Shown here: one piece after another, positions 1-64,000 of the stretch
Numbering within the stretch: the first letter of the stretch is position 1
Layout of the letters: each line of letters opens with the position of its first letter
NCBI GenBank assembly: GCA_040757595.1
Contig: JBFLWP010000004.1
Coordinates: forward strand, 62,001 to 126,000
DNA from: Nitrospirota bacterium
GTDB taxonomy: Bacteria > Nitrospirota > Nitrospiria > Nitrospirales > Nitrospiraceae
Reading direction: 5' to 3'
DNA length: 64,000 nt
Notes under the pieces: model-generated
The model's database searches: none
Seen by the model: only the letters and a program-made list of their open reading frames with translations
What the model was told of the DNA's origin: nothing
Translations under genes and position numbers: made by a program

Positions 1-879
1 GTCGATGAAGATGGACGCCTGCTCGAGCCTCCCGGCCGCCTCCGCCAGCCGCCACCAGTCCTCCTTCTGGAGCTTGCCGGTCCGGAGAAGGTGCGAGTCC
101 ACGCGAGCCTCCGAACTGAGCATCCGCAAGACCAGCTGGGCTTTCGACATTTCGAGGCTGAAGATGCCGACCACTTTCTGATGGTGGATGGCCGCGTGCT
201 GGGCCATGCCCAGCGCCAGGCTGGTCTTGCCCATGCTGGGACGGCCGGCGACCACGATGAGGTCCGAGGGCTGCAATCCCGCGGTCAAATCATCCAGTCG
301 TTCGAACCCGGTCGGAACCCCCGTCACCTTTTCCTTCCGCCGGGAAAGCGTATCGACGATGTCCAGGCTCTCCTTGATGATGTGCTTGAGCTCGGTGAAG
401 GACCGGCCCAGCTTGCCCTGCGCCAGGCTGAAGACCGAGCGTTCCGCGAAGTCCAGCAGCTCGTCGACCGGCACGGTCCCGTCGTAACCCCGCTCGATCA
501 CGTCGGTCGAGGTCGTGATCAGCCCCCGCAGCAGCGCCTTGTCGCGCACGATCTTGCAGTGGTACTTGACGTTGGCGGCCGTCGGCACGACCTGGACCAG
601 CTCGGCGAGATAGGCCGAGCCGCCCACCGACTCCAGCTCGCCCTTGGTCTTCAGGTGCTCGGTCAGCGTGATCTGGTCGATGACCTCGCCGTGCTCCGAC
701 AGGTCGAGCATGGCCTGGTAAACTTTGCGGTGGGCGGTCCGGTAGAAGTCCTCTTCCGTGAGCAACTCCATGGCCTTGGCCATGGCGGCATTGTCCAGCA
801 GGATCGCGCCCAGGACGGACTGCTCGGCTTCGAGATTTTGGGGAGGGAGCCTGGGTTCCGACAGGTCCGGAGGCGTCAT
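1..879 (-). CDS. dnaB: Replicative DNA helicase DnaB, N-terminal part (runs off the window)
   Basis: The minus strand reads open from an ATG at 879 to the window edge (293 codons, no stop), so the 3' end lies outside. The translation begins MTPPDLSEPRLPPQNLEAEQ and continues with the DnaB N-terminal helical domain (AEQSVLGAILLDN). A RecA-fold domain follows, with TGFERLDDLTAGLQPSDL and the Walker A motif GRPSMGKTSLALG, then FSLEMSKAQL. DnaB is the hexameric 5'-3' helicase of the replication fork. The ATG lies 4 nt from a GTGATGG tandem tract (884-912), so there is no Shine-Dalgarno sequence in the usual place. The 267-aa frame on the opposite strand is a shadow. Confidence 0.95.
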   Translation of the reverse strand, partial: MTPPDLSEPRLPPQNLEAEQSVLGAILLDNAAMAKAMELLTEEDFYRTAHRKVYQAMLDLSEHGEVIDQITLTEHLKTKGELESVGGSAYLAELVQVVPTAANVKYHCKIVRDKALLRGLITTSTDVIERGYDGTVPVDELLDFAERSVFSLAQGKLGRSFTELKHIIKESLDIVDTLSRRKEKVTGVPTGFERLDDLTAGLQPSDLIVVAGRPSMGKTSLALGMAQHAAIHHQKVVGIFSLEMSKAQLVLRMLSSEARVDSHLLRTGKLQKEDWWRLAEAAGRLEQASIFID

Positions 880-883
880 TTTC

Positions 884-966
884 GTGATGGGTGATGGGTG
901 ATGGGTGATGGGGTCAGTTTAATCCTCATTCGTTCCGCCTTAACTTGTCACGCATCACCGATCACT
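884..966. repeat. Quasi-palindromic word-repeat element, word GTGATGG
   Basis: The left arm (884-912) is four perfect tandem GTGATGG units plus GG. The right arm (947-966) holds degenerate reverse-complement words (TCACGCATCACCGATCAC). The element fills the dnaB-hisZ gap. The right arm supplies the last residues (SDR) and the stop codon of hisZ, and the left arm takes the place of the dnaB ribosome-binding site. Confidence 0.8.
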
Positions 967-2322
967 TTTAATTAAGAGAGCGGGCAGTTCCTTGATCCTG
1001 ACCGTCCTGCGCACGGACAGCCTTGGACCGGCCGCGACCAGGGCTTCCTCGGCGGACAGGCCCGGCGCGCCGAGAATCACCACGGCCGACGCCGCTTGCG
1101 CCCTTCCCTCCTCCACGGCCGACCGGACCGGGTCGGCCCCGGACGGGCGCAGCCGGCCCTGCAGGACCCGGAACCCGGCCTCGCGCAGCAGCCGGGAGAC
1201 CTGGAACAGCCGGTCGCCCCGGCTCGCTTGGGCCGACACCAGCACGCCGGCGACGGACCGGGCACCCCCGTCCCCCCGATCCAGGGCGCGGAAGAGGCGA
1301 TCCACGTCGAACGCGAAGCCGGTGGAGGGCAGATCCCGCCCGAACCGGCCGATCAGGTGGTTGTACCGCCCGCCCCCGCCCAGCTCGCAGCCGATCCCGT
1401 CGGCAAACACGTCGAAGACCACGCCGTCGTAGTAGTCGAACCCGCGGAACTCCCCCAGATCGAGCACCAGCCGCTGCTTGAGCCCGCAGTCGGCGAGCAG
1501 GCGATAGACCCGGGTGAGCCGGTCGAGCGCCGCGCGCAGATCCCGGTCCCGCCCGGCCAGCTTGCGTCCCTGCTCGAGCACGTCCTCCCGCCCGTAGAGG
1601 CCGGGCGCCGCCAGAATGCCGCGGGCCTTCGGCTTCGCGACCCGTTCCTCGGCCAGGATTTCCTCGAGCCGGGGCAGGTCCTTGCGCGCGGCGGCCTGCT
1701 CCGCCCGCTTCTGAGCGTCCGCCGAGAGGCCGGACTTGGCCAGGAGCCCCTTGAAGAACCCCACGTGGCCCAGCGAGATCGTAAAAGCCGACAGGCCGAT
1801 CTGCTCCAGACAGTCGATCATCAGCGCGAGGATCTCCCCGTCCATCGCCACGTCGTCGACCCCGATCAGCTCCGCGCCGACCTGGAACAGCTCCCGTTCG
1901 CGTCCCGCATGCTCCGGCTCGTCCCGGAACACGGTCGTGCGGTAGCAGAGCCGAAGCGGCCGGTTGGGCTCCAGCAGCCCCATCGCGACGATCCGGGCGA
2001 TCTGGGCCGTGACGTCCGGCCGCAGGAGCAGAATCCGCCCCGTCGTCCGGTCCGCGAACTTGTAGCACTGCTCGATCACCTCCGGCTCCAGGCCGGCCGA
2101 GAGGACGTCCAGGTACTCGAAGGTGGGCGGGATGATCTCCCGGTATCCCCAGCGGCCCAGACAGGCCAGCAGAGTCCCCTCCAGCCGGCGGACCCGCTCC
2201 GCGGTCTGGGGGAGGATCGTGGTCATGCCGGCCGGGATCAGGGCGCGGTCGTGGCGGGCGCCGATGGTCACGGGCTCGCGCAATGGGCGCTTGGGTCGAC
2301 TGGCTTGCGACGGGCGGGGCAT
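955..2322 (-). CDS. hisZ: ATP phosphoribosyltransferase regulatory subunit HisZ
   Basis: HisZ is a catalytically inactive paralogue of histidyl-tRNA synthetase that partners short-form HisG in the first step of histidine synthesis. The class II synthetase core is visible: LRPDVTAQIAR, the motif-2-like stretch CYRTTVFRDEPEHAGRERE, FQVGAELIG, and GGGGRYNHLIGRFGRDLPSTGFAFD near the C-terminus (read here as overlapping motifs). I chose the ATG at 2322 (455 aa) because the conserved family start (IPAGMTTILPQTAERV) begins about 28 residues later and the frame upstream enters a repeat element. Known HisZ proteins are about 390-400 aa, so a later start is possible. The last three residues and the stop lie in the downstream repeat. 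A HisRS proper would be longer and carry an anticodon-binding domain. Confidence 0.88.
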   Translation of the reverse strand: MPRPSQASRPKRPLREPVTIGARHDRALIPAGMTTILPQTAERVRRLEGTLLACLGRWGYREIIPPTFEYLDVLSAGLEPEVIEQCYKFADRTTGRILLLRPDVTAQIARIVAMGLLEPNRPLRLCYRTTVFRDEPEHAGRERELFQVGAELIGVDDVAMDGEILALMIDCLEQIGLSAFTISLGHVGFFKGLLAKSGLSADAQKRAEQAAARKDLPRLEEILAEERVAKPKARGILAAPGLYGREDVLEQGRKLAGRDRDLRAALDRLTRVYRLLADCGLKQRLVLDLGEFRGFDYYDGVVFDVFADGIGCELGGGGRYNHLIGRFGRDLPSTGFAFDVDRLFRALDRGDGGARSVAGVLVSAQASRGDRLFQVSRLLREAGFRVLQGRLRPSGADPVRSAVEEGRAQAASAVVILGAPGLSAEEALVAAGPRLSVRRTVRIKELPALLIKSDR

Positions 2323-2331
2323 GGTGAAACA

Positions 2332-2412
2332 AGGCACGAGGCGAGAGGCACGGGGCAAGGGGAGGATCGGAACACCTCGCCCCTTGCCTCTGGCCCCGAG
2401 CCTCGCGCCTCT
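2332..2412. repeat. Quasi-palindromic word-repeat element, word GAGGCACGGGGC
   Basis: The left arm (2332-2361) is purine-rich and the right arm (2375-2412) is its degenerate reverse complement (CCTCGCCCCTTGCC followed by CCCCGAGCCTCGCGCC). They are separated by about 13 nt. The element fills the whole serA-hisZ gap, ending three bases from the serA stop codon. Confidence 0.8.
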
Positions 2413-2414
2413 CC

Positions 2415-3998
2415 TTACGAGAGATCAACCAGCTTGACGGAGAGGATGTTCTGCCCGCGCCTGATCGTCTCGAGCATGCCGGACGGCAGGGGCGCGTCCA
2501 GCCCGATGATCAGCAGTGCGTTGCCGCCGCGCTCCTCGCGGGAACATTGCATCCTGGCGATGTTGACCTGGTGATCCCCCAGGACCTGGCCGACGCTGCC
2601 GATGACGCCGGGCCGGTCCACGTTGAGGATGAACAGCATGTGCCCTTCGGGCGCGACTTCGACGCGGAAGTCGTCGATCTCGATGACCCGGGGATCCTTG
2701 CGGTGGTAGAGGGTCCCGGCCAGCCGGTGCGTCTGCTTCCCGGCTTCGACGCGGACCCGGATGACGCTCGTGTAGTCGCCCGCGTCGCTGCTCTTGACCT
2801 CTTTGACCTCGATCCCCCGCTCCTTGGCGACCACCGGGGCGTTCACGTAGTTGACGGCGTCCTCCAGGATCGGCGTGAACAGCCCCTTCAGGACCGCGAT
2901 CGTCAGGGGCGCGACGGCCAGGGCGGCCACGTCGCCGCTGTACTCGACCGTGACGCGCTCGAGCCCGCCCTCGAAGAGCTGGGCCTGCAGCCGGCCGAGC
3001 TTCTCCGCGAGCGTCAGGTAGGGCTGCAGTCGCGGCAGCAGCTCCGGGGAAACCGACGGAATGTTCACCGCCCCGCGCGCGATTCCTTTCGTGAAGTAGT
3101 CCACGATCTGCTCGGCGATCCCGATCGCCACGTTTTCCTGCGCCTCGGCCGTGGAGGCGCCGATGTGCGGGGTGCAGATGAAGTTGTCGAGGGTCAGCAG
3201 CGGATTGTCCGGCTTGACCGGCTCCTCCTCGAACACGTCGAAGGCCGCAGCCGCCACCCGCTTGCTCTTCAGAGCCTCGTAGAGGTCCCCCTCGTTGACG
3301 ATCCCGCCCCTGGCGCAGTTGACGATCATCACGCCCGGCTTCATCGTCTCGATCACGTCCTTGTTGATCAGCGAACGGGTCTCGGGCGTGAGCGGGGTGT
3401 GGACCGAGATGATGTCGGCGCGCCGGAACAGATCCGCGAGATCCACCAGCTCGACGCCCATCTTGCTGGCCCGCTCCTCGGCCAGGTAGGGGTCGTAGGC
3501 GATCACGTTCATCGAGATGCCCTGGGCCAGCTTGGCCAGGTAGCCGCCGATCTGGCCGATGCCGACGATGCCGAGGGTCTTGTTGTAGAGCTCGACGCCC
3601 ATGAACCGCTCCTTCTCCCACTTCCCCCCCTTCATCGAGGCGGTGGCCTGGGGAACGCGGCGGGTCATCGAAAAGATCATCGCCATCGTGTGCTCGGCGG
3701 TGGTGACCGTGTTCCCGCCGGGCGTGTTCATCACCACGATTCCGCGTCGGGTGGCGGCCTGGGTGTCCACGTTGTCCAAGCCGGAGCCGGCCCGGCCCAC
3801 GACCTTCAGCCGCTCGGCCGCCGCGATCACGTCCGCCGTGACCTTGGTGGCGGAACGGACGACGAGCCCGTCGTACTGTTTGATCTCCCTGAGCAGGTCC
3901 TCCTTGGACAGCTTGGTCTTCACGTCCACCGTGAAGCCGGCCTTCTGGAGGATCTCGAGTCCCTGTTTCGACAGGCTGTCACTCACCAGAATCTTCAT
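2415..3998 (-). CDS. serA: D-3-phosphoglycerate dehydrogenase
   Basis: Catalyses NAD-dependent oxidation of 3-phosphoglycerate, the committed step of serine synthesis. The 527-aa length fits the long SerA type. It has an N-terminal substrate-binding half (KILVSDSLSKQGLEIL), the NAD-binding motif GIVGIGQIGGYLAKLAQ, the catalytic-region motifs NCARGGIVNEGDL and CTPHIGASTAEAQENVA, an intervening ASB domain (about 320-450) and a C-terminal ACT domain (MLFILNVDRPGVIGSVGQVL, about 455-525) that normally binds serine. It starts 41 nt after the aminotransferase stop, so the two are probably co-transcribed as a serine pathway unit. Confidence 0.96.
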   Translation of the reverse strand: MKILVSDSLSKQGLEILQKAGFTVDVKTKLSKEDLLREIKQYDGLVVRSATKVTADVIAAAERLKVVGRAGSGLDNVDTQAATRRGIVVMNTPGGNTVTTAEHTMAMIFSMTRRVPQATASMKGGKWEKERFMGVELYNKTLGIVGIGQIGGYLAKLAQGISMNVIAYDPYLAEERASKMGVELVDLADLFRRADIISVHTPLTPETRSLINKDVIETMKPGVMIVNCARGGIVNEGDLYEALKSKRVAAAAFDVFEEEPVKPDNPLLTLDNFICTPHIGASTAEAQENVAIGIAEQIVDYFTKGIARGAVNIPSVSPELLPRLQPYLTLAEKLGRLQAQLFEGGLERVTVEYSGDVAALAVAPLTIAVLKGLFTPILEDAVNYVNAPVVAKERGIEVKEVKSSDAGDYTSVIRVRVEAGKQTHRLAGTLYHRKDPRVIEIDDFRVEVAPEGHMLFILNVDRPGVIGSVGQVLGDHQVNIARMQCSREERGGNALLIIGLDAPLPSGMLETIRRGQNILSVKLVDLS

Positions 3999-4038
3999 CG
4001 AGGTTCGCTCTCAACTCCCAGCTAGCAGACACCCGCCC

Positions 4039-5184
4039 TCAGCTCTTCACCATCAACAGTTCCTGAGCCTTGGCGACCCCGCTGCCCAGCTTGACCGGGT
4101 GTCCCAATCCCTTGAGCACCATTTCGGTCGCGGCCAGCGCCGTGATCACGTCGAAGGTGTCCATGTAGCCCATGTGGGAGATCCGGAAGATCTTGCCCTT
4201 CAAATGATCCTGCCCGCCCGCCGCGGTGATGCCGTACTGCACGCGGAGGTTCTTGTAGATCGCCTGGCCGTCCACGCCCTCCGGCGCCGAGACGGCGGTC
4301 AGGGCGTCGCTGGGCGACTCCTTCGGAAAGAGCGCGAGGCCGGCAGCCTTGACCCCCTCGCGCATCGCCTGGGCCAGACGGGCCTGGCGGGCGAAGACCG
4401 CCTCCAGCCCCTCGGCCTTGAACATCTTCAGGACCTCCTGCAAGCCCAGGATCATGGAGACGGCCGGCGTGTAGGCCGTCTGGTTCTTGCTCTGGGATTC
4501 CCGCTCTTTCTTGAAGTTGAAGTAAAAGGCGGCGTTCTTGGCCTTCTCGGCCAGTTGCCAGGCCTTCTCGCTGACGCTCACGAACGCCAGCCCGGGCGGC
4601 AGCATGAGGGCCTTCTGGGAACCGGTCACGACCACGTCGAGCCCCCAGGCGTCGGTCTTGATGTCGAAGACGCCCAGCGCCGTGATGGCGTCCACCACCA
4701 GGATCGTGCTCTCGCGGGGCTTCACGACCTCGGCCAGCGCCTTCACGTTGTGGGCCACGCCGGTGGAGGTCTCGCTCGCCTGCACGTAGACCGCCTTGAT
4801 GGCCGGATCCTTCTTCAGCGCGTCGCTCACCTGCTGGGGATCCACCGAACGTCCCCACTCCACCTTGATCTCCGTCACCTGCACGCCGAAGGTCTTGCAG
4901 AGCTTCCCCCAGCGCTCCCCGAACTTGCCGCCGTTGACCACCAGCGCCTTGTCGCCGGGCGAGAGGAAGTTGGCCACCGACCCTTCCATCCCGCCGGTGC
5001 CCGAAGCGGCCAGGGTCAGCACGTCGTTACGCGTCTGGAAGAGCCACTTCAGGTCCTCCCGAACCTCGCCGAACAACTGGGCGAACTCCGGCGCCCGATG
5101 GTGGATCACGGGCCGGGCCATTGCGAGCAGAACCTCGGGCGGAACCGGTGTCGGACCCGGCGCCAGCAAATACCGCTTCAGCAT
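4039..5184 (-). CDS. Class V PLP aminotransferase (serine-pyruvate/alanine-glyoxylate type; probable serine-pathway transaminase)
   Basis: PLP enzyme of aminotransferase class V. Visible features are the N-terminal LLAPGPTPVPPEVLLAM, TLAASGTGGMEG for cofactor phosphate binding, DAITALGVFDI with the ring-stacking Asp, and VTGSQKALMLPPGLAF with the Schiff-base Lys. The ATG at 5184 (381 aa) is preceded by GGAG at 9 nt; the frame is also open to 5202. Close relatives are annotated as alanine-glyoxylate or serine-pyruvate aminotransferases. Being directly upstream of serA suggests it supplies the phosphoserine aminotransferase step (the SerC role), but that is inference from context; the sequence alone does not fix the substrate. 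Confidence 0.88.
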   Translation of the reverse strand: MLKRYLLAPGPTPVPPEVLLAMARPVIHHRAPEFAQLFGEVREDLKWLFQTRNDVLTLAASGTGGMEGSVANFLSPGDKALVVNGGKFGERWGKLCKTFGVQVTEIKVEWGRSVDPQQVSDALKKDPAIKAVYVQASETSTGVAHNVKALAEVVKPRESTILVVDAITALGVFDIKTDAWGLDVVVTGSQKALMLPPGLAFVSVSEKAWQLAEKAKNAAFYFNFKKERESQSKNQTAYTPAVSMILGLQEVLKMFKAEGLEAVFARQARLAQAMREGVKAAGLALFPKESPSDALTAVSAPEGVDGQAIYKNLRVQYGITAAGGQDHLKGKIFRISHMGYMDTFDVITALAATEMVLKGLGHPVKLGSGVAKAQELLMVKS

Positions 5185-5369
5185 CGTTCGGATCTCCTTC
5201 ACGAGACGGTGAGCGTGTGAGCGTGCAGGAAGGCCGGTACGCTATCATTCCGGCGCCCCGACTGTCAAGGCAACCGAACCGTCAAAAGGGACTCGCGCGC
5301 GCACGATTCCGCCTCTTGCCTTCGGCGCAAGCCGGCAGGTTGACGACCTCCGCCGTCGCCACATCTTTC

Positions 5370-5398
5370 TTGACAACTTTCGGCGCCGCCATTACTTT
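5370..5398 (+). promoter_or_regulatory. Sigma-70 promoter of the lytic transglycosylase gene
   Basis: TTGACA (5370-5375), 17 nt, then TACTTT (5393-5398). A start 7-8 nt downstream would fall at about 5405-5406, on the ATG itself, implying a leaderless transcript. Both hexamers were read directly from the sequence. Confidence 0.65.
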
Positions 5399-5405
5399 AG
5401 AGGCC

Positions 5406-6746
5406 ATGTGGAAGCGCGTCTCGTCGCTGTCGCTCCTGGCCGGGTCCGCGTGGTTTCTCTTTGCGGGAGCGGTCCCGATCTATGCCGGTCCACCCGAGGT
5501 CCAGGCTCAGACATCCGTGCCGGGCGAGCCGGAGGGAACCGGGCCGGACGCCCAGTCTGGGGATATGGAGCCGGTGGCCACGGCCGTCGCAACCCCGTCG
5601 GTGTCCGACGACGCGGAAGGACAGGCCGTCTCCTCCGCTCCGCTCCCTGAGTCCGGGACCCCGGCGCCCCCCACGCCGCCTGCCGAATCGCTCGAGAATC
5701 AATTGCCGCCCGTTCCGGTCTCCACCGCAGCCGCGCTCGCCGCGAGCGACTCCCTCTACAACATTCCGGTCGTGCGCGACCACAAGGTGGAAGGCCACCT
5801 GCGCTATTTCCACACGACGATCCGCAGCAAGTTCGAGCAGTGGCTGACCAGGCTCGGCCGGTACAAGCCGCAGGTCGAGCGGATCTTTTCGGAGTTCGAC
5901 CTGCCCAGCGACCTGATCTTCCTCTCCCTGGTCGAGAGCGGCTTCAATCCCAACGCTTACTCCCGCGCCCGCGCGACCGGCCCCTGGCAGTTCATGAAGG
6001 GCACGGCAAAGCTCTACGGGCTGCGGGTGGACCAGTACGTGGACGAACGGCGGGACCCGATCAAGTCCACGGTCGCAGCCGCGCGGTATCTGCGCGACCT
6101 GTACGACCTGTTCGGCACCTGGCCGCTCGCAATGGCCGCCTACAACGCCGGCGAGGGCAAGGTCCTGCGCGCCTTGCAGAAGTCCAGCGCCGACAGCTTC
6201 TCGGAGATCGCCGAGACCAGGCACATCCGGCGGGAGACCAAGGAGTACGTGCCCCGCATCATGGCGGCCACGATCATCGCCAAGAACCCGGCCGAGTTCG
6301 GGTTCAGCCTGGACGAGCCGGTGCTGCACGAATTCGAGGAAGTGGTGGTCCACCGGGCCGTGCACCTGCGCGAGGTGGCGCAGGTCGCCGGCCTCTCTTT
6401 CGCCGAGCTGAAACGGCTGAACCCGGAGCTGCGTCGGGACGTGACCCCGCCGGACGATTCCGAATACCACCTCAAGGTCCCGGTCGGCACCAGGACGCTC
6501 GTCGGGCAGAAACTGGCTCAGGTTCCGACCTGGAAGCCACCGGCCCGTTTCGCGAAGATTTCCAAGCGGAAGGGTCACGCGGAATCGGCGGATGAATCGA
6601 GCGGCTGGTATCGGGTACGGGTGGGCGACAGTCTGTGGACGATCGCGAAGCGTTTCCGCGTGTCCGTCCGGGAGTTGAAGGAGCTGAACAACCTCTCCGG
6701 CCGCCGCATCAGGATCAAGCCCGGCGACCTGCTCGCCATCCGCTAG
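5406..6746 (+). CDS. Membrane-bound lytic murein transglycosylase, SLT plus LysM (MltD-like)
   Basis: Cleaves peptidoglycan glycan strands in the periplasm. Starting at the ATG at 5406 (446 aa) gives a signal peptide (MWKRVSSLSLLAGSAW...), a Pro/Ala/Glu-rich linker, and an SLT domain with the catalytic Glu in FLSLVESGFNPNAYSRA, GPWQFMKGTAKLYGL and MAAYNAGEGKV. A LysM-like segment follows, then a clear C-terminal LysM (WYRVRVGDSLWTIAKRF). The frame is open further upstream, but those residues are arginine-rich and lack a signal peptide, whereas a strong promoter sits immediately before 5406. Convergent with the TPR gene, with 12 nt between stops. Confidence 0.92.
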   Translation: MWKRVSSLSLLAGSAWFLFAGAVPIYAGPPEVQAQTSVPGEPEGTGPDAQSGDMEPVATAVATPSVSDDAEGQAVSSAPLPESGTPAPPTPPAESLENQLPPVPVSTAAALAASDSLYNIPVVRDHKVEGHLRYFHTTIRSKFEQWLTRLGRYKPQVERIFSEFDLPSDLIFLSLVESGFNPNAYSRARATGPWQFMKGTAKLYGLRVDQYVDERRDPIKSTVAAARYLRDLYDLFGTWPLAMAAYNAGEGKVLRALQKSSADSFSEIAETRHIRRETKEYVPRIMAATIIAKNPAEFGFSLDEPVLHEFEEVVVHRAVHLREVAQVAGLSFAELKRLNPELRRDVTPPDDSEYHLKVPVGTRTLVGQKLAQVPTWKPPARFAKISKRKGHAESADESSGWYRVRVGDSLWTIAKRFRVSVRELKELNNLSGRRIRIKPGDLLAIR

Positions 6747-6758
6747 GATTCGTTCCGC

Positions 6759-7547
6759 CTACTTGGTCGGTGCCGAGGCGGGAGGGCTTCCGGCCGGAGC
6801 CCCGGCCGCCGGCTCAGCCGGCTGAGTCCCTTCCGGAGCCTTCTTCACTTCCAGCGCCTTGATCCTGATCGCAGCCTCGTTGGCGAAGGGCGAGGCGGGA
6901 TAACTCTTCGTGAGGTCCTGGTACCGGGCCAACGCCCCTTCCGGGCGAGACTGGGCCTCCTCCAGCTTGCCGAGCTCGAACAGCGCCTGGTCCTTGTTCA
7001 GCGCGCCGGTCACCTCCAGCACCGCGGAGAAGGCCTTTTCCGCCTGGCTCCGATCGCCATTCAGCAGATACGCATAGCCCAAACGTTGATAGACCAATCC
7101 CAGCATGTTCTTGTTGGCCCCGTAGGTCGCGACGTATTTCTTGTACGCCTCGATCGCCCCGGAAAGATCGTTGATCTGCACGAGCGCGTTGCCGAGATGA
7201 TAGAGGGCCAACTGGCCCGCGACGGTCCGGGGGTACTGGTCCGCCACCGCACGGAGTTGGCCGACGGCCTTCTTCAGATTCTCGTCCGCGAGCGCCGGCT
7301 TGTCGGCCGGACGGTTTAGGTAGAGCGTCATGGCTTGGTGGGTCAGTTCCATGGCCTCATCGGCCTGGCGATTGTAGTACCAGACCGCCGCCGCTACCGC
7401 CGCCACCACGGTGATCAGCACCGTGCCGGCCAACAGGACCCACCGGCTGTGCTGCTCGACGAGGACCAGGAGCCGCTCCATCCCGCTCAGGAGCTGCGCC
7501 TCGTCCGGAGTCGTCCGTCTGGGCTCGGTCTTGATCTTGAAAGACAT
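6759..7547 (-). CDS. Membrane-anchored tetratricopeptide protein (YfgM-like)
   Basis: A 262-aa protein with a cytoplasmic N-terminus, one transmembrane segment (WVLLAGTVLITVVAAVAAAVWYY, about residues 36-58) and a periplasmic TPR region. TPR-type helices include AGQLALYHLGNALVQI, LVYQRLGYAYLLNGDRSQAEKAF and ALFELGKLEEAQ. The tail is Pro/Ala-rich. The layout matches YfgM, which binds the SecYEG translocon and periplasmic chaperones, but many TPR proteins share it, so the role is inferred. I chose the ATG at 7547 (MSFKIKTEPRR) because a strong promoter lies at 7566-7595; an upstream in-frame start at 7604 would put that promoter inside the gene. Confidence 0.8.
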   Translation of the reverse strand: MSFKIKTEPRRTTPDEAQLLSGMERLLVLVEQHSRWVLLAGTVLITVVAAVAAAVWYYNRQADEAMELTHQAMTLYLNRPADKPALADENLKKAVGQLRAVADQYPRTVAGQLALYHLGNALVQINDLSGAIEAYKKYVATYGANKNMLGLVYQRLGYAYLLNGDRSQAEKAFSAVLEVTGALNKDQALFELGKLEEAQSRPEGALARYQDLTKSYPASPFANEAAIRIKALEVKKAPEGTQPAEPAAGAPAGSPPASAPTK

Positions 7548-7565
7548 GGTGCGGCTCGCCGCGCC

Positions 7566-7595
7566 GTTATACAAGGTTGCCGGAAGCGATGTCAA
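7566..7595 (-). promoter_or_regulatory. Sigma-70 promoter of the TPR gene
   Basis: On the minus strand: TTGACA (7595-7590), 18 nt, TATAAC (7571-7566). The expected start is near 7559, about 12 nt before the ATG at 7547. Confidence 0.65.
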
Positions 7596-7630
7596 TTCAC
7601 GCAATCGGCCGGCTCCCGTCCCTTCACTCG

Positions 7631-7659
7631 TTGACAGAGCTGCACTGCCGGTATAGCGT
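7631..7659 (+). promoter_or_regulatory. Possible promoter of bioF
   Basis: TTGACA at 7631-7636 is a perfect -35. The -10 is ambiguous: TATAGC at 7652 gives 15-nt spacing, TAGCGT at 7654 gives 17. The bioF ATG is at 7684. Confidence 0.4.
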
Positions 7660-7683
7660 ACCGTCTACCGTTCTCCGCGTCCC

Positions 7684-8844
7684 ATGTTTGAAGACCGACT
7701 CCAAGATCTGACCGAACGACACCTCCTGCGCCGGCTCAGGCTGGTCGAGTCGCCTCCCGGCCCGGAGGTCGTCGTGGACGGCCGCCCGGTCGTCCTCCTG
7801 GCGTCCAACGACTACCTGGGGTTGGCCACGCATCCGGCTCTGAAACAGGCGGCCGTCGCCGCGATCGACCGGTTCGGCGTCGGTTCCGGCGCGTCGCGGC
7901 TCGTCTCCGGAACCCTCCCGCCCCATCGGGAGCTGGAAGACGCGCTCGCGCGATTCAAGGGGACGGAGGCCGCGCTGACCTTCGGGTCCGGGTATCTGGC
8001 CAACGTGGGCCTCATCCCCGCGCTGATCGGCGCCGGCGGCCTGATCCTGGCCGACCGGCTCTGCCATGCGAGCCTCCTGGACGGCTGCCGGCTGAGCGGG
8101 GCCGACCGCCGGCGGTTCCGGCACAACGACCCGGATCACCTGGCCTCGCTCCTCGCCAAGCGCCCGGTCGGACGCGAGACCCTGATCGTCACCGAGGGGG
8201 TCTTCAGCATGGACGGAGACCTGGCCCCCCTTCCGGACCTGCTGGCTCTGGCGGAGCGGTACGAGGCGCGCCTCCTGGTGGATGACGCCCACGGGACCGG
8301 CGTCATGGGCCCCAACGGACGGGGAACGATAGAGCACTTCGGCTTGGAGTCCCGTCTCCCCTTTCACATGGGGACCCTGAGCAAGGCCTTGGGGACGAGC
8401 GGCGCTTACGTCGTCGGGCCGGCCGCGCTCGTCCAGTATCTGGTGAACACGGCCCGCTCCTTCATCTACACGACGGCCCCGCCGCCCGCCTGTGCGGCCG
8501 CGGCTCGGGCGGCGCTGGCGGTCTTGAGCGCCGAGCCGGAGCGGCGCACCAGGCTCTGGGACAACCGGAAACGGCTCCACGCGGGACTGACCGCCCTGGG
8601 CTTCCGTACGACCGACACGCAGAGCCCGATCATGCCGGTCCTGATCGGGGACGCCGAGCGGACCGTCGCCCTCGCCGACCGGCTGCTGCAATTGGGGGTC
8701 TACGCCCCGGCGATCCGCCCCCCCACGGTGCCCCAGGAGACCAGCCGCATCCGGACGACCGTCACTGCGGACCACCGGCCCGAACACATTGACCGGGCGC
8801 TGGCTGCCTTCCGTCAGGCAGGCAGCGAGCTGGGCCTGATCTAG
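7684..8844 (+). CDS. bioF: 8-amino-7-oxononanoate synthase
   Basis: PLP-dependent alpha-oxoamine synthase that condenses pimeloyl-ACP (or CoA) with alanine in biotin synthesis. The 386-aa length is typical. Motifs: SNDYLGLATHP near the start, SGASRLVSGTLPPHRELE, TFGSGYLANVGLI, DDAHGTGVMGPNGRG, and the PLP Lys in HMGTLSKALGTSGAYVVG. No other biotin gene is in the window, so the gene is isolated from its pathway. The closest alternatives are glycine C-acetyltransferase (Kbl) and serine palmitoyltransferase, which share the fold; the ALA/AON-type N-terminus favours BioF. Confidence 0.88.
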   Translation: MFEDRLQDLTERHLLRRLRLVESPPGPEVVVDGRPVVLLASNDYLGLATHPALKQAAVAAIDRFGVGSGASRLVSGTLPPHRELEDALARFKGTEAALTFGSGYLANVGLIPALIGAGGLILADRLCHASLLDGCRLSGADRRRFRHNDPDHLASLLAKRPVGRETLIVTEGVFSMDGDLAPLPDLLALAERYEARLLVDDAHGTGVMGPNGRGTIEHFGLESRLPFHMGTLSKALGTSGAYVVGPAALVQYLVNTARSFIYTTAPPPACAAAARAALAVLSAEPERRTRLWDNRKRLHAGLTALGFRTTDTQSPIMPVLIGDAERTVALADRLLQLGVYAPAIRPPTVPQETSRIRTTVTADHRPEHIDRALAAFRQAGSELGLI

Positions 8845-8848
8845 TCGC

Positions 8849-8880
8849 CGTTCCCGTCGCCTCCCGGAATCGTTTTTTCC
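8849..8880 (+). terminator. Weak intrinsic terminator after bioF
   Basis: A short imperfect hairpin (TTCCCG ... CCCGGAA) just after the bioF stop is followed by a run of six T (8873-8878). The stem is only 4-6 bp. Confidence 0.35.
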
Positions 8881-8881
8881 G

Positions 8882-8910
8882 TTCACTTGCCCGGGCAGTA
8901 TTGGTATAGT
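8882..8910 (+). promoter_or_regulatory. Possible promoter of the pilT pair
   Basis: TTCACT (8882-8887), 17 nt, TATAGT (8905-8910). The -10 is good and the -35 has four of six consensus bases. About 85 nt of leader precede pilT. Confidence 0.45.
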
Positions 8911-9002
8911 TTCATCCACCGAACTCATGGCCCGCGCCCCGGGCGGCCCCTCTCCTATTTCCCCCGGGCGGTCCGGCCGAGCCTGGCGCAGCAGGAGGTT
9001 AT

Positions 9003-10067
9003 ATGGACATTACGCAGCTCCTCACCTTCGGCGTCGAACAGGGCGCCTCGGACTGCCACCTCAGCTCGGGCGAGCCGCCCATGTTGCGCATCCACGGAGA
9101 CCTGAAGAAGCTGGACCATCCCCCCCTCTCCAAAGAGGAAGTCCACGACATGGTCTTCGACATGATGAACGACCTCCAGCGGAAGATCTTCCAGGAGCAC
9201 CACGAGTGCGACTTCTCGTTCGAGATGGGCGAGATCGCGCGCTTCCGGGTCAACGTGTTCATGCAGCGGCGCGGCGAGGCGGCGGTCTTCCGGACCATCC
9301 CGACCAAGATCCTGGCCCTGGAGCAGCTCGGCATGCCACCGATCCTGCGGCAGCTCTGCGAGAAGGAGAAGGGCCTGATCCTCGTGACCGGCCCGACCGG
9401 CTCGGGCAAGTCCACGACTCTGGCCGCCATGCTCGACTTCCTGAACGACACCTTCGAAGGCCACATCCTCACGATCGAGGACCCGATCGAGTTCGTGCAC
9501 AAGTCCAAGAAGTGCCTGGTCAACCAGCGGGAGCTGGGCCCGCACACCCATTCGTTCGCCAACGCGTTGAAGTCCGCACTGCGCGAGGACCCGGACATCA
9601 TCCTGGTCGGCGAGATGCGCGACCTGGAGACGATCCAACTGGCCCTGACGGCCGCCGAAACCGGCCACCTGGTCTTCGGCACCCTGCACACCTCCAGCGC
9701 GCCCAAGACCGTGGACCGGGTCATCGACGTGTTCCCGCCGAACCAGCAGGCCCAGGTCCGCGCGCAGTTCGCCGAGTCCATCGAGGGGGTCATCACCCAG
9801 ACCCTGCTCAAGAAAAAGGGCGGCGGGCGGTGCGCGGCGCTGGAGATCATGGTCGGCACGACGGCCGTGCGGAACCTGATCCGCGAGGCCAAGCTCCATC
9901 AGATTCCGGGCATCATGCAGGCCAGCAAGAAGGACGGGATGCAGACCATGGACATGGCCCTGGTGGACTTGGTCACCAAGGGGCTCGTGACCAAGGCGGA
10001 AGCCCAGGCCCGGAGCATGAACCCCAACCTGTTCGGCGGCGTGGCCGGGGCCGGCGGCGCCGCGTGA
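9003..10067 (+). CDS. pilT: Type IV pilus retraction ATPase PilT
   Basis: Hexameric cytoplasmic ATPase that powers type IV pilus retraction. The 354-aa product has the PilT N-terminal PAS-like domain (ASDCHLSSGEPPMLRIHG), Walker A GPTGSGKST, the Asp box HILTIEDPIEFVH, Walker B REDPDIILVGEMRDLETI, and the His box TGHLVFGTLHTSSAPKTVDR. AGGAGG lies 5-6 nt before the ATG. It is followed 30 nt later by a second PilT-type ATPase. No pilin or pilus assembly gene is nearby, so the pair acts with pilus genes elsewhere. Confidence 0.95.
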   Translation: MDITQLLTFGVEQGASDCHLSSGEPPMLRIHGDLKKLDHPPLSKEEVHDMVFDMMNDLQRKIFQEHHECDFSFEMGEIARFRVNVFMQRRGEAAVFRTIPTKILALEQLGMPPILRQLCEKEKGLILVTGPTGSGKSTTLAAMLDFLNDTFEGHILTIEDPIEFVHKSKKCLVNQRELGPHTHSFANALKSALREDPDIILVGEMRDLETIQLALTAAETGHLVFGTLHTSSAPKTVDRVIDVFPPNQQAQVRAQFAESIEGVITQTLLKKKGGGRCAALEIMVGTTAVRNLIREAKLHQIPGIMQASKKDGMQTMDMALVDLVTKGLVTKAEAQARSMNPNLFGGVAGAGGAA

Positions 10068-10097
10068 TGTCCGGGTCGGCTCGATGAGGTCGTCGTC

Positions 10098-11273
10098 ATG
10101 ATCGACATCCACGAGGTTCTGAAGGTGGTGGTGGAGAAGGACGCGTCGGACGTGTACCTCACCGTGGAGTTGCCGCCGATGTACCGCATCCAGGGCGTGA
10201 CCCAGCCGGTCGGCACCCAGCCGCTCACGAACGAGGAGCTCGAAGCCCTGGCCCAGAGCGTGATGCGGGACAAGCAGAAGAAGGAGTTCGAGCAGACGAA
10301 CGAGATGAACCTGGCGCTCTACTATCCCGACCTGGGCCGCTTCCGCGTGAACATCTTCCGCCAGCGCGGAAACGTCGGGTTCGTCATCCGGCAGATCAAG
10401 GTCGAGATCGTCCCGATCGACAAGCTGGGGCTGCCCCCCATCATCAAGGACATCGCGATGACCAAGCGGGGCCTCGTCCTCTTCGTCGGCGCGACGGGCT
10501 CCGGCAAGTCCACCTCGCTGGCCGCCATGATCGACCACCGGAACGCGAACTCGCCCGGCCACATCATCACGGTCGAGGACCCCATCGAGTTCGTGCACCG
10601 GCACAAGAAGTCGGTCGTCACCCAGCGGGAGGTCGGGTTCGACACCCTGTCGTTCCAGGCCGCGCTGAAAAACACCCTGCGGCAGGCGCCGGACGTGATC
10701 CTCATCGGCGAGATCCGCGACACCGAGACGATGGAGGCCGGGATCGCCTTCGCCGAGACCGGGCACCTCTGCCTGGGCACCCTCCACGCGAACAACGCCA
10801 ACCAGGCCATCGAGCGGATCATGAACTTCTTCCCCTCGGAGCGCCACGCCCAGATCTACCTGCAGCTCTCGATGAACCTGCGGGCCATCATCTCCCAGCG
10901 GCTCGTTCCGGGCGTGGACGGCAAGCGGGTGGCGGCCCTGGAGATCCTCATGGATACCCCGCGGGTCAAGGACCTGATCAAGAAGGGGGAGACGGACAAT
11001 CTCAAGGAAGCGATGGAACAGGGGATCCAGGAGGGCTGCCAGACCTTCGACCAGGTCCTCTTCACCCTCTACCGGGACGGCAAGATCACCCTGGACCAGG
11101 CCTTGATCAACGCCGACAGCGCCAACAACCTGCGCCTGAAGATCAAGCTCGCCGGATTGAAGACCGACGAGACGCCCGGCGGCAAGATCGAGCCGGAGAG
11201 GCAGCAGGAGAAGCCCAAGGGCTTCCAGATCCAGGGCTTGCCGCCGGGCGGCGGCACCTTCCGCAAGCTCTGA
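10098..11273 (+). CDS. pilU: PilT/PilU-family pilus retraction ATPase
   Basis: A second secretion ATPase of the PilT class (391 aa), in tandem with pilT. Motifs: ASDVYLTVELPPMYRIQG, Walker A GATGSGKST, HIITVEDPIEFVHRH, Walker B RQAPDVILIGEIRDTETM, and GHLCLGTLHANNANQAIER. Tandem pilT-pilU pairs are common, and PilU usually acts as a PilT-dependent accessory motor. The C-terminal Lys/Glu/Gly-rich tail (about 365-391) is typical of PilU. Assignment as PilU rather than a second PilT rests on order and the tail, so the symbol is less certain than the family. Confidence 0.82.
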   Translation: MIDIHEVLKVVVEKDASDVYLTVELPPMYRIQGVTQPVGTQPLTNEELEALAQSVMRDKQKKEFEQTNEMNLALYYPDLGRFRVNIFRQRGNVGFVIRQIKVEIVPIDKLGLPPIIKDIAMTKRGLVLFVGATGSGKSTSLAAMIDHRNANSPGHIITVEDPIEFVHRHKKSVVTQREVGFDTLSFQAALKNTLRQAPDVILIGEIRDTETMEAGIAFAETGHLCLGTLHANNANQAIERIMNFFPSERHAQIYLQLSMNLRAIISQRLVPGVDGKRVAALEILMDTPRVKDLIKKGETDNLKEAMEQGIQEGCQTFDQVLFTLYRDGKITLDQALINADSANNLRLKIKLAGLKTDETPGGKIEPERQQEKPKGFQIQGLPPGGGTFRKL

Positions 11274-11310
11274 CCCCTCTCCCCTCGCCTCGCGCCTAGC
11301 GCCCCTCGCC
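11274..11310. repeat. Half element: right-arm words only (CCTCGCCTCGCGCC)
   Basis: A pyrimidine-rich run of the type that forms the right arm of the other elements, with no matching left arm. It spans the gap between the pilU stop and the cytochrome c stop and encodes the last residues of the cytochrome (PGEGR). Confidence 0.55.
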
Positions 11311-11886
11311 GGGTTGCGGCGCATCTTCGGTCAATGATTCCAGGTAGGCTGCGACCTGGTCCAGCGCCGTCGCGCTGAGCTTCTGCCCGTACCAGGCGGG
11401 CATCGTCCGGTCCGGATAGCCGGGCACCACGTAGGCGCTCGGCTCCACGACCGACTCGACGATGTAGTCCCGCACCGTCTTGGCTTTCCCCCGATAGGAC
11501 GGATCGGCCAGCCGCTGCCGGCCCGTCGTGCCGAGCGTGAGCGGGGGCCCGACCCGGCCGTCGGCTCCCTTGATGCCGGGAATCGTGTGACAGACCGGGC
11601 AGCCGGCCTTGACGAAGAGCTGGTCGAGCGGCTCCTCGCCGGTGACCAGCGGCACCATGGCCTGGGTCAGTTGGGGAAGGCCCCGCGCCGTCTTGGGGAT
11701 CTCCGTCGGCCGTTGCGGCTTCTTTGCCGACGTCGTCAGTTCTCGAAAGGACCAGAGGGCCGTCAACAGCACGACCCCGACCACGAGGAACACCAGGGCC
11801 GTCTGGTTGGAACGGTCCTCCCCATCCTTCTTTGAGACCGGTCCGGACGGTTGCCGGTCCTCGTGCCGGTCGGACTGTTCGCCCAA
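11296..11886 (-). CDS. Membrane-anchored mono-haem cytochrome c
   Basis: A 196-aa protein with a charged N-terminus, one membrane anchor (ALVFLVVGVVLLTALWSF, about 30-48) and one periplasmic class I cytochrome domain. The haem site is CPVCH near residue 95, and a plausible sixth ligand is the Met in YPDRTMPAWYGQ. It probably carries electrons at the membrane surface; the partner is unknown. The start is TTG at 11886, supported by AGGAG 6 nt upstream and a phase that gives a normal anchor. The C-terminus (PQPGEGR) lies in a half repeat element. Confidence 0.88.
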   Translation of the reverse strand: MGEQSDRHEDRQPSGPVSKKDGEDRSNQTALVFLVVGVVLLTALWSFRELTTSAKKPQRPTEIPKTARGLPQLTQAMVPLVTGEEPLDQLFVKAGCPVCHTIPGIKGADGRVGPPLTLGTTGRQRLADPSYRGKAKTVRDYIVESVVEPSAYVVPGYPDRTMPAWYGQKLSATALDQVAAYLESLTEDAPQPGEGR

Positions 11887-11934
11887 TGACTTCTCCTTCT
11901 TCTCGACGAGAGGGGATCGGACGGAGGGATCCGG

Positions 11935-12468
11935 CTAAGAGGCCCACTTGATCGTACAGCCGATGGCGTAGGTCGTCGGCTCGGCCGGCTCGGCCCCTTC
12001 GAGCAGGGCGTCGAGGGCCTCGCGCAGATAGTGGCGCGTCACGGCCCGGGGATTCTGCCAATTGTCGTCGATCTTGCCGGTGTAGGCGAGCCGGCGCCGG
12101 CGGTCAAACACGAAGAGCTGCGGCGTGTGGGTGGCGCCGTACGCTCGCGCGACCTCCTGCGAGGCGTCCCGCAGGTAGGGGAAGTTGAACCCCTTCGCCT
12201 TCGCGCGCGCGATCATCTCCGGGAAGCCGTCTTCGGGATAGCCCACGTCGTCGTTCGAGTTGACGGCGACCAGTTGCACCCCGCGCGCCGCATAGTCCCG
12301 CTGGATCGCCACCAGCCGGTCTTCGTACGCCTGGACGTAGGGACAATGGTTGCACGAGAAGATCACGACGAGGACCGGCTTGTCGGCGAAGCCGGCCAGG
12401 CTGGCCGTCCGCCCGTCCACGCCGGAGAGTGAAAAGTCCGGCGCCGGATCACCGATGTGGAGCGGCAT
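11935..12468 (-). CDS. Thioredoxin-like redoxin (AhpC/TSA family)
   Basis: 177-aa thioredoxin-fold protein. The start MPLHIGDPAPDFSLSGVDGR is the usual beginning of the redoxin family, and the active site is CNHC in VVIFSCNHCPYVQAYEDR. It lacks a signal peptide, so it is probably cytoplasmic. ATHTPQLFVFDRRRRLAYTGKIDDNW gives the cis-Pro loop. Proteins of this subfamily are usually annotated as thioredoxin family or peroxiredoxin-like; the CxxC argues for a disulfide reductase role. The ATG at 12468 was chosen because the upstream 30 codons of open frame run through a repeat element. Confidence 0.83.
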   Translation of the reverse strand: MPLHIGDPAPDFSLSGVDGRTASLAGFADKPVLVVIFSCNHCPYVQAYEDRLVAIQRDYAARGVQLVAVNSNDDVGYPEDGFPEMIARAKAKGFNFPYLRDASQEVARAYGATHTPQLFVFDRRRRLAYTGKIDDNWQNPRAVTRHYLREALDALLEGAEPAEPTTYAIGCTIKWAS

Positions 12469-12482
12469 GGGAGATCCAAGAG

Positions 12483-12567
12483 CAAATGGCTGATGGCTGA
12501 TGGCCAATGGTTGGGCCCCTCTTCTTGTCCTGATTCTCAGGCGTGTGCCATACGCCATTCGCCATAG
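12483..12567. repeat. Quasi-palindromic word-repeat element, word GGCTGATGG
   Basis: Left arm (12485-12510): AATGGC TGATGGC TGATGGC CAATGG. Right arm (12547-12566): GCCATACGCCATTCGCCAT. The loop is about 36 nt. The element lies between the redoxin start and the stop of the next gene. Confidence 0.75.
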
Positions 12568-12576
12568 GCTCTTATC

Positions 12577-13440
12577 CTACTTCGGCACGTCCATCGCGCA
12601 GCGGAACCCGATGGTCCGGTCCTGAAAGTCCGGCTCCGCGGAAAACCGGGCCGTGACGCGGATGTTGCGCGGGGGGTCGTTCCAGCTTCCCCCGCGGAAG
12701 ACCTTGCGCTCGCCGCTCGGAGGCCCGGTCGGGTTCTCCTTGGGGCTCTTCTGGTAATACTCGCGGTCGTACCAGTCCGCCACCCACTCGGCCGCGTTGC
12801 CGGCCATGTGATAGAGCCCGTAGGGGCTCTTCCCGCCGGTCTTCAACCCGTGCCGGATGCTCATCCCCTCCACGCCGCCGGTGACCGCCACGAGTGTGAT
12901 CGCGTCGCTGACCCAGGCCCCCCGGTTGTAGTCCGCGATGTCCACGAACGGCTGCATGTCCCCCCAGGGATAGCGTCGGCCGTCCGTCCCCCTGGCCCCC
13001 TTCTCCCACTCGGCCTCCGTCGGCAGACGCTTGCCGGCCCATTTGCAGTAGGCCTCCGCATCCGTCCAGCTTACCCCCACCACCGGACGGTCCCCGGCCG
13101 ACGCCAGCGCGTCGTCGTCCCAGGTCGGCGGGAGGGGGTGGCCCGACTCCTTGGAGAATTTCGCGAACCGGGCGATGGTGACCTCGTACTGGTCGATATA
13201 GTAGGGCTTCAGAAGCACCTTGTGCTCCGGCGCCTCGTTGTGGCTCCCCTGGTGCCAATCCATGCCCACGTTGTTCGTGCCCATGATGAACTCGCCCTCG
13301 GGGATCTGGACCATCGGGGCCTCGTCCTTCCCCATCGGCTTGGCCGCCGGCCCCTGGCCGTTCGGCGGCTCGCCGGCCCCCATGATCAGAAGAGCGGTCA
13401 GCAGCAATGCAGCTCCTTGCCCCAGTTGCGTTCGCGTCAT
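12577..13440 (-). CDS. Exported FGE-sulfatase (SUMF1) domain protein
   Basis: A 287-aa protein with a signal peptide (LGQGAALLLTALLIMGAGEP) and one formylglycine-generating-enzyme fold domain. Family signatures: MVQIPEGEFIMGTN, PYYIDQYEVTIARFAKF, RPVVGVSWTDAEAYCKWAGKRLPTEAEWE, YPWGD, GNAAEWVADWYD, and FRGGSWNDPPRNIR leading to IGFRCAMD. True FGEs need two active-site cysteines in the C-terminal part; only one candidate (GFRCAM) is visible here, so it is probably not a sulfatase activator. Such domains also occur in nitrite-reductase accessory (NirV-like) proteins. AGAGGGG precedes the ATG. Function is unassigned. Confidence 0.85.
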   Translation of the reverse strand: MTRTQLGQGAALLLTALLIMGAGEPPNGQGPAAKPMGKDEAPMVQIPEGEFIMGTNNVGMDWHQGSHNEAPEHKVLLKPYYIDQYEVTIARFAKFSKESGHPLPPTWDDDALASAGDRPVVGVSWTDAEAYCKWAGKRLPTEAEWEKGARGTDGRRYPWGDMQPFVDIADYNRGAWVSDAITLVAVTGGVEGMSIRHGLKTGGKSPYGLYHMAGNAAEWVADWYDREYYQKSPKENPTGPPSGERKVFRGGSWNDPPRNIRVTARFSAEPDFQDRTIGFRCAMDVPK

Positions 13441-13667
13441 GGTGTCCCCTCTGGATTCGGATCTCTAAGGACAGACCCCAGCATGGTTCATCCACGCGGC
13501 TTGGGAGGGAGCATGGGCGGAAGAGGGCGGCACGGAAGAAGAACGAAAGAGATTACGAACAGACCAGATTGACGTGCCTGAACCCCCGCCTCCCATCGTC
13601 CCCCCGCATCAACCTCGGGAGCAGCCGCCATCGGCCGGGAGGTAACCCAAACGGGATTCGGAAATGG

Positions 13668-13745
13668 TGGCGTCCCCAACGGGATTTGAACCCGTGTTGC
13701 CGGCTTGAAAGGCCGGCGTCCTAGGCCAGGCTAGACGATGGGGAC
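13668..13745 (-). tRNA. tRNA-Glu (anticodon UUC)
   Basis: 78 nt on the minus strand. The acceptor pair is GTCCCCA with TGGGGAC, the discriminator is G, and CCA is encoded. The anticodon arm is GCCGGC-CTTTCAA-GCCGGC, giving anticodon TTC. The T arm contains GGGTTCAAATCCC. The flanks (13441-13667 and 13746-14048) contain no gene I can support. Confidence 0.95.
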
Positions 13746-14048
13746 GGTTCCCTGCTCAGTCTTTCAGCGACCGCGCCGCGTCCGCGCGAGCAGGCAAGGC
13801 GCGGCGCCGTCCGATGCCGGTCTTACGAACGATCGGGCCGTAGCCCTTCGCTCCGAAAATCAGGAGGCGGACGGGCAATTCACTCGAAGTCCAGGAAAAC
13901 GCGCGGGATTCTAGCAGATGCCGTCCGGTGAGTCAAACCTTGGGCAGGCGGCTTGCTCCGTGAGCGGGCATCTGGCACCATGTCCTCCCGATCCATCGCC
14001 GATCCTGGTTCACGAAGGTCGCCGGCCGTTCTTCAAAAGGAGTTGCCC
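13746..14048. other. Non-coding gap upstream of tRNA-Glu and ttcA remnant
   Basis: About 300 nt with no supported gene. Only low-complexity overlapping frames are present. AAGGAG at about 14038-14043 is the ribosome-binding site of the former ttcA gene. Confidence 0.5.
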
Positions 14049-14603
14049 ATGCCCGCCACGGACCACGTACTGGCTGCGAGACGAGACCCGGCCAAGAAAC
14101 AGAAAAAACTCCCCGAGGAGACAAAAAACTGCCGACCCGCCTCTGCCGGCGGTCGGCGAGGCCATCGCCGACTTTGCCATGATCGAGGAGAGCGACCGGG
14201 TCATGGTCTGCCTCTCGGGCGGCAAGGACAGTTACGGCCGGGCGGTCAACCTGGATCAGAAACAGCCGGGCTTCCCCGCCCGGGTCCTGCCAGACTACCT
14301 GACGCGGCGCGGCACGTCGTGATCCGCCCCCTGGCCTATGTGAAGGAGGAGGACCTGGCGCGCTATGCGGAGCTGCGGCGGTTCCCGATCATCCCCTGCG
14401 ACCTCTGCGGCTCGCAGGAGAACCTCAAGCGCAAGGAGGTCAAGGCCCTGCTGCGCGAGTGGGAGCGGCGGTTCCCGGGGAGCGTCGAGAACGTCTTCCG
14501 GGCCATGACCGACGTGGTCCCCTCCCACCTGATGGACCGGACCCTGTTCGACTTCGCGTCCCTGCGCGCGACCGGCCAAGCCGACGATGGCCCCCTCCGC
14601 TGA
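14049..14603 (+). pseudogene. ttcA: ttcA remnant (tRNA 2-thiocytidine synthase) with two internal deletions and frameshifts
   Basis: TtcA is an ATP-pyrophosphatase that makes 2-thiocytidine at tRNA position 32. Pieces survive in order but in different frames: an N-terminal start after AAGGAG ([20 protein letters not shown]), then [29 protein letters not shown] with the PP-loop, then [20 protein letters not shown]. The next piece, in a new frame, is [41 protein letters not shown] and [14 protein letters not shown]. Between KDSYG and AVNLDQ about 20 residues are missing. Between LPDYL and HVVIRP the part carrying the two Fe-S cysteines and the HHRDD motif is gone. At least one more frame slip lies near 14150. 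The gene cannot make an active enzyme. Confidence 0.88.
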
Positions 14604-15021
14604 GCAAGACGGAGCGCCTCGGTCCAGACAGCCCCTGCTGGCGATCAGCCTGATCGTCGCCGTCATGTTGATCCTGCCCGCCTTCCTCTATTCGATCGCG
14701 CCGGAAGAGCCGCTCAAAACAGGGGTGGTGGTCTTCTCGAACGGACGGCACCGGGTGGCCCTCGCCGAGCCGGCCCGCTACCAACGACTGGGTTACGAGA
14801 CCGCCTGCGTGCTGGAGCCGCACGACCAGTTGCTGATCGTCCAGGGGCTGGGACAGCGGCCGGACGGGACACTCCTCGTCCAAGCCGACGCGAAGAAGAA
14901 GCCCGAATTCCCCTTCTGTCCCCCGCAGGCCGAGGTCGTGGTCAAATCCCACCAGGTGGCGCAGAAGGAGAGCCTGTGGAGCCGGGTCAGGCTCGGACTG
15001 GCCGGCCTCTTCTCTCGGTAG
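14587..15021 (+). CDS. Hypothetical single-pass membrane protein
   Basis: 144 aa, not recognised. It has a hydrophobic segment near the N-terminus ([22 protein letters not shown], about 17-38) and a soluble domain ([32 protein letters not shown]) with two cysteines (CVLEP, FCPPQ) and a basic C-terminus. The ATG at 14587 overlaps the end of the ttcA remnant by 17 nt, so it was probably translated in the same operon. Loss of ttcA may leave it dependent on the same promoter. Confidence 0.6.
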
Positions 15022-15022
15022 G

Positions 15023-15583
15023 TCAGCCCTTCAACTTTTGGGAGAAGAGCTTGCGGAACTTGGCGACCTTGGGAGAGACCACGTAGGCACAGTAGGGCTG
15101 GGCCGGATTGCGGGCGAAATAGTCCTGGTGATAGTCCTCGGCCCTGTAGAAGGTCCCGGCCGGGACCACTTCCGTCACGATGGGCTTGTCGAAGACCCGC
15201 TCCCTCGCGAGCGACGCGATCACCTCCGTCGCCGCGTCCTTCTGTTCCGGCGAGTGGAAGAAAATCGCCGACCGGTACTGGGTGCCCACGTCGTTCCCCT
15301 GTCGGTTCAACTGCGTCGGATCGTGGATCGCGAAGAAGACCTCGAGCAGCTCCCTGTAGGAGACGACCTTGGGATCATAGACGATCCGCACCGCCTCGGC
15401 ATGGCCGGTCCGGCCCATGCAGACCTGCTCGTACGTCGGGTTGGCGATCTGCCCGCCGATGTAGCCGGAGGCCACCGACTCCACCCCGCGCATCCGGACG
15501 TACACCGCCTCCAGACACCAGAAGCACCCGCCGGCCAGCGTGGCGATCTCCTTCCCTGACGGAGCCGCTTGCGCATCAGACAT
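15023..15583 (-). CDS. msrA: Peptide methionine sulfoxide reductase A
   Basis: Reduces methionine-S-sulfoxide in proteins and in free form. 186 aa from the ATG at 15583 (GAGGG upstream). The active-site motif GCFWCLEAVY with catalytic Cys is near residue 20. VASGYIGGQIANPTYEQVCMGRTGHAEAV and FFAIHDPTQLNRQGNDVGTQYRSAIF are diagnostic, and the C-terminal half has FYRAEDYHQDYFARNP. The frame extends upstream to 15703, but that part is not conserved. No MsrB domain is fused. Tail-to-tail with the hypothetical gene at 15021. Confidence 0.95.
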   Translation of the reverse strand: MSDAQAAPSGKEIATLAGGCFWCLEAVYVRMRGVESVASGYIGGQIANPTYEQVCMGRTGHAEAVRIVYDPKVVSYRELLEVFFAIHDPTQLNRQGNDVGTQYRSAIFFHSPEQKDAATEVIASLARERVFDKPIVTEVVPAGTFYRAEDYHQDYFARNPAQPYCAYVVSPKVAKFRKLFSQKLKG

Positions 15584-15894
15584 GGGGTTGCCCTCAGAAC
15601 GTTGGATTATAGAGAAGGGATGAAGGGAATGGAAGGCAATCCCCGCAGCGGGCCTGCTCACTACGGCCAAAAGGCGAGAAACCGATGGTTGCACGCATAG
15701 CATTCGAAAGGACGGAAAAAGAACAAGCGGAACAGTTGCTCATCGGGCCGGCATCGCATCCGGAGTCCATAGCGATACCGGCAGACCGGGCAGCGAGCGG
15801 TCAACAGGGATATGAGCTTATTCAGCATCAGTCCTCATCCTCCTGGTTCGTCAATATCCTTTGCGCGCGGCAAAGGAAAGGCTGAAGCCGAGGT
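15584..15894. other. Intergenic region between msrA and the kinase block
   Basis: No gene supported. A 66-aa frame on the plus strand (15685-15885) has no recognisable features. The only clear structure is the hairpin at 15858-15876. Confidence 0.5.
15858..15876 (-). terminator. Hairpin 19 nt after the kinase stop codon
   Basis: Perfect 7-bp stem CCTTTGC / GCAAAGG with loop GCGCG. There is no T-run on the minus-strand exit side, so it is a weak candidate for ending the signalling operon. Confidence 0.35.
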
Positions 15895-19593
<3,699 letters not shown>

Positions 19594-19603
19594 GGCAGAC
19601 TCC

Positions 19604-20422
19604 CTATCGCGCGGGCGCCTCTCTCCCCAGTTGCCGATCATCTGGTTCCGAAAGAATCTCCCCGATTTCGAGGACCAGTGCCAGCTTCTCCAGGTCCACC
19701 GGCTTCGCCAGGACATCCACCGAGCCGAGTCGTAGGGCCTCTTGCAGCAACGCTTCGTCTTGGGAGGCCGTCAGGAACACCACCGAGCTCCGGTACCGCC
19801 GCTCCCGCATTGCGCGGCACACCTCGACCCCGTTCATACCCGGCATGTACATGTCCAGGATGACCGCGCTCGGACATTCCTCCGCCATCAGGGCCAGGGC
19901 CTCACGCCCGTCCCGAGCCAGCCGCACCCGATACCCGCGCATCATCAGATACCGGCCCAGGAGCAGGCGGATCATCTCTTCGTCGTCCACGACGAGGACG
20001 GACCGGTCAGCCTCGCCGTCAAGCTCTTCGTCGGATGCGCCTGGGAGCCCGGCGAGGGCCACCGGCTGCCGCGCAACCCGGTTCACCGCCTCCACCAGAA
20101 CATGGATCGGCTGACCCTTCTGGAAGTAGCCGGTCGCTCCCAGCGATCGGGCCTGACCGTCGCATGTGCCCAATCCACCACCGGTGACGATCATCACCGC
20201 CGCGTCCGGGTCCACGACCCGCATCCGCCTGAGCACCGTCAGCCCGTCCATGTCGGGCATGTGCAGATCCAGGAGCGTGACCCTTGGCGCGTGCCGGCGA
20301 AACAGCTCGATCGCTTCGCGCCCGCCGGTGGCGACGAGCACCTGGTACCCCTGCTGCCCCAGGGCGGCCTTCAGCAGATCACAAATCAGCCGATCGTCGT
20401 CCACGACCAAGACCGTCGCCAT
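19604..20422 (-). CDS. Double-receiver response regulator
   Basis: 272 aa with two CheY-type receivers and no output domain. The first (1-120) has VLVVDDDRLICDLL, the phospho-Asp in VTLLDLHMPDMDGL, and VTGG. The second (about 140-255) has VLVVDDEEMIRLLLGRYL, the Asp in AVILDMYMPGMNGVEVCRAM, FLTASQ and the Lys in VLAKPVD. Such proteins shuttle phosphate between kinases. It sits between two hybrid kinases (9 nt after the upstream kinase, 10 nt before the downstream one), so it likely links them. The C-terminus (residues 256-272) is not part of a known domain. Confidence 0.9.
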   Translation of the reverse strand: MATVLVVDDDRLICDLLKAALGQQGYQVLVATGGREAIELFRRHAPRVTLLDLHMPDMDGLTVLRRMRVVDPDAAVMIVTGGGLGTCDGQARSLGATGYFQKGQPIHVLVEAVNRVARQPVALAGLPGASDEELDGEADRSVLVVDDEEMIRLLLGRYLMMRGYRVRLARDGREALALMAEECPSAVILDMYMPGMNGVEVCRAMRERRYRSSVVFLTASQDEALLQEALRLGSVDVLAKPVDLEKLALVLEIGEILSEPDDRQLGREAPAR

Positions 20423-20431
20423 GCGTCCCCC

Positions 20432-23400
20432 TTAGCCCCCCAGCACCTCGCAAATCTTCCGTTTGAAGGCCGACGGAGTGAACGGCTTGGAGATGAAATG
20501 CAGGCCGCTCTCCGGCAGATGGTGATGGTTCAGCACGTGGTCGGTGTAGCCGGACATGTAGAGCACCTTGGTCTCCGGATGCCGCTCCTTGAGGCCCTCG
20601 GCCAGGTCTCTCCCGTTCACCGCCGGCATCACCACATCGGTCACGAGCAGGTGGATCGGGGCGGAATGCCGCTGCCCGATCTGCAGCGCCTCGGCCCCGT
20701 TCCGAGCAGCCAGGACGGTGTATCCGGCTTCTTGCAGAACCCGGCACGCGAGCGCGCGCAGCGAGTCCTCATCCTCGACCAACAGGATCGTCTCGGCGCC
20801 CGGTTGCGCTGCGACCGGGCGGAGATCCTCGGCATCCGGCGCCTCTTCCGGGCCTTCGGCCAGCGGAAAGTAAATTTTGAACACGGTGCCCCGCTCCACG
20901 CCGCTTTCGACGACGATGGAGCCCCCGCTTTGCTGCACGATGCCGTACACGGTGGCGAGGCCCAGCCCCGTCCCGCGTCCCTGGGGTTTGGTGGTGAAGA
21001 ACGGCTCGAACAAGTGGGCTTTGACTTCGGCATCCATCCCGCAGCCCGTATCCCCGACGGCGAGCATCACCGATTGCCCCGATTGGCCGCCGTCCGGCCT
21101 GGAGGAGCTGCGCGCGGCCCGTTCGACGTTCGCCGTCTCGATGGTGATCCGGCCGCCGTTCGGCATGGCGTCCCGCGAATTGACGGCCAGGTTCAGCACC
21201 ACCTGCTCGATCTGACTCGGGTCGGCCTTGATCTTCCACAGTCCGTCTCCCTTGACGGTCACCAGTTCGATGTCCTCCCCGATCAGACGCCGCAGCATGG
21301 GTTCCACGTTGCCGACCGCGGCGTTCAGATCCAACAGGACCGGCCGCAGCACCTGGCGGCGGCTGAACGTCAGGAGCTGATTGGTCAGACTCGCGGCCCG
21401 TTGTTCGGCCTTCTGGATTTCCCGGATTTCTTCCCGCAGGGGGGCATCTGGACTCAGTTGCTCCAGCAGCATCTCGCAGTATCCCCCGATGACCGTCAGG
21501 AGGTTGTTGAAGTCGTGGGCAATGCCGCCGGCCAGCCGGCCCATGGCCTCCATCTTTTGAGACTGGCGCAACTGTCCTTCCAATTCCGCCGCCCGCTGCT
21601 GGTGCCGGTAGCTGCCGTACAGGATGCTCGCGGTCTGGGTAAGAAGCTCGATCTTCTCCTGCTCGGTTCCCGTGAACCCGCCCGGGCGATTGGCCAAGCC
21701 GATCATGCCCACGACGTCCGCGCCTTGCATGATCGGCACCCCGAGAAAGTGATGCAGGAGAGGATGGCCGGGAGGCAGGCCTCCGGCCCGGGGATCGGCG
21801 ACCGGCTCATTCGACAGCACCACCTTCCCGGACGTGATCACCCGGCCAAACAGGTTCTCGAAATTGGTGAACTCCAGGTAGCCTTGCTGGCGATAGGTGC
21901 GCACGGCGTTGTCGTAGAACTCGCGATTGACCTCACGATCCCATTGAACGCCTTCATGGGCGAGAATCCGCAGAGCCGGCCCTTCCACGACCACCCCGAG
22001 GAACCCGTACTCGCTGCTCGTCTGGCGCAAGGCGCTCCTGAGCAGCCTGGCGCTGGCCTCGCGCCAATTTCCGTCCTGCAGGAACCCCAAGATCACGTCG
22101 GTGATGGCGTGCAACTGGCCGGTCTTGACCTCCAGCGCTTCCTGCACGCGCTGCCGCTCGATGGCAAGCCCGGCGATCCGCGCGACGTTTTCGATCATGG
22201 CCCGTTCCGTCGTGCCAGGGCCGCGGCGTTCGCGAAAATACAGGCAAATCGTGCCCAAGACCCGACCTGTGGTCGCCAGGATCGGGCTCGACCAGCAGGC
22301 CCGGATTTCGCATCGCTCTGCCAGATCCCTGAACGCCTCGCACAAGGGGTCGCGCGAGATGTCCGCCACGGTCACCGGCTCGCGGCGGAACGCGGCGGCC
22401 CCGCATGCACCCGAACTGGGGCCGATGTCGAGCCCGTCCACCGCCTCCGCGAATTCGCGCGGAAAGCTCGGGGCGGCGGCGAAATGCAGCAGCCGCCCTT
22501 GATCGTCCGCCAACAAGACCGAGCACCGGAGTTCCGCGAACTGTTCCTCGAGGGCCTGGATCAGCCGCGTGAGCACCGTCTCCAGGGGGCTTCCCGTCGC
22601 GATGAGCTCGAAGGCGGAGTTCAAGGCGATGGCCAATCCCTCGGACTTCACTTGCTCCGTGACGTCCTGCGTCACGCCGACTATCGCGATCGGGCGGCCG
22701 GCCCGGTCTTTGACCGCCTCGCCCAGCGTGCGAATCACCCGCACCGTTCGGTTTGGGCGAACGATTCGGGCCTCGTACTCGATGGAACGGCCGTCCTCCA
22801 AGGCCCGTTTGACGCAGTTCCGAACCATCTCCCGGTCATCCGGGTGAATCCGGTCGAGCAACGCCTCGGGGGTCGCCCCGAGCTCGCCGGGAAGGACGCC
22901 GAAGATCCGGCACAGCTCATCGGACCAGCGAACGGAATCGGCAGCGAGATCCCACTGCCAGGTGCCCAAATGGGCGAGCCGCTGAACTTGGGCGAGCAGC
23001 CTGACGAATTCACGCGCCTCAGGCTCCAAAGATGACCCCTCGCGCATATCACCTCCTATTCCGAGCACTTCGACCGACTCACCGTCTCCGCGGGCCCGCC
23101 GAACGAAGGTCCAGGAGATCACCCTCGGCTCCCCGACCTTCGGGATCAAAGCCGTTTCCAGGCGGAACGTTTCCCCTTCTCCGGACTGTCCGAGCAGCCG
23201 CTCGAACCGCGCCGCCGCGTCGCCCGATCCCATGAGGTCCCACCAATTCCTTCCGATGACCTCGTCGGCCTCGTAGCCGATGAGGCGGGCTGCGGCTTGG
23301 TTGGCGAAGGTTGCGGTGCCGTCCGGCAGGAGCCCGCAGATGAGGGGCCGCGGCGCGGCCAGCGCCAGATCCGTCTCATCCATCTCCTTCCGCAGTTCCA

Positions 23401-23878
23401 CGACTGTTTCATTGTGGGCGGCGACGTCCACGATAAATCCGATGATACGAACGGGGAGGCCCTGCTCGTCGTAGTCCACGTGGGCATGATGAAGGACTTC
23501 GTCATGAAAGCCGTCGGCACAGCGGAAGCGATAGTCGTCCGACCAGGCGGTCAGGCCGGCGTTGAAGACGGCCTGCAGGCCCTCGAGGACGCGCGTCCTG
23601 TCCTGGGGGTGGAGCCGGCTGGCCCAGGAGTCGGTTCCCGGTTCAAGCGCTTCCGGGGAATGCCCGAAGCACAACTGCATCCCTTCCGACCACCAGGCTT
23701 CGTCGGCGAGGAGATCCCAGTCGAATGCGACCAGGTTGGCCGCCCGTCCGGCGTGCATGCTTCGCCCGCTTGTCCCGGACCGCCGCATCCGCGTTTCCGG
23801 CGGCTCGTGCCGGTGTGGCGCGGGGGCTTCCCCGCCCGAACTCTGAGAAGGGCGAGATGCGGGTTCAACCCGTTCCAT
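20432..23878 (-). CDS. PAS-GAF hybrid sensor histidine kinase
   Basis: 1148 aa, apparently soluble. Order (rough): PAS with PAC (48-160), PAS (170-290), PAS (295-415), GAF (420-580, PSSGACGAAAFRREPVTVADI), GAF (600-775, LHHFLGVPIMQGADVVGMIGLANRPGG), HisKA with LAGGIAHDFNNLLTVIGGY, HATPase_c with GDTGCGMD and FEPFFTTKPQGRGTGLGLATVYGIV, and a C-terminal receiver (VEDEDSLRALA, LLVTDVVMPAVNGRDLAE, FISKPFTPS). The HDFNN H-box class commonly feeds its own receiver. The start ATG at 23878 has no good ribosome-binding site and the first 40 residues are low in complexity, so the real start may be the internal ATG of MRRSGTSG. Confidence 0.9.
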   Translation of the reverse strand: MERVEPASRPSQSSGGEAPAPHRHEPPETRMRRSGTSGRSMHAGRAANLVAFDWDLLADEAWWSEGMQLCFGHSPEALEPGTDSWASRLHPQDRTRVLEGLQAVFNAGLTAWSDDYRFRCADGFHDEVLHHAHVDYDEQGLPVRIIGFIVDVAAHNETVVELRKEMDETDLALAAPRPLICGLLPDGTATFANQAAARLIGYEADEVIGRNWWDLMGSGDAAARFERLLGQSGEGETFRLETALIPKVGEPRVISWTFVRRARGDGESVEVLGIGGDMREGSSLEPEAREFVRLLAQVQRLAHLGTWQWDLAADSVRWSDELCRIFGVLPGELGATPEALLDRIHPDDREMVRNCVKRALEDGRSIEYEARIVRPNRTVRVIRTLGEAVKDRAGRPIAIVGVTQDVTEQVKSEGLAIALNSAFELIATGSPLETVLTRLIQALEEQFAELRCSVLLADDQGRLLHFAAAPSFPREFAEAVDGLDIGPSSGACGAAAFRREPVTVADISRDPLCEAFRDLAERCEIRACWSSPILATTGRVLGTICLYFRERRGPGTTERAMIENVARIAGLAIERQRVQEALEVKTGQLHAITDVILGFLQDGNWREASARLLRSALRQTSSEYGFLGVVVEGPALRILAHEGVQWDREVNREFYDNAVRTYRQQGYLEFTNFENLFGRVITSGKVVLSNEPVADPRAGGLPPGHPLLHHFLGVPIMQGADVVGMIGLANRPGGFTGTEQEKIELLTQTASILYGSYRHQQRAAELEGQLRQSQKMEAMGRLAGGIAHDFNNLLTVIGGYCEMLLEQLSPDAPLREEIREIQKAEQRAASLTNQLLTFSRRQVLRPVLLDLNAAVGNVEPMLRRLIGEDIELVTVKGDGLWKIKADPSQIEQVVLNLAVNSRDAMPNGGRITIETANVERAARSSSRPDGGQSGQSVMLAVGDTGCGMDAEVKAHLFEPFFTTKPQGRGTGLGLATVYGIVQQSGGSIVVESGVERGTVFKIYFPLAEGPEEAPDAEDLRPVAAQPGAETILLVEDEDSLRALACRVLQEAGYTVLAARNGAEALQIGQRHSAPIHLLVTDVVMPAVNGRDLAEGLKERHPETKVLYMSGYTDHVLNHHHLPESGLHFISKPFTPSAFKRKICEVLGG

Positions 23879-23953
23879 CGGTGCCTCGCATGCGATCCGG
23901 TCCCCGCCGCACCGAGCCCGTCGCCGGACCCGGACCTGTCCGCCGGCGCGCCT

Positions 23954-24598
23954 TCAACAGAGAGGAGCTTCCCCCGCGGCGTCATGCTGCGCCAGCTTGA
24001 GCAAGGGGGACATCCTCAGAGGGAATCCTCCGCCGACATACCGGAGAAAGGCGGAGAGCTCTGATCGCTCGAAAGCCTGCTCGCGCGTGTCGTGGGACAC
24101 GGCGACCATGATGCGGACGTCCAACGGGGCTCCGTCGCGGTCTCCCAGCCTCTCAAGCGATTGCCTCTGGATCGCGTCCTCCAAGCGCTTGAGCGCCCAC
24201 TTGGGCATGAGCTCGACGTGTTCGACCAGCAAGCTGCCGCCCCGCGCCAGTTCGAGTCCCCCTCGCACGCCCTGTGGCACGGCGGGCCAAATGCCGAACG
24301 CGGTCCCGAACAGGGCGGAGCCGATCTCCTCCTGGGTCTGGGCCATGCCCCGACAGTCGAAGACGACGAAGGGCCCGCTTGCATAGGAGCTCTGCCGGTG
24401 TACCCGTTCCGCCAGTTTCCGCACCAGAGCCGGGTCGTCCCCCTCCAACAGGAGCGGGAGCCCGAAATGATCGGACGAAAACGCCATCCGGCGAAGCCTC
24501 ATGCTCGGATAGGCGTTTCTCGCTCGATGGGCTCTGCGGTCCCGCCCTCCTTCGCCTGCGCTCTGAAGTCGCTCCGGAGCCGATGATAGAGTCGCCAT
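23954..24598 (-). CDS. Degenerate sigma-54 activator-like AAA+ fragment
   Basis: 214 aa from an ATG at 24598 preceded by a strong AAGGAGG. The middle resembles the sigma-54 interaction domain: PFVVFDCRGMAQTQEEIGSALFG corresponds to the F[VI]xxNC...ESELFG segment, ELARGGSLLVEHVELMPKWAL to the GGTLFLDEI block, and RIMVAVSHD to RI[IV]AATN. The Walker A motif (GETGTGKE) is replaced by LEGDDPALVRKLAERV, the GAFTGA loop is absent, and there is no DNA-binding domain. It therefore probably neither hydrolyses ATP nor activates sigma-54. It lies between an NtrC-type regulator and a hybrid kinase, all on one strand. It may be an adaptor or a decaying gene. Confidence 0.7.
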   Translation of the reverse strand: MATLSSAPERLQSAGEGGRDRRAHRARNAYPSMRLRRMAFSSDHFGLPLLLEGDDPALVRKLAERVHRQSSYASGPFVVFDCRGMAQTQEEIGSALFGTAFGIWPAVPQGVRGGLELARGGSLLVEHVELMPKWALKRLEDAIQRQSLERLGDRDGAPLDVRIMVAVSHDTREQAFERSELSAFLRYVGGGFPLRMSPLLKLAQHDAAGEAPLC

Positions 24599-24870
24599 GT
24601 CGGGCCTCCTTCGTTCCACTTGCTCAGGAGAAAAGGGCGCTGCGCCGGACATGAGCAGGCTCCGTGCCGCGGGTTTCCGGCCTCCTGCTCGAACGGGCAA
24701 GGCGAGGATTGCCAACCTAACCTGCGGATTTCACTTTGGGATCAGCTAGACTTTTCCTGGCAGGAAGTGGGAGACGGGACGATGTCGTCGTCTGATAGGC
24801 GGCCATGGCACAACTTCCATAGGAGAAAATGCCATAGCCCGCAAGGCCGAGCCGGCGCCAAGCCGGGGGA
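24599..24870. other. Gap upstream of the AAA+ fragment
   Basis: 272 nt with no gene supported. I looked for a sigma-54 promoter: a TTGGCA and a TTGC occur in the minus strand near 24690-24710, but the GG-to-GC spacing is three bases too long. Confidence 0.45.
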
Positions 24871-26265
24871 TCAGGACTGGGTCGGCATGTGAATCCCGTA
24901 CTTGAGGATCTTCGTGTAGAGCGTTTTGTAATCCACGCAGAGGCGGCGGGCCGCTTCGGATTTGTTCCAGCCGGTTTCTTTCAGCGTCAGGAGAATGGCC
25001 TCCCGCTCCGCCGCCTCGACCGCCTTCCTGCGGATCTCCGACAGAGACCTCCCTCCCCGACCCTCCCGCGGCGCCGACTTGATCTCTGCATGCTCTCGGA
25101 TCTGGGTCGGCAGGTGCTCCGGCTCCACGACTCGATCCGCCAGAATCACGGACGCCTGCATGCAGTTCTCGAGCTCCCGCACGTTGCCCGGCCAGGGGTA
25201 GGACTCCAGCAGCTCCATCGCGGCCGGACTGATTCCGCGAACCGGCTTCTTGTAGGACCTGGCGGCCAGCAGCAGGAAATAGTGGGCGAGGAGGGGGATG
25301 TCCCCTTTTCGCTTGGCCAGAGGCGGAACGGTCAGGATCACCGTGTTGAGCCGGTGATACAGATCCATGCGAAACCGGCCGTCGGCCACTAGTGCGTCCA
25401 GGTTCTCGTTGGTCGCGGAGACGATGCGGACGTCCACCGTGACGGCCCCTCGCCCTCCCAGCCGCTCCACCGACTTCGACTGCAGCACCCGAAGCAGCTT
25501 GGGCTGGATGTGCAGGGGGATGTTCCCGAGCTCGTCAATGAAGAGCGTCCCCCCATGAGCCTGTTCCAACCTGCCCACCTTCCCCTGGACGGCTCCGGTG
25601 AAGGCGCCCTTCTCGTATCCGAAAAGCTCGGCTTCGATCAGCGTCTCGGGCAGCGCGCTGCAATCTATGGGCACGAACGGCCCCTTGCGCCGCTCGCTGA
25701 GACCATGGATCGCCTTGGCGACCAGGTCCTTGCCCGTTCCGTTTTCTCCCGTAATCAGCACCGGCACCTCGAACGGGGCCACTTGCTTCATTTTCTCGAT
25801 CAATTGCTGCATCTGTTGGCTCGTGCCGACCAGGTCCCGCAGCCTGAACGGCTTCACCGCGGCGCTGGTGAGCTCCTCGACCTCGGCGGTCAGTTCGTGA
25901 AATTGCAGGCAGTTGCGGACGATCACCTTCAATTTGTCCAGCACGATGGGCTTGGTCAAGTAGTCGTACGCCCCGTTATCCACCGCTTCCAGGGCATCAT
26001 CCTTCGTGCCATAGCCCGTCAAGACGATCACCCGGTTTCCGCCCAATTCCGGCCCGAAGAATTGCTTGAGCAGATCGAGGCCGTTCCCGTCCGGCAGCCG
26101 GACGTCCAGCAGGACGAGGTCCGGGCGCTGCCGCCTCAACAGCGTGACTGCGTCCTTGGCGTTGTTGCACGCGATCGGTTGGTACCCCTCCTCGCCGAGG
26201 AATTCCTCGATCAGGTCCGCAATGTCGCGTTCATCGTCAACGATGAGAATCCGCTCTTTGGCCAT
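24871..26265 (-). CDS. NtrC-family sigma-54-dependent response regulator
   Basis: About 464 aa. Receiver (1-120) with ILIVDDERDIADLI, phospho-Asp in LVLLDVRLPDGNGLDLL, VLTGYGTKDDALEA and the Lys in YDYLTKPI. The sigma-54 AAA+ domain (about 145-380) has Walker A GENGTGKDL, FVPIDCSALPETLIEAELFGYEKGAFTGAVQ (GAFTGA loop intact) and GGTLFIDELGNIP. The C-terminal Fis-type helix-turn-helix (REAILLTLKETGWNKSEAARRL, VDYKTLYTKI) completes it. It activates sigma-54 promoters when phosphorylated. Two ATGs are adjacent (26268 and 26265); GGAG is better spaced for the second. It heads the signalling block, and its partner kinase is probably one of the hybrid kinases downstream. Confidence 0.94.
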   Translation of the reverse strand: MAKERILIVDDERDIADLIEEFLGEEGYQPIACNNAKDAVTLLRRQRPDLVLLDVRLPDGNGLDLLKQFFGPELGGNRVIVLTGYGTKDDALEAVDNGAYDYLTKPIVLDKLKVIVRNCLQFHELTAEVEELTSAAVKPFRLRDLVGTSQQMQQLIEKMKQVAPFEVPVLITGENGTGKDLVAKAIHGLSERRKGPFVPIDCSALPETLIEAELFGYEKGAFTGAVQGKVGRLEQAHGGTLFIDELGNIPLHIQPKLLRVLQSKSVERLGGRGAVTVDVRIVSATNENLDALVADGRFRMDLYHRLNTVILTVPPLAKRKGDIPLLAHYFLLLAARSYKKPVRGISPAAMELLESYPWPGNVRELENCMQASVILADRVVEPEHLPTQIREHAEIKSAPREGRGGRSLSEIRRKAVEAAEREAILLTLKETGWNKSEAARRLCVDYKTLYTKILKYGIHMPTQS

Positions 26266-26477
26266 CATCCACTCCGGTCATGTTCCGAGCATCCGATTGT
26301 GCGAAAAGCGCGCGGTTCGGAGAGACGTTCTGGGCACCGACAATTGCTCCCTCATCTGACGTAAACCACGCCGGGCAGGTCCTTGAGATCGGCATCGCTC
26401 GTTGTCACCTCGGCTCCTTGGTCCTGGGCTGTCGCGACATGTATAGCCTTTTTCTAGCAATATTCACTCAAGCGAAC

Positions 26478-26732
26478 TCAGCGGTACACGTCTTTCCTGT
26501 GCTCGATTGACAGCACATCCAGCCATTCAGAGCCGGCCCGCCGGTAGAGAACCCGATAGGGCCACACGCGATAGGACCAGACCCTCTCTTTCTGAAACCT
26601 TCCTTTCAGCGGCTTCCCTTCCAGTGGGTTCGCGGCCAGATAACGTAAAGCCTCTTTAATCTTCTCTCGTGTCCCTGCGACAAACGTCTCCAGATCCTTT
26701 TGCGCCTGGGGGGTGAGACGGACCTGTCTCAC
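26478..26732 (-). CDS. RelE/ParE-family toxin
   Basis: 84 aa, RelE superfamily: VRLTPQAQKDLETFVAGTREKIKEAL for the N-terminal helices, NPLEGKPLKGRFQKERVWSYRVWPYRVLYRRAG for the beta-sheet core with basic residues, and VLSIEHRKDVYR as the typical end. RelE-type toxins cut mRNA at the ribosome; ParE-type toxins poison gyrase. The Arg/Lys/His set and the C-terminal HRKDVY favour the RelE type. The start overlaps the antitoxin stop by 4 nt (ATGA), the usual coupling. Confidence 0.9.
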   Translation of the reverse strand: MRQVRLTPQAQKDLETFVAGTREKIKEALRYLAANPLEGKPLKGRFQKERVWSYRVWPYRVLYRRAGSEWLDVLSIEHRKDVYR

Positions 26733-26995
26733 TGATCTTCCCCAAAGACGTCCTTGAACGAGCGAAACTTACCGGCCTTGGCCTCCCTGAGCCCCTGTTC
26801 TAGGGCCTTGACCGCCTTGGGGTTCGCCATGAACTCCAACGTTTCCATCCAGCTCTCAAACTCCTGGGCACTCATCACCACGGCCTTTGGCGCACCGTTC
26901 TTGGTCACGACGAACCGCTCCGAGAGCCGGTCGGCTTTGTCCACGAGTTCAGAGAACCGATCGCGGGCCTCCTTAAGTGGAATCGTCTTGGTCAT
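26729..26995 (-). CDS. Phd/YefM-family antitoxin
   Basis: 88 aa. The N-terminal Phd domain (TIPLKEARDRFSELVDKADRLSERFVVTKNGAPKAVVMSAQEFESW) binds operator DNA. The acidic C-terminal segment (AKAGKFRSFKDVFGEDQ) should fold on the toxin. GGAGG lies before the ATG at 26995. The pair is normally repressed by its own complex. It lies next to an integrase remnant at tRNA-Lys, so it may be what is left of an inserted element. Confidence 0.9.
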   Translation of the reverse strand: MTKTIPLKEARDRFSELVDKADRLSERFVVTKNGAPKAVVMSAQEFESWMETLEFMANPKAVKALEQGLREAKAGKFRSFKDVFGEDQ

Positions 26996-27081
26996 TGTTC
27001 TCCCTCCGTGACCATGAGTGTACAGAATTCTGGCGACTTCCTCAAGGGTCGGGCTGAGTCCTCGTTCAAGGCCCGCCAGTT

Positions 27082-27261
27082 CTCTTCGCGGCACTGGCGC
27101 AGCGAGGCGTGGACTTGTACAAGGTGCAGCGGCTGCTTGGGCACAAGACCGGCGTGATGACGCAACGCTGCGCGCACCATTCGCCGGAAAGCCTGGGGGA
27201 TGGAGTGAGGGTGCTGAAAGACCCGCGACCGGGGCCGGTTATCACAAATTTAGCACAATGG
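27082..27261 (+). pseudogene. Tyrosine recombinase (integrase) C-terminal remnant
   Basis: Reads ALAQRGVDLYKVQRLLGHKTG, then VMTQRCAHHSPESLGDGVRVL, the end of a phage-type integrase catalytic domain. The LLGHKT box is intact, but the nucleophile in the TQRYAH motif is Cys. The HxLRH box and the rest of the protein upstream are missing; the sequence before 27082 is antisense to the antitoxin leader. It lies 55 nt from the 3' end of tRNA-Lys, the kind of site integrases use, so this is probably the scar of a lost element. Confidence 0.75.
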
Positions 27262-27315
27262 GCCGGCCCGAGGGGCCTTGGGACCGAGAGGAGTCTCGGA
27301 GCCCATTGATGGAAT

Positions 27316-27391
27316 TGGTGAGCCGGCTGGGGATCGAACCCAGGACCCTCGCCTTAAAAGGGCGATGCTCTACCATCTGAGCTACCGGCTC
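27316..27391 (-). tRNA. tRNA-Lys (anticodon UUU)
   Basis: 76 nt on the minus strand. The acceptor is GAGCCGG with CCGGCTC, the discriminator is A, and CCA is encoded. The D arm has AGCTCAGATGGTAGAGC. The anticodon arm TCGCC-CTTTTAA-GGCGA gives TTT, and the T arm has GGGTTCGATCCC. It is a probable integration site for the lost element marked by the integrase remnant. Confidence 0.96.
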
Positions 27392-27403
27392 GTTCTTAGG
27401 GAC

Positions 27404-27489
27404 GTCGTTCGTCACTCGTCATGCGTGAAGCGCAAGGAGCAGGCAGTATCCTACCATTAACGATTGGCGAATGACGAGTGACGATTGAC
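27404..27489. repeat. Quasi-palindromic word-repeat element, word GACGAGTGACG
   Basis: Left arm 27406-27427 (CGTTCGTCACTCGTCATGCG) and right arm 27461-27489 share a perfect complementary block ATGACGAGTGACGA. The loop is 33 nt. The element fills the space between tRNA-Lys and the purA stop. Confidence 0.8.
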
Positions 27490-27494
27490 CCGCC

Positions 27495-28861
<1,367 letters not shown>

Positions 28862-28873
28862 TCATGCGGCCCA

Positions 28874-28902
28874 ATCCTATGATGCCCCCCACCGCTTGTC
28901 AA
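28874..28902 (-). promoter_or_regulatory. Sigma-70 promoter of purA
   Basis: Minus strand: TTGACA (28902-28897), 17 nt, TAGGAT (28879-28874). The expected start is near 28867, giving a leader of about 59 nt. Confidence 0.7.
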
Positions 28903-28920
28903 GCCGGCGCAAAAGCGCGG

Positions 28921-29000
28921 GTGCGGGGCGAGAGGCGCGAGGTGCTAAGGGGCTAGCAGAGAGATGTCCTCGTGCCTCTTGCCCCGAACCTCTGGCCTGG
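28921..29000. repeat. Quasi-palindromic word-repeat element, word GAGGCGCGAGG
   Basis: Left arm 28923-28955 (GGGGCGAGAGGCGCGAGG and onward), right arm 28968-29000 (CCTCGTGCCTCTTGCCCC and onward). The loop is about 12 nt. It lies between the purA promoter and the tRNA-Ala promoter. Confidence 0.75.
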
Positions 29001-29025
29001 CGCGGCTGCGGTAGAGAGCCGCGCC

Positions 29026-29054
29026 TTGACTGCCTCCAGACCCCGTGGTAGCAT
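29026..29054 (+). promoter_or_regulatory. Sigma-70 promoter of tRNA-Ala
   Basis: TTGACT (29026-29031), 17 nt, TAGCAT (29049-29054). The start would be near 29061, about 67 nt before the mature tRNA. Confidence 0.6.
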
Positions 29055-29072
29055 GCGCCCGGACTTAGCGGT

Positions 29073-29118
29073 AGTTGTCTTTCGACAACTCATCACTCAG
29101 CATTCATCACTCATCAGC
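29073..29118 (+). repeat. Hairpin plus half element in the tRNA-Ala leader
   Basis: AGTTGTC TTTC GACAACT (29073-29090) is a perfect 7-bp hairpin. It is followed by CATCACTCAG CATTCATCAC TCATCAG, right-arm words of the GTGATGG type without a matching left arm. Confidence 0.55.
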
Positions 29119-29127
29119 GGGCTAGGT

Positions 29128-29203
29128 GGGGCTGTGGCGCAGTTGGGAGCGCGCGTGAATGGCATTCACGAGGTCGCCGGTTCAATCCCGGCCAGCTCCA
29201 CCA
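29128..29203 (+). tRNA. tRNA-Ala (anticodon GGC)
   Basis: 76 nt with acceptor GGGGCTG and CAGCTCC (one G-T pair), discriminator A, and encoded CCA. The anticodon arm CGTGA-ATGGCAT-TCACG gives GGC. The T arm is GCCGGTTCAATCCCGGC. It lies between two word-repeat regions. Confidence 0.94.
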
Positions 29204-29213
29204 AACCTTTGGC

Positions 29214-29352
29214 AGGCGAGAGGCGCGAGGTGAGCGGCTAGAGGGAAGAACGTTCTCGCAACTGGATGGTCCCTATCGGCCTCGTGTCCGACCCTCACTT
29301 TTCCGATTCTTCGCTCTTCTACCCCTAGCCTCTAACCCCGCACCCCTCGCCT
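29214..29352. repeat. Quasi-palindromic word-repeat element with long loop, word GAGGCGCGAGG
   Basis: Left arm 29215-29245 (GGCGAGAGGCGCGAGG and onward), right arm 29321-29352 (CCCCTAGCCTCTAACCCC and onward). The loop is about 75 nt with no open frame of note. The right arm ends 9 nt before the ABC-F start codon. Confidence 0.7.
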
Positions 29353-29361
29353 TGTAGAGCC

Positions 29362-31215
29362 ATGCTCCAAATCGAATCGGTCAACAAACAGTTCGCGAAC
29401 AAGGTCCTGCTGACCGAGGCCTCGGCTCACCTGCGGCCCGGCTCGCGCGTGGGCCTCGTCGGGCCCAACGGCTCCGGCAAGACCACTTTGATGCGGATGA
29501 TCCTCGGGGAGGAGTCTCCCGACAAGGGCCGGATTCGCAAACGCCCGCATCTCCGCCTGGGCTACCTGCCCCAGGAATTGGAAGTCCTGTCTGGCAAGAC
29601 GGTCCTGGACGCGGCCCACCGCGACCAGTACCCGGAACACGAGGCCAAGCGCATCCTCTCCGGCCTGGGCTTCGGGGAGGCGGACTTTCCCCGGCCGGTG
29701 GAGACCCTCTCGGGCGGCTACCGGATGCGGGTGGCACTCGCGCACCTGCTCCTCTCCAACCCCGACGTGCTGATGCTGGACGAGCCGACCAACCACCTGG
29801 ACAAGGCCACCCAGCGGTGGTTCGAGCAGTTCCTGCTCCAGTCCGGCATGACGATCCTGGTGATCAGCCACGACACGGCCTTCCTGGACCGGATCGCGAC
29901 GCACGTCTGGGAGCTCCGCCACCACCGGATCCAGGAGTACCGGGGCAACTATTCCACGTTCCTCGAGCAGCGGGCCGAGCGGGACGCCCACCTGGAGGCG
30001 GCGGCCAAGCGGCAGACCAAGGAGATCGCGCGCGTCCAGAAGTTCATTGACCGGTTCCGCTACCAGGCGAACAAGGCCAGCCAGGTCCAGTCCCGGATCA
30101 AGCAACTCGAAAAGGTCAAGCGCATCGAGCTGGCCCGGGACCCGAAGCGGGTGCGGTTCAAGTTCCCCATGCCGCCGGCCAGCGGGCGGCAGGTCCTGGA
30201 GCTGCGCGGCGTCGCGAAGAGCTACGGCTCGACCGTGGTCTACACCGACCTGGACTTCTCCGTGGAGCGGGGCCAGCGGGTGGCGCTGGTCGGCGAGAAC
30301 GGGGCCGGGAAGAGCACGCTGCTCAAGATGCTGGCCGGCGTGTTGCCGTTCGAAAAAGGCGCCAGGACCCTGGGGCACGGGGCGACCCTGCACTATTTCG
30401 CGCAGCACCAGGCCGAGACGCTGAACCCCGAGCACACGATCCTGGACTCGCTCGGCGAGGTGTCCAAGCAGGCGGAGATGAACTTCCTGCGCGGGATCGC
30501 CGGCGCGTTCCTCTTCTCCGGGCCGGATCAGAAGAAGCCGATCAAGGCCCTCAGCGGCGGGGAGCGCAACCGCGTCGCCCTCGCCCGCATGCTCGTGGAG
30601 CCGGCGAACACGCTCCTGCTCGACGAGCCGACCAACCACCTGGACCCGGCCTCGGTGGACGTGCTCACGGACGCGCTGACCGACTTCCCCGGCACGATCG
30701 TCTTCATCTCCCACGACCCGACCTTCCTCGCCCGCATCGCCACCCGCGTGGTGGAGATCGAGGACGGCCAGGCCAGGGACTACCTGGGCGACTACGAATA
30801 CTACCTCTGGAAGAAGGCGCAGGAAATGGAGCCCATCAAGGAAGCGACCGACGAGCTGGGCCGGGGCCGGCAGGCTCCTCCGAAGGCGGCGAAGGCGGGC
30901 GGCGGCGCGCTTCCGGTCCCGCCTCCCCCCAAGTCCAAGGCCGCGGACCGGCGCGAGCTGTCCAAGAGCCAGGCCCGGCTGGAAAAGCAGGTCGCCAGGG
31001 CCGAGGCCGACATCGCCGACTTGGAGGCCCGCATCAAGGCCAGGGATCAGGAGCTGGCCGACCCGACCCTCTACCAGGATTTCGCCCGGTGGCACCGCCT
31101 GCACGAGGAACAGGAACGGTGGAAGAAGGAACTGGACCGGCTCACGGGCAAGTGGGGCGACCTGTCCCGCGAGCTGGAGGACGTGACGAAGAAACTGAGC
31201 CCCTCAGCCGGCTGA
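29362..31215 (+). CDS. ABC-F family ATPase (YheS/Uup type)
   Basis: 617 aa, two ABC domains in one soluble chain and no membrane segments, hence ABC-F: these proteins act on the ribosome (translation factors or antibiotic resistance). First ABC: Walker A LVGPNGSGKTT, signature LSGGYRMRVALA, Walker B VLMLDEPTNHLD. The linker (about 215-270, helical and rich in Arg/Lys/Gln) is the P-site tRNA interaction motif region. Second ABC: GENGAGKSTLL, LSGGERNRVALARML, LLLDEPTNHLDP. The C-terminal tail (about 530-615) is a charged coiled coil as in Uup or YheS. No resistance genes are nearby, so a housekeeping role is likely. The exact subfamily is not settled. Confidence 0.92.
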   Translation: MLQIESVNKQFANKVLLTEASAHLRPGSRVGLVGPNGSGKTTLMRMILGEESPDKGRIRKRPHLRLGYLPQELEVLSGKTVLDAAHRDQYPEHEAKRILSGLGFGEADFPRPVETLSGGYRMRVALAHLLLSNPDVLMLDEPTNHLDKATQRWFEQFLLQSGMTILVISHDTAFLDRIATHVWELRHHRIQEYRGNYSTFLEQRAERDAHLEAAAKRQTKEIARVQKFIDRFRYQANKASQVQSRIKQLEKVKRIELARDPKRVRFKFPMPPASGRQVLELRGVAKSYGSTVVYTDLDFSVERGQRVALVGENGAGKSTLLKMLAGVLPFEKGARTLGHGATLHYFAQHQAETLNPEHTILDSLGEVSKQAEMNFLRGIAGAFLFSGPDQKKPIKALSGGERNRVALARMLVEPANTLLLDEPTNHLDPASVDVLTDALTDFPGTIVFISHDPTFLARIATRVVEIEDGQARDYLGDYEYYLWKKAQEMEPIKEATDELGRGRQAPPKAAKAGGGALPVPPPPKSKAADRRELSKSQARLEKQVARAEADIADLEARIKARDQELADPTLYQDFARWHRLHEEQERWKKELDRLTGKWGDLSRELEDVTKKLSPSAG

Positions 31216-31221
31216 CCGGCG

Positions 31222-32523
31222 TTACTTCTTCTCAGGTCCTTTGGGCCGGTAGTACCGTTTACCTTTCAACGGCTCCGGCAGATGCGTCTGCTCCCCCTTC
31301 GCTCTCGGATCCTCGTGCACGTACCGGTAGCCCTTCCCGTAGCCCAGGTCCCGCATCAGCGACGTGACCGCGTTTCGCAGGTGCAGCGGTACGCCCAGGT
31401 TCCCCAGATCCTTCGCGTCTTTGAGCGCCTCCAGCAGCCCGACGTAGGAGGCGTTGTCCTTGGGTCTGGTGGCCAGGTAGGTGGTGCCCTGCGCGAGGTT
31501 GATCTGCGCCTCCGGCAGGCCCACGAACTCCACCGCGTGGAACACCGCGGTCGCCACGAGCAGGGCCAGGGGATCGGCATTCCCGACGTCCTCCGAGGCG
31601 AAGATCACCATGCGCCGGGCGATGAACCGGGGATCCTCGCCCCCCTCCAGCATCCGGGCCAGCCAGTAGAGGGCCCCGTCCGGGTCCGAGTCCCGCAGGC
31701 TCTTGATGTAGGCCGAGATCAGGTTGTAATGCTCCTCCCCCGCCCGATCGTACCGGAGCGCCTTCTTGAGCAGCGCCGCGTCCAGCGCCTGCTCGTCAAC
31801 CCGCACGCGACCGTCCTGGCCCGGCGGCGTCTGGGTCACGACGAACTCCAGCACGGTGAGCGCGGTGCGGGCGTCCCCGTTCCCGAACCCGACCAGGCGG
31901 CGGCGGGCTTCCGGCGAGAGCTCCGCCTTGAACTGGCCCAGCCCCCGCTCGGCGTCGGCCAGGGCCCGGTCCAGGATCAGGCCGAGGGCCTCGTCGGAGA
32001 GCGGCTGCAGCACCACGACCAGGGAGCGGGACAGGAGCGGGGCGATGACCTCGAACGAGGGGTTCTCGGTGGTGGCGCCCAGGAGGATGACCGTGCCCCG
32101 CTCGACGTGGGGCAGGAAGGCGTCCTGCTGCGCCTTGTTGAACCGGTGGATCTCGTCCACGAAGAGGATCGTGCGCCGCCGGTGGAGCGTCCGCCGCTTC
32201 TCCGCCTCCTTGATGATCTTTCGCAGCTCCGGAATGCCGCTCGTCACGGCAGAGAAGAACACGAACTCGGCCTTGGTGTGGCGGGCGATGAGGCGGGCGA
32301 GGGTGGTCTTGCCGGAGCCGGGCGGCCCCCAGAGGATCACCGAGGAGAGGGTGTCGGCCTCGATCGCCCGCCGCAGCGGCCGGCCCGGCGCGACGATCTC
32401 CTCCTGGCCCAGAAACTCGGAAAAGTCCCGCGGCCGCATCCGCTCGGCCAGGGGCGCGAAGCCGTCCCGATCGTCCGGCTCCGGCTCGAACAGGTCCAGG
32501 GCTTCGTCCTGATCCTCGCGCAT
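31222..32523 (-). CDS. rarA: Replication-associated recombination protein A (RarA/MgsA)
   Basis: 433 aa AAA+ ATPase related to clamp loaders that acts at stalled forks. PLAERMRPRDFSEFLGQEEIV is the family start. Walker A is ILWGPPGSGKTTLARLIA, Walker B ILFVDEIHRFNKAQQDAFLPHVE, sensor 1 LGATTENPSFEV. The C-terminal MgsA domain has KSLRDSDPDGALYWLARMLEGGEDPRFIARRM and FASEDVGNADP. I chose the ATG at 32523 (GAGG upstream); the frame is open to 32562. Its stop is 6 nt from the ABC-F stop. A promoter is visible upstream (32550-32579). Confidence 0.95.
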   Translation of the reverse strand: MREDQDEALDLFEPEPDDRDGFAPLAERMRPRDFSEFLGQEEIVAPGRPLRRAIEADTLSSVILWGPPGSGKTTLARLIARHTKAEFVFFSAVTSGIPELRKIIKEAEKRRTLHRRRTILFVDEIHRFNKAQQDAFLPHVERGTVILLGATTENPSFEVIAPLLSRSLVVVLQPLSDEALGLILDRALADAERGLGQFKAELSPEARRRLVGFGNGDARTALTVLEFVVTQTPPGQDGRVRVDEQALDAALLKKALRYDRAGEEHYNLISAYIKSLRDSDPDGALYWLARMLEGGEDPRFIARRMVIFASEDVGNADPLALLVATAVFHAVEFVGLPEAQINLAQGTTYLATRPKDNASYVGLLEALKDAKDLGNLGVPLHLRNAVTSLMRDLGYGKGYRYVHEDPRAKGEQTHLPEPLKGKRYYRPKGPEKK

Positions 32524-32549
32524 GGCGGCCTCACGGAAATGGCGCGCCC

Positions 32550-32579
32550 ATTGTATACGCAAGCGCGGGAGCGCCGCAA
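32550..32579 (-). promoter_or_regulatory. Promoter of rarA
   Basis: Minus strand: TTGCGG (32579-32574), 18 nt, TACAAT (32555-32550). The overlapping pair TTTGCG, 17 nt, TATACA is also possible. Confidence 0.5.
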
Positions 32580-32652
32580 ACGAGCCGGCGTTGACGTGAT
32601 CCGCGGCCCTGTGTTAGCAGAAGCGCGACACCCGAGCAGGAAGGAGGCTCCC

Positions 32653-33480
32653 GTGCGCGCACAGATCAACGGCATCACCCTGGCCTACGACGACCGGGGA
32701 ACGGGCCTGCCCCTGGTCTTCCTCCACGCCTTCCCCTTCAACCGGACCATGTGGGAGCCCCAGCTCAAGGGACTCTCGGACCGGTTCCGGGTCGTCACGG
32801 TGGACCTGCGCGGCCACGGGGAGTCCGACGCGCCCCTCTGGCACTACACGATGGACCAGTTCGCCGACGACGTGAAGGGACTCCTGGACCATCTGGCCGT
32901 CGAGCAGGCGGTCCTGGCCGGTCTCTCCATGGGCGGATACCTGGGCTTCGCCTTCTATCGGAAGTATCCGGAGCGGATCAAGGCCCTGGTGTTCGCGGAC
33001 ACGAGGGCCGAAGCGGACAAGCCGGAGACGGTGGCCTGGCGGTTCAACCTGGCGCAGAGGGTGTACAAGGAGGGGGCCAAGGCCGTGGCCGACGAGATGG
33101 GACCGAAGCTGCTCTCTCCCAAGACCTACCAGACGAAGCCGGACCTCGTGGCGCTCGTGCGGGCCATCAGCTTGAGCACGCCGACAAGCGGGGCACTGGG
33201 GGATCTGATGGCGCTCGCGGAGCGGCCGGACTCGACTCCACTCCTCGGACGGATCGCCTGTCCGACCCTGGTGCTCGTCGGACAGGACGACGCGCTCACG
33301 ACGGTGGAGGAGAACCGGCGGATCGCCGAGAGGATCAGGGGGGCCCGCTTCGAGGTCATCCCCGCAGCCGGCCATCTGAGCAACCTGGAGCAGCCCGAGA
33401 CCTTCAACCGGGCGGTGCGATCGTTCCTGGAGACGATCGCACCGCCGGGCATGAGGCTAGAGGCGCGGGGCTCGGGGTAA
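32653..33480 (+). CDS. Alpha/beta-fold hydrolase
   Basis: 275 aa from a GTG at 32653 with AAGGAGG 5 nt upstream. Alpha/beta hydrolase core: GLPLVFLHAFPFNRTMWEPQL for the oxyanion region, VDLRGHGES, the nucleophile elbow GLSMGGYLG with Ser, Asp in LVGQDDALTT, and His in PAAGHLSNLEQPETF. It most resembles the 3-oxoadipate enol-lactonase / BioH-like branch, but the substrate is not determinable. The last residues (MRLEARGSG) come from the adjacent repeat element; the natural end is probably ETIAPPG. A larger frame from 31282 is antisense to rarA and is not the start. Confidence 0.88.
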   Translation: MRAQINGITLAYDDRGTGLPLVFLHAFPFNRTMWEPQLKGLSDRFRVVTVDLRGHGESDAPLWHYTMDQFADDVKGLLDHLAVEQAVLAGLSMGGYLGFAFYRKYPERIKALVFADTRAEADKPETVAWRFNLAQRVYKEGAKAVADEMGPKLLSPKTYQTKPDLVALVRAISLSTPTSGALGDLMALAERPDSTPLLGRIACPTLVLVGQDDALTTVEENRRIAERIRGARFEVIPAAGHLSNLEQPETFNRAVRSFLETIAPPGMRLEARGSG

Positions 33481-33526
33481 GAGAAGAGGACCCCGCCCCT
33501 TCGCCTTGAGCCCCGCGCCCCGTGCC
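33452..33526. repeat. Quasi-palindromic word-repeat element, word GAGGCGCGGGGC
   Basis: Left arm 33452-33480, which encodes the C-terminus of the hydrolase and its stop. Right arm 33491-33526 (CCCCGCCCCTTCGCC and onward). The loop is 10 nt. It fills the gap to the folE stop. Confidence 0.78.
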
Positions 33527-33538
33527 GTTTTCGTTCTG

Positions 33539-34171
33539 TCAATCGGAGTCGCCGGCACCGCCGCGTCGGATCAAGCGGAGAAACTCCTCGCGGGTCTGCT
33601 GCTGGGTCCGGAACGCGCCGAGCATGGAGCTGGTCACGGCTACCGTGTTCTGCTTTTCCACCCCCCGCATCATCATGCAGAGGTGGCGGGCTTCCATCAC
33701 CACCCCCACTCCCTCCGGATGGAGCTTCTCCTGAAGGGCTTCCGCGATCTGGACGGTCAGCCGCTCCTGCACCTGCAACCGCCGGCTGAACATGTCCACC
33801 ACCCGCGGAATCTTGCTCAAGCCGACCACGCGCTTCCTGGGCAGATACCCGACGTGGCAGCGGCCGAAAAATGGCAGGAGATGATGCTCGCAGAGCGAAA
33901 AAAAGTCAATGTCCTTCACGATCACCATCTCGTCATATTCAAGCGGAAAGAGGGCCCCGTTCAGGAGGTGATCGAGGTTCTGCTGGTACCCCTGGGTCAT
34001 GAACCGGAGAGCCTTCTCCACCCGGTCCGGCGTTCTCAGCAGGCCGTTGCGCTTGGGGTCCTCGCCGAGCAGCACCAGCAGCCGCGACACCAGATCCCTG
34101 ATGTCGCGGACATCGGAAAGCCGCCCGTTGACGATGACCGAGTCCTTCTCCCTGACCGGCTTCTTCCTCAT
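33539..34171 (-). CDS. folE: GTP cyclohydrolase I
   Basis: 210 aa. Converts GTP to 7,8-dihydroneopterin triphosphate for folate, tetrahydrobiopterin or queuosine-type pathways. Conserved blocks: [55 protein letters not shown] with the zinc Cys and His, [23 protein letters not shown], and [17 protein letters not shown]. Its start overlaps the stop of the queD-like gene by 4 nt (ATGA). GAAGGA lies before the ATG. The pair suggests a preQ0 or pterin pathway unit. Confidence 0.96.
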
Positions 34172-34617
34172 CGGCTTCCTTCAGCCGGCCCGGTGGCAGG
34201 GCCGGCATATTCGAAGTAGTTGTCGCGGGTCTCGACGATCCCGACCTTCTCCAGCAGGCACCCGGGAACCAGTCCGCGAACCGGCTCGGCCAGCAGGTCC
34301 CAGATGAAGAGCGCCAGATTCTCGCCGGTCGTCGGCCGCTTGGAGAGCTCCGGGTCGTGGTTCAGGTCCCGGTGGTCGAAGCGGGCGACCACGGTCTCCC
34401 GGACGAGCCGGTCCAACGCGGCCGCGTCCGCCGCGCGCCCGGTCCTCGGATCAATCGGGCCCCGCACGGTCACGAGCACGACGTAGTTGTGCCCGTGCCC
34501 GTTCGGGTTGTTGCACTTGCCGAAGGCGGCCCGGTTCTCCTCCGGGGTCAATTCGTCCGTATGGAGGCGGTGCGCCGCGGCGAACCGGTACTGTCTGGTC
34601 AGGCTGGCGGTTTCCAT
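34168..34617 (-). CDS. queD: 6-pyruvoyl-tetrahydropterin synthase / 6-carboxytetrahydropterin synthase family
   Basis: 149 aa. The family uses the folE product; QueD makes 6-carboxy-tetrahydropterin for queuosine and PTPS makes 6-pyruvoyl-tetrahydropterin. The zinc ligands are visible as His in [10 protein letters not shown] and HGHNY, and the catalytic Cys is in [26 protein letters not shown] and [15 protein letters not shown] are typical, and [15 protein letters not shown] carries the substrate Glu. The [11 protein letters not shown] form is closer to eukaryote-like PTPS than to short QueD, so pterin or queuosine use is open. The start at 34617 is the most conserved; there is no clear Shine-Dalgarno. 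Confidence 0.85.
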
Positions 34618-34663
34618 GATCGAATCGCGCTTCGGCGACCAGCGCTCAGCCGGCGGCGAAGAA

Positions 34664-34717
34664 ACCAAAAAGAGAAAAGCCGGAATTGCATCCCCCAGGG
34701 AAGCGCAACCCGGCTTT
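34664..34717 (-). terminator. Intrinsic terminator of the nuoF-fdx-erpA operon
   Basis: Minus strand: AAAGCCGG (34717-34710) with inner TTGC, and matching GCAA and CCGGCTTT (34683-34676), then TCTCTTTTTGG. This is a two-part stem with a T tract, 48 nt after the erpA stop. Confidence 0.75.
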
Positions 34718-34764
34718 CTCCGCCTTCTCTTCGCACTGCGACGGCTGCGTGCTGACCGCGCTCC

Positions 34765-35085
34765 TTACGCGCTGAAGGAGCTGCCGCAGCCGCAGGTGGT
34801 CTTGGCCTGCGGATTCTTGATCGCGAAGCCCGACCCCTGCACGCTGTCCACGTAGTCCACCTCGGCGCCGCTGAGCAGCGGGGCGCTCTGGGAGTCCAGG
34901 ATCACCTGCACCCCGTCCTTCTGGATGACCGTGTCGTCGTCGCCGACCTTGCTCTCGAAGGCCATGCCGTATTGGTAGCCGTGGCAGCCGCCGCCGCGCA
35001 CGTAGATGCGCAGGCCGACCACGTCCTTTTCTTCCTGCATGAGTTCCTTGATCTTGGCTTCCGCCACCGGCGTAATCGTGATCAT
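34765..35085 (-). CDS. erpA: Iron-sulfur cluster insertion protein ErpA/IscA (HesB family)
   Basis: 106 aa A-type Fe-S carrier. The three conserved cysteines are C34 (GGGCHGYQYG) and C98/C100 (TCGCGSSF), and GFAIKNPQAKTTCGCG is the standard end. GGAGG lies just before the ATG. It is the last gene after nuoF and a [2Fe-2S] ferredoxin, and it probably matures their clusters. It ends at a good intrinsic terminator. ErpA versus IscA cannot be separated by sequence alone. Confidence 0.93.
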   Translation of the reverse strand: MITITPVAEAKIKELMQEEKDVVGLRIYVRGGGCHGYQYGMAFESKVGDDDTVIQKDGVQVILDSQSAPLLSGAEVDYVDSVQGSGFAIKNPQAKTTCGCGSSFSA

Positions 35086-35127
35086 GTCCTCCCCCCTATC
35101 AAATGAGCCTGACGGCTCCGTTGCTGT

Positions 35128-35487
35128 TTATCCTACACCACAGGATTGGCTCTTCACCACCCCGCCCTGATTGCCCGAGGCCGGGGGCTCCCACTTCTTC
35201 TCCGGCACCCGCACCACCACGTCGCCGCGGATCCGCGCCTGGCAGCCCAGCCGGTGCCACGGCGCCGTAAGCGCCTCCCGGTCCAGCAGGTCCTGCTCGT
35301 CGAACTCGATGTCCGAGAGGTGCTCCCCGCCCTCCTGCACCTCCACCCGGCAGGTCGTGCAGGAGGCGTTCCCCCCGCAATCGTGGTTCAGCGGAAACCC
35401 GAGCGCCTGCGCCGCCTCAAGCAGCGACAGGTTCTCCGGCACTTCCCCGCTCTTGCCTTCCGGATGCAGAAACGTGACCCGCGGCAT
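35128..35487 (-). CDS. [2Fe-2S] ferredoxin
   Basis: 119 aa plant/adrenodoxin-fold ferredoxin: VTFLHPEGKSGEVPENLSLLEAAQ, cluster ligands in CGGNASCTTCRVEV (C-x5-C-x2-C) and the fourth Cys in HRLGCQARIRGDVVVRVPEKKW. The tail (residues 104-119, GNQGGVVKSQSCGVG) is an extension. It lies 20 nt after nuoF, so it is probably the electron partner of that flavoprotein. A frame running on upstream to 36723 is a shadow of nuoF. Confidence 0.92.
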   Translation of the reverse strand: MPRVTFLHPEGKSGEVPENLSLLEAAQALGFPLNHDCGGNASCTTCRVEVQEGGEHLSDIEFDEQDLLDREALTAPWHRLGCQARIRGDVVVRVPEKKWEPPASGNQGGVVKSQSCGVG

Positions 35488-35507
35488 AGCGTCACTGCTC
35501 GTCGCTG

Positions 35508-36824
35508 TCAGCTCACGGCTTCCGCTCCGGTCGCTGCGACGGCCGGGGCGGGACGATACGGACAGCGTTTGAGCGCGATGTGCTCCTCGAACTCGTGCCG
35601 GAAGAGCTTCAGGCTGCTCTGGACGAGCACGGCCGCTCCGGTGACCAGCGTGCAGTAGCCGGTGCCCTTCACGAACCCGCACAGTTGCAGGAGGCTGTCC
35701 AGGTCCTTCTGAGCCCCCTCTCCGTTTTCGATCTTGGCGACCAGCGTCGCCAGGTTGATCGTGCCCATCCGGCAGGGCGGGCACTGTCCGCAGCTCTCGT
35801 TCTTGAAGAAGGTGGAGAACTTCAGGGTCTGGGCGACCATGCAGGTGGCGTCGTCCACGACGATGACGCCCGCCGAGCCCAGGCCGGTGCCCGCCTTCTT
35901 GAGCGCGTCGAAGTCCATGGGCAGGTCGAGCTGGTCCGCCGTGACCATCGAGAAGGCCGGGCCTCCCGGAAAAACCGCCTTCACCTTCCGCCCGCCCGGC
36001 ACCCCGCCCCCATAGTCCTCGATCAGCCGGCGCAGGGGGGTGCCCAGCGGCATCTCGTAGACGCCGGGCCGGCTCACGGCTCCGCTCAGGGAGAAGAGCA
36101 TCGTCCCCGGGCACTTCTCCGTGCCGACCTGGGCGAACCAACCGGCCCCCTTCAGCAGGATGCGGGGAATGTTGCAAAGGGTCTCCACGTTGTTGACCAG
36201 CGTGGGCTTGCCGTAGAGCCCGAAGTCGGTCGGATAGAAGGGCGGCTTCTGCCTGGGCATGGCCGGCCGGCCCTGCATGGATTCGAGCATCGCGGTCTCC
36301 TCGCCGGCCACGTAGCTCCCGTGCCCCTCGAACAGCTCGAGGTCCAGGTCCACGCCGGTCCCGAGGATGTTCTTGCCCAGGAACCCCTTGGCCCTGGCCT
36401 GCTCGACGGCCCGCTTGAGGTTCTGCCGCTCTTCCTCGTATTCGTGGTTGACGTAGATGAAGGAGGCCTTGGCCTGAACCGTGTGGGCGGCGATCAGGCA
36501 GCCCTCCAGCAGTTGATGCGGGTAGTGCTTGAGCAGGTACCGGTCCTTGAACGTGCCCGGCTCGTGCTCGCCCGCGTTGCAGACGAAGTACCGCTCCTTG
36601 ATCCGGTGGTTCAGGACCTTGTCCCACTTCGTGCCAGTCGGAAAGCCGGCCCCGCCGCGGCCCCTCAGGCCGGAGCGCTTGATCTCCCCGACGATGTCCT
36701 CCCGGCTCAATTCCTTGACGCACTTGCGCCAGGCCTCGTAGCCCCCCACGCGCAGGTAGGGCTCGATCTCCCAGGGAGATCCCTCCAGCTTCTGTAACAA
36801 TCTCGGCTCTTGGGTCGCGGTCAC
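35508..36824 (-). CDS. nuoF: NuoF-type NADH dehydrogenase flavoprotein subunit (stand-alone)
   Basis: 438 aa, NADH/FMN/[4Fe-4S] module. FMN and NADH sites: LRGRGGAGFPTGTKWDKV, NAGEHEPGTFKDRYLL, GAGSYVAGEET-type HGSYVAGEETAML. The N3 cluster ligands are ESCGQCPPCRMGT and the downstream LCGF. GTG start at 36824. No other complex I genes are present, only a ferredoxin and erpA, so it is probably part of a NADH:ferredoxin (or diaphorase-like) unit rather than complex I proper. A promoter lies 25 nt upstream and a terminator closes the operon. Confidence 0.93.
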   Translation of the reverse strand: MTATQEPRLLQKLEGSPWEIEPYLRVGGYEAWRKCVKELSREDIVGEIKRSGLRGRGGAGFPTGTKWDKVLNHRIKERYFVCNAGEHEPGTFKDRYLLKHYPHQLLEGCLIAAHTVQAKASFIYVNHEYEEERQNLKRAVEQARAKGFLGKNILGTGVDLDLELFEGHGSYVAGEETAMLESMQGRPAMPRQKPPFYPTDFGLYGKPTLVNNVETLCNIPRILLKGAGWFAQVGTEKCPGTMLFSLSGAVSRPGVYEMPLGTPLRRLIEDYGGGVPGGRKVKAVFPGGPAFSMVTADQLDLPMDFDALKKAGTGLGSAGVIVVDDATCMVAQTLKFSTFFKNESCGQCPPCRMGTINLATLVAKIENGEGAQKDLDSLLQLCGFVKGTGYCTLVTGAAVLVQSSLKLFRHEFEEHIALKRCPYRPAPAVAATGAEAVS

Positions 36825-36855
36825 GGATCGAGCCCTTTTCCGATGAAGATCGCTA

Positions 36856-36885
36856 ACTATACGGCCCGCCTTCTCGGTCCGTCAA
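36856..36885 (-). promoter_or_regulatory. Sigma-70 promoter of the nuoF operon
   Basis: Minus strand: TTGACG (36885-36880), 18 nt, TATAGT (36861-36856). The start would be near 36849, 25 nt before the GTG of nuoF. Confidence 0.65.
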
Positions 36886-37003
36886 GCCGAAAGAGCCGAA
36901 AATGGGCCAGATTCTCAACCGGTTAGGGCTTGCGGCCTAACCCGGCGAGCCTTCCTGGGTCCTTCAGACCATGACGGGGCGGGAGGAGACAGAGCGAGAG
37001 AGG

Positions 37004-37043
37004 ACCGGCTGGCCCCTCCCCGATGTGGGAGGGGCCAGCCGGT
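37004..37043 (-). terminator. Perfect 17-bp hairpin after the PuuD-like gene
   Basis: ACCGGCTGGCCCCTCCC (37004-37020), loop CGATGT, and the exact reverse complement (37027-37043). It is 11 nt downstream of the stop codon. No T-run on the minus exit side; on the plus side only TTT. Probably a terminator or mRNA 3'-end stabiliser. Confidence 0.65.
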
Positions 37044-37054
37044 TTGAGTAAGTG

Positions 37055-37639
37055 CTATTTCAAGTGGCTGCCGGCTCCCATGAAGAACAGCATCGGGATC
37101 GACAGCAGGAAATTGGTGCGCGAGGCGAGCAGCGCGGTCCGCCCCCAGGCCGCCATCTCGGGCGGCGCGGGCGTCCCGTCCTTGGCCGTCCTCTCGACCG
37201 CCGCGATGATCTTCTTCTGGTTCGGCCAGATGATCGCGTGCACGTTGACCATCATGATCAGCCCCAGCAGCCCGCCGATGCCCACGGCGATCGCGCCGGT
37301 CCCGCCCTTGGAGTAGAGGTAGAAATAGAGGGCGAGGCCCGCCAGCACCGTCACGGTCGCCCCGTGCCGGAACCAGTTCAGCGCGCTCGGCATCAGCCTG
37401 GGGATCACGACGTTCTTGGTCGGCCCGTCGAGGCTCTTGAGGAACGCGGCGTTGATCAGGTTGAAGAAATACAGCAGTCCGATCCAGGTGATGCCCGCCA
37501 GGAAGTGGACCCAGCGCAGGAGCATCCCCACCCAATCTGTATCGGTCGTGCCGGCGAGCGCCGTGAACAGGACGGCCAGCACGATGGCCAGCGCGAATCC
37601 TGCTCCCATGGTCTGGAAGGGATCTTCGAGGAATTTCAT
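37055..37639 (-). CDS. PuuD-like membrane protein (urate oxidase N-terminal domain family)
   Basis: 194 aa with about five transmembrane segments (FALAIVLAVLFTALAG, MLLRWVHFLAGITWIGLLYFF, GATVTVLAGLALYFYL, AIAVGIGGLLGLIMMVNVHAIIW, LSIPMLFFMGAG). RWVHFLAGITWIGLLYFFNLINAAF matches the membrane domain of PuuD, whose conserved His may bind haem. The C-terminal cytochrome c domain of classic PuuD is absent. It probably transfers electrons in the membrane; urate as a substrate is doubtful without other purine genes. GGGGGAG before the ATG supports the start. Confidence 0.75.
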   Translation of the reverse strand: MKFLEDPFQTMGAGFALAIVLAVLFTALAGTTDTDWVGMLLRWVHFLAGITWIGLLYFFNLINAAFLKSLDGPTKNVVIPRLMPSALNWFRHGATVTVLAGLALYFYLYSKGGTGAIAVGIGGLLGLIMMVNVHAIIWPNQKKIIAAVERTAKDGTPAPPEMAAWGRTALLASRTNFLLSIPMLFFMGAGSHLK

Positions 37640-37745
37640 CGGCTCCCCCTCTCCGGTTGACGGCTCAGGTTAATTGCTAGGTGCAAGTCTCTACCGCAGC
37701 GGCGACCGACTTGTCAAGAGAGCCGCGGCTGCCTCGGGCCGCCCG

Positions 37746-38687
37746 TCAGCGGGCCGGCATCCGGTCCACGGCGTCGCACAGCTCTTTCACCGCCTTGGCC
37801 GACTGGGCCAGCGCGGCCCGCTCCTCCGGCGCCAGCTCGTACTCGACGATCTGCTCCGCCCCGCTGCGCCCCAACTTCACCGGCACGCCGACCACGACGT
37901 CCCGCAGGCCGTACTCCCCCTCGCAGAGCACGGCGCAGGGAAGAATCCGCTTCTGGTCCTTCAGGATCGCTTCGACCATTTCGACCGCGGAGGCGGACGG
38001 CGCATAGTAGGCGCTGCCGGTCTTGAGGTGGTTCACGATCTCCGCCCCTCCGTCCCTGGTCCGCTTGATCAGCGCTTCCAGCCGATCCTTCGGCAGCCAT
38101 TCGGACAGCGGCCGGCCGGCCACGGTCGTGTACCGGAGCAGCGGCACCATGGAGTCCCCGTGTCCGCCCAGCACCATCGCCTGCACGTCCCGGACCGAGA
38201 CCTTCAGCTCATCCGCGACGAAGGCCCGCAGCCTGGCGGAATCCAGCACGCCCGCCATGCCGAGCACCCGCCCCTTGGGGAAGCGGCTCACCTTCCGCGC
38301 CACGTGCACCATCACGTCCAGGGGATTCGTCACCATGAGCAGGATCGCCTCCGGCGACCGGGCGGCCAGCTCCCTCACCACCCCCTCGACGATGCGCGCG
38401 TTGGTCGCCAGCAGCTCGTCCCGACTCATCCCCGGCTTGCGCGGCACTCCCGAGGTCACGACGGCGACGGCCGAGCCGGCCGTCTCGTCGTAGCCGTTCG
38501 TCCCGACCAGGCGCGAGTCGTACCCGCAGATCGGCCCCGCCTGGGCCAGGTCCAGCGCCTTGCCCTGCGGGACTCCCTCGACGATGTCCACCAGCACGAT
38601 GTCGTAACAGTCCTTCTCCGCCAGCCGCTGCGCGACCGTGCCGCCGACGTTGCCGGCTCCCACCACCGTCACCTTGGGTCTTGCCAT
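37746..38687 (-). CDS. mdh: Malate dehydrogenase
   Basis: 313 aa LDH/MDH fold. NAD site [45 protein letters not shown] (Arg residues that select a dicarboxylate), [12 protein letters not shown], and the catalytic His in [12 protein letters not shown]. The MSR in the substrate loop favours malate over lactate. It interconverts malate and oxaloacetate in the TCA or reductive TCA cycle. A word-repeat element lies directly upstream. Confidence 0.95.
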
Positions 38688-38723
38688 GCAGCGCTCCTTG
38701 CGTCGCTGTGTGAGTCAGCGACC

Positions 38724-38789
38724 CGTGGTCGGAGGTCAGGGGTCAGTGAAAGACCTTCGGGGCTCACTGACCACCGACCACTGACCACC
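38724..38789. repeat. Quasi-palindromic word-repeat element, word GGTCAGTG
   Basis: Left arm 38724-38749 (GTGGTCGGAGGTCAGGGGTC and onward), right arm 38763-38788 (TCACTGACCACCGACCACTG and onward). The loop is about 13 nt. It lies between mdh and the 140-aa hypothetical. Confidence 0.8.
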
Positions 38790-38795
38790 TCCGCG

Positions 38796-39218
38796 TTAGT
38801 GTTCCTCGTGTCCGGTCCAGCCCGCGACCTTGAAGTTGATCGTGCAGACGAAGTTCTCGCCGTCGTAGAAATTGACCTTGATCTTCTTTTTCCCGTAGGT
38901 CTTCGCCAGAAACTCCTCCGGATGGTCGATCAGCTCCTGGTACATCCCCGGTCCGTAGGTGCCCAGCTCGGTGAAGCTGACGATCATGCCGGCCTTGACC
39001 TCCTCGAGGATCTTGACCGTACAGCGCGGGAAGACTTCCCAGAACTTGGCCCTGATCGCCTCGGCCGTGGGCTCCGGCCGCTCCTCGCCCGGCTTCACGT
39101 CCCGGTTGGCGAACTTGGCCAGCCGCCGCACGTAGGGGTACTGGTGCCCCGTGAACAGTTTGTAAAGCCACCCAGGGACCGTGGGGCTCTCTGACTGGTC
39201 TGCCACTTCCCGCTCCAT
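38796..39218 (-). CDS. Hypothetical soluble protein
   Basis: 140 aa, not recognised. No membrane segment or signal peptide. Mixed alpha/beta character with conserved-looking patches GWLYKLFTGHQYPYVRRLAKFA, FPRCTVKILEEVKAGMIVSF and KIKVNFYDGENFVCTINFKVAGW. It lies between norD and mdh and is spaced from each by a word-repeat element. Function unknown. Confidence 0.65.
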   Translation of the reverse strand: MEREVADQSESPTVPGWLYKLFTGHQYPYVRRLAKFANRDVKPGEERPEPTAEAIRAKFWEVFPRCTVKILEEVKAGMIVSFTELGTYGPGMYQELIDHPEEFLAKTYGKKKIKVNFYDGENFVCTINFKVAGWTGHEEH

Positions 39219-39230
39219 CCTCAGTTTCCC

Positions 39231-39310
39231 GGCGCGGGGCGTGAGGCAAGGGGCCTTTCGGAAGCCCGTTCCGTTTCATGCCTCTCGCCTCTCGCCTCGA
39301 ACCGCTCGCC
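39231..39310. repeat. Quasi-palindromic word-repeat element, word GAGGCAAGGGGC
   Basis: Left arm 39231-39254 (GGCGCGGGGCGTGAGGCAAG and onward), right arm 39280-39310 (GCCTCTCGCCTCTCGCCTCG and onward), loop about 25 nt. It lies between the 140-aa gene and the norD stop. Confidence 0.72.
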
Positions 39311-39335
39311 AGCGCCTCACGTCGTGAGGCGCTGG
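39309..39335 (-). terminator. Long palindrome across the norD stop codon
   Basis: CCAGCGCCTCACG T CGTGAGGCGCTGG: 13 complementary pairs around one central base, with the norD TGA inside. It can form a strong RNA hairpin. No T-run follows. Confidence 0.45.
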
Positions 39336-42300
39336 TACATCCGCGGCAGGCGCGCCGGCAGGTCGGCGATCCGGTCCACGACCAGGAACCGCACGTCGCC
39401 GTACATCCGCCTCAGATAGTCGTCCGCTTCCCGGTCCACGGTGATGCAGAAGGGCTCGATGCCGGCCATGCGGGCCTCCCACAGCGCCATCTTCGTATCC
39501 TCCAGCGAATATTCGTCCGCGTACCGGTCGTCCAGCGGGCGTCCGTCGCTGATCAAGACCAGCAGCCTCACCCGCGCCGCGCGGGCCGCAAGCCGGCGCG
39601 CCGCGTGACGGATGGCGGCCCCGTCCCGGTTCTGCTGCAGCGGCGCCAGCGCGTCCACCCGCAGCGCGGCCCGCCCCCCCGCCGGCTCGTCGAAGTCCTT
39701 CACGACGACGAAATCCACCTGCCGGCGCCCTTGGCCGGAATAGCCGAAGACGGCATACTGATCGCCGACCGCGTCCAGCGCGGCGCTCAGCAGCACCAGC
39801 CCCTCCTTCTCCACGTCAATCACCCGGCGGGTTCGATCCCCCTGCGACTCGATCTGCCGGCTGGTGGAGCCGCTGAGGTCCACGAGAAAGGCTGCGACCA
39901 CGTCCCGCTCCCGCTTCTCGTGCCGCACGTAGATCCGGTCGGAGGGCTCGGCACCGGCCGCAAGGTCGGAGAAGCGGCGGACCATGGCGTCCAGGTCCAG
40001 CTCGTCCCCATCCGTCTGCCCGTGGACCCGGCGCAGGCCCGGCTGGCGCAGCGCTTCGAAATAGCGGCGCAGGAGCCGGACCTCCGGTCCGTGGAGGGCC
40101 AGCGTCGCGTCCACGAAGTCCGCGGACCCCTCCGGTGCCACCCGCTCGACCACCCGGCACCAGCCGGACCGGTAATCCTGGAGCAGCCCGTCCCACTCGT
40201 CATAGAGGAACGCTCCGCCACGGGCCCTGCCGGTCCCGGCCGGCTCGCGCCGATCCTCCTCAAGCGCCAGCACCCGATCGAGACCGGAACCGGTCATCGC
40301 GCGGGGGACGGGCAGGTCCCCGGTCACGTCGCCGGGCCGATGGCCGGAGCCAGGAGCCCGCCCGCCGCCCGCCCCGGCCCCTTCCGGTTGGGCCGGCTCC
40401 GGCGCGAGCCCGGCCTTCGCGTCGTCTTGGACTTGGGGCTCGCCACCGCTTCGATCCCGAACCAACTCGGGATCCATCGCGCCCCGATAGGCCCAGTTCG
40501 TCACCGGCCGGTACTGGCCGGAAGCCTCCGACGCCCTGGGTCCGGCCCCAAGGTCCGGCTCTTGAGCTGGCCGTGTCCCTTCCTCCTGACTCAGCGATTT
40601 GACCCCGCCCACTTGCTCGTCCAGCAGGACGTAGAGGCGATCCACCAGCCGGATGGTTTCCTCCGCGGTCGCCGCAGGGGTCAAGACTGTCCGGCATTGA
40701 TCCCAGATGCGCCGCACGAGATCGGCGATCGCCTCCGGGATGCGCACCGTCTCCGGCCCTTCGGTGGACAGGAGCAGCAGGACATCCACGACCATCTCGC
40801 GGACCGACATCCCGTGCAAAAGGGACCTGGTTGTGACCGCTTCACGGGCCAGCGCAGCCAGGTCGGCTCGCAGCCCCGGATACTCGTGCCGCAGCCGGGA
40901 CTCCACCCGCGCATCCTCCAGCACCGTCCAGAGGTCTCGAACCAGCCCCGGTTGGGGATAGAGCGAGAAGAGCTGATCGAGCGTCGTCAACGTCCGGCCC
41001 GGCTCGCGGCCATAGCGTCTGCAGACCCTGTCCGTCAGATCCGCCAGCCGGTCGAGCGGCAGGTCATAGGTTCCGAACTCCAAGTGCCCTGCCTCATGGG
41101 CCGTCATGACCGTATAGAGCCGGACGTTCTCCTCCCGCGCCGGATAGCGGCGCAGGATCGCCGGCAGCGAAATCGTGCGCCCGTCCGGGCTGACCGTGGC
41201 GCGGACCGGCTCTTTGGCAGCGGCCCGCCCCTCCGAGGACTCCGTGCGGTCCGGCAGAGCCTTGATCGTCACGTCAGTCCCGCAGAGTCCCTGGGCGAAG
41301 AGCTTGAGCGAGCGGGCCACCTGCCGCAGCGGCACGCCGCTCATGGCCTGCTCCAGCGAGGCCAGGGCCTTCCTGGTTTCCAACGAGAAATAGGCCCGCG
41401 CTCCCTCGGGGCTGTAGGCCAGCACTTCCATCCCGCTTCGGAACCACTCCTCGAACTTGTCCTGCCTGCCCGCCCCCTCTCCGAATAGCGTGAGGATCTC
41501 AGGGGCCCGGCGCAGGTAGGCCAGGACCGATTCGGCGTCCAGCTCGGCGACCAACAGACCGTACTGCAAGACCCTGGTCCGCCATTCCTCGGACGGCAAC
41601 GTCCGCAGGAGTGAGGGGGCCTCGGACAGAAACACGATGGCCGTCTGCTGGTCCCGATCCGCCAAGGCCGAGCCGAGGGCCACCACCCGCTTCCGGACGG
41701 CAAGGCCCTCCACGTCGCCCAGGATGGCCGGGCTCGTCCGGAAGAACTCCAATGTGCCGACGTAGTCGGTCTTGCCCAGGCTGTTCTGCGTGATCAATTT
41801 CATCCCGAAGGCCACCCAGGACCGGACCTGATCCAACGGAAGCACCGAGGCCACGGCCGGGCTTTGTTGGAGGAACTCGATCGCCAGCACATAGTCCTGG
41901 TTGGCCAGCTCCGCCCCCACCTCCGCCCAGGCACCGAGATCGGCCACGGGCAGGATCGCGAGCAGCTCCGGCGCCTTCCTCAGAAAGTCCAACGCCAGGT
42001 TGGCCTGCTCGTCGGCCAGCTCCAAGGCCACGGTCAAAACCTGCGCACGGGCCTGCTCCGCCTCGATCAGCCCCAGCACGAGCGGGCTCTCCTTGACATA
42101 CTTCATCGCCGCAGCCCCGGATGAGCCGGCCAGCGCCACCCCGAGGTCCAGCCACGGCACGACCGATCCCAGTACGCCCCGACGGCGCAGCTCCGGCAGG
42201 GCTTCCACCACGAGCCGCGCGACCTTGGCCGAGGCCTCCTGGAGCTCGTCCAGGAGGGTCAGGACCGCCGGCGCCTCCCCCGTCCGCTCCAATTCGGCGG

Positions 42301-42376
42301 CCAGATCCGCGGCCGTCGCCTGGCCCAAGGATTCGGACAGACGGGCGATCAGTTGTTCTTGCCCACGGTTCGCCAT
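39317..42376 (-). CDS. NorD/CbbO-like VWA protein with helical repeats and HEAGH motif
   Basis: 1019 aa. Residues about 30-330 are a tandem of roughly 38-residue helical units recognisable as LG..LA......A..FL...P..L (for example FLRKAPELL, FLQQSPAV, FFRTSPAIL, FLSEAPSLL, YLRRAPEIL). Next comes the NorD-like central part with HEAGH (about 424-428, MTAHEAGHLEFGTYDLP), which could bind a metal. A Pro/Gly/Ala-rich linker follows (about 600-700). The C-terminal VWA domain has the MIDAS motif DLSGSTS (about 832). NorD/CbbO proteins work with NorQ/CbbQ AAA+ ATPases to insert or remodel metal centres in target enzymes. The cognate ATPase is at 48062-48901. The target is not evident here. Confidence 0.82.
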   Translation of the reverse strand: MANRGQEQLIARLSESLGQATAADLAAELERTGEAPAVLTLLDELQEASAKVARLVVEALPELRRRGVLGSVVPWLDLGVALAGSSGAAAMKYVKESPLVLGLIEAEQARAQVLTVALELADEQANLALDFLRKAPELLAILPVADLGAWAEVGAELANQDYVLAIEFLQQSPAVASVLPLDQVRSWVAFGMKLITQNSLGKTDYVGTLEFFRTSPAILGDVEGLAVRKRVVALGSALADRDQQTAIVFLSEAPSLLRTLPSEEWRTRVLQYGLLVAELDAESVLAYLRRAPEILTLFGEGAGRQDKFEEWFRSGMEVLAYSPEGARAYFSLETRKALASLEQAMSGVPLRQVARSLKLFAQGLCGTDVTIKALPDRTESSEGRAAAKEPVRATVSPDGRTISLPAILRRYPAREENVRLYTVMTAHEAGHLEFGTYDLPLDRLADLTDRVCRRYGREPGRTLTTLDQLFSLYPQPGLVRDLWTVLEDARVESRLRHEYPGLRADLAALAREAVTTRSLLHGMSVREMVVDVLLLLSTEGPETVRIPEAIADLVRRIWDQCRTVLTPAATAEETIRLVDRLYVLLDEQVGGVKSLSQEEGTRPAQEPDLGAGPRASEASGQYRPVTNWAYRGAMDPELVRDRSGGEPQVQDDAKAGLAPEPAQPEGAGAGGGRAPGSGHRPGDVTGDLPVPRAMTGSGLDRVLALEEDRREPAGTGRARGGAFLYDEWDGLLQDYRSGWCRVVERVAPEGSADFVDATLALHGPEVRLLRRYFEALRQPGLRRVHGQTDGDELDLDAMVRRFSDLAAGAEPSDRIYVRHEKRERDVVAAFLVDLSGSTSRQIESQGDRTRRVIDVEKEGLVLLSAALDAVGDQYAVFGYSGQGRRQVDFVVVKDFDEPAGGRAALRVDALAPLQQNRDGAAIRHAARRLAARAARVRLLVLISDGRPLDDRYADEYSLEDTKMALWEARMAGIEPFCITVDREADDYLRRMYGDVRFLVVDRIADLPARLPRMYQRLTT

Positions 42377-42400
42377 CGGAAATTCCGCGAGAATTTGCGA

Positions 42401-42429
42401 ATTGTAAAGGAGGCCGCGCTGCTTGTAAA
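42401..42429 (-). promoter_or_regulatory. Promoter of norD, overlapping that of the FTR gene
   Basis: Minus strand: TTTACA (42429-42424), 17 nt, TACAAT (42406-42401). The start would be near 42394, 18 nt before the norD ATG. Confidence 0.6.
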
Positions 42430-42431
42430 CT
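42402..42431 (+). promoter_or_regulatory. Promoter of the FTR catalytic chain gene
   Basis: TTGTAA (42402-42407), 18 nt, TAAACT (42426-42431). Both hexamers overlap those of the norD promoter on the other strand, so the two polymerases would exclude each other. Confidence 0.45.
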
Positions 42432-42477
42432 AGCGCGCAAACGCTTCGCCCCCTTCACTGCACCGGGAGACGCACGG

Positions 42478-42897
42478 ATGAATCGACCGAACCAGGCCAG
42501 TCTCGACAAGATGTGGAAGTTCGCGAAGGGTTTCGCCGAAAAGAGCGGCACGACCTTCCATCCGAACAAGGCCGTGACCGACGCGGTGGTGAACGGCCTC
42601 GCGGCCCACGCGGACGAGCTGGGCAAGCCCCTCTGCCCCTGCAACTTCTACCAGGACAAGCAGGCAGAGGCGAAGCTGCGCCGCTGGATCTGCGCGTGCG
42701 ACGAGATGCAGGTCTACAAGTATTGCCACTGTCTCCTGTTCGTGCGCGAGGACGGACTGCCGATCACCGAATACCTGCCGGAGGACCATGAAGGCCGGCA
42801 GGTCTACGGGCTGGTCCCAGACCCGACGCCGGACAAGGGCCGGGCCCTGCGCCACAAGGCCCGGCAACTGGCAACCGAGCGGACGTCCCAATCTTGA
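42478..42897 (+). CDS. Ferredoxin:thioredoxin reductase catalytic chain
   Basis: 139 aa. FTR passes electrons from reduced ferredoxin to thioredoxin through a [4Fe-4S] cluster next to a disulfide. The family pattern CPC-x16-CxC-x8-CHC is exact: C53/C55, C72/C74 and C83/C85. Neighbours DKQAEAKLRRWICACDEMQVYKYCHCLLF are typical. No FTR variable chain gene is nearby, as in many bacteria outside the cyanobacteria. The ATG at 42478 has GGGAG upstream. The stop overlaps the next start (TTGA). It fits a ferredoxin-rich lifestyle. Confidence 0.93.
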   Translation: MNRPNQASLDKMWKFAKGFAEKSGTTFHPNKAVTDAVVNGLAAHADELGKPLCPCNFYQDKQAEAKLRRWICACDEMQVYKYCHCLLFVREDGLPITEYLPEDHEGRQVYGLVPDPTPDKGRALRHKARQLATERTSQS

Positions 42898-44228
42898 CGC
42901 GTCCTCCGTCGCCTCGGCGCCGATTGCTGCTTTCCCTCATGGCGCTGGTCCAGGTCGTCTTCGCCTCCTTCTCCCCGGTCTCCATGACCGCCGTTGATCC
43001 GAAAACGCTCCCCGTCACCACCGATCTGGCCCGCCAGCTCCGCGCCCACGTGGACGAGCTGGCGAGCCCGAAGCTCCGGGGGCGGAAGCCCGGCACGGAG
43101 GGGAACCGAGCCGCCGCCGCCTATCTGGAGGCGCGTTTCCGCGAGGTCGGCCTCCACCCCCTGGCCTCGCTGGGCGGCTACCGGCAACCGATCTCCGACG
43201 AGTTGGGGGACAACGTGATCGGGGTCAGACCGGCACAAGCAGGGACGAGCGCGCGCTGGCTGCTGATCGGGGCCCACTACGACCACCTGGGAGGGAACTA
43301 TCTCGGCGCCGATGACAACGCCTCGGCCCTCGCGATCCTCATCGAGACCGCCCGATCGCTGCCGCCTCTGCCGACCCATCCGGTCCTGTTCGTCGCCTTC
43401 AACGCGGAAGAGCCGCCGTACATCCGCACCGAGCAGATGGGCTCCCAGCACTTCGTGGATCACCTGCCGGCGGAGATCGGCTCGCCGTCGGACATCCAGG
43501 CCGTCGTCATCATGGACCTGATGGGCGGCGTCCATTGGGCGCCGTTGCAGAACGTCCTGTTCGCCGCCGGCGCCGAGAAGAGCCCCGCCCTTTATCGGCG
43601 CCTCTTGGAGACAATGGGGGCGGCCGATCGTGAGACGTTAGACGTAAGACGTGAGACGTTGGGTGAAATGCACAAAGGAGTAGGACCTTCCTCCCCCTCG
43701 TCACGCTTCACGTCTCCCGGTTCACGTCTCACGGTTCTGCCGGTCGGCATGCACCTGGTCGAGGAAATTCCGCTCATGGGGCAGGTCGCCTTCAGCGACT
43801 ACGATGCCTTCCGCAACCGGTCGGTGCCGTTCCTCTTCCTCTCGGCCGGCCGGACGCCCCGCTACCACCAGCCGACCGACCTGCCGGACACCCTCCACTA
43901 CGAGCGGATGGCGGCGACCGTCCCTTGGCTCCGAGACTTGATCGAGCGGCTCGATCAGGATCGCGAACCCTACCGGTTCGATCCGACCCGGATCGAGTTC
44001 GCCGACGAGGTCGCGACGTTCCGGCCCCTGGTCGAGCAGGCCGCCGAGTGGGGCACCAGGATTCCCGGCACCTCGCCGATCTCCCTCTGGAAGCTGAAGC
44101 GGGATCGAGACTGGCTGGCGCGGCTGGACCCGGCCGCGCCCAGACCGGAGGATGTCACCAGGCTGGAGCGGCTTTCGCTCCGGATGCAGTGCCTCCTCAC
44201 CGACTTGCCCGTCTGCTTTTTACTCTGA
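42894..44228 (+). CDS. M28-family zinc aminopeptidase with an in-frame word-repeat insert
   Basis: 444 aa, TTG start overlapping the FTR stop (TTGA). An N-terminal hydrophobic stretch (LLLSLMALVQVVFASFS) marks export. The metal-binding motifs are GAHYDHLG, GADDNASALAIL, FNAEEPPYIRTEQMGSQHFV, VIMDLMGG, and a late YHQPTDLPD (His). Residues about 246-280 (RETLDVRRETLGEMHKGVGP and onward) are encoded by a quasi-palindromic element inserted in frame, between the metal-binding core and the C-terminal part. The protein may still fold, as the insert is in a loop. Substrate unknown. Confidence 0.85.
   Translation: MTRPPSPRRRLLLSLMALVQVVFASFSPVSMTAVDPKTLPVTTDLARQLRAHVDELASPKLRGRKPGTEGNRAAAAYLEARFREVGLHPLASLGGYRQPISDELGDNVIGVRPAQAGTSARWLLIGAHYDHLGGNYLGADDNASALAILIETARSLPPLPTHPVLFVAFNAEEPPYIRTEQMGSQHFVDHLPAEIGSPSDIQAVVIMDLMGGVHWAPLQNVLFAAGAEKSPALYRRLLETMGAADRETLDVRRETLGEMHKGVGPSSPSSRFTSPGSRLTVLPVGMHLVEEIPLMGQVAFSDYDAFRNRSVPFLFLSAGRTPRYHQPTDLPDTLHYERMAATVPWLRDLIERLDQDREPYRFDPTRIEFADEVATFRPLVEQAAEWGTRIPGTSPISLWKLKRDRDWLARLDPAAPRPEDVTRLERLSLRMQCLLTDLPVCFLL
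43629..43733. repeat. Quasi-palindromic word-repeat element inside the M28 peptidase gene, word GTGAGACGT
   Basis: Left arm 43630-43667 (GTGAGACGTTAGACGTAAG and onward), right arm 43699-43733 (TCACGCTTCACGTCTC and onward). 105 nt, so the reading frame is kept; it adds about 35 residues. Confidence 0.85.
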
Positions 44229-44240
44229 CGGTATCGTCCC

Positions 44241-44594
44241 TCAAAACGTCAGCACCTTCTCCGACTCGACCACCCATTGCGCCAGTTGGCTCATCGTGCT
44301 GATTTCGGCCCCCTCAATGAGCTTGAGCTGGTGAATCCCCCGCCCCTCGGCGCAGGTGCCGCAAATCTTGACCTGTCCGCCTTTGGTGATAACGGCCTTG
44401 AACATCCGTTCAACGTTGTAATACCCCTGCGGCGTCGTCTGATTCGGCAGGACCCCCGTCACCGCATCCGCCATCAGAAAGACGCGAATGGCGACATCAG
44501 AATGCTCCTGCTGCAACTTCATCGCGAGGCGCAAGGCGTTGTAAACTTTCTCGGAACCATAAGGCGCATCATTGATGACAATGAGAATCTTCAT
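44241..44594 (-). CDS. DsrE-family protein
   Basis: 117 aa. KILIVINDAPYGSEKVYNALRLAMKLQQ is the usual DsrE/DsrF-like start, and AVITKGGQVKICGTCAEGRGI carries two cysteines at the site used for sulfur relay in some members. LKLIEGAEISTMSQLAQWVVESEKVLTF ends it. DsrE-like proteins take part in sulfur transfer, but this isolated single-chain form is usually of unknown role. Convergent with the M28 gene. Confidence 0.85.
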   Translation of the reverse strand: MKILIVINDAPYGSEKVYNALRLAMKLQQEHSDVAIRVFLMADAVTGVLPNQTTPQGYYNVERMFKAVITKGGQVKICGTCAEGRGIHQLKLIEGAEISTMSQLAQWVVESEKVLTF

Positions 44595-44607
44595 GGCCTC
44601 CCCCCGC

Positions 44608-45255
44608 TCACACTCTGTCAGCCTTTAGCATAACAAACGCGCCTTCGTCGCATCCCTCGCGGACCTCCACACATTCCGGGGACATATCGCTGGGCAGACC
44701 GAACAGTGTTTGGCAAAACCGCAGCGCCCCAAAGCCAGCTTCTTCTACCCAGCCAGCCACACGCTCCACCGAATAGAAGTGCGCGTCCCGATAGAACGCG
44801 CTCCCTTCCTTGCGTTGCTCGTACAGTCGCCCAAGCTCACTGTTCCGGTTAATGAAGCCGATGAGAAGATGCCCACCTCGCTTCAGCACCCGCCTGAGTT
44901 CTCGAATCAGAGTCGGCACGTCGTCCACAAAGCAGATCACGGTCACGAGCAGGACCGTGTCAAACTGCTCGTCACGGAAAGGCAACCGCTCCCCCACGGC
45001 CTGGCAGACGCGAACGCCGCGCTGGCGCGCGACTTCCAGCATCTTCCGGCTTGGGTCAATCCCAAAGCCGACGCCGAGCGGGACTGCAAACCGCCCGGTC
45101 CCCACACCGATCTCCAGGCCCAGGCCGGTCGGAGGAACGAATCTCCTCACCGCCTCGACCTCGGCCTGATAGACAGGCTCATGCTCGTCGAACCATCGGT
45201 CATACTCCTGGGCACGATCGTCGAAGACTGTCGCGCCGCGCATCACCGCGCTCAC
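44608..45255 (-). CDS. Class I SAM-dependent methyltransferase
   Basis: 215 aa. SAM site LGLEIGVGTGRFAVPLGVGFGIDPSRKML (motif I), then GERLPFRDEQFDTVLLVTVICFVDD (motif II/III) and LKRGGHLLIGFINR, a UbiE-like (methyltransferase type 11) core. GTG at 45255 overlaps the upstream stop as GTGA; the ATG at 45243 is an alternative. It follows a fatty acid hydroxylase gene on the same strand, so it may modify a related lipid, but this is only context. Confidence 0.84.
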   Translation of the reverse strand: MSAVMRGATVFDDRAQEYDRWFDEHEPVYQAEVEAVRRFVPPTGLGLEIGVGTGRFAVPLGVGFGIDPSRKMLEVARQRGVRVCQAVGERLPFRDEQFDTVLLVTVICFVDDVPTLIRELRRVLKRGGHLLIGFINRNSELGRLYEQRKEGSAFYRDAHFYSVERVAGWVEEAGFGALRFCQTLFGLPSDMSPECVEVREGCDEGAFVMLKADRV

Positions 45256-46067
45256 TCGTGACTCAACGGATAGGCGCCGACCGCCCCCGTCAGCGGCAGC
45301 AATAGCATTCCCGGGAGGGTGAGCCGGGCCGGGTCGCGGAACTGTTGGAGACCCAGCACCATCCCTTCCTGGCCATGCGCCGGCTCGGCCCGATAAGTCC
45401 CCAGCAGACGGTCCCACCAGGGGAGGTTAAAGCCGAAGTTCGTGTTGGTCTCCCTCGGCAGGATCGAATGGTGGATGCGGTGCATGTCCGGAGTCACCAC
45501 GATCCAGCGGAGGCACCGATCAACGGCCGGGGGCATCCACACGTTACTGTGGTTGAACATCGAGGTGGCGTTCAGTACCACCTCAAAACACAAGACCGCC
45601 GCCGGCGACGGGCCGATCGCCGCCACCGCCGCGAATTTAAGGACCATCGAAAGGGCGACTTCGACTGGATGGAACCGCGCACCGGTGGTGACATCGCAAT
45701 CCAGGTCCGCGTGGTGCATCATGTGAAAGCGCCAGAGGATGGGCACCGCGTGGAACATCACGTGCTGGAGGTACAGGACAAAATCCAGCGCCACGACTGC
45801 GAGGAAGCCTTCCAGCCAAGTCGGCCAGCCCAGACTGTTGAGCAACCCCCAGTCTCGCTCTCCAGCCAACACCGCCAGGCCCACGGCCCCGCTGGCAAAC
45901 AGGAGGCGGAGGACCATCGAGTTGAGGACGACGACCGAGAGGTTCGCCACCCAGCGTCGCAGCTTGGAGGTGGTCAGCCGACGGCGTGGCCTGAGGACTT
46001 CCCATCCGGCCATCAGGCCCAGCACCCCGAGAAACGCAGACAGGCGGATGACCGTCTCAACGTTCAT
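45252..46067 (-). CDS. Fatty acid hydroxylase / sterol desaturase superfamily protein
   Basis: 271 aa with several membrane segments (IRLSAFLGVLGLMAGWEVL, VLNSMVLRLLFASGAVGLAVLAG, LEGFLAVVALDFVLYL, MVLKFAAVAAIGPSPAAVL). The di-iron histidine boxes are HVMFH, HMMHH and HRIHH, the standard HxxxH / HxxHH / HxxHH set. It uses O2 to hydroxylate or desaturate a lipid. The position of its stop inside the methyltransferase start suggests co-transcription. Confidence 0.9.
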   Translation of the reverse strand: MNVETVIRLSAFLGVLGLMAGWEVLRPRRRLTTSKLRRWVANLSVVVLNSMVLRLLFASGAVGLAVLAGERDWGLLNSLGWPTWLEGFLAVVALDFVLYLQHVMFHAVPILWRFHMMHHADLDCDVTTGARFHPVEVALSMVLKFAAVAAIGPSPAAVLCFEVVLNATSMFNHSNVWMPPAVDRCLRWIVVTPDMHRIHHSILPRETNTNFGFNLPWWDRLLGTYRAEPAHGQEGMVLGLQQFRDPARLTLPGMLLLPLTGAVGAYPLSHE

Positions 46068-46079
46068 GCTCGTCGTCTC

Positions 46080-47147
46080 CTACCGTGCACCGGGGGCGGA
46101 GCCCCTCTGATCAAGCAACCGGGCAATTTCGTCCACCGCGAAGCGCGGGAGGGGGCGGGGCCGGCGCCCATCGGTCACGAGGCGGACTCCCTCCCTTGCT
46201 GGCACGATGGTCCCGATGTGGGCCGCCGCGATGCCGGCTCTAGTCAGGCAACGGAGAATGGCCGGAGCGGAGCGGGGAGCCGCGCAGATCAGGAGCGAGC
46301 CGGAGGCGATGGCCCCCAGCGGATCGAGTCCGCAATCGGCGCAGAGCCTGGCCCCTTCCGGCAGCACCGGGATCGCGCGCTCCTCGATCCGCAGCCCGAC
46401 CTTGGAAGCTTCGGCCAGCTCGTAGAGCGCGGTGCTCAAGCCCCCTTCGGTCGGATCGTGCATCGCGTGGACGCCGCCGGCCGCGAGGGCGAGCCGCGCG
46501 TCCTCGAGGACGCTGATGCCGGGATCGTCGAGATACCGCCGGCAGCGGGCCGCGAACCGGACGCCGTAGCGCCGCCGCAGCTCTCCGGCTCGCTCGCGCG
46601 CCAGGATCGAGACCGCTTCGATCGGAATGCCCTTGGTCAGGAGGACCGCGTCGCCGATCCTGGCGCCGGCCGCCGTGACCAGTCGCCCCTTCGGACAGTC
46701 GCCTAGCAGACAGCCCACGATCACCGGCCTGGCCGTCGCGGTCGTGATCTCCGTGTGGCCTCCGATCAACCGGACGTCCAGCCGGCGGCAGGAGGCGGCA
46801 AGTTGCGTGAAGATCTTCGCGGCCGTCGCGCCCGTGGTCTTTCCCGCCGGCAGCAGGATCGTGGCCAGGAACCATCGGGGCGTGGCGCCCATCACGGCCA
46901 GGTCGTTGGCGTTGATCGTCAGGGCGTAGGCGCCGGTCCCTTCCGAAACGAAGGTGATCGGGTCGGTCTTGGCCACCAGATACCGGCCGCCCCAGTCCAG
47001 CACCGCCGCATCCAGGCCGATGCCCGGTCCCACGACGACGCAACCCGTTCCGCGAGGCGCCGCCTGCGCCAGCAGTCTGCGGAGCAGGGAGACCGGCAGT
47101 TTGCCGGCAGGCAAGGCGTTGAGACGGGCGCTTCGTCGGGCTCTCAT
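46080..47147 (-). CDS. PurM/HypE-family ATP-binding protein (AIR-synthase-related)
   Basis: 355 aa with the two-domain PurM fold: PGIGLDAAVLDWGGRYLVAKTDPITF is the N-terminal ATP/metal region, TINANDLAVMGATPRWFLATILLP the dimer strand, RLIGGHTEITTATARPVIVG, and C-terminal MHDPTEGGLSTALYELAEASKVGLRI. The HDPTEGG motif is the HypE/ThiL type. No hydrogenase maturation genes are around, so HypE in the strict sense is unlikely. These AIR-synthase-related proteins have no established function. The next gene upstream starts just 12 nt away. Confidence 0.83.
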   Translation of the reverse strand: MRARRSARLNALPAGKLPVSLLRRLLAQAAPRGTGCVVVGPGIGLDAAVLDWGGRYLVAKTDPITFVSEGTGAYALTINANDLAVMGATPRWFLATILLPAGKTTGATAAKIFTQLAASCRRLDVRLIGGHTEITTATARPVIVGCLLGDCPKGRLVTAAGARIGDAVLLTKGIPIEAVSILARERAGELRRRYGVRFAARCRRYLDDPGISVLEDARLALAAGGVHAMHDPTEGGLSTALYELAEASKVGLRIEERAIPVLPEGARLCADCGLDPLGAIASGSLLICAAPRSAPAILRCLTRAGIAAAHIGTIVPAREGVRLVTDGRRPRPLPRFAVDEIARLLDQRGSAPGAR

Positions 47148-47159
47148 GAAAGGCGCGCC

Positions 47160-47468
47160 CTAGTGCGAAAGAGAGAAGACCTCGCGGACCCGCTGCGCGG
47201 TCACGCCTTTGAGCAGGATCCGCTTCCGGCGCGACGACTGGCCGGCCTGCACGACCACGGAGGATCTTCTGAGGCCGAGCTGCTCGGCCAGGTAGGCGCA
47301 GAGTCCCTCGTTGGCCGCTCCCTCGACCGGGGGCGCGGCCACCCGGAACTTCAGCGCCGCTCCGTGCAGCCCCGCAAACTCGGTGCGCGAGGCGCCGGGC
47401 TGGACGTGCACGGTCAGGACGACGCCGTCCGGCCCGTCCTGCGCGACGGCTTGCCTTGGGTCCATCAT
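47160..47468 (-). CDS. DUF167 (YggU) family protein
   Basis: 102 aa. GVVLTVHVQPGASRTEFAGLHGAALKFRVAAPPVEGAANEGLCAYLAEQLGL is the family core, ending in VQAGQSSRRKRILLKG. Small alpha/beta protein of unknown function, often next to YggT. It precedes the PurM-like gene, with 12 nt between. Confidence 0.9.
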   Translation of the reverse strand: MMDPRQAVAQDGPDGVVLTVHVQPGASRTEFAGLHGAALKFRVAAPPVEGAANEGLCAYLAEQLGLRRSSVVVQAGQSSRRKRILLKGVTAQRVREVFSLSH

Positions 47469-47507
47469 GAGCGGGGAGAGAAAGGGAGGATCGGGAAGCG
47501 CGCAGAC

Positions 47508-47948
47508 TCAGCCCTTCACGGCCTGGAGCGCCTCGCGCAGCTCCCCCACCCGCCTGGCGAGGAGGTCCAGGTGCATGTCCCGCTGGGCCCGATCGTCGCG
47601 CGTCTTCCAGAGGCGCCGGAAGACGATCCCGACTTCCCACCGGAGCGTTCTCGCCTTCGCATAGGCCACGGTCTTGGCCTGCTCCTCGGTCACGTCACAG
47701 GCGGATTTTTTCAGCGCATAGAGCTGGTTGTGCAGCGCGTCAAAGCTCTCTTCCGTGTACTGCCCGCGCACGGCCTTGATGCTGGACTCGATCATGTTGG
47801 TCAGGTTGATCTGGGTCTCGATCCCGCTGGGTCCCTTTGCCTGCTCCAGGAACTCGCCGGCCCTGGGGTGCATCAGGCTTCCGCAGCCTGATAAGCCGGC
47901 TAGCAATGCGGCAACGACCAGCGAGCGTCCGAACGTTTTCCTAAACAT
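47508..47948 (-). CDS. Hypothetical lipoprotein
   Basis: 146 aa. A type II signal peptide with lipobox LSGCGSL puts it on a membrane face. The rest is helical (NMIESSIKAVRGQYTEESFDALHNQLYALKKSACD, LDLLARRVGELREALQAV). GGGAGG lies before the ATG. Not recognised; it may be specific to this lineage. Confidence 0.7.
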   Translation of the reverse strand: MFRKTFGRSLVVAALLAGLSGCGSLMHPRAGEFLEQAKGPSGIETQINLTNMIESSIKAVRGQYTEESFDALHNQLYALKKSACDVTEEQAKTVAYAKARTLRWEVGIVFRRLWKTRDDRAQRDMHLDLLARRVGELREALQAVKG

Positions 47949-47973
47949 CCGTGCCTCCCTGGATTAAGTTTCG

Positions 47974-48056
47974 GCGAGAGGCAAGTGGCGCGGGGCTAGA
48001 GGTAAAAGTTCTCGTCTAGTTCCGACCCCTTGGCCCCTAGCCTCGTGCCTCTAGCC
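47974..48056. repeat. Quasi-palindromic word-repeat element, word GAGGCAAGTGGC
   Basis: Left arm 47974-48003 (GCGAGAGGCAAGTGGCGCG and onward), right arm 48025-48056 (CCCCTTGGCCCCTAGCC and onward), loop about 21 nt. It fills the gap between the lipoprotein start and the NorQ-type stop. Confidence 0.78.
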
Positions 48057-48061
48057 TGATC

Positions 48062-48901
48062 CTAGAAAATCGCCTTCACCAGTTCCTGGATGCTGCGCTG
48101 CATGTCCGGATCGTCGGTGATCGGCTTGGCTACCGCCGCCTCGCAGGCCCGGGCCGGCTCGATGCCTTTTCGAATCAAGGAGCCAGCGTAGATGAGCAGC
48201 CTCGTGCTGACCCCTTCCTCGAGCCCGTGATTCCGGAGATTGCGCACCTTCTCCCCCAGCTTGACCAGCTTGATCGCCGTGTCCCGGTCCACGCCCGCCT
48301 CGTGCTCGATGACCCGCGTCTCGATCTCGCGCGGCGGATACGAGAACTCGATCGCCATGAACCGCTGTTTGGTGCTCTGCTTCAGGTCCTTGAGCACGCT
48401 CTGGTAGCCGGGGTTGTAGGAGATGACCAGCATGAAGTCGTCCACCGCCTCGACCACCTGGCCCTTCTTTTCGATCGGCAGCAGCCGCCGGTCGTCGCTC
48501 AACGGGTGGATGATGACGGTCGTGTCCTTCCTCGCCTCCACGATCTCGTCCAGGTAGACGATCGCGCCGTGCTTCACCCCGAGCGTCAGCGGCCCGTCCA
48601 CCCAGACCGTCTCCTGTCCCTTCAGCAGGAATCGCCCCACCAGATCGGAGGCCGTGAGGTCCTCGTGGCAGGCCACCGTAATGAGCGGACGGCCGAGCCG
48701 ATAGGCCATGTGCTGGACGAAGCGCGTCTTCCCGCAGCCGGTCGGGCCCTTGAGCATCACCGGCATCTTGCTCCCGGCCGCAATCGTGAAGAGGTCGGTC
48801 TCGCCGCGCACGTCGGCGTAGAAGGGCTCCTGCCGGATGCGGTACCGGTCGATCTCCAGCTCGTGCCCCTTGCTCCGCGTCTGTTCCCCCTGCCGGCTCA
48901 T
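48062..48901 (-). CDS. CbbQ/NirQ/NorQ-type MoxR AAA+ ATPase
   Basis: 279 aa. Walker A GPTGCGKT (52-59), Walker [14 protein letters not shown], sensor 1 [12 protein letters not shown], and the CbbQ C-terminal domain (ELVKAIF). It pairs with VWA proteins such as the NorD-like protein at 39317-42376 to remodel metal enzymes (NO reductase, Rubisco) in known cases. Here the two genes are about 5.7 kb apart, both on the minus strand. [12 protein letters not shown] and [20 protein letters not shown] are typical of NorQ. The actual target is unknown. Confidence 0.9.
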
Positions 48902-48935
48902 GTCAGGTCACCATTAACCGAAACCGGCCGCAAGA

Positions 48936-51119
48936 TCAAGTCGGCGCACGGCCCTCCCGGTCCGATGCCTCATCTTTCGCACCGGGGCGCGATCCACCAG
49001 GCGCCTCCTCCAGCACCAGGACCGGCAGCCGGATGACGAAGGTGGCTCCCCGCCCCAAGTCGCTCTCGACCGTCAAGGTCCCTCCCAGCTCCGTCACGAT
49101 GCGGTGGCAGATCGCCAACCCCAACCCGGTTCCCTCGCCGATCGGCTTGGTCGTGAAAAAGGGCTCGAAGATCCGGGCCTGGTTCTCCGGCGTGATGCCG
49201 GGCCCGTCGTCGCCGACGCGAACCTCGACCCACCCGCCTTCACGACCCGACACGGGGAAGGGGCGAAGGGGGGACGCGGCGATTTCTCGATCACCCTGTC
49301 GCTCCTTCTCCGCGTCTCCGCGTCCCCGCGTCCCCGCGTCGTCGGCCAGAGAAGCGGACACCGTCAGCGTGCCGCGTCCGTGCGCGGTGGCCATGGCCTG
49401 CCGGGCGTTCGTCATCAGGTTGAGCAGGACCTGCGTGAGATCCTGGGGGTCGGCGAGGACGCGCGGCAGGTCCGGCGGCAGGTTCGTGCGGACGGCGATC
49501 TGATGGATGCTCAGGTCGTTGGCCATCAGTTCCAGCGTCCTGGCGATCAGGCCGGGGACGTGGCACACCTCGCGGCGGCCGCCGGCGGTGCGGGCCACCC
49601 CGAGAAACCGGCTCACGATCGCCGAGGCCCGGTGGGTCGCTTCGTAGATCGCCGCCAGATCCTCCTGCAGCCCCTCGGTGGTCGCCCGATCCAGCCGGCT
49701 CCTCGCCAACTGCGCGTGTCCGCTGATGATGAACAACGGGTTGTTGAGCTCGTGGGCGACGCCGCCGAGGAGCGTGCCCAGCGCCGCCAGCTTGTCCGCC
49801 TGCCGGAGCTGCTGCTCCATCCGCTTGCGCTCGGTCTGGTCCTCGATGACGACCACGCGCTCGCCGCTCTCCGGCTCTCCGATGCAGCTCACGCTTAACC
49901 GGAAGAGATGCCGCCTGTCGGCGGGCATCAGGCATTCCACCTCGACCTCGCCGGAGCCTGCCCGGTCCAACCGGACCGCCCCCAGGACCTCCTCGATCCT
50001 GTCCGCGGGAAAAGCCTCCCCGATCGGGCGCCCGACGGTCTCTTCGGGAGACCGGTCGAAGGTCCGGTAGAACGTCCGGTTGGCGAACTGGACGGTGAAA
50101 TCCTTGCCCAGGCGCACGACCGACACGGGGAGGGAGGTCACGGTCGCGCGGTACTGCTCCTCCAGCACCTGCAGCGCCTTGGTCCGCTCGGCGACCCGCT
50201 GCTCCAGCCGCAGGTTGGCTTCCCGGAGTTCCTCCTGCTGCGCCTCGACGAGCTTCTTGAGCTCTTTGAACCGGTCGGTGAGGTGTCCGATTTCGTCTCC
50301 CCGCGGCGCAAAGACCGGCGCGGAGCCTCCTCCGCCCGCGCCGCCGGCCGGCTCCATCAAGCCGGCCAGCAGGGCCAGGGGTCGCGAGATGGTCCGCCTG
50401 GTCCCCAGCGCGATCACCCCCAACACCAGCAGACAGAGGCCGGCCCCGCCGGCCACCGTGAAGAGGAGGTCCCGACGGCTCTCCTGCACGTACCGCCCTA
50501 TGGGCAGCACGATCTCGAGGCCGCCCATCACGTCGTGAAGCTTGAAGTCGCGTCTGGGACTCTGCGGATGCGCGTTGTGACAATCCACGCACGACTGGGC
50601 GGAAGCCCGGTCCGCCCGCAGCACGCGCAGCACGGGACGGCCGGCCATGACCTCGGTCCTGACGTACTCGCCGGACGGCTGGGCGGCCAGATAGGCGAAG
50701 GCCTCGCGCTGGAACTCGTCCGTCAGCCCCATGGCCGGGTTGATCGGCCAGGGGCTGACCAAGCGCGCCGCGAACCCCTCCGGATTGGCGCCGGTGAGAA
50801 TCTCGGAGACCTCGCGCAACAGCGTGGCCGGCAGCGGCAGGCGGCCGTGTACCTGCCGGTAGTCGGCCCCGAACGTCCCGCCCAGCTCCTGGACCTTGGG
50901 CACGACTACGGAGGCGTAATATTCCCGCTCCGCCATGATCTGGTTGGACAGGCTCCTGGCCCGCTGCGTCAGCTTCTCCTGCAGGTTGGCCTCATTCCGC
51001 ACCCAGACCGCCCAGGCCGCCAGGCTCGCCACGAGGATGACGGGCGGGACCGTGAACACCATCAGCTTGGTGCCGATCCGCCACCCGTCGGGCGGACGTA
51101 TGAGTTGCAGGAGCTTCAC
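48936..51119 (-). CDS. Sensor histidine kinase with c-type-haem (DUF3365) periplasmic domain
   Basis: 727 aa. Membrane segment about 18-40, periplasmic DUF3365-like domain (45-215) with a c-haem motif CVDCH (177-181) inside SCVDCHNAHPQSPRRDFKLHDVMGGLEIVLPIGRYV, second membrane segment about 218-240, a HAMP-like region, then PAS (320-440), HisKA (LLGGVAHELNNPLFIISGHAQ) and HATPase_c (DDGPGI, FEPFFTTKPIGEGTGLGLAICHRIV). No receiver. The kinase loop holds an in-frame word-repeat insert (DAGTRGRGDAEKERQGDREI). Probably a redox or gas sensor. Its ATG overlaps the stop of the upstream kinase (ATGA). Confidence 0.9.
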   Translation of the reverse strand: MKLLQLIRPPDGWRIGTKLMVFTVPPVILVASLAAWAVWVRNEANLQEKLTQRARSLSNQIMAEREYYASVVVPKVQELGGTFGADYRQVHGRLPLPATLLREVSEILTGANPEGFAARLVSPWPINPAMGLTDEFQREAFAYLAAQPSGEYVRTEVMAGRPVLRVLRADRASAQSCVDCHNAHPQSPRRDFKLHDVMGGLEIVLPIGRYVQESRRDLLFTVAGGAGLCLLVLGVIALGTRRTISRPLALLAGLMEPAGGAGGGGSAPVFAPRGDEIGHLTDRFKELKKLVEAQQEELREANLRLEQRVAERTKALQVLEEQYRATVTSLPVSVVRLGKDFTVQFANRTFYRTFDRSPEETVGRPIGEAFPADRIEEVLGAVRLDRAGSGEVEVECLMPADRRHLFRLSVSCIGEPESGERVVVIEDQTERKRMEQQLRQADKLAALGTLLGGVAHELNNPLFIISGHAQLARSRLDRATTEGLQEDLAAIYEATHRASAIVSRFLGVARTAGGRREVCHVPGLIARTLELMANDLSIHQIAVRTNLPPDLPRVLADPQDLTQVLLNLMTNARQAMATAHGRGTLTVSASLADDAGTRGRGDAEKERQGDREIAASPLRPFPVSGREGGWVEVRVGDDGPGITPENQARIFEPFFTTKPIGEGTGLGLAICHRIVTELGGTLTVESDLGRGATFVIRLPVLVLEEAPGGSRPGAKDEASDREGRAPT
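49251..49341. repeat. Quasi-palindromic word-repeat element inside the haem-sensor kinase gene, word CGCGTCCC
   Basis: Right arm 49303-49341 (CTCCGCGTCTCCGCGTCC and onward) and left arm 49251-49280 (ACACGGGGAAGGGGCGAAG and onward). It lies in the kinase ATPase domain between GRGTLTVSASL and GGWVEVRVGDDGPG; the MEDS kinase in this window lacks it there. Confidence 0.72.
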
Positions 51120-54100
51120 GGGGCGTCCAGCACTTCCCGGAGCTTGCGCGCGAGCGCCGCCGGGGTGAAGGGCTTCGCCAGGAACGCCGTGTCCGCCTGC
51201 AACACGCCCCGCTGGACGATCACATCGGTCGTGTGCCCGGACATGTAGAGCACCTTCATCCCGCGTCGCAGCAGCACGAGCCGCTCCGCCACCTCCCGTC
51301 CGTTCATGCCCGGCATGATCACGTCGGTGAGCAGGATCTGGATCGGCCCCTGATGCGCGCCGGCGATGCGCAGCGCCTCCTCGCCGCTCCGGCTCTCCAA
51401 CACCTGGTACCCGTACGAGCGCAGCACCCCGCTCAACATGGTCCGGATCGAGTCTTCATCCTCCACCAGCAGGACGGTCTCCGAGCCGCCGGGGACCTCG
51501 CTCGGCGGTCGGGGCGGCTGGTCCGCCTTCGCCTTTTCCGCCGACGGCGGGAAGTACACCCGGAACGTGGCCCCCTGCCCCGGCTCGCTGTCCACCAGGA
51601 TGTAGCCGCCGCTCTGTTTGACGATGCCGTAGACCGTCGCGAGCCCCAGCCCGGTGCCCTGGCCCTTCTCCTTGGTCGTGAAGAACGGCTCGAAGATGCG
51701 GGCCCGGGTCTGGCGATCCATCCCGCCCCCCGTGTCCTGCACCGCCAGCACGGCGTAGGAGCCTGCCGGCACGATCACGTGTTCGTGCACGTAGGGCTCG
51801 CGCAGCTCGACGTTGGCCGTCTCGACCGTCAGCCGGCCTCCCCGCGGCATGGCGTCCCTGGCGTTGACCGCCAGGTTCAGGACGACCTGCTCGAGCTGGG
51901 TGGGGTCGGCCTTGATCCGCCGCAAGGCCGGATCCGGCCTCGAGACCAGCGTGATGTCCTCGCCGAGCAGCCGCCGCAGCATGCCCCCCATGGCGGCCAC
52001 GGTCTCGTTCAAGTCCACCACCTGGGGCGTGAGCATCTGGCTTCGGCTGAAGGCCAGCAACTGCTTGGTCAGCGCACCCGCCCGTTCGCCGGCTCTCTTG
52101 ATCTCTTCGACCTGGTCCCGAAGCCCTCCCTGATCGCGCATCTGCTCCGACAGCAGTTGGCTGTGGCCGATGATCACGGTCAGGAGGTTGTTGAAGTCGT
52201 GGGCGATGCCGCCCGCCAGTCGTCCGATCGCCTCCATCTTCTGCGACTGGCGGAGCTGCTCTTCGAGCTGGCGGCGCTCGATGAACTGGCCGAGCTTGAC
52301 CCCGATGTCGGCCATCATGCCGAGCAGGTCCTGGTCTGGCTGGCGAATCTCGTGGCTGAAAAATTCCAGTATCCCGAGGACTTCCCGTCCGAGCAGGACC
52401 GGAAACCCGAAGGCGGCGTGCAGGCCGACCTTGGCCGCGACCGGCGCCCGCGGAAAGTTCGGGTCCTTGACGACGTCGGGAATCCAGGCCGGCTGGCCGC
52501 TCTCCCACACGCGCCCCGGCAGCCCGACGCCGGGCGTGAAGGTGCGCGACCGGCTGAGCGTCACGAACTCCTCGACGCTGACGGCGGGGACGTGCCAGAT
52601 GGTCTCGCACCGCAGGACCCCGGCGATCCGGTCCACGCGCCAGACCGCTCCCAGCTCCCAGCCCGTCGTGTCGCACACGGCCTGCAGGAGTCTCGGCGCG
52701 GCATCGGCCAGCGTCGCGGACTCGACCAGGACTTGGTTCACGGCCAGTTGCGCCACCTGGCGCTTCTCCGCCTGCTTGCGCTCGGTGATGTCCCGGACCG
52801 ATCCGATCATGCGCACGGGCCGGCCCCGTCCGTCGTACAGGGCGTGGGCCCGGTCAATGACCTCGGCGTACGTGCCGTCGGCGCGGCGGAACCGGTACTC
52901 GCCGACCCAGAAGCGCTCCCCCGCCTGCAGCGCCGCCAACCGGCCAGCCAAGACCTTCTCGCGCTCGCCGGGGTGGACCCCCTCGTACCAGAATTCGAGG
53001 GACGGGCGAATCTCCCGACTCTGATAGCCGAAGAGGACTTCCAAGCTGTCGTTCCACCAGACCTCGTTGGTGGCCACGTTCCAGTCCCAGATCCAATCAT
53101 GGGTCGCCTGGGTGACCAGCTCGAACCGTTCGTTCTGCTCCCGCAGGTTCGCTTCGGCGGCCCGAGCCCTCCCGCTCTCCTGCCGGGCCTGCGCCCATTC
53201 CCGCCGAACCCGTCCCGTGCTCCACAGCAAGAGACCGAACATGGGCAGCCAAACCACGGCGCCGGCCAGGGCCAACTTCCAGAGCACTTCGTAGATCGGC
53301 GTCAGGATGTCCAGCCGATCCATGCGGACCAGCACGGTCCACTTCAGCCCCTGAAACGGCCCATAACCCCGCGTCATCGCGTACCCCGTCACGACCTGCA
53401 CGTGCCGGCGCAGGTGCTCTTCTTCCGTATAGCCGGGCACGCCCGACTCGCTCAGGAGCGCGGAGGGCAACCCCATCTTTTTGAGATTCACGTTGCCCTT
53501 GTGCGCGATGTCGGAATCCACGAACGCGTCGCCCTTCCAGGTGAGGAACTGATACTCGAGCGTGACCGGAAAGCTCTCCCGGGCCTGGAACGCCCGGATG
53601 GTTCCGGTCACGACGGCTTCCAGCGCCGGGACCCCCACGCGTGTCGTGACCGTTCCCAGGAACTCTCCGCGCGGGCCGACGATCGGAGCCGTGAAGGCCA
53701 CGGACTCGACTCCGCCAGCCGCTTCGTAGGGCTCCACGTCGCCCACGTGCACCTTGCCGCCGGCGCGGGCAGCCAGGAACCAGGGGGAGCGGCTCTGATC
53801 CTGCCCGACGGTGGCCGGGTCCGTCGCCGCCACGATCCGGCCGGCCGGATCGGTGACGCCCATCCACAGGTACACCGGATAGGCCGTGCGCATCCAGGAG
53901 AGGTACGCCGTCAGGTAGTCCCCGTCACGATGCCGGCCGAACGCCCGCGCCATCATCAGGACATCGCCGTGCCGCTCGACCAGGAGCCGGTCCAGCTTGT
54001 CCGCCACCTCGGCGGCGGCCAGGGACAGGTTCTCCCCCGTCGTCGCCACGAGCCGGCGCTCCACGTAATACAGCGCCACGGCCCCGATGGAGAGGGCCAC

Positions 54101-54202
54101 CAGGGTCATGACGATGATGAGGCCCTGGAGCCAGCCGTAGGGCCGTTGGACGCGGGGCCCCTGCTGAGGGGAGGGTGAAGCCTCTCGCCGCTCGCTTGCC
54201 AT
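51116..54202 (-). CDS. Cache-PAS-GAF hybrid sensor histidine kinase
   Basis: 1028 aa. Membrane segments near 25-45 and 310-330 bracket a periplasmic dCache-like sensor (WMGVTDPAGRIVAATDPATVGQD, VESVAFTAPIVGPRGEFLGTVTTRVGV). Cytoplasmic: PAS/PAC (370-490), GAF (505-650), HisKA (LAGGIAHDFNNLLTVIIGH), HATPase_c (DTGGGMD, FEPFFTTKEKGQGTGLGLATVYGIV) and a C-terminal receiver (VEDEDSIRTML, ILLTDVIMPGMNGREV, FLAKPFTPA). It overlaps the haem kinase by 4 nt (ATGA), so the two are translated together: a pair of sensors for separate periplasmic signals. Confidence 0.92.
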   Translation of the reverse strand: MASERREASPSPQQGPRVQRPYGWLQGLIIVMTLVALSIGAVALYYVERRLVATTGENLSLAAAEVADKLDRLLVERHGDVLMMARAFGRHRDGDYLTAYLSWMRTAYPVYLWMGVTDPAGRIVAATDPATVGQDQSRSPWFLAARAGGKVHVGDVEPYEAAGGVESVAFTAPIVGPRGEFLGTVTTRVGVPALEAVVTGTIRAFQARESFPVTLEYQFLTWKGDAFVDSDIAHKGNVNLKKMGLPSALLSESGVPGYTEEEHLRRHVQVVTGYAMTRGYGPFQGLKWTVLVRMDRLDILTPIYEVLWKLALAGAVVWLPMFGLLLWSTGRVRREWAQARQESGRARAAEANLREQNERFELVTQATHDWIWDWNVATNEVWWNDSLEVLFGYQSREIRPSLEFWYEGVHPGEREKVLAGRLAALQAGERFWVGEYRFRRADGTYAEVIDRAHALYDGRGRPVRMIGSVRDITERKQAEKRQVAQLAVNQVLVESATLADAAPRLLQAVCDTTGWELGAVWRVDRIAGVLRCETIWHVPAVSVEEFVTLSRSRTFTPGVGLPGRVWESGQPAWIPDVVKDPNFPRAPVAAKVGLHAAFGFPVLLGREVLGILEFFSHEIRQPDQDLLGMMADIGVKLGQFIERRQLEEQLRQSQKMEAIGRLAGGIAHDFNNLLTVIIGHSQLLSEQMRDQGGLRDQVEEIKRAGERAGALTKQLLAFSRSQMLTPQVVDLNETVAAMGGMLRRLLGEDITLVSRPDPALRRIKADPTQLEQVVLNLAVNARDAMPRGGRLTVETANVELREPYVHEHVIVPAGSYAVLAVQDTGGGMDRQTRARIFEPFFTTKEKGQGTGLGLATVYGIVKQSGGYILVDSEPGQGATFRVYFPPSAEKAKADQPPRPPSEVPGGSETVLLVEDEDSIRTMLSGVLRSYGYQVLESRSGEEALRIAGAHQGPIQILLTDVIMPGMNGREVAERLVLLRRGMKVLYMSGHTTDVIVQRGVLQADTAFLAKPFTPAALARKLREVLDAP

Positions 54203-54241
54203 CTGTCCCCCTCGGTGGGAAAGGACAATCGCGCTCGCGAC

Positions 54242-55927
54242 TTACGACTCCGTTGCGATGAAGCTCGGGACGAGCCGAACCGGATGGTAGTCCCGCTTGG
54301 ATCGCGCCAGGCTCGGGAGCCCCGAGTCGTCCATGGTGTTGACGAACTCGTAGCCGAGGGCGGCCGTCTCGCGGCAAGACTCCCGAAAGAGAAACTGGGC
54401 CAGCCCGGGGAGCGTCCGGTCTGCGACTTCCAGCAGGACACAAAACACGGACGGGGACCGTTCGAAGCCGAAGGTATAGGCGCGCACCACGCCGTCCACC
54501 CGTGCGACGCGACCGACGAGCCCCAGCGCGCGATGGTGCGCGAAGGCTTCGCGATGGGCCGCTTCCGCGTCGGCCAGCATCTGCCGCGCGACGGGGTCAT
54601 GGGTCGCCCGGCGCTTCTGCTCCGTCCATTGCCGGAACAGGGCCAGGCACTCTTCCCGAAGCCCCTCCTCGTAAGGTCCGTACCGGACCCGTCTGGTCCG
54701 GACGACCCGGTTGCAGGCGGCGCGCTGCGACTTGTACCGATCCCCCTTGAGACCGGCCAGGTCGGCGGTCCGGTAGAGATAGTCCGGGTCCTTGGGCTTC
54801 ACCGGATAGCCCAGCGACTCGAAGACCGGCTTCAGTTCTTCCGACACGTTCTCGACTCGGGTGACGGCCGAGCCGCGATTCCTTTTCCGCATGAATTTGA
54901 AACATGCGGACAGAATGGGCGCAAGGTTCGAAGCGCTAGGCCAGAGGAACGAATCACACCCCGTGCCTCGCGCCTCGCGCCCCGTGCCTAACTCAGCAGG
55001 CAGCGGCGGGAGGGGCATGTAGAACCCGTCCCCATATTCAGCGAACAGGCAAACCTGGCCGGCGATCTCGGTCCACGAATAGGTCAGCAGCGACCGCCAG
55101 ATGAAATGGGGCGCGAAGGCGTAGGCGGCGAGCGGCGTTGGAAAGGACCGCATCGCCTGCTCGAACCGGGGCCGGTCGGCGAGTTCAAGAGGATGCAATG
55201 TGATGGGTGATGGGTGATGGGTGATGGGTGAAGAAGGAGGAACGCTCTTGACGCCGGGGACCCGTCGCTCCGAGAAATGCAACGGGTGCCCTTCACGCCT
55301 CACGAGCCGTTCGGTGAGCTTCGGGAGCGGCTTGACGACGACGACATCCTCCTGGAACCGGCCGACGAGCCGTGGATGTCCGGCGAAGATGTCCCGCGTC
55401 TCGTCCCGCTCGATCAGGTCCGCGATCCGATCGGCGTACGCCTCAAGCTCGGACACGGGGCCAGAGGCACGAGGCAAGGGGGAAAACTCGGTCCCCTCGC
55501 CCCCCACCCCTCGCCCCTCGCCTGTTTGCAAGAAAGGACACTTGGTATCCCAGCCCAGCACCACTTGGCTCCGGTCGGCGCTCCACATGACCGCCAGCGG
55601 ATAGAGCTGGCAGTCGAGCGGGCGCGCCTCGTAGATGCGGCACCGGGAAGCGGAGTGATCGAACGCCGGGCAGAGGTAGCCTTCCCCGACCGGATTGGGG
55701 ACGAGCGCCACCTGACAGCCGGCAGGGTCGGGAAACTGGGACGGCCCGACCCCGTGGGCGACTGCCCGCTGGATCTCCTCCCGGGTGAAGTACGGGCGCA
55801 GGAAACTGTCCGGCTCCGGGAAGCGGCAGCAGACATCGCACTGGAAACAGGCCCGGCTGGGCACGTATTGCGGCAGCGGAATCACGGGGATGAGCGTGCC
55901 CGGCCGCTTCGAGTCCGTCTGATTCAT
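54242..55927 (-). CDS. Fusion: YkgJ-type Cys-rich domain and DUF2156/GNAT-like domain, carrying three word-repeat inserts
   Basis: 561 aa. N-terminal YkgJ domain with CDVCCRFPEP, GYLCPAFD, CRIYEARPLDCQLYPL (Cys cluster for zinc or Fe-S). The C-terminal half from LADRPRFEQAM is a DUF2156 (LPG-synthase-like/GNAT) domain with AYAFAPHFIWRSLLTYSWTEIAGQVCLFAEYGDGFYMPLPPL, and FVNTMDDSGLPSLARSKRDYHP near the end. Three low-complexity stretches (GEGRGVGGEGTEFSPLPRAS, SSPITHHPSPITLHP, GTGREARGTGCDSFL) are the translations of word-repeat elements in frame. Function unknown; aminoacyl-phospholipid synthase-like activity is only a fold-based guess. Confidence 0.78.
   Translation of the reverse strand: MNQTDSKRPGTLIPVIPLPQYVPSRACFQCDVCCRFPEPDSFLRPYFTREEIQRAVAHGVGPSQFPDPAGCQVALVPNPVGEGYLCPAFDHSASRCRIYEARPLDCQLYPLAVMWSADRSQVVLGWDTKCPFLQTGEGRGVGGEGTEFSPLPRASGPVSELEAYADRIADLIERDETRDIFAGHPRLVGRFQEDVVVVKPLPKLTERLVRREGHPLHFSERRVPGVKSVPPSSPITHHPSPITLHPLELADRPRFEQAMRSFPTPLAAYAFAPHFIWRSLLTYSWTEIAGQVCLFAEYGDGFYMPLPPLPAELGTGREARGTGCDSFLWPSASNLAPILSACFKFMRKRNRGSAVTRVENVSEELKPVFESLGYPVKPKDPDYLYRTADLAGLKGDRYKSQRAACNRVVRTRRVRYGPYEEGLREECLALFRQWTEQKRRATHDPVARQMLADAEAAHREAFAHHRALGLVGRVARVDGVVRAYTFGFERSPSVFCVLLEVADRTLPGLAQFLFRESCRETAALGYEFVNTMDDSGLPSLARSKRDYHPVRLVPSFIATES
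54921..54988. repeat. Word-repeat element in the YkgJ-DUF2156 gene (first)
   Basis: Right arm 54958-54988 (ACCCCGTGCCTCGCGCCTCG and onward), faint left arm 54921-54945. Encodes GTGREARGTG and neighbours. Confidence 0.65.
55200..55231. repeat. GTGATGG tandem tract in the YkgJ-DUF2156 gene (second)
   Basis: Four perfect GTGATGG units and GTGA, the same 28-nt tract as at 884-911. No clear right arm. Encodes SPITHHPSPITLH. Confidence 0.8.
55454..55524. repeat. Word-repeat element in the YkgJ-DUF2156 gene (third)
   Basis: Left arm 55454-55482 (ACGGGGCCAGAGGCACGAGG and onward), right arm 55492-55523 (TCCCCTCGCCCCCCACCCCTC and onward), loop about 9 nt. Encodes GEGRGVGGEGTEFSPLPRAS. Confidence 0.78.
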
Positions 55928-55991
55928 GGCCTTGTCATCATACGCCGCGCATCTCGACCAAGCAAGGAACAGACCGCCTCCGTGCCACGAC

Positions 55992-56019
55992 TTGAAGAAC
56001 TGCCCAACCCGGCTATACT
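55992..56019 (+). promoter_or_regulatory. Sigma-70 promoter of the GDPD gene
   Basis: TTGAAG (55992-55997), 16 nt, TATACT (56014-56019). The start would be near 56026, giving a leader of about 158 nt with a possible 21-codon ORF at 56020 (MMAPAHHSWGRP). Confidence 0.6.
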
Positions 56020-56183
56020 ATGATGGCTCCGGCTCACCATTCTTGGGGGAGGCCCACTGGCGCCTTTGTCCTTGGCTCCGTTTGAGCAGAATCGCTGGCT
56101 TTCCCTACGACTGACTCCGCCGTGAAGATGGCTGTCCGGATGATCCCATCGGCCCGGGACTGCTGGCGCTCCACCTTCCAGTG

Positions 56184-57002
56184 ATGAACGGCTTCCCCCT
56201 CGTGATCGCCCACCGGGGCGCGTCCGGACTGGCTCCGGAGAATACGGCCTTGGCCGTGGCCCGCGCGATCGCCCTGGGCGCCGACATGGTCGAGGTGGAC
56301 GTGCGGCTCACCCGCGACGGCCATCCGGTGATCCTGCACGACCCGGTGATCGGCCGGACGGTCCGCTGGCCGACCGGCTCTGCCGGCGCACGCCCGGTCC
56401 GGCGCCGCATCGCAAACCTGACGCTGGCCCACATCAGAAGGATGGACGCCGGTTCGTGGTGGAGCCACGCCTGCGCCGGCCTTCCGGTTCCCACCCTCGA
56501 CGACGTGTTGGACCAGTGCGCCGGCCGGATTGCGGTGAACCTGGACGTGAAGGGCGGCCGGGACATGCGCGCGGCGGCACGGCGCCGACTGGTCGCGCAC
56601 CTGGAGCGGGCGCTGCTGGCCCGTCACGCCAAGGACTGGGTGCTCATCTCCTCCGAAGACCTGCGCTTGCTGAGCCTCGTCCGCACCGCGATGCCGGCCG
56701 CCTGGCTGGGGGTCCTGGTCGGTCCGGCCTCCCGCCTGCCGCAGGCCGTTCGCGCGGCTCGCCGGCTCAAGGCCTGGTCCCTGCACCTGCCCCTGGCCCT
56801 CATCAATCCGGAGCTGGTCCGGTCCGTCCATGCAGAAGGACTCAGGCTGCTCGTCTACACCGTCAACCGAACCCCGTCCCTCAGACGGCTGATCCGGCTC
56901 GGCGCGGACGGCGTCTTCACCGACTGGCCGGACCGGCTCCTGGCCGCCCGCGGGGTTCCTTTGGCCAAGCCGATCAGCAAGCCTGCACGCGACAGGCAGT
57001 AG
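56184..57002 (+). CDS. Glycerophosphodiester phosphodiesterase
   Basis: 272 aa. Hydrolyses glycerophosphodiesters to glycerol-3-phosphate and an alcohol. Catalytic motifs: IAHRGASGLAPENT, MVEVDVRLTRDGHPVILHDP (metal Glu and Asp), and the downstream ISSEDLRLL. No signal peptide, so it is probably cytoplasmic. ATG at 56184 or GTG at 56181 just before. The C-terminal PISKPARDRQ is not conserved. The promoter and long leader upstream are noted separately. Confidence 0.93.
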   Translation: MNGFPLVIAHRGASGLAPENTALAVARAIALGADMVEVDVRLTRDGHPVILHDPVIGRTVRWPTGSAGARPVRRRIANLTLAHIRRMDAGSWWSHACAGLPVPTLDDVLDQCAGRIAVNLDVKGGRDMRAAARRRLVAHLERALLARHAKDWVLISSEDLRLLSLVRTAMPAAWLGVLVGPASRLPQAVRAARRLKAWSLHLPLALINPELVRSVHAEGLRLLVYTVNRTPSLRRLIRLGADGVFTDWPDRLLAARGVPLAKPISKPARDRQ

Positions 57003-57109
57003 GCGGGAAACAATAATGGTAGACACGCAGCGAGCACCGCTCGCCCATCGGCGATCCCCTTGTTTGGATGTCGGACCCCATGTTACGATCAGCCCCGTCC
57101 GCGGACGGA

Positions 57110-57153
57110 TCGTCACCCGTCATTCGTCGTGCGAAGACGGGTGACGCGTGACC
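57110..57153. repeat. Quasi-palindromic word-repeat element, word GACGGGTGACG
   Basis: Left arm 57110-57130 (CGTCACCCGTCATTCGTCGTG), right arm 57134-57153 (AGACGGGTGACGCGTGAC). Shared block GACGGGTGACG; the loop is a few nt. It lies just before the ATP-grasp-like gene and contains a possible GTG start (57141). Confidence 0.72.
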
Positions 57154-57167
57154 CAGACGACCGGCTG

Positions 57168-58739
57168 ATGGCTCTCGCGCGCGATCTCACACACCCGACC
57201 AGGAACGCCGCCGACCTGCACCGGTGCGTCACCGTCCGGGACTCCCTCGTCCGCGACGGCCTGTATGACGCCGCAGGAGACGGCCAGGGGGGGGCAAGCA
57301 CCCCGGTCGCGACCCGCTGGCGCATCGCTCCCGGTCCGTTCCTCCTCTCGCCCGCCGAGGCGCGCTTCTTCCACACGCTGGGGAACCATCTCCTGGCCTT
57401 TTACCGGGCGCTGAACCGCCTGTACCAGGAGAGCGTCCGGGGCACGCAGCCAGCCTGGGTGGCGGCTTACCTGGACCAGGGAAAGCCGGAGTCGCTCGTG
57501 GCCTACAGCCGCATGAAGCGGTTCAAGGACCTGCTGCCCGCCGTGATCCGGCCGGACATCATCCCGACGAACGAGGGGCCGACCGGACACCGGATGGCGA
57601 TCACGGAGCTGGACTCGGTCCCCGGGGGCATCGGACTGACCGGCGCCCTCGGAAGGGTCTACGGTCAATGGTCAGTGGCCAGTGGTCAGTGCAAAGAAAA
57701 TCAAACCGAATCTCTCACCACCACCCACCGATCGCCGCCCACCGACCACGAAACTTGGGAGATCGTCGGCGGCGCGGACGGGATGGTCCGGGGATTCGCC
57801 GCCATGGTGCGCCACCAGACGGCGGGCCGGGGCGGGTGCGTGGGGATCGTTGTATCGGAGGAGGGCAAGGATTACCGGCCGGAGATGACCTGGGTGGCGG
57901 CCCGGCTGCGAGAGGAGGGCCTCGACGCCCACTGTGTGGAGCCACGGGAGATCCGGTTCACGGAAGAGACGCTGGTCCTGGATCGGGAAGGGTCGGCCAG
58001 GCCGGTTGCCCTCGTCTACCGGTTCTTCGAGCTGTTCGACCTGCCCAACGTGCCCAAGGCCGAGCTCATCATGTACAGCGCCAAGAAGGAGCGGACGGTC
58101 GTCACTCCTCCGTTCAAGCCGGCTCTGGAGGAAAAGCTGGCCTTCGCCCTGCTCCACCACCCGGTGCTGGCGCCCTTCTGGTCACGGGAGCTGGGCGAGG
58201 AGTCCTTCGCGCTGCTGAGCGACCTGGTGCCGAGAACCTGGATCCTGGACCCCCGGCCCCTGCCGCCCTCGGCCGTGATTCCCAACCTGTCCGTGGCCGG
58301 CCGCGCCGTGGCCGACTGGCGAGACCTGGCCATCGCCTCGCAGAAGGACCGCCGGTACGCGGTGAAGCCGTCCGGATTCTCCGAGCTCGCCTGGGGCAGC
58401 CGGGGCGTGTCCGTCGGGCACGACCTGTCCCAGTCGGAGTGGGCGGACGTCCTGGACCAGGCGCTGGCTTCCTTTCCCACGACCCCGTACGTCCTGCAGG
58501 AATTCCACAAGGGCCGCCAGTTCGACCTCAGCTACCACGACGAGCGCACGGACGAGGTCGTCCCGATGGCCGGGCGCGCGCGCCTGTCCCCCTACTACTT
58601 CGTCACCGGCGACCGGGCGGAGCTGGCCGGCATCCTGGCCACCGTCTGTCCGCTGGACAAGAAGCTCATTCACGGGATGCGGGACGCGATCATGGTCCCC
58701 TGCGCGGTCTCAACCGGCGGGCACGAGGTACGAGGCTAG
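57168..58739 (+). CDS. Hypothetical protein, possible ATP-grasp fold, with word-repeat insert
   Basis: 523 aa from ATG at 57168. Not clearly recognised. Features: GPFLLSPAEARFFHTLGNHLLAFYRALNRLYQ, PDIIPTNEGPTGHRMAITELDSVPGGIGLTG, RYAVKPSGFSELAWGSRGVSVGHDL (Lys and Gly-rich as in ATP-grasp nucleotide loops) and VLQEFHKGRQFDLSYHDE. Related proteins are sometimes annotated as ATP-grasp or glutathione-synthase-like. Residues about 166-195 come from an in-frame word-repeat element. The last residues (GHEVRG) come from another element. No metabolic link to neighbours is visible. Confidence 0.7.
   Translation: MALARDLTHPTRNAADLHRCVTVRDSLVRDGLYDAAGDGQGGASTPVATRWRIAPGPFLLSPAEARFFHTLGNHLLAFYRALNRLYQESVRGTQPAWVAAYLDQGKPESLVAYSRMKRFKDLLPAVIRPDIIPTNEGPTGHRMAITELDSVPGGIGLTGALGRVYGQWSVASGQCKENQTESLTTTHRSPPTDHETWEIVGGADGMVRGFAAMVRHQTAGRGGCVGIVVSEEGKDYRPEMTWVAARLREEGLDAHCVEPREIRFTEETLVLDREGSARPVALVYRFFELFDLPNVPKAELIMYSAKKERTVVTPPFKPALEEKLAFALLHHPVLAPFWSRELGEESFALLSDLVPRTWILDPRPLPPSAVIPNLSVAGRAVADWRDLAIASQKDRRYAVKPSGFSELAWGSRGVSVGHDLSQSEWADVLDQALASFPTTPYVLQEFHKGRQFDLSYHDERTDEVVPMAGRARLSPYYFVTGDRAELAGILATVCPLDKKLIHGMRDAIMVPCAVSTGGHEVRG
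57662..57750. repeat. Word-repeat element inside the ATP-grasp-like gene, word GGTCAGTG
   Basis: Left arm 57662-57691 (GGTCAATGGTCAGTGGCC and onward), degenerate right arm 57714-57750 (TCACCACCACCCACCG and onward), loop about 22 nt. In frame; encodes GQWSVASGQCKENQTES and neighbours. Confidence 0.72.
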
Positions 58740-58888
58740 AGGCGCGAGGTAATGGGGAAGCAGGACTTCAGGGAATTGGTTGTATGGCAGAAGGCCAAAG
58801 ACCTCGCCGTCGCCGTGTATCGCATCTCCGAGAGCGGAGCCCTAACAGGCTGCGCACCTCGCGCCCCGAGCCTCGCGCCTCGCACCCC
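58721..58888. mobile_element. Word-repeat hairpin enclosing an S23 four-helix-bundle gene fragment
   Basis: Left arm 58721-58750 (GCACGAGGTACGAGGCTAG and onward), right arm 58853-58888 (CACCTCGCGCCCCGAGCC and onward). The 102-nt centre (58751-58852) is the truncated S23/TIGR02436 gene. It is the only element here with coding sequence in its loop and may be the least decayed copy. Confidence 0.7.
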
Positions 58889-58892
58889 ATGA
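58752..58892 (+). pseudogene. Truncated S23/TIGR02436 four-helix-bundle protein
   Basis: 46 codons. MGKQDFRELVVWQKAKDLAV then AVYRISES matches the start of the 23S rRNA intervening-sequence protein family (KDFREL.VWQKA..LA..YR). The matching part stops after about 29 residues; the rest (GALTGCAPRAPSLAPRTP) is read through the right repeat arm. Full-length members are about 115-125 aa, so three of the four helices are missing. Complete homologues are found in 23S intervening sequences and in Avd of diversity-generating retroelements; no reverse transcriptase is nearby. Confidence 0.75.
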
Positions 58893-58922
58893 AATTGGCA
58901 AAGAGAGCATCCTGATTCTGCA

Positions 58923-59270
58923 ATGGCGCTCACCCTCTATCATGTGCATTGGTGTCCCGAGTGCGCGATCGTCCGCGAGAAGCTCGAGGAGCTGGGGCTG
59001 GAGTACGAGGACGTGGTCGTGCCGGACGTGCGCATGTTTCGGAAACAGGTGCACGAGGTCTCGGGACAGTATTACGTGCCCGTGCTGAAGGACGGCGATC
59101 TGGTCCTGACCGAGACCCGGGACATCCTGTCGCACCTCGACGCGCGGCATGGGAAGGGCGGCTCCGGAACGGACGCCCCGCCCACGCCCGCCGCTCGAAC
59201 CGACCGGAAACCCGACGCGCTGAGCGACGACGACCGGTATCCGTCGTGCCGCCTGTTCCCAGGGAAGTAG
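58923..59270 (+). CDS. Glutaredoxin/GST-N-like protein
   Basis: 115 aa. TLYHVHWCPECAIVREKLEELGLEYEDVVV has the CPEC (C11, C14) redox site. VSGQYYVPVLKDGDLVLTETRDILSHL resembles the cis-Pro and GSH-binding parts of the GST N-terminal/glutaredoxin fold. The C-terminal 40 residues are polar. It sits between the truncated S23 fragment and the KamA gene. Its substrate is unknown. Confidence 0.85.
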   Translation: MALTLYHVHWCPECAIVREKLEELGLEYEDVVVPDVRMFRKQVHEVSGQYYVPVLKDGDLVLTETRDILSHLDARHGKGGSGTDAPPTPAARTDRKPDALSDDDRYPSCRLFPGK

Positions 59271-59292
59271 GACTGGCCGAAGGAGATCTGCG

Positions 59293-60459
59293 ATGGAGGA
59301 CTGGAGAAAAAGCCTGGCCGAGAGCGTCGTGAAGCCTCGGGACTTGGCCAAGCACCTGGGCGTTGATCCCGAGGAGATCGAGGCCGTCGTCGGCGACTAT
59401 CCGATGCGCATCACGCCGACCGTCCTGGCCACGATCAAGAAGCCGGGGGACGCGATCTGGAAGCAGGTGGTGCCGGACCCGGCCGAGATGGCGGACTTCG
59501 ACGCGCCCGACGACCCGCTCGAAGAAGACACGATGAGCCCGGTGCCGCACCTGGTGCACCGCTATCCGGACCGGGTTCTCCTGATGGTCACCAACCAGTG
59601 CCCGATCTACTGCCGCTTCTGCACGCGCAAGCGGCTCGTCGGGAAGCCGGGATTCCTGAAGAAGGGCGAGCTGGACCGGGCGATCGCCTACCTGCGGGCC
59701 CACGCGGAGGTCCGCGACGTGATCCTGTCCGGCGGGGACCCGCTGCTCCTGCCCGACCACCTCCTGGAGCGGATCCTGAAAGCGCTGCGCACGATCCCGC
59801 ACCTGGAGATCATCCGGCTCGGGTCCCGCGTGCCCGGCACCCTGCCGCAACGCGTCACGCCGAAGCTCTGCGAGATCGTGAAAAAGTACCATCCGATCTA
59901 CATGAACCTGCACTTCAACCACCCGGACGAGCTGACGCCCGAGGTCAAGGCCGCCTGCGGCATGCTCGCGGACGCGGGGGTGCCCCTGGGCGCCCAGACG
60001 GTGCTGCTCAAGGGCGTCAACGACGACCCTGAGGTGATGAAACGGCTGGTCCACCAACTGCTGCAGGCCCGGGTGAAACCCTATTACCTCTACCAGGCGG
60101 ACCTGACCAAAGGTACCAACCACTTCCGGACCACGGTGGAGACCGGCATGGCCATCGTGCGCGCGCTGCAAGGCCACACGAGCGGGATGGCGGTCCCCCA
60201 TTTCGTGATTGACGCGCCCGGAGGCGGCGGCAAGATCCCGATCCTCCCGCCCGACTACCTCGTGCACCTGGACGAGGACGGCGCCGTGCTCAAGAACTAC
60301 GAGCACAAGACCTTCCACTACCCCCAGCCTGCGAACGGGAACGGCCCCTTCGACATGGCTCAGGGCAGGCGGGAGTTGCCCATGGTCGGGGCCCGTCGGA
60401 CCAACGGCGGACAGCCGGCCCTGAGCGGATGCGGCAACGGACCGTTCGAGGTTCCGTGA
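59293..60459 (+). CDS. KamA/EpmB-family radical SAM aminomutase
   Basis: 388 aa. The radical SAM cluster is C103-x3-C107-x2-C110 (CPIYCRFCTRKR). DVILSGGDPLLLPDHLLERIL, GSRVPGTLPQRVTP, HFNHPDELTPEVK and GVNDDPEVMKRLVHQLLQARVKPYYLYQADLTKGTNHFRT are characteristic of lysine 2,3-aminomutase. SHDAPGGGGK-like VIDAPGGGGKIPILPPDYLVH follows. PLP and zinc sites of this family lie in the C-terminal half. It may act on free lysine or, like EpmB, on EF-P lysine; the EF-P genes are absent. The last about 40 residues (NGNGPFDMAQGRREL and onward) are encoded by a short palindromic repeat. Confidence 0.88.
   Translation: MEDWRKSLAESVVKPRDLAKHLGVDPEEIEAVVGDYPMRITPTVLATIKKPGDAIWKQVVPDPAEMADFDAPDDPLEEDTMSPVPHLVHRYPDRVLLMVTNQCPIYCRFCTRKRLVGKPGFLKKGELDRAIAYLRAHAEVRDVILSGGDPLLLPDHLLERILKALRTIPHLEIIRLGSRVPGTLPQRVTPKLCEIVKKYHPIYMNLHFNHPDELTPEVKAACGMLADAGVPLGAQTVLLKGVNDDPEVMKRLVHQLLQARVKPYYLYQADLTKGTNHFRTTVETGMAIVRALQGHTSGMAVPHFVIDAPGGGGKIPILPPDYLVHLDEDGAVLKNYEHKTFHYPQPANGNGPFDMAQGRRELPMVGARRTNGGQPALSGCGNGPFEVP
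60345..60426. repeat. Short palindromic repeat in the 3' end of the KamA gene
   Basis: CCCCTTCGACATGGCTCAGG (60345-60364, continuing GC) and the inverted GCCCTGAGC (60418-60426). Similar CCTTCGACAxGCTCAGG motifs recur in many bacterial genomes (from memory, unverified). It adds NGNGPFDMAQGR to the protein. Confidence 0.6.
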
Positions 60460-61655
60460 CCAGACGCCAGCCCACCCAGTCCCGTCATACGTCACGGCAC
60501 GGCATCCTGCCGTACCAGTCCGTCAAACGGCTGGTAGCCGACCGGGTCATCCGGGCGGAGGCGCCGATCGAGGCCCGCCAGATCCAGCCGGCCAGCCTGG
60601 ATTTGCGGCTGGGGAAGAAAGCCTACCGGCTGCTGAGCAGCTTCCTGCCCGAGCGTACGGAGATCCAGAGCCGCCTCAGCCTCCACGCCTCCTCCGAGCG
60701 CGACGTGCTGGACTTCTACAAGTCCGACCTCGTCATGTACGAGATGGATCTGCGCGACGGGGCGATCCTGGAAAAGGGCCACGTCTACCTCGTGCCTCTG
60801 CTGGAGAGCCTGCACCTGCCGCCGACGCTCCGGGCCAGGACCAATCCCAAGTCCTCCACCGGCCGTCTGGACGTCTTCACCCGGGTCATCACCGACCTCA
60901 ACACCGGCTTCGACGAAATTCGGGCCGGCTATGCCGGGCCGCTCTATCTGGAAATCGTCCCCCGGTCCTTCACGATCCGGGTGAAGACCGGCCTCTCGCT
61001 GAACCAACTCCGCCTCGTCCAGGGGGACGCGGCCGTGTCCGACAGCCGCCTCCGCGATCTCCACCGGACCGAGCCCCTGCTCTATCACAACGTGACCGAA
61101 GAGAAGTCCGTGCCGCTGCGCGACCTGCGCATCGACCGCGGGCTCTTCCTGCGCGTGGACCTGCAGGGCTCCGACAGCCACCGCGAGGCGATCGTGGGCT
61201 ACCGGGCCAAGAAGAACAGTCACGTGATCGACCTGGCCAAGATCGGCTACTACGCCGCCCTGGACTTCTGGGACCCGATCCGGCGGAGCCGCAACAGCAC
61301 GCTCCTGCTGGAGCCCGAAGAGTTCTACATCCTGGCGTCCAAGGAGCGGATCCGCGTGCCGGTCGGTTATGCCGCCGAAATGGTGGCCTACGAGGCGGCC
61401 TGCGGCGAGCTCCGGACCCACTACGCCGGCTTTTTCGATCCGGGATTCGGGTACGGCGAGGGGGAGCTTCGCGGAACCCAGGCCGTGCTGGAAGTCCGGC
61501 CGCACGACGTTCCCTTCCTGATCCACGATGGACAAACCTTCTTCAAGGTTGTATACGAGAGGATGTCCGAGCTTCCCTCCCAGGTTTACGGAGCGGCCCT
61601 CGGGTCCTCGTATCAGCGGCAGGGCCTGACCCTCAGCAAGCACTTCAAAGCGTAA
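60456..61655 (+). CDS. Long dCTP deaminase-like protein
   Basis: 399 aa, GTG start overlapping the KamA stop (GTGA), GAGG before it. The Dcd/dUTPase fold occurs in two halves: IEARQIQPASLDLRLG, LRARTNPKSSTGRLDVFTRVITD (the RTNPKSS segment), AGYAGPLYLEIVPRSFTIRVKTGLSLNQLRLVQGD, then AVEMVAYEAACGELRTHYAGFFDPGFG and GTQAVLEVRPHDVPFLIHDG. Such long forms are annotated as 2'-deoxycytidine 5'-triphosphate deaminase. It would provide dUTP for dTMP synthesis. The catalytic Glu is not certain here. Confidence 0.83.
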   Translation: MTRRQPTQSRHTSRHGILPYQSVKRLVADRVIRAEAPIEARQIQPASLDLRLGKKAYRLLSSFLPERTEIQSRLSLHASSERDVLDFYKSDLVMYEMDLRDGAILEKGHVYLVPLLESLHLPPTLRARTNPKSSTGRLDVFTRVITDLNTGFDEIRAGYAGPLYLEIVPRSFTIRVKTGLSLNQLRLVQGDAAVSDSRLRDLHRTEPLLYHNVTEEKSVPLRDLRIDRGLFLRVDLQGSDSHREAIVGYRAKKNSHVIDLAKIGYYAALDFWDPIRRSRNSTLLLEPEEFYILASKERIRVPVGYAAEMVAYEAACGELRTHYAGFFDPGFGYGEGELRGTQAVLEVRPHDVPFLIHDGQTFFKVVYERMSELPSQVYGAALGSSYQRQGLTLSKHFKA

Positions 61656-61657
61656 CC

Positions 61658-62089
61658 ATGCCGATCTCCGACCCCGGCCAGCCCTCGACGAATCCCCCCG
61701 CGACGGGGCCGCAGCGCGAACCGCCCCGGACGACGCGCGACGCGGACCAGGCGCACGGGGAGGATCGCCAGCTCCAGACGGCCGAGATGATCGTCGGCAC
61801 GGCCATGATGTTCATCGGCTTCCTGAACGTGTTCCTGTCCATCAGCAGCGGGTTCGAGATCAACGTGGTCCCGCTCATCCTCTACTTCGCCGGCATGGCG
61901 ATCTGGGCCCATGCGAAGATCGCCAACCCCACGATCCGCTACATCGTCATCACTGCGGCGGTCGCGCTCGCCCTGGGCTTCTTCCACTACGGGGAGGTGC
62001 TCTTCTGGCACAAGCAGGTGCTGTTCTGGGCCACGGTCGCGATGGTCGTGTTCTTCATGTTCAAGACGGCGGCGCCTTCCAAACCGTGA
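61658..62089 (+). CDS. Hypothetical membrane protein
   Basis: 143 aa. Disordered polar N-terminus (1-40) followed by three to four membrane segments (MIVGTAMMFIGFLNVFLSI, INVVPLILYFAGMAIWAH, YIVITAAVALALGFFHYG, VLFWATVAMVVFFMFK). The dCTP deaminase-like gene ends 2 nt upstream. Not recognised. Confidence 0.72.
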   Translation: MPISDPGQPSTNPPATGPQREPPRTTRDADQAHGEDRQLQTAEMIVGTAMMFIGFLNVFLSISSGFEINVVPLILYFAGMAIWAHAKIANPTIRYIVITAAVALALGFFHYGEVLFWHKQVLFWATVAMVVFFMFKTAAPSKP

Positions 62090-62137
62090 GCGGCCGGCGG
62101 TTGAGCGATCAACGCCCGGCTCGTTCCGTGAAGACCT

Positions 62138-62162
62138 GGCTAAAAGCTGACGGCTAAGAGCG
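62138..62162. repeat. Possible half element (GCTAAAAGCTGACGGCTAAG)
   Basis: A short run of related words before the glycosyltransferase gene; no partner arm. Weak. Confidence 0.3.
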
Positions 62163-62179
62163 GATCGCCGTCTCCCGTG

Positions 62180-62881
62180 ATGCTCACCATCAGCGTCGTC
62201 ATCCCCGCCCTGAACGAAGAGACCGTCCTGCCGCAGACTCTGGCCCACGCCGCCAAACTGGGATTCGACGAAGTAGTCGTCGTGGACGGAGGCAGCCGGG
62301 ACCGCACCACCGAGCTCCTGGCTCCCTACCTGTCCGCCCGCGCCCCTTTTCCCATCACCCTGATCACGGCGCCACCGGGCCGCGCCAGCCAGATGAACCT
62401 CGGAGCCGCGGCGAGCCGCGGGGAGGTCCTGCTGTTCCTGCACGCCGACACGCTCCTGCCCGCCGAGGCCAAGGCCGAGATCCTCGCCGCACTGAACGAT
62501 CCCGCCTGCGTCGGCGGGCGGTTCGACGTGCGGTTCGAGCGGGATTCTGGCTGGGGCTGGGTGATCAGCCGCATGATGAACCTGCGCTCCCGCCTGAGCG
62601 GCATCGCGACCGGCGACCAGGCGATCTTCGTCAGACGCGCGGCCTTCGAGCGGCTGGGGGGCTTCGCTGATCTTCCCCTCATGGAGGACGTGGACTTCAG
62701 CCGGCGCCTCAAGCGAATCGGGCCGGTGGCCCCGCTCCGGGCGAAAGTGGTAACCTCCTACCGGCGCTGGGAACGGTCCGGGCCGGTCCGCACGATCCTG
62801 TTGATGTGGACGCTCCGATTCCTCTACTGGCTGGGCGTCAGCCCTCGCACACTCAGCCGATTTTACGGCATTGTGCGATAG
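62180..62881 (+). CDS. Family 2 glycosyltransferase (TIGR04283-like)
   Basis: 233 aa. SVVIPALNEETVLPQTL, VVVDGGSRDRTTEL, RASQMNLGAAASRGEVLLFLHADTLLP (DxD-like HAD), RFDVRFE, GDQAIFVRRAAFERLGGFADLPLMEDVDFSRRLKR and one C-terminal hydrophobic stretch. The family name is rSAM/selenodomain-associated transferase 2, often beside TIGR04282; the partner is the next gene. GTG at 62177 precedes the ATG. Acceptor unknown. Confidence 0.88.
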   Translation: MLTISVVIPALNEETVLPQTLAHAAKLGFDEVVVVDGGSRDRTTELLAPYLSARAPFPITLITAPPGRASQMNLGAAASRGEVLLFLHADTLLPAEAKAEILAALNDPACVGGRFDVRFERDSGWGWVISRMMNLRSRLSGIATGDQAIFVRRAAFERLGGFADLPLMEDVDFSRRLKRIGPVAPLRAKVVTSYRRWERSGPVRTILLMWTLRFLYWLGVSPRTLSRFYGIVR

Positions 62882-62891
62882 CGTGCGCGTG

Positions 62892-62972
62892 CAAGGGGTA
62901 CGAGGCTAGAGGCAATGGGCCTTCAATCCGAAAAGAAATCCCCTCGCCCCTCGCCCCTGGCCTCTCGCCCCA
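62892..62972. repeat. Quasi-palindromic word-repeat element at the start of the next glycosyltransferase
   Basis: Left arm 62892-62914 (CAAGGGGTACGAGGCTAGAG and onward), right arm 62940-62972 (CCCCTCGCCCCTCGCCCC and onward). The ATG of the gene (62915) is in the loop, so the first residues (MGLQSEKKSPRPSPLASRPK) are from the element. Confidence 0.78.
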
Positions 62973-63736
62973 AGGCATCAGATGCGGCCTTGGTGATCTT
63001 CGGCAAGGCGCCGATTCCCGGCCAGGTGAAGACCCGCCTCTGCCCGCCCCTGACCGGGGACGAGGCCGCCACGCTCCAGGGCACCCTCGTGCTCGACGTC
63101 GTCGAGCGGAGCCGGGCCGTCGAGCGGCAATTGGACCGGTTCCTCGCCTGCTCGCCGTCGCGCGAGCATCCGTTCTTCAAGGTCATGGAGGGCCGTCACG
63201 GGGTGAGGCTCCTCGATCAGGTCGGTCCCGACGTCGGCGCCCGCATGGCCCAGGTGTTTGAAGAGCTTTTCGGGTTGGGCTATCGAAAGGTGGTGATGGT
63301 CGGGACTGACGTGCCGACGCTGCAGCCTTCTTCGTTGCTGGAGGCCCACAAGCGGCTGGACGACCATGACCTCGTCCTCGGCCCGGCCCAGGACGGAGGC
63401 TATTTCCTCATCGGGCTGACGAGGCCGACCCCGGATCTCTTCCAGGACATCCCCTGGTCCACCGACCAGGTTCGAGCCCTGACGTTGAAAAAAGCAGAAG
63501 CGCTGGGCCTGAAGGTCGCCCAGTTGGCGATGGACCGGGACCTGGACACGGTCGAGGACCTGCTCGCTTTCGCGCAGGAGGCCGGGCTGGAGGCACGAGG
63601 CCCGAGGGGAGGAGCAAGGGAATCCGCCATTCACCCCGCGCCCCGCGCCCCGCGCCTGTCAGCCCGCACCGCCGGCGTGCTCAGGATGCTGGCCGAGCGG
63701 CTGCGATCCAGAACGGACGTGAGGCGTGAGACGTAA
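62915..63736 (+). CDS. TIGR04282/DUF2064 glycosyltransferase-like protein
   Basis: 273 aa. The core starts at ALVIFGKAPIPGQVKTRLCPPLTGDEAA (the KTRL box), then YRKVVMVGTDVPTLQPSSLLEAHKRLDDHDLVLGPAQDGGYFLIGL, WSTDQV, and RDLDTVEDLLAFAQ. This is rSAM/selenodomain-associated transferase 1, usually paired with TIGR04283 as here. Both ends are extended by word-repeat elements: residues 1-20, and about 226-250 (ARGPRGGARESAIHPAPRAP). The true functional chain is probably about residues 22-225. Confidence 0.86.
   Translation: MGLQSEKKSPRPSPLASRPKASDAALVIFGKAPIPGQVKTRLCPPLTGDEAATLQGTLVLDVVERSRAVERQLDRFLACSPSREHPFFKVMEGRHGVRLLDQVGPDVGARMAQVFEELFGLGYRKVVMVGTDVPTLQPSSLLEAHKRLDDHDLVLGPAQDGGYFLIGLTRPTPDLFQDIPWSTDQVRALTLKKAEALGLKVAQLAMDRDLDTVEDLLAFAQEAGLEARGPRGGARESAIHPAPRAPRLSARTAGVLRMLAERLRSRTDVRRET
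63588..63659. repeat. Quasi-palindromic word-repeat element inside the end of the DUF2064 gene
   Basis: Left arm 63588-63620 (TGGAGGCACGAGGCCCGAG and onward), right arm 63631-63659 (TCACCCCGCGCCCCGCGCC and onward). The loop is about 10 nt. Confidence 0.78.
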
Positions 63737-63743
63737 GACGTGG
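63717..63743. repeat. Half element, word GTGAGACGTAAGACGT
   Basis: GACGTGAGGCGTGAGACGTAAG and onward, the same word as the element in the M28 gene, but without a right arm. It covers the DUF2064 stop codon. Confidence 0.6.
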
Positions 63744-63780
63744 TGTTAGGAACATGGAAGGATAAAGAAGAGGTGCGAGT

Positions 63781-64000
63781 ATGAACGAGCGAGTCGCTCT
63801 CATTACTGGCGGGGCGCGGGGCATCGGACGCGCCATCGCTCTGGACCTGGCCGCCCGGCACTGGGCCGTCGCCGTCTGCTACCGTTCAAGTGAAAAGGAC
63901 GCGGCCGAGACGAGCAAGGCCATCACCGAGCGCGGCGGGAAAGCCCTGGCGGTCCGCGCGGACGTGTCGGACCCATCGGCAGCCACCCAACTGGTCCGGC
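63781..64000 (+). CDS. FabG-like short-chain dehydrogenase (N-terminal part, runs off the window)
   Basis: 73 codons open to the edge. MNERVALITGGARGIGRAIALDLA has the TGxxxGIG NAD(P)-binding motif, followed by VCYRSSEKDAAETSKAITERGGKALAVRADVSD (SDR Asp). It looks like 3-oxoacyl-ACP reductase, but many SDRs share this start and the catalytic Tyr-Lys is outside the window. AGAGG about 8 nt before the ATG is a ribosome-binding site. Confidence 0.85.
   Translation, partial: MNERVALITGGARGIGRAIALDLAARHWAVAVCYRSSEKDAAETSKAITERGGKALAVRADVSDPSAATQLVR

Follow-up and report, generated by a model that had tools for sequence, protein, structure and literature searches.

Heptad hairpins read in frame at three sites of one Nitrospirota gene: a shared architecture with changing words

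A two-domain gene and its three inserts

In this study, we analysed a window (the whole stretch of 64,000 nt) in which an intact open reading frame of 561 codons on the minus strand, 54242-55927, contains three inserts built from short repeated words. The encoded protein combines a YkgJ-type domain (Pfam CxxCxxCC, aa 26-112, E 6e-8) with a DUF2156 domain (Pfam LPG_synthase_C, aa 334-558, E 2e-23), so that the conserved domains are indeed intact around the inserts, as the initial annotation had stated; an NCBIfam search with the host protein returned no family. The nearest named homologues place the organism, which is uncultured, in the Nitrospira family. The following features are discussed, with the evidence for each in brackets:

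54242-55927, minus strand: host gene, YkgJ-type CxxCxxCC domain plus LPG_synthase_C/DUF2156 domain, 561 aa (ORF listing, Pfam, homologues, dN/dS)
55454-55522, minus strand: insert 1, site S1, about aa 135-158 (sequence reading, genome matches, AlphaFold2 pLDDT below 50 at aa 136-156)
55200-55304, minus strand: insert 2, site S2, about aa 208-243, at the domain junction (sequence reading, word matches, AlphaFold2 pLDDT below 50 at aa 214-238)
55250-55291, minus strand: nested dispersed palindromic repeat inside insert 2, core ACCCGTTGCATTTCTCGGAGCGACGGGTCCCC (genome matches)
54920-54988, minus strand: insert 3, site S3, about aa 314-336 (sequence reading, array and mate scans, AlphaFold2 pLDDT below 50 at aa 315-326)
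57663-57750 (end approximate), plus strand: insert of the same kind in the neighbouring gene (ORF 57060-58739), with arm GGTCAATGGTCAGTGGCCAGTGGTCAGTG, loop and degenerate inverted arm (array and mate scans)

The initial annotation had described three word-repeat arrays from two families, all read in frame. This description could be confirmed with respect to the sites, the frame and the families, with GGCGAGG/GGCGCGA-type words in inserts 1 and 3 and GTGATGG-type words in insert 2. The host locus was picked for its repeats, so that the repeat density there is not representative, and its three period-7 arrays lie far above chance, with a mean of 0.0065 and never three arrays in 2000 codon shuffles. 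Chance origin of the arrays is ruled out by these codon shuffles together with order-3 Markov shuffles. The description of the build and the extent needed revision, however, as every insert proved to consist of two mutually inverted arms instead of one array, and insert 2 had been delimited incompletely, its true span of 55200-55304 including the nested palindrome.

In insert 1, the first arm (GGCGAGG GGCGAGG GGTGGGG GGCGAGG GG, 55493-55522, minus strand) is followed by a loop of 11 nt (55482-55492) and an inverted arm of four heptads (CCCCTTG CCTCGTG CCTCTGG CCCCGTG, 55454-55481, minus strand). Insert 3 consists of a first arm GGCACGG GGCGCGA GGCGCGA GGCACGG GG (54959-54988), an 11-nt loop and a degenerate inverted four-heptad arm (54920-54947). 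In insert 2, the short arm GTGAGGC GTGAAGG (CGTGAGGCGTGAAGG on the minus strand) at 55290-55304 and the opposite arm, 4.6 copies of TCACCCA at 55200-55231, are parted by a spacer holding the nested palindrome. The latter matches another genomic copy at 90%, and a search of the genome with it gave nine matches at E <= 0.05, of which two overlap at a single place. In several places, palindromes of this type (GGGGACCCGTTGC...GGGTCCCC; 55250-55291, L230, L231) adjoin TCAC heptads or are embedded in them, as though they preferred such surroundings. Folded alone, the three inserts are unremarkable compared to mononucleotide shuffles (z -0.6, -2.5 and -1.1), and the case for inverted arms therefore rests on the genome-wide mate test described below. 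Upon informal inspection by eye, no GTAG/GAGG-type tag was seen at the hairpin foot of the three inserts.

A homologue of the host gene is present in 44 of 61 genomes searched, the window's own counted, and dN/dS at its conserved codons amounts to 0.13-0.39 in seven pairs of relatives, so that the gene can be considered functional and under purifying selection. AlphaFold2 modelling from an alignment of 40 sequences gave a mean pLDDT of 80.6, with values below 50 only at aa 1-14, 136-156, 214-238 and 315-326, which are the N-terminus and the three inserts; all three insert sites are predicted to be disordered linkers. CxxCxxCC and LPG_synthase_C are encoded by separate neighbouring ORFs in some of the order-level relatives, as well as in a further family of the phylum, which identifies S2 as a domain-fusion junction, and in more distant homologues the link at this position spans about 8 residues. 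Peptides spanning the inserts would lie, for example, around SPITHHPSPITLHPLELADR. Peptides such as SPITHHPSPIT and EGRGVGGEG are repeat products and should not be taken by annotators for conserved motifs.

Dispersal of heptad hairpins through the genome

In 464 kb of this genome, comprising the window and 20 further pieces, we found 47 degenerate period-7 arrays against 5 in order-3 Markov shuffles. Periods of 5, 8, 10 and 11 occurred at chance level, while 14 and 21 were raised as multiples of 7 and multiples of three were mildly up, in line with codon structure. A complementary mate (at least 14/18) within 100 nt accompanied 28 of the 47 arrays (60%), compared to 1.3% in a control with flanks taken from elsewhere. 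In the common architecture, two arms of about four 7-nt words each, inverted relative to one another, flank a loop of roughly 4-60 nt, and the words differ between copies within one genome. Counting GTNA heptads per arm by a simple rule, we obtained 23 arms with two words, 10 with three, 34 with four, 14 with five and a single one with six. The four-word arm is preferred, unlike the falling series expected from slippage alone, and the short GTGA-type arms may be remnants.

This distribution bears on the question of whether the arrays arose in place by slippage from linker sequence, unrelated to other genomic repeats, which we regard as extremely improbable. Heptad copy number does change, since the relatives L010 and L019 (dS 0.24) share their S3 element save for an indel of 21 nt, corresponding to three heptads, and the part of PMC4679880 that cites Mrazek 2007 reports heptanucleotides as the commonest among long simple repeats in bacteria. 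Slippage alone, however, yields neither inverted mates nor the four-word peak, nor words that occur genome-wide.

Relatives of the whole insert 1, nearly full length at 70-75% identity, occur at five other places of the genome, and an additional partial one at 81% (L232-L237 loci). The arm words of insert 2 occur at more than 40 genomic places, and about ten inspected pairs have their arms in common while the loops look unrelated. By gene calls that are greedy and crude, 26 of the 47 arrays lie inside ORFs and 21 outside; as these ORFs cover 94% of the DNA, arrays are depleted in coding DNA. Many copies sit between a stop codon and the next start codon. For a comparison of element density across relatives, the 20-kb pieces are too thin.

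The insert of the neighbouring gene is likewise read in frame (GQWSVASGQ...), and its position is filled by different inserts in L002, L023, L070, L080, L137 and others. A further ORF, 62915-63736 (273 aa), carries arrays at 62938-62965 and 63631-63658 and a third one at its stop codon (63718-63741) and is possibly multiply invaded. An array of 8-nt units, CCGCGTCC, is located at 49307-49340 and resembles CCGCGTCT, an array with the same unit length within the L002 insert at S2; word length may vary between 7 and 8.

The frequent position behind stop codons, an architecture that is conserved though words change, and the annotation of similarly built Geobacter elements as putative global regulator sites (PMC2700814) would be in line with heptad hairpins acting as functional RNA or DNA sites, bound by protein or shaping mRNA, with intragenic copies kept for this role. 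With no conserved word, a sequence-specific binder is hard to imagine, however. An Rfam scan of the window found tRNAs only and no family for the elements, and intragenic arms tolerate disruption, as in insert 2 with its one shortened arm and nested repeat. We therefore consider such a role improbable.

Shared sites, changing words and the reading frame

Alignment with homologues, as proposed in the initial annotation, revealed wildly variable stretches at S1, S2 and S3, and a rarer fourth variable site, S0, after AVMW in L006, L012 and perhaps L013. At S0 of L006, a hairpin of another type (CTCACCCCAGCCCTCTCC...GGGAGAGGGG) splits the AVMW-EVVLGW region, in frame. Within the clade of the window, 16 homologues carry an insert at S2, 12 at S3 and 5 at S1. 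The homologues L018 and L022 are embedded in this insert-bearing clade and keep the gene with the sites empty; aligned homologues outside the clade lack the inserts, the more distant ones having empty or short sites. Equivalent sequence at these positions in unrelated phyla, which would have refuted the initial annotation, did not turn up in the loci covered, the 80 best public ones being titled Nitrospira or Nitrospirota almost throughout, with one Nitrosospira. The initial annotation had not foreseen what we observed in family-level relatives, namely elements of this kind at identical positions but spelled with other words.

The build of four words, loop and four words recurs at many occupied sites across relatives, spelled GGCAATC/ATTGCCC in L004, GGCGAGA/CTTGCCC in L002, CGTGAAG/CGCCTTA in L003, GGTTCGA/CCCCGTA in L007 and GCGTGAC/CCCGTCA in L010. 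Between L003 and L007, two members of one genus (dS 0.53), 6-mer similarity is only 0.06 at S2 and 0.05 at S3; the inserts of L004, L008 and L012, also of one genus, mostly differ likewise, and words are lost within genus g5. The S2 inserts of L005 and L016 harbour a nested repeat of another sort, CCTTCGACAGGCTCAGG. Within one genome, the words of S1, S2 and S3 are shared only slightly above chance (p 0.035). Own arms pair better than species-swapped arms (permutation p 0.03 for S1, 0.001 for S2 and 0.01 for S3), a significant but modest signal, as mismatches within heptads weaken the energies of the folded chimeras; both arms consequently tend to change together.

On the homologue tree, several deep forks of which are weak or open, at least 5 occupancy changes are required at S1, 4 at S2 and 5 at S3. 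A very close relative with an empty site was not found among the aligned homologues and the insertion event was not observed, so that the direction of change is taken from the tree. No target-site duplication is evident in the site alignment, which holds no close pair of empty and occupied sites.

The reading frame leaves a distinct trace on these elements. As 7 and 3 have no common factor, TGA falls in frame once per three words in an arm of GTGANNN words, whatever the frame. Across relatives, the host gene yielded eight left arms of the GTGA type, six of them at S2 and two at S3. Their in-frame slot reads TTA or TCA in 8/8, while out-of-frame slots are still TGA in 18/22, with 89% of such slots being TGA in the genome baseline (Fisher p 5e-8 vs baseline). 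It should be noted that only intact ORFs entered this comparison, in which in-frame TGA has to be missing. What the comparison adds is the regularity of the arms outside this slot, which marks them as ordinary elements altered just where the code demands it. The short arm of insert 2 lacks its third word, on which the in-frame slot would fall, and the nested palindrome begins at this point. Arms of the GGCGAGG type contain no TGA and pass unaltered. Judged from the sequences, the TTA/TCA pattern argues that the inserts are translated.

The initial annotation had offered two readings, tolerance of in-frame inserts between domains or their positive use as linkers. Tolerance is well supported by the predicted disorder of the sites, by homologues outside the insert-bearing clade that do without inserts, and by flanking domains under purifying selection, with only the frame and stop avoidance conserved in the inserts. 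Positive use does not find such support, as the encoded peptides are wholly different between relatives at the same site and no peptide sequence is kept. A version in which repeat-encoded disordered peptides tune domain spacing, with length selected and letters free to drift, would agree with occupancy in most clade members, with the location of insert 2 at the domain junction and with the similar peptide lengths that hairpin-sized inserts give. It is nonetheless decidedly improbable in our assessment, given that L018 and L022 keep the gene with empty sites, that the link of distant homologues at S2 is so short and that the peptides have no sequence in common; moreover, the same kind of element resides outside genes and in the neighbouring gene, so that occupancy needs no reason at the protein level. 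Lasting occupancy could still be a sign of useful inserts, and a weak role of insert length in the linkers is conceivable.

Turnover of the elements and relation to known repeats

On the basis of the architecture and dispersal of the elements, their reading in frame with avoidance of stops, the predicted disorder and the sharing of sites under word turnover, all of which are shown above, we propose that the inserts are probably tolerated members of a genome-wide population of hairpin repeats, which form disordered linkers and turn over at fixed permissive sites; as such they would be neutral or selfish. In this model, three protein loops, two of them surface linkers and one the fusion junction of once-separate proteins, would accept almost any peptide, which would allow three inserts to persist in the host gene, and selection on the inserts would mainly keep the frame open. 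Occupied sites would stay filled while the element is swapped for other words, on a scale of about 0.25-0.9 synonymous substitutions per site. Turnover might proceed by recombination and replication errors at hairpins, including allele exchange between relatives, heptad slippage and template switching.

Such exchange is seen in Nitrospira at an intergenic site just behind the stop codon of the neighbouring gene (loci L080-L111, at ~1200 in locus coordinates). Here, flanks that are 90-96% identical enclose unrelated elements (L108/L111, L097/L109, L091/L097), while the same element is found in flanks only 81-88% identical (L109 and L081, L097 and L080, L091 and L086). This mismatch of element and flank indicates that cassettes of roughly 120-170 nt are exchanged whole between lineages, for which homologous recombination within the conserved flanks would be the simplest route. 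At S2, L010 carries a perfect 11-bp inverted copy absent from its sister L019, a single case suggestive of template switching, a process that can make and maintain hairpins (PMC8794818). We tentatively and with low confidence attribute turnover to recombination and hairpin-associated replication errors acting without a dedicated transposase; an enzyme of some other kind is possible.

Mobilisation by a transposase, in the manner of REP/REPIN or MITE palindromes, would have a trans-acting protein copy whole elements, also into genes. Multi-copy hairpins that are often intergenic, the relatives of the whole insert 1 at five other places and three Y1-type transposase matches in the genome of the window speak for such a process. 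Intragenic elements are, however, also present in genomes in which no Y1_Tnp match was obtained, namely G018 (100% complete), G004 (95%), G023 and G033, there is no single consensus, and words vary freely. When one intergenic element was searched in 175 family genomes, it was found whole in two only, its arms matched widely and its loop was restricted to its own locus, which fits poorly with simple copy-and-paste of whole elements. We thus consider mobilisation of this kind unlikely. Y1_Tnp was rejected as the mobiliser on account of its inconsistent presence among element-bearing genomes, and RAYT transposases are not required.

We further considered an element class whose architecture is inherited at fixed sites and whose two arms would receive new words jointly through an unrecognised process, a possibility that we regard as unlikely. 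If true, the agent would be an architecture-reading enzyme or a hairpin-driven cycle of replication and recombination, and genes with permissive loops would be exposed too, at the sole cost of dodging stop codons.

The classic example of palindromes that form part of proteins is provided by the palindromic elements of Rickettsia, described by Ogata et al. in Science in 2000 (cited in PMC2635572). These are reportedly short palindromes of consensus families residing in protein-coding genes and read as protein. The elements reported here resemble them as a kind, being palindromic repeats read through in frame in an intact gene, and differ in that the architecture is kept without a recognisable sequence consensus. 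In build they are closest to elements of Geobacter metallireducens, about four tandem repeats of 7 nt (or 8 nt), some classes of which are paired on opposite strands at variable distance (PMC2700814). This likeness, which also covers intragenic and intergenic positions, is one of architecture only: the Geobacter elements have one consensus word per class and are read as regulatory (PMC2700814), in contrast to the many words per genome observed here, which give way to others from species to species at a given site, and to the in-frame use as linkers. By analogy, the elements would work like those of Rickettsia and be built like those of Geobacter, while lacking the consensus of both the Rickettsia and the REP families.

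TAACTGA repeats of Beggiatoaceae and cyanobacterial STRR are dispersed tandem 7-nt units, mostly intergenic with some in ORFs; TAACTGA is a single fixed word, with related heptamers rarely repeated and only one indirect repeat seen (PMC4679880). The present elements share with STRR/LSSR heptamer repeats the tandem 7-nt units above chance and differ from these and from TAACTGA by their many words and regular inverted mates. REP/REPIN are stem-loop repeats of small size and high copy number that frequently lie at the ends of genes (PMC3116915, PMC3733652, PMC12306157), with REPs of 14-40 nt in E. coli that have a common consensus and seldom overlap coding regions (PMC12306157). Compared to these, the elements of the window are longer, built of heptads and variable in words, with three in-frame copies in the host gene and one in the neighbouring gene, and their occurrence extends to genomes without Y1 transposase. 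Terminal inverted repeats, as in MITEs, are present, though the arms make up most of the element. In mitochondria of Nematomorpha, inverted repeats are read through in functional protein genes, with both arms encoding conserved protein (PMC6649704), unlike the disordered, unconserved linker encoded by both arms here. Our literature search found no description of heptad hairpins in Nitrospirota.

Intragenic repeats of bacteria are usually discussed as fixed selfish families, as in Rickettsia, or as phase-variable simple repeats. The gene described here offers a natural series instead, in which corresponding linkers of over a dozen relatives carry one hairpin build in different spelling. Three questions thereby become testable, namely by what means a repeat preserves its shape while its sequence changes, how repeats are filtered by coding constraint, as in the replacement of in-frame TGA by TTA or TCA, and whether structural DNA repeats give rise to new disordered protein linkers.

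Follow-up and report, generated by a model that had tools for sequence, protein, structure and literature searches.

The window, a 64,000-nucleotide stretch of a Nitrospirota genome, contains a hairpin with the start of an S23 gene in its loop, and this feature is probably what remains, after decay, of one copy of a small mobile element made up of an S23 gene and its heptad arms. We likewise favor, at a similar level of confidence, the broader reading that S23 genes flanked by inverted heptad arrays are mobile elements with nonautonomous derivatives, akin to the intervening sequences of 23S rRNA, in which the S23 protein would recognize its own heptad. The basis for this reading is the anatomy of the elements, the match between protein subfamily and heptad word, the existence of filled, decayed, and empty sites, the link to word copy number, and purifying selection on the gene.

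Anatomy of the window hairpin

The preliminary description of the window had reported a hairpin with the N-terminal ~29 residues of an S23 protein in its loop, and this structure was borne out, with coordinates that agree to within 2 nt. Its parts are as follows.

58719-58750, plus strand: left arm, an RGGCNMG-type heptad array (GGGCACGAGGTACGAGGCTAGAGGCGCGAGGT) from which the gene upstream takes its stop codon (TAG)
58752-58840, plus strand: 5' fragment (~29 codons) of an S23 gene (PF05635/TIGR02436) of the GKKGFKDLxVWQ subfamily
58841-58855, no strand: junction left by the deletion, joining the S23 fragment to the right arm; complete relatives contain no stretch that matches it, and no origin in the missing portion of the gene was found
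58856-58887, minus strand: right arm, the inverted array of the left-arm heptad (RGGCNMG type)

The two 32-nt arms are 81% complementary, lie 105 nt apart, and include an exact 11-nt pair (GAGGCGCGAGG/CCTCGCGCCTC). When the hairpin segment was folded alone as RNA, the energy was -86.6 kcal/mol (z score, -3.56), and 1 of 200 shuffled sequences was equally stable. Translation of the loop from the ATG at 58752 yields MGKQDFRELVVWQKAKDLAVAVYRISESGA and then departs from the frame of the S23 family. The match of the fragment to PF05635 (E = 0.0058 over 22 residues, 17.3 bits) is under the gathering cut-off of 33.8, as expected because only a fragment is present; L006, a full-length gene of the same subfamily in the same genome, matched with E = 1.6e-32. 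DNA similarity between the fragment and L006, as well as other genes of this subfamily, extends from the ATG to approximately codon 27 to 29 and then ends, and the window copy is therefore an internally deleted, nonfunctional gene. No Rfam family was matched in a search of positions 57000-60000, and neither a terminator nor a sigma-70 pattern was found at the site. With an S23 ORF inside the loop of terminal inverted repeats, accompanied by heptamers, the feature is organized like an intervening sequence (IVS) of 23S rRNA, but it is not located inside a 23S rRNA gene; the flanking genes, as named by eye, are ATP-grasp-like and GST_N-like.

Complete S23 genes between inverted heptad arms

The preliminary description had proposed a search for arms around the full-length S23 genes of relatives, and most of these genes do have them. 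Arms were scored by aligning one flank with the inverted other flank and taking the best score. S23 matches were present in 116 of the 147 genomes of the window's family, and the median inverted-flank score was 17.6 for 113 complete S23 genes of that family compared to 9.2 for 816 shifted control positions of the same geometry (Mann-Whitney U test, P = 4e-60; the P values in this work treat related genomes as independent). For 81 S23 genes at loci from many phyla, one of them labeled as a Methanophagales archaeon, the corresponding medians were 18.4 and 9.7 (P = 4e-36). When all ORFs of the sampled loci were scanned, the score exceeded 14.5 for 111 of 170 S23 ORFs versus 33 of 566 others (P = 3e-57). 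The arms of approximately one-quarter to one-third of the S23 genes were weak or undetectable by the score used. This genome has six S23 loci, and on visual inspection inverted arms enclose every one of them, the repeated word differing from locus to locus; the score was clear for L005, L006, and L009, was clear for L007 only when wider flanks were used, and was weak for L008 and L010/L011. On cyanobacterial plasmids, arms were found at 10 of 10 S23 genes, many of them near-perfect, and the S23 gene of a Nostoc edaphicum plasmid has (TAGGGAG)n on either side. Avd genes, which are of similar size and fold, had heptad arms at 0 of 22 loci, with scores of 7 to 13.5.

The arms are periodic. Within the window's family, arm identity was 0.54, 0.49, and 0.41 at lags of 7, 14, and 21 versus ~0.25 at most other lags, and in other phyla the values at these three lags were 0.61, 0.60, and 0.57. 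The median arm is 31 nt long and comprises 4 to 5 units. As tandem 7-nt units in intergenic DNA, the arms are heptameric short tandem repeats. The preliminary description is amended here: the repeat consists of tandem 7-mer arrays, with an 8-nt unit in a few clades, and the GAGGCGCGAGG-type arm word holds for one S23 subfamily only, the other subfamilies carrying other words.

Several individual locations were recorded. Two S23 elements, L280 (Anabaena sp. 90 pANA02) and L285 (Pseudanabaena galeata pPg_01), are situated between cas6 and cas4 of type I-D CRISPR-Cas operons, and their heptad words differ from each other. Plasmids 1 and 2 of Calothrix brevissima NIES-22 (L276 and L277) both carry the same integrase/S23 segment with the same arms. 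Four S23 elements with differing proteins and arms (L007, L062, L082, and L086) lie just upstream of what is seemingly the same YbgC-like thioesterase gene, a site that has been used repeatedly in this genome and in another genus.

ORF-less hairpins and word copy number

In the window, 36 tracts show heptad periodicity and 18 hairpins were called, ~12 to 13 of which look genuine, compared to 3 to 10 tracts and 0 to 4 hairpins in shuffled window sequence. Most of the convincing hairpins match arm words of S23 genes. The ORF-less features, to which no strand is assigned, are as follows.

884-965: hairpin, GTGATGG word, like the arms of the THKDLDVWKK subfamily
2332-2403: hairpin, RGGCNMG word, as in the arms of the S23 fragment
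12478-12573: hairpin, TGATGGC word, like the arms of L007 of this genome
27395-27498: hairpin, CGTTCGT/GTGAAGCG word, like the arms of the NFRDLEVWKLGK subfamily
28920-28990: hairpin, RGGCNMG word
29214-29352: hairpin, RGGCNMG word
33455-33526: hairpin, RGGCNMG word
38725-38788: hairpin, GGTCAGTG word, by eye like the arms of L009 of this genome
39230-39304: hairpin, RGGCNMG word
43621-43742: hairpin, GTGAGAC/GTAAGAC word, like the arms of L005 of this genome (KPHKKLDAW subfamily)
57663-57749: heptad insert, GTCAGTG word on the left and CACCGACC on the right, in frame in the ATP-grasp-like gene at 57060-58739

A gene on the minus strand of the window (54242-55927) apparently has three in-frame heptad inserts (~54953-54994, 55190-55245, and 55451-55529).

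The (RGGCNMG)n word occurs in 130 copies in this genome, the highest number among the 147 genomes, and the reversed-pattern control in 9. Pairs of arrays of the tested word point inward, with 23 convergent pairs versus 1 divergent pair. Copies of an octad word, which belongs to another S23 subfamily, had a median of 27 in the 7 genomes with the matching S23 gene and of 0 in the 140 others (P = 2e-7). An association of the window word with its matching S23 subfamily was also obtained (P = 5e-4), with presence of the subfamily known for five genomes only and the discovery genome included in the comparison. Many copies of a word also occur in genomes where no match to the corresponding S23 subfamily was found (for example, G002, G108, and G123), some of the assemblies being incomplete, and this pattern could reflect gene loss or assembly gaps. 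The suggestion made earlier, that the ORF-less hairpins are nonautonomous relatives of S23 elements, is supported by the words that they have in common with S23 arms and by a copy number that tracks one tested subfamily.

MITEs, REPINs, and Rickettsia palindromic elements are short, nonautonomous hairpins found between and within genes. The ORF-less hairpins resemble MITEs in being short, in having terminal inverted repeats and no ORF, and in having ends in common with S23 genes of the same genome (in several cases by score and in one case by eye), a comparison in which the S23 element would be the autonomous member. They differ from all three groups in that their partner appears to be a four-helix-bundle protein rather than a recognized transposase and in that their arms are tandem heptads. 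A dispersed repeat of another kind, by eye not heptad-periodic, was noted at ~1042-1188 of L059, with ~60 to 200 nt per match and many copies in genus g18.

Filled, decayed, and empty sites

A comparison of empty and filled sites, also put forward in the preliminary description, likewise came out in favor of its interpretation. The gap between the ATP-grasp-like and GST_N-like genes, which holds the S23 fragment in the window, measures only 17 to 19 nt in three relatives, is a short spacer without heptads in members of at least two genera, and elsewhere contains hairpins that lack an ORF and belong to at least six other word families. The in-frame GTCAGTG insert lies in a loop of the ATP-grasp-like protein, and orthologues have nothing at this position or inserts apparently of other families. 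At a second site, genome G076 carries a complete element, four sister species of the same genus have a short heptad-free gap, G060 has only a remnant of the left arm (with nearest flanks that are ~94% identical), and G112 has kept an S23 fragment and the right arm. No recognizable target-site duplication was seen when G076 was compared to G060, a neighbor that is partly decayed and not clean, and neither a transposition event nor an exact target duplication was found among the compared sites. On the basis of these presence/absence patterns in sequence, we infer that the S23 gene moves with its arms.

The same patterns bear on the possibility that heptad hairpins were there first and that S23 genes home into them, in which case the arms would be a target rather than a part of the element and each ORF-less hairpin would be an unoccupied site. 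S23 genes are indeed far outnumbered by ORF-less hairpins, and a paper on Coxiella places rRNA intervening sequences in helix loops (PMC4990558). Homing is nevertheless unlikely, given that the four sister species are heptad-free at the G076 site, that heptads are present in the species that have S23 or fragments of it, that the insert-free orthologues of the window site are short, and that the origin of the hairpins would be left unexplained.

Heptad word, protein subfamily, and selection

At nonhomologous sites, the similarity of arms was at the background level of ~9.8 for proteins of less than 50% identity, 15.0 at 60 to 70%, and 19.5 above 70%, whereas control flanks remained flat at 8 to 9 across the identity classes. 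When the window's family was compared to other phyla, arm similarity was 15.9 at 60 to 70% protein identity (n = 61). None of 999 Mantel permutations of arm word versus protein equaled the observed association. For example, (NNTCAGC)n is the word of the RDFRxLKVWEKAH clade not only in the window's family but also in a Methylobacillus, a member of the Blastocatellia, a deltaproteobacterium, and a planctomycete. Within a single element, the left and right arms resemble each other more closely than do arms taken from different elements of the same clade (16.8 versus 13.3, P = 8e-6). The S23 gene is under strong purifying selection, with a median dN/dS of 0.08 for 79 pairs, 17 of which are at different sites. 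Mismatches in arm pairing exhibited no RNA wobble bias (117 of the G.U type versus 104 of the A.C type) and so give no sign of RNA-level selection on the sense strand; the form that is bound may be either RNA or DNA.

Purifying selection of this strength and the covariation of word and protein also accord with S23 being a nucleic acid-binding regulator, with the hairpins as operators or RNA targets that are kept for regulation rather than spread, and regulatory roles for heptamer repeats were guessed at in earlier reports (PMC4692102; PMC2700814). Against this stand the sites that switch family or disappear between related genomes, the in-frame inserts in coding loops, and the many independent S23 copies, each with its own arms, and we judge regulation to be slightly less plausible than homing.

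Predicted fold and candidate partners

The fold predicted for S23 matches those of two solved proteins with five chains, 2gsc and 2rld, and has a weaker match to Avd of diversity-generating retroelements (DGRs; 4dwl, TM 0.76, rmsd 2.0); the Pfam bAvd match reached only E = 0.022. The fold in common between S23 and Avd, as stated in the preliminary description, thus stands, but Avd genes are without the arms. We know of no reported nuclease or polymerase activity for S23. An S23-type protein of Xanthomonas is a homopentameric ring according to the Coxiella paper (PMC4990558).

The hairpins could in principle be REP/BIME-like and moved in trans by a Y1 (RAYT) transposase, with S23 as a passenger. 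Y1_Tnp was matched in 17 of 20 element-bearing genomes, including three matches in this one, but G004, G038, and G071 have S23 elements (and G004 has 57 octad sites) with no Y1_Tnp match, and the word tracks the S23 subfamily; movement by Y1 is accordingly improbable, and this partner was rejected as not universal. Still less probable is a retroelement in which an Avd-like S23 works with a reverse transcriptase supplied in trans: the fold is that of Avd, which is a component of solved DGR ribonucleoproteins, but RVT_1 had 0 matches in this genome and none in three other S23-bearing genomes searched, and Avd genes are armless. The absence of an RVT_1 match in this genome led us to reject a reverse transcriptase partner.

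Two Avd-like genes of this RVT_1-less genome (G000:C4:29724-30032, L252, and G000:C26:24326-24580) match NF033474 above the cut-off and encode orphan Avd proteins. At 5603-6158 of L170, a gene that by eye resembles a REP-associated tyrosine transposase (PNHVHLL motif) has palindromes on its flanks. Carriage by phages found no support, since a purpose-made, consensus-like query yielded no S23 match among 50,697 phage records.

Proposed element and its relation to known repeats

A complete S23 element is ~0.45 to 0.55 kb long and consists of ~4 to 5 tandem heptanucleotides, the S23 gene, and the same array inverted. Because the array is inverted at the far end, either strand can form a long stem whose loop contains the gene. 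The S23 ring, through its subunits, most likely binds the heptads of the element that encodes it, and protein subfamily and heptad spelling would consequently evolve together. Loss of the gene by internal deletion would generate short heptad hairpins of about 60 to 140 nt, which may still be mobile in trans while a matching S23 protein is present and would insert into intergenic DNA and into protein loops that tolerate them. Copying might be accomplished by host replication or repair acting on single-stranded hairpins, a step suggested by the lack of a reverse transcriptase match in this genome and the lack of a Y1 transposase match in some element-bearing genomes.

Heptameric repeats have been described previously, with GGGAATC in Xanthomonas, often as convergent inverted pairs, and GGGGAYT in Nostoc, generally without association with mobile elements (PMC4692102). 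Heptanucleotide elements occur in Geobacter metallireducens (PMC2700814), and tandem heptamers across prokaryotes were found by SPADE, with 'no clear clue' to function (PMC6344855). The S23 arms are like these published repeats in being tandem 7-mers; unlike the present work, the three reports draw no link to S23, as far as searched (PMC4692102; PMC2700814; PMC6344855). Intergenic heptamer repeats are common, according to the SPADE report (PMC6344855), but an origin of the arrays by simple-repeat slippage, with a position beside S23 due to chance or a shared intergenic location, is scarcely credible in view of the strong enrichment over neighboring ORFs, the convergent orientation, and the subfamily-specific words across phyla. 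The unexplained heptamer repeats published for prokaryotes may well be arms of S23 elements. We found no paper that joins S23 with heptad arrays outside rRNA in a search that mostly did not extend to subscription papers and preprints, and the novelty of the link is for that reason not certain.

We give about even weight to a wider proposal: that S23 elements are a class of mobile element without a recognized recombinase, spread across bacteria and present on at least one contig of an archaeon, whose pentameric protein of four-helix-bundle fold recognizes the tandem heptads on either side of its own gene, with the unexplained heptamer repeats of prokaryotes as its remains and the rRNA intervening sequences as one branch. 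Linking S23 with the heptamer repeats offers a testable answer to both, since it supplies a protein, a probable binding site, and an element carrying the two, and the heptad that each S23 protein should bind can be predicted from sequence alone. The likeness to the 23S rRNA intervening sequences of Coxiella, Leptospira, and Brucella lies in the S23 ORF within an inverted-repeat stem loop (PMC4990558), whereas elements of the type described here occur all over genomes and plasmids at places other than rRNA genes, have derivatives that lack an ORF, and carry words that are specific to the subfamily. In the Coxiella intervening sequence, tandem heptamers (GACAGAT) directly precede the S23 start, and one strain has a deletion in the ORF, according to the same paper (PMC4990558).
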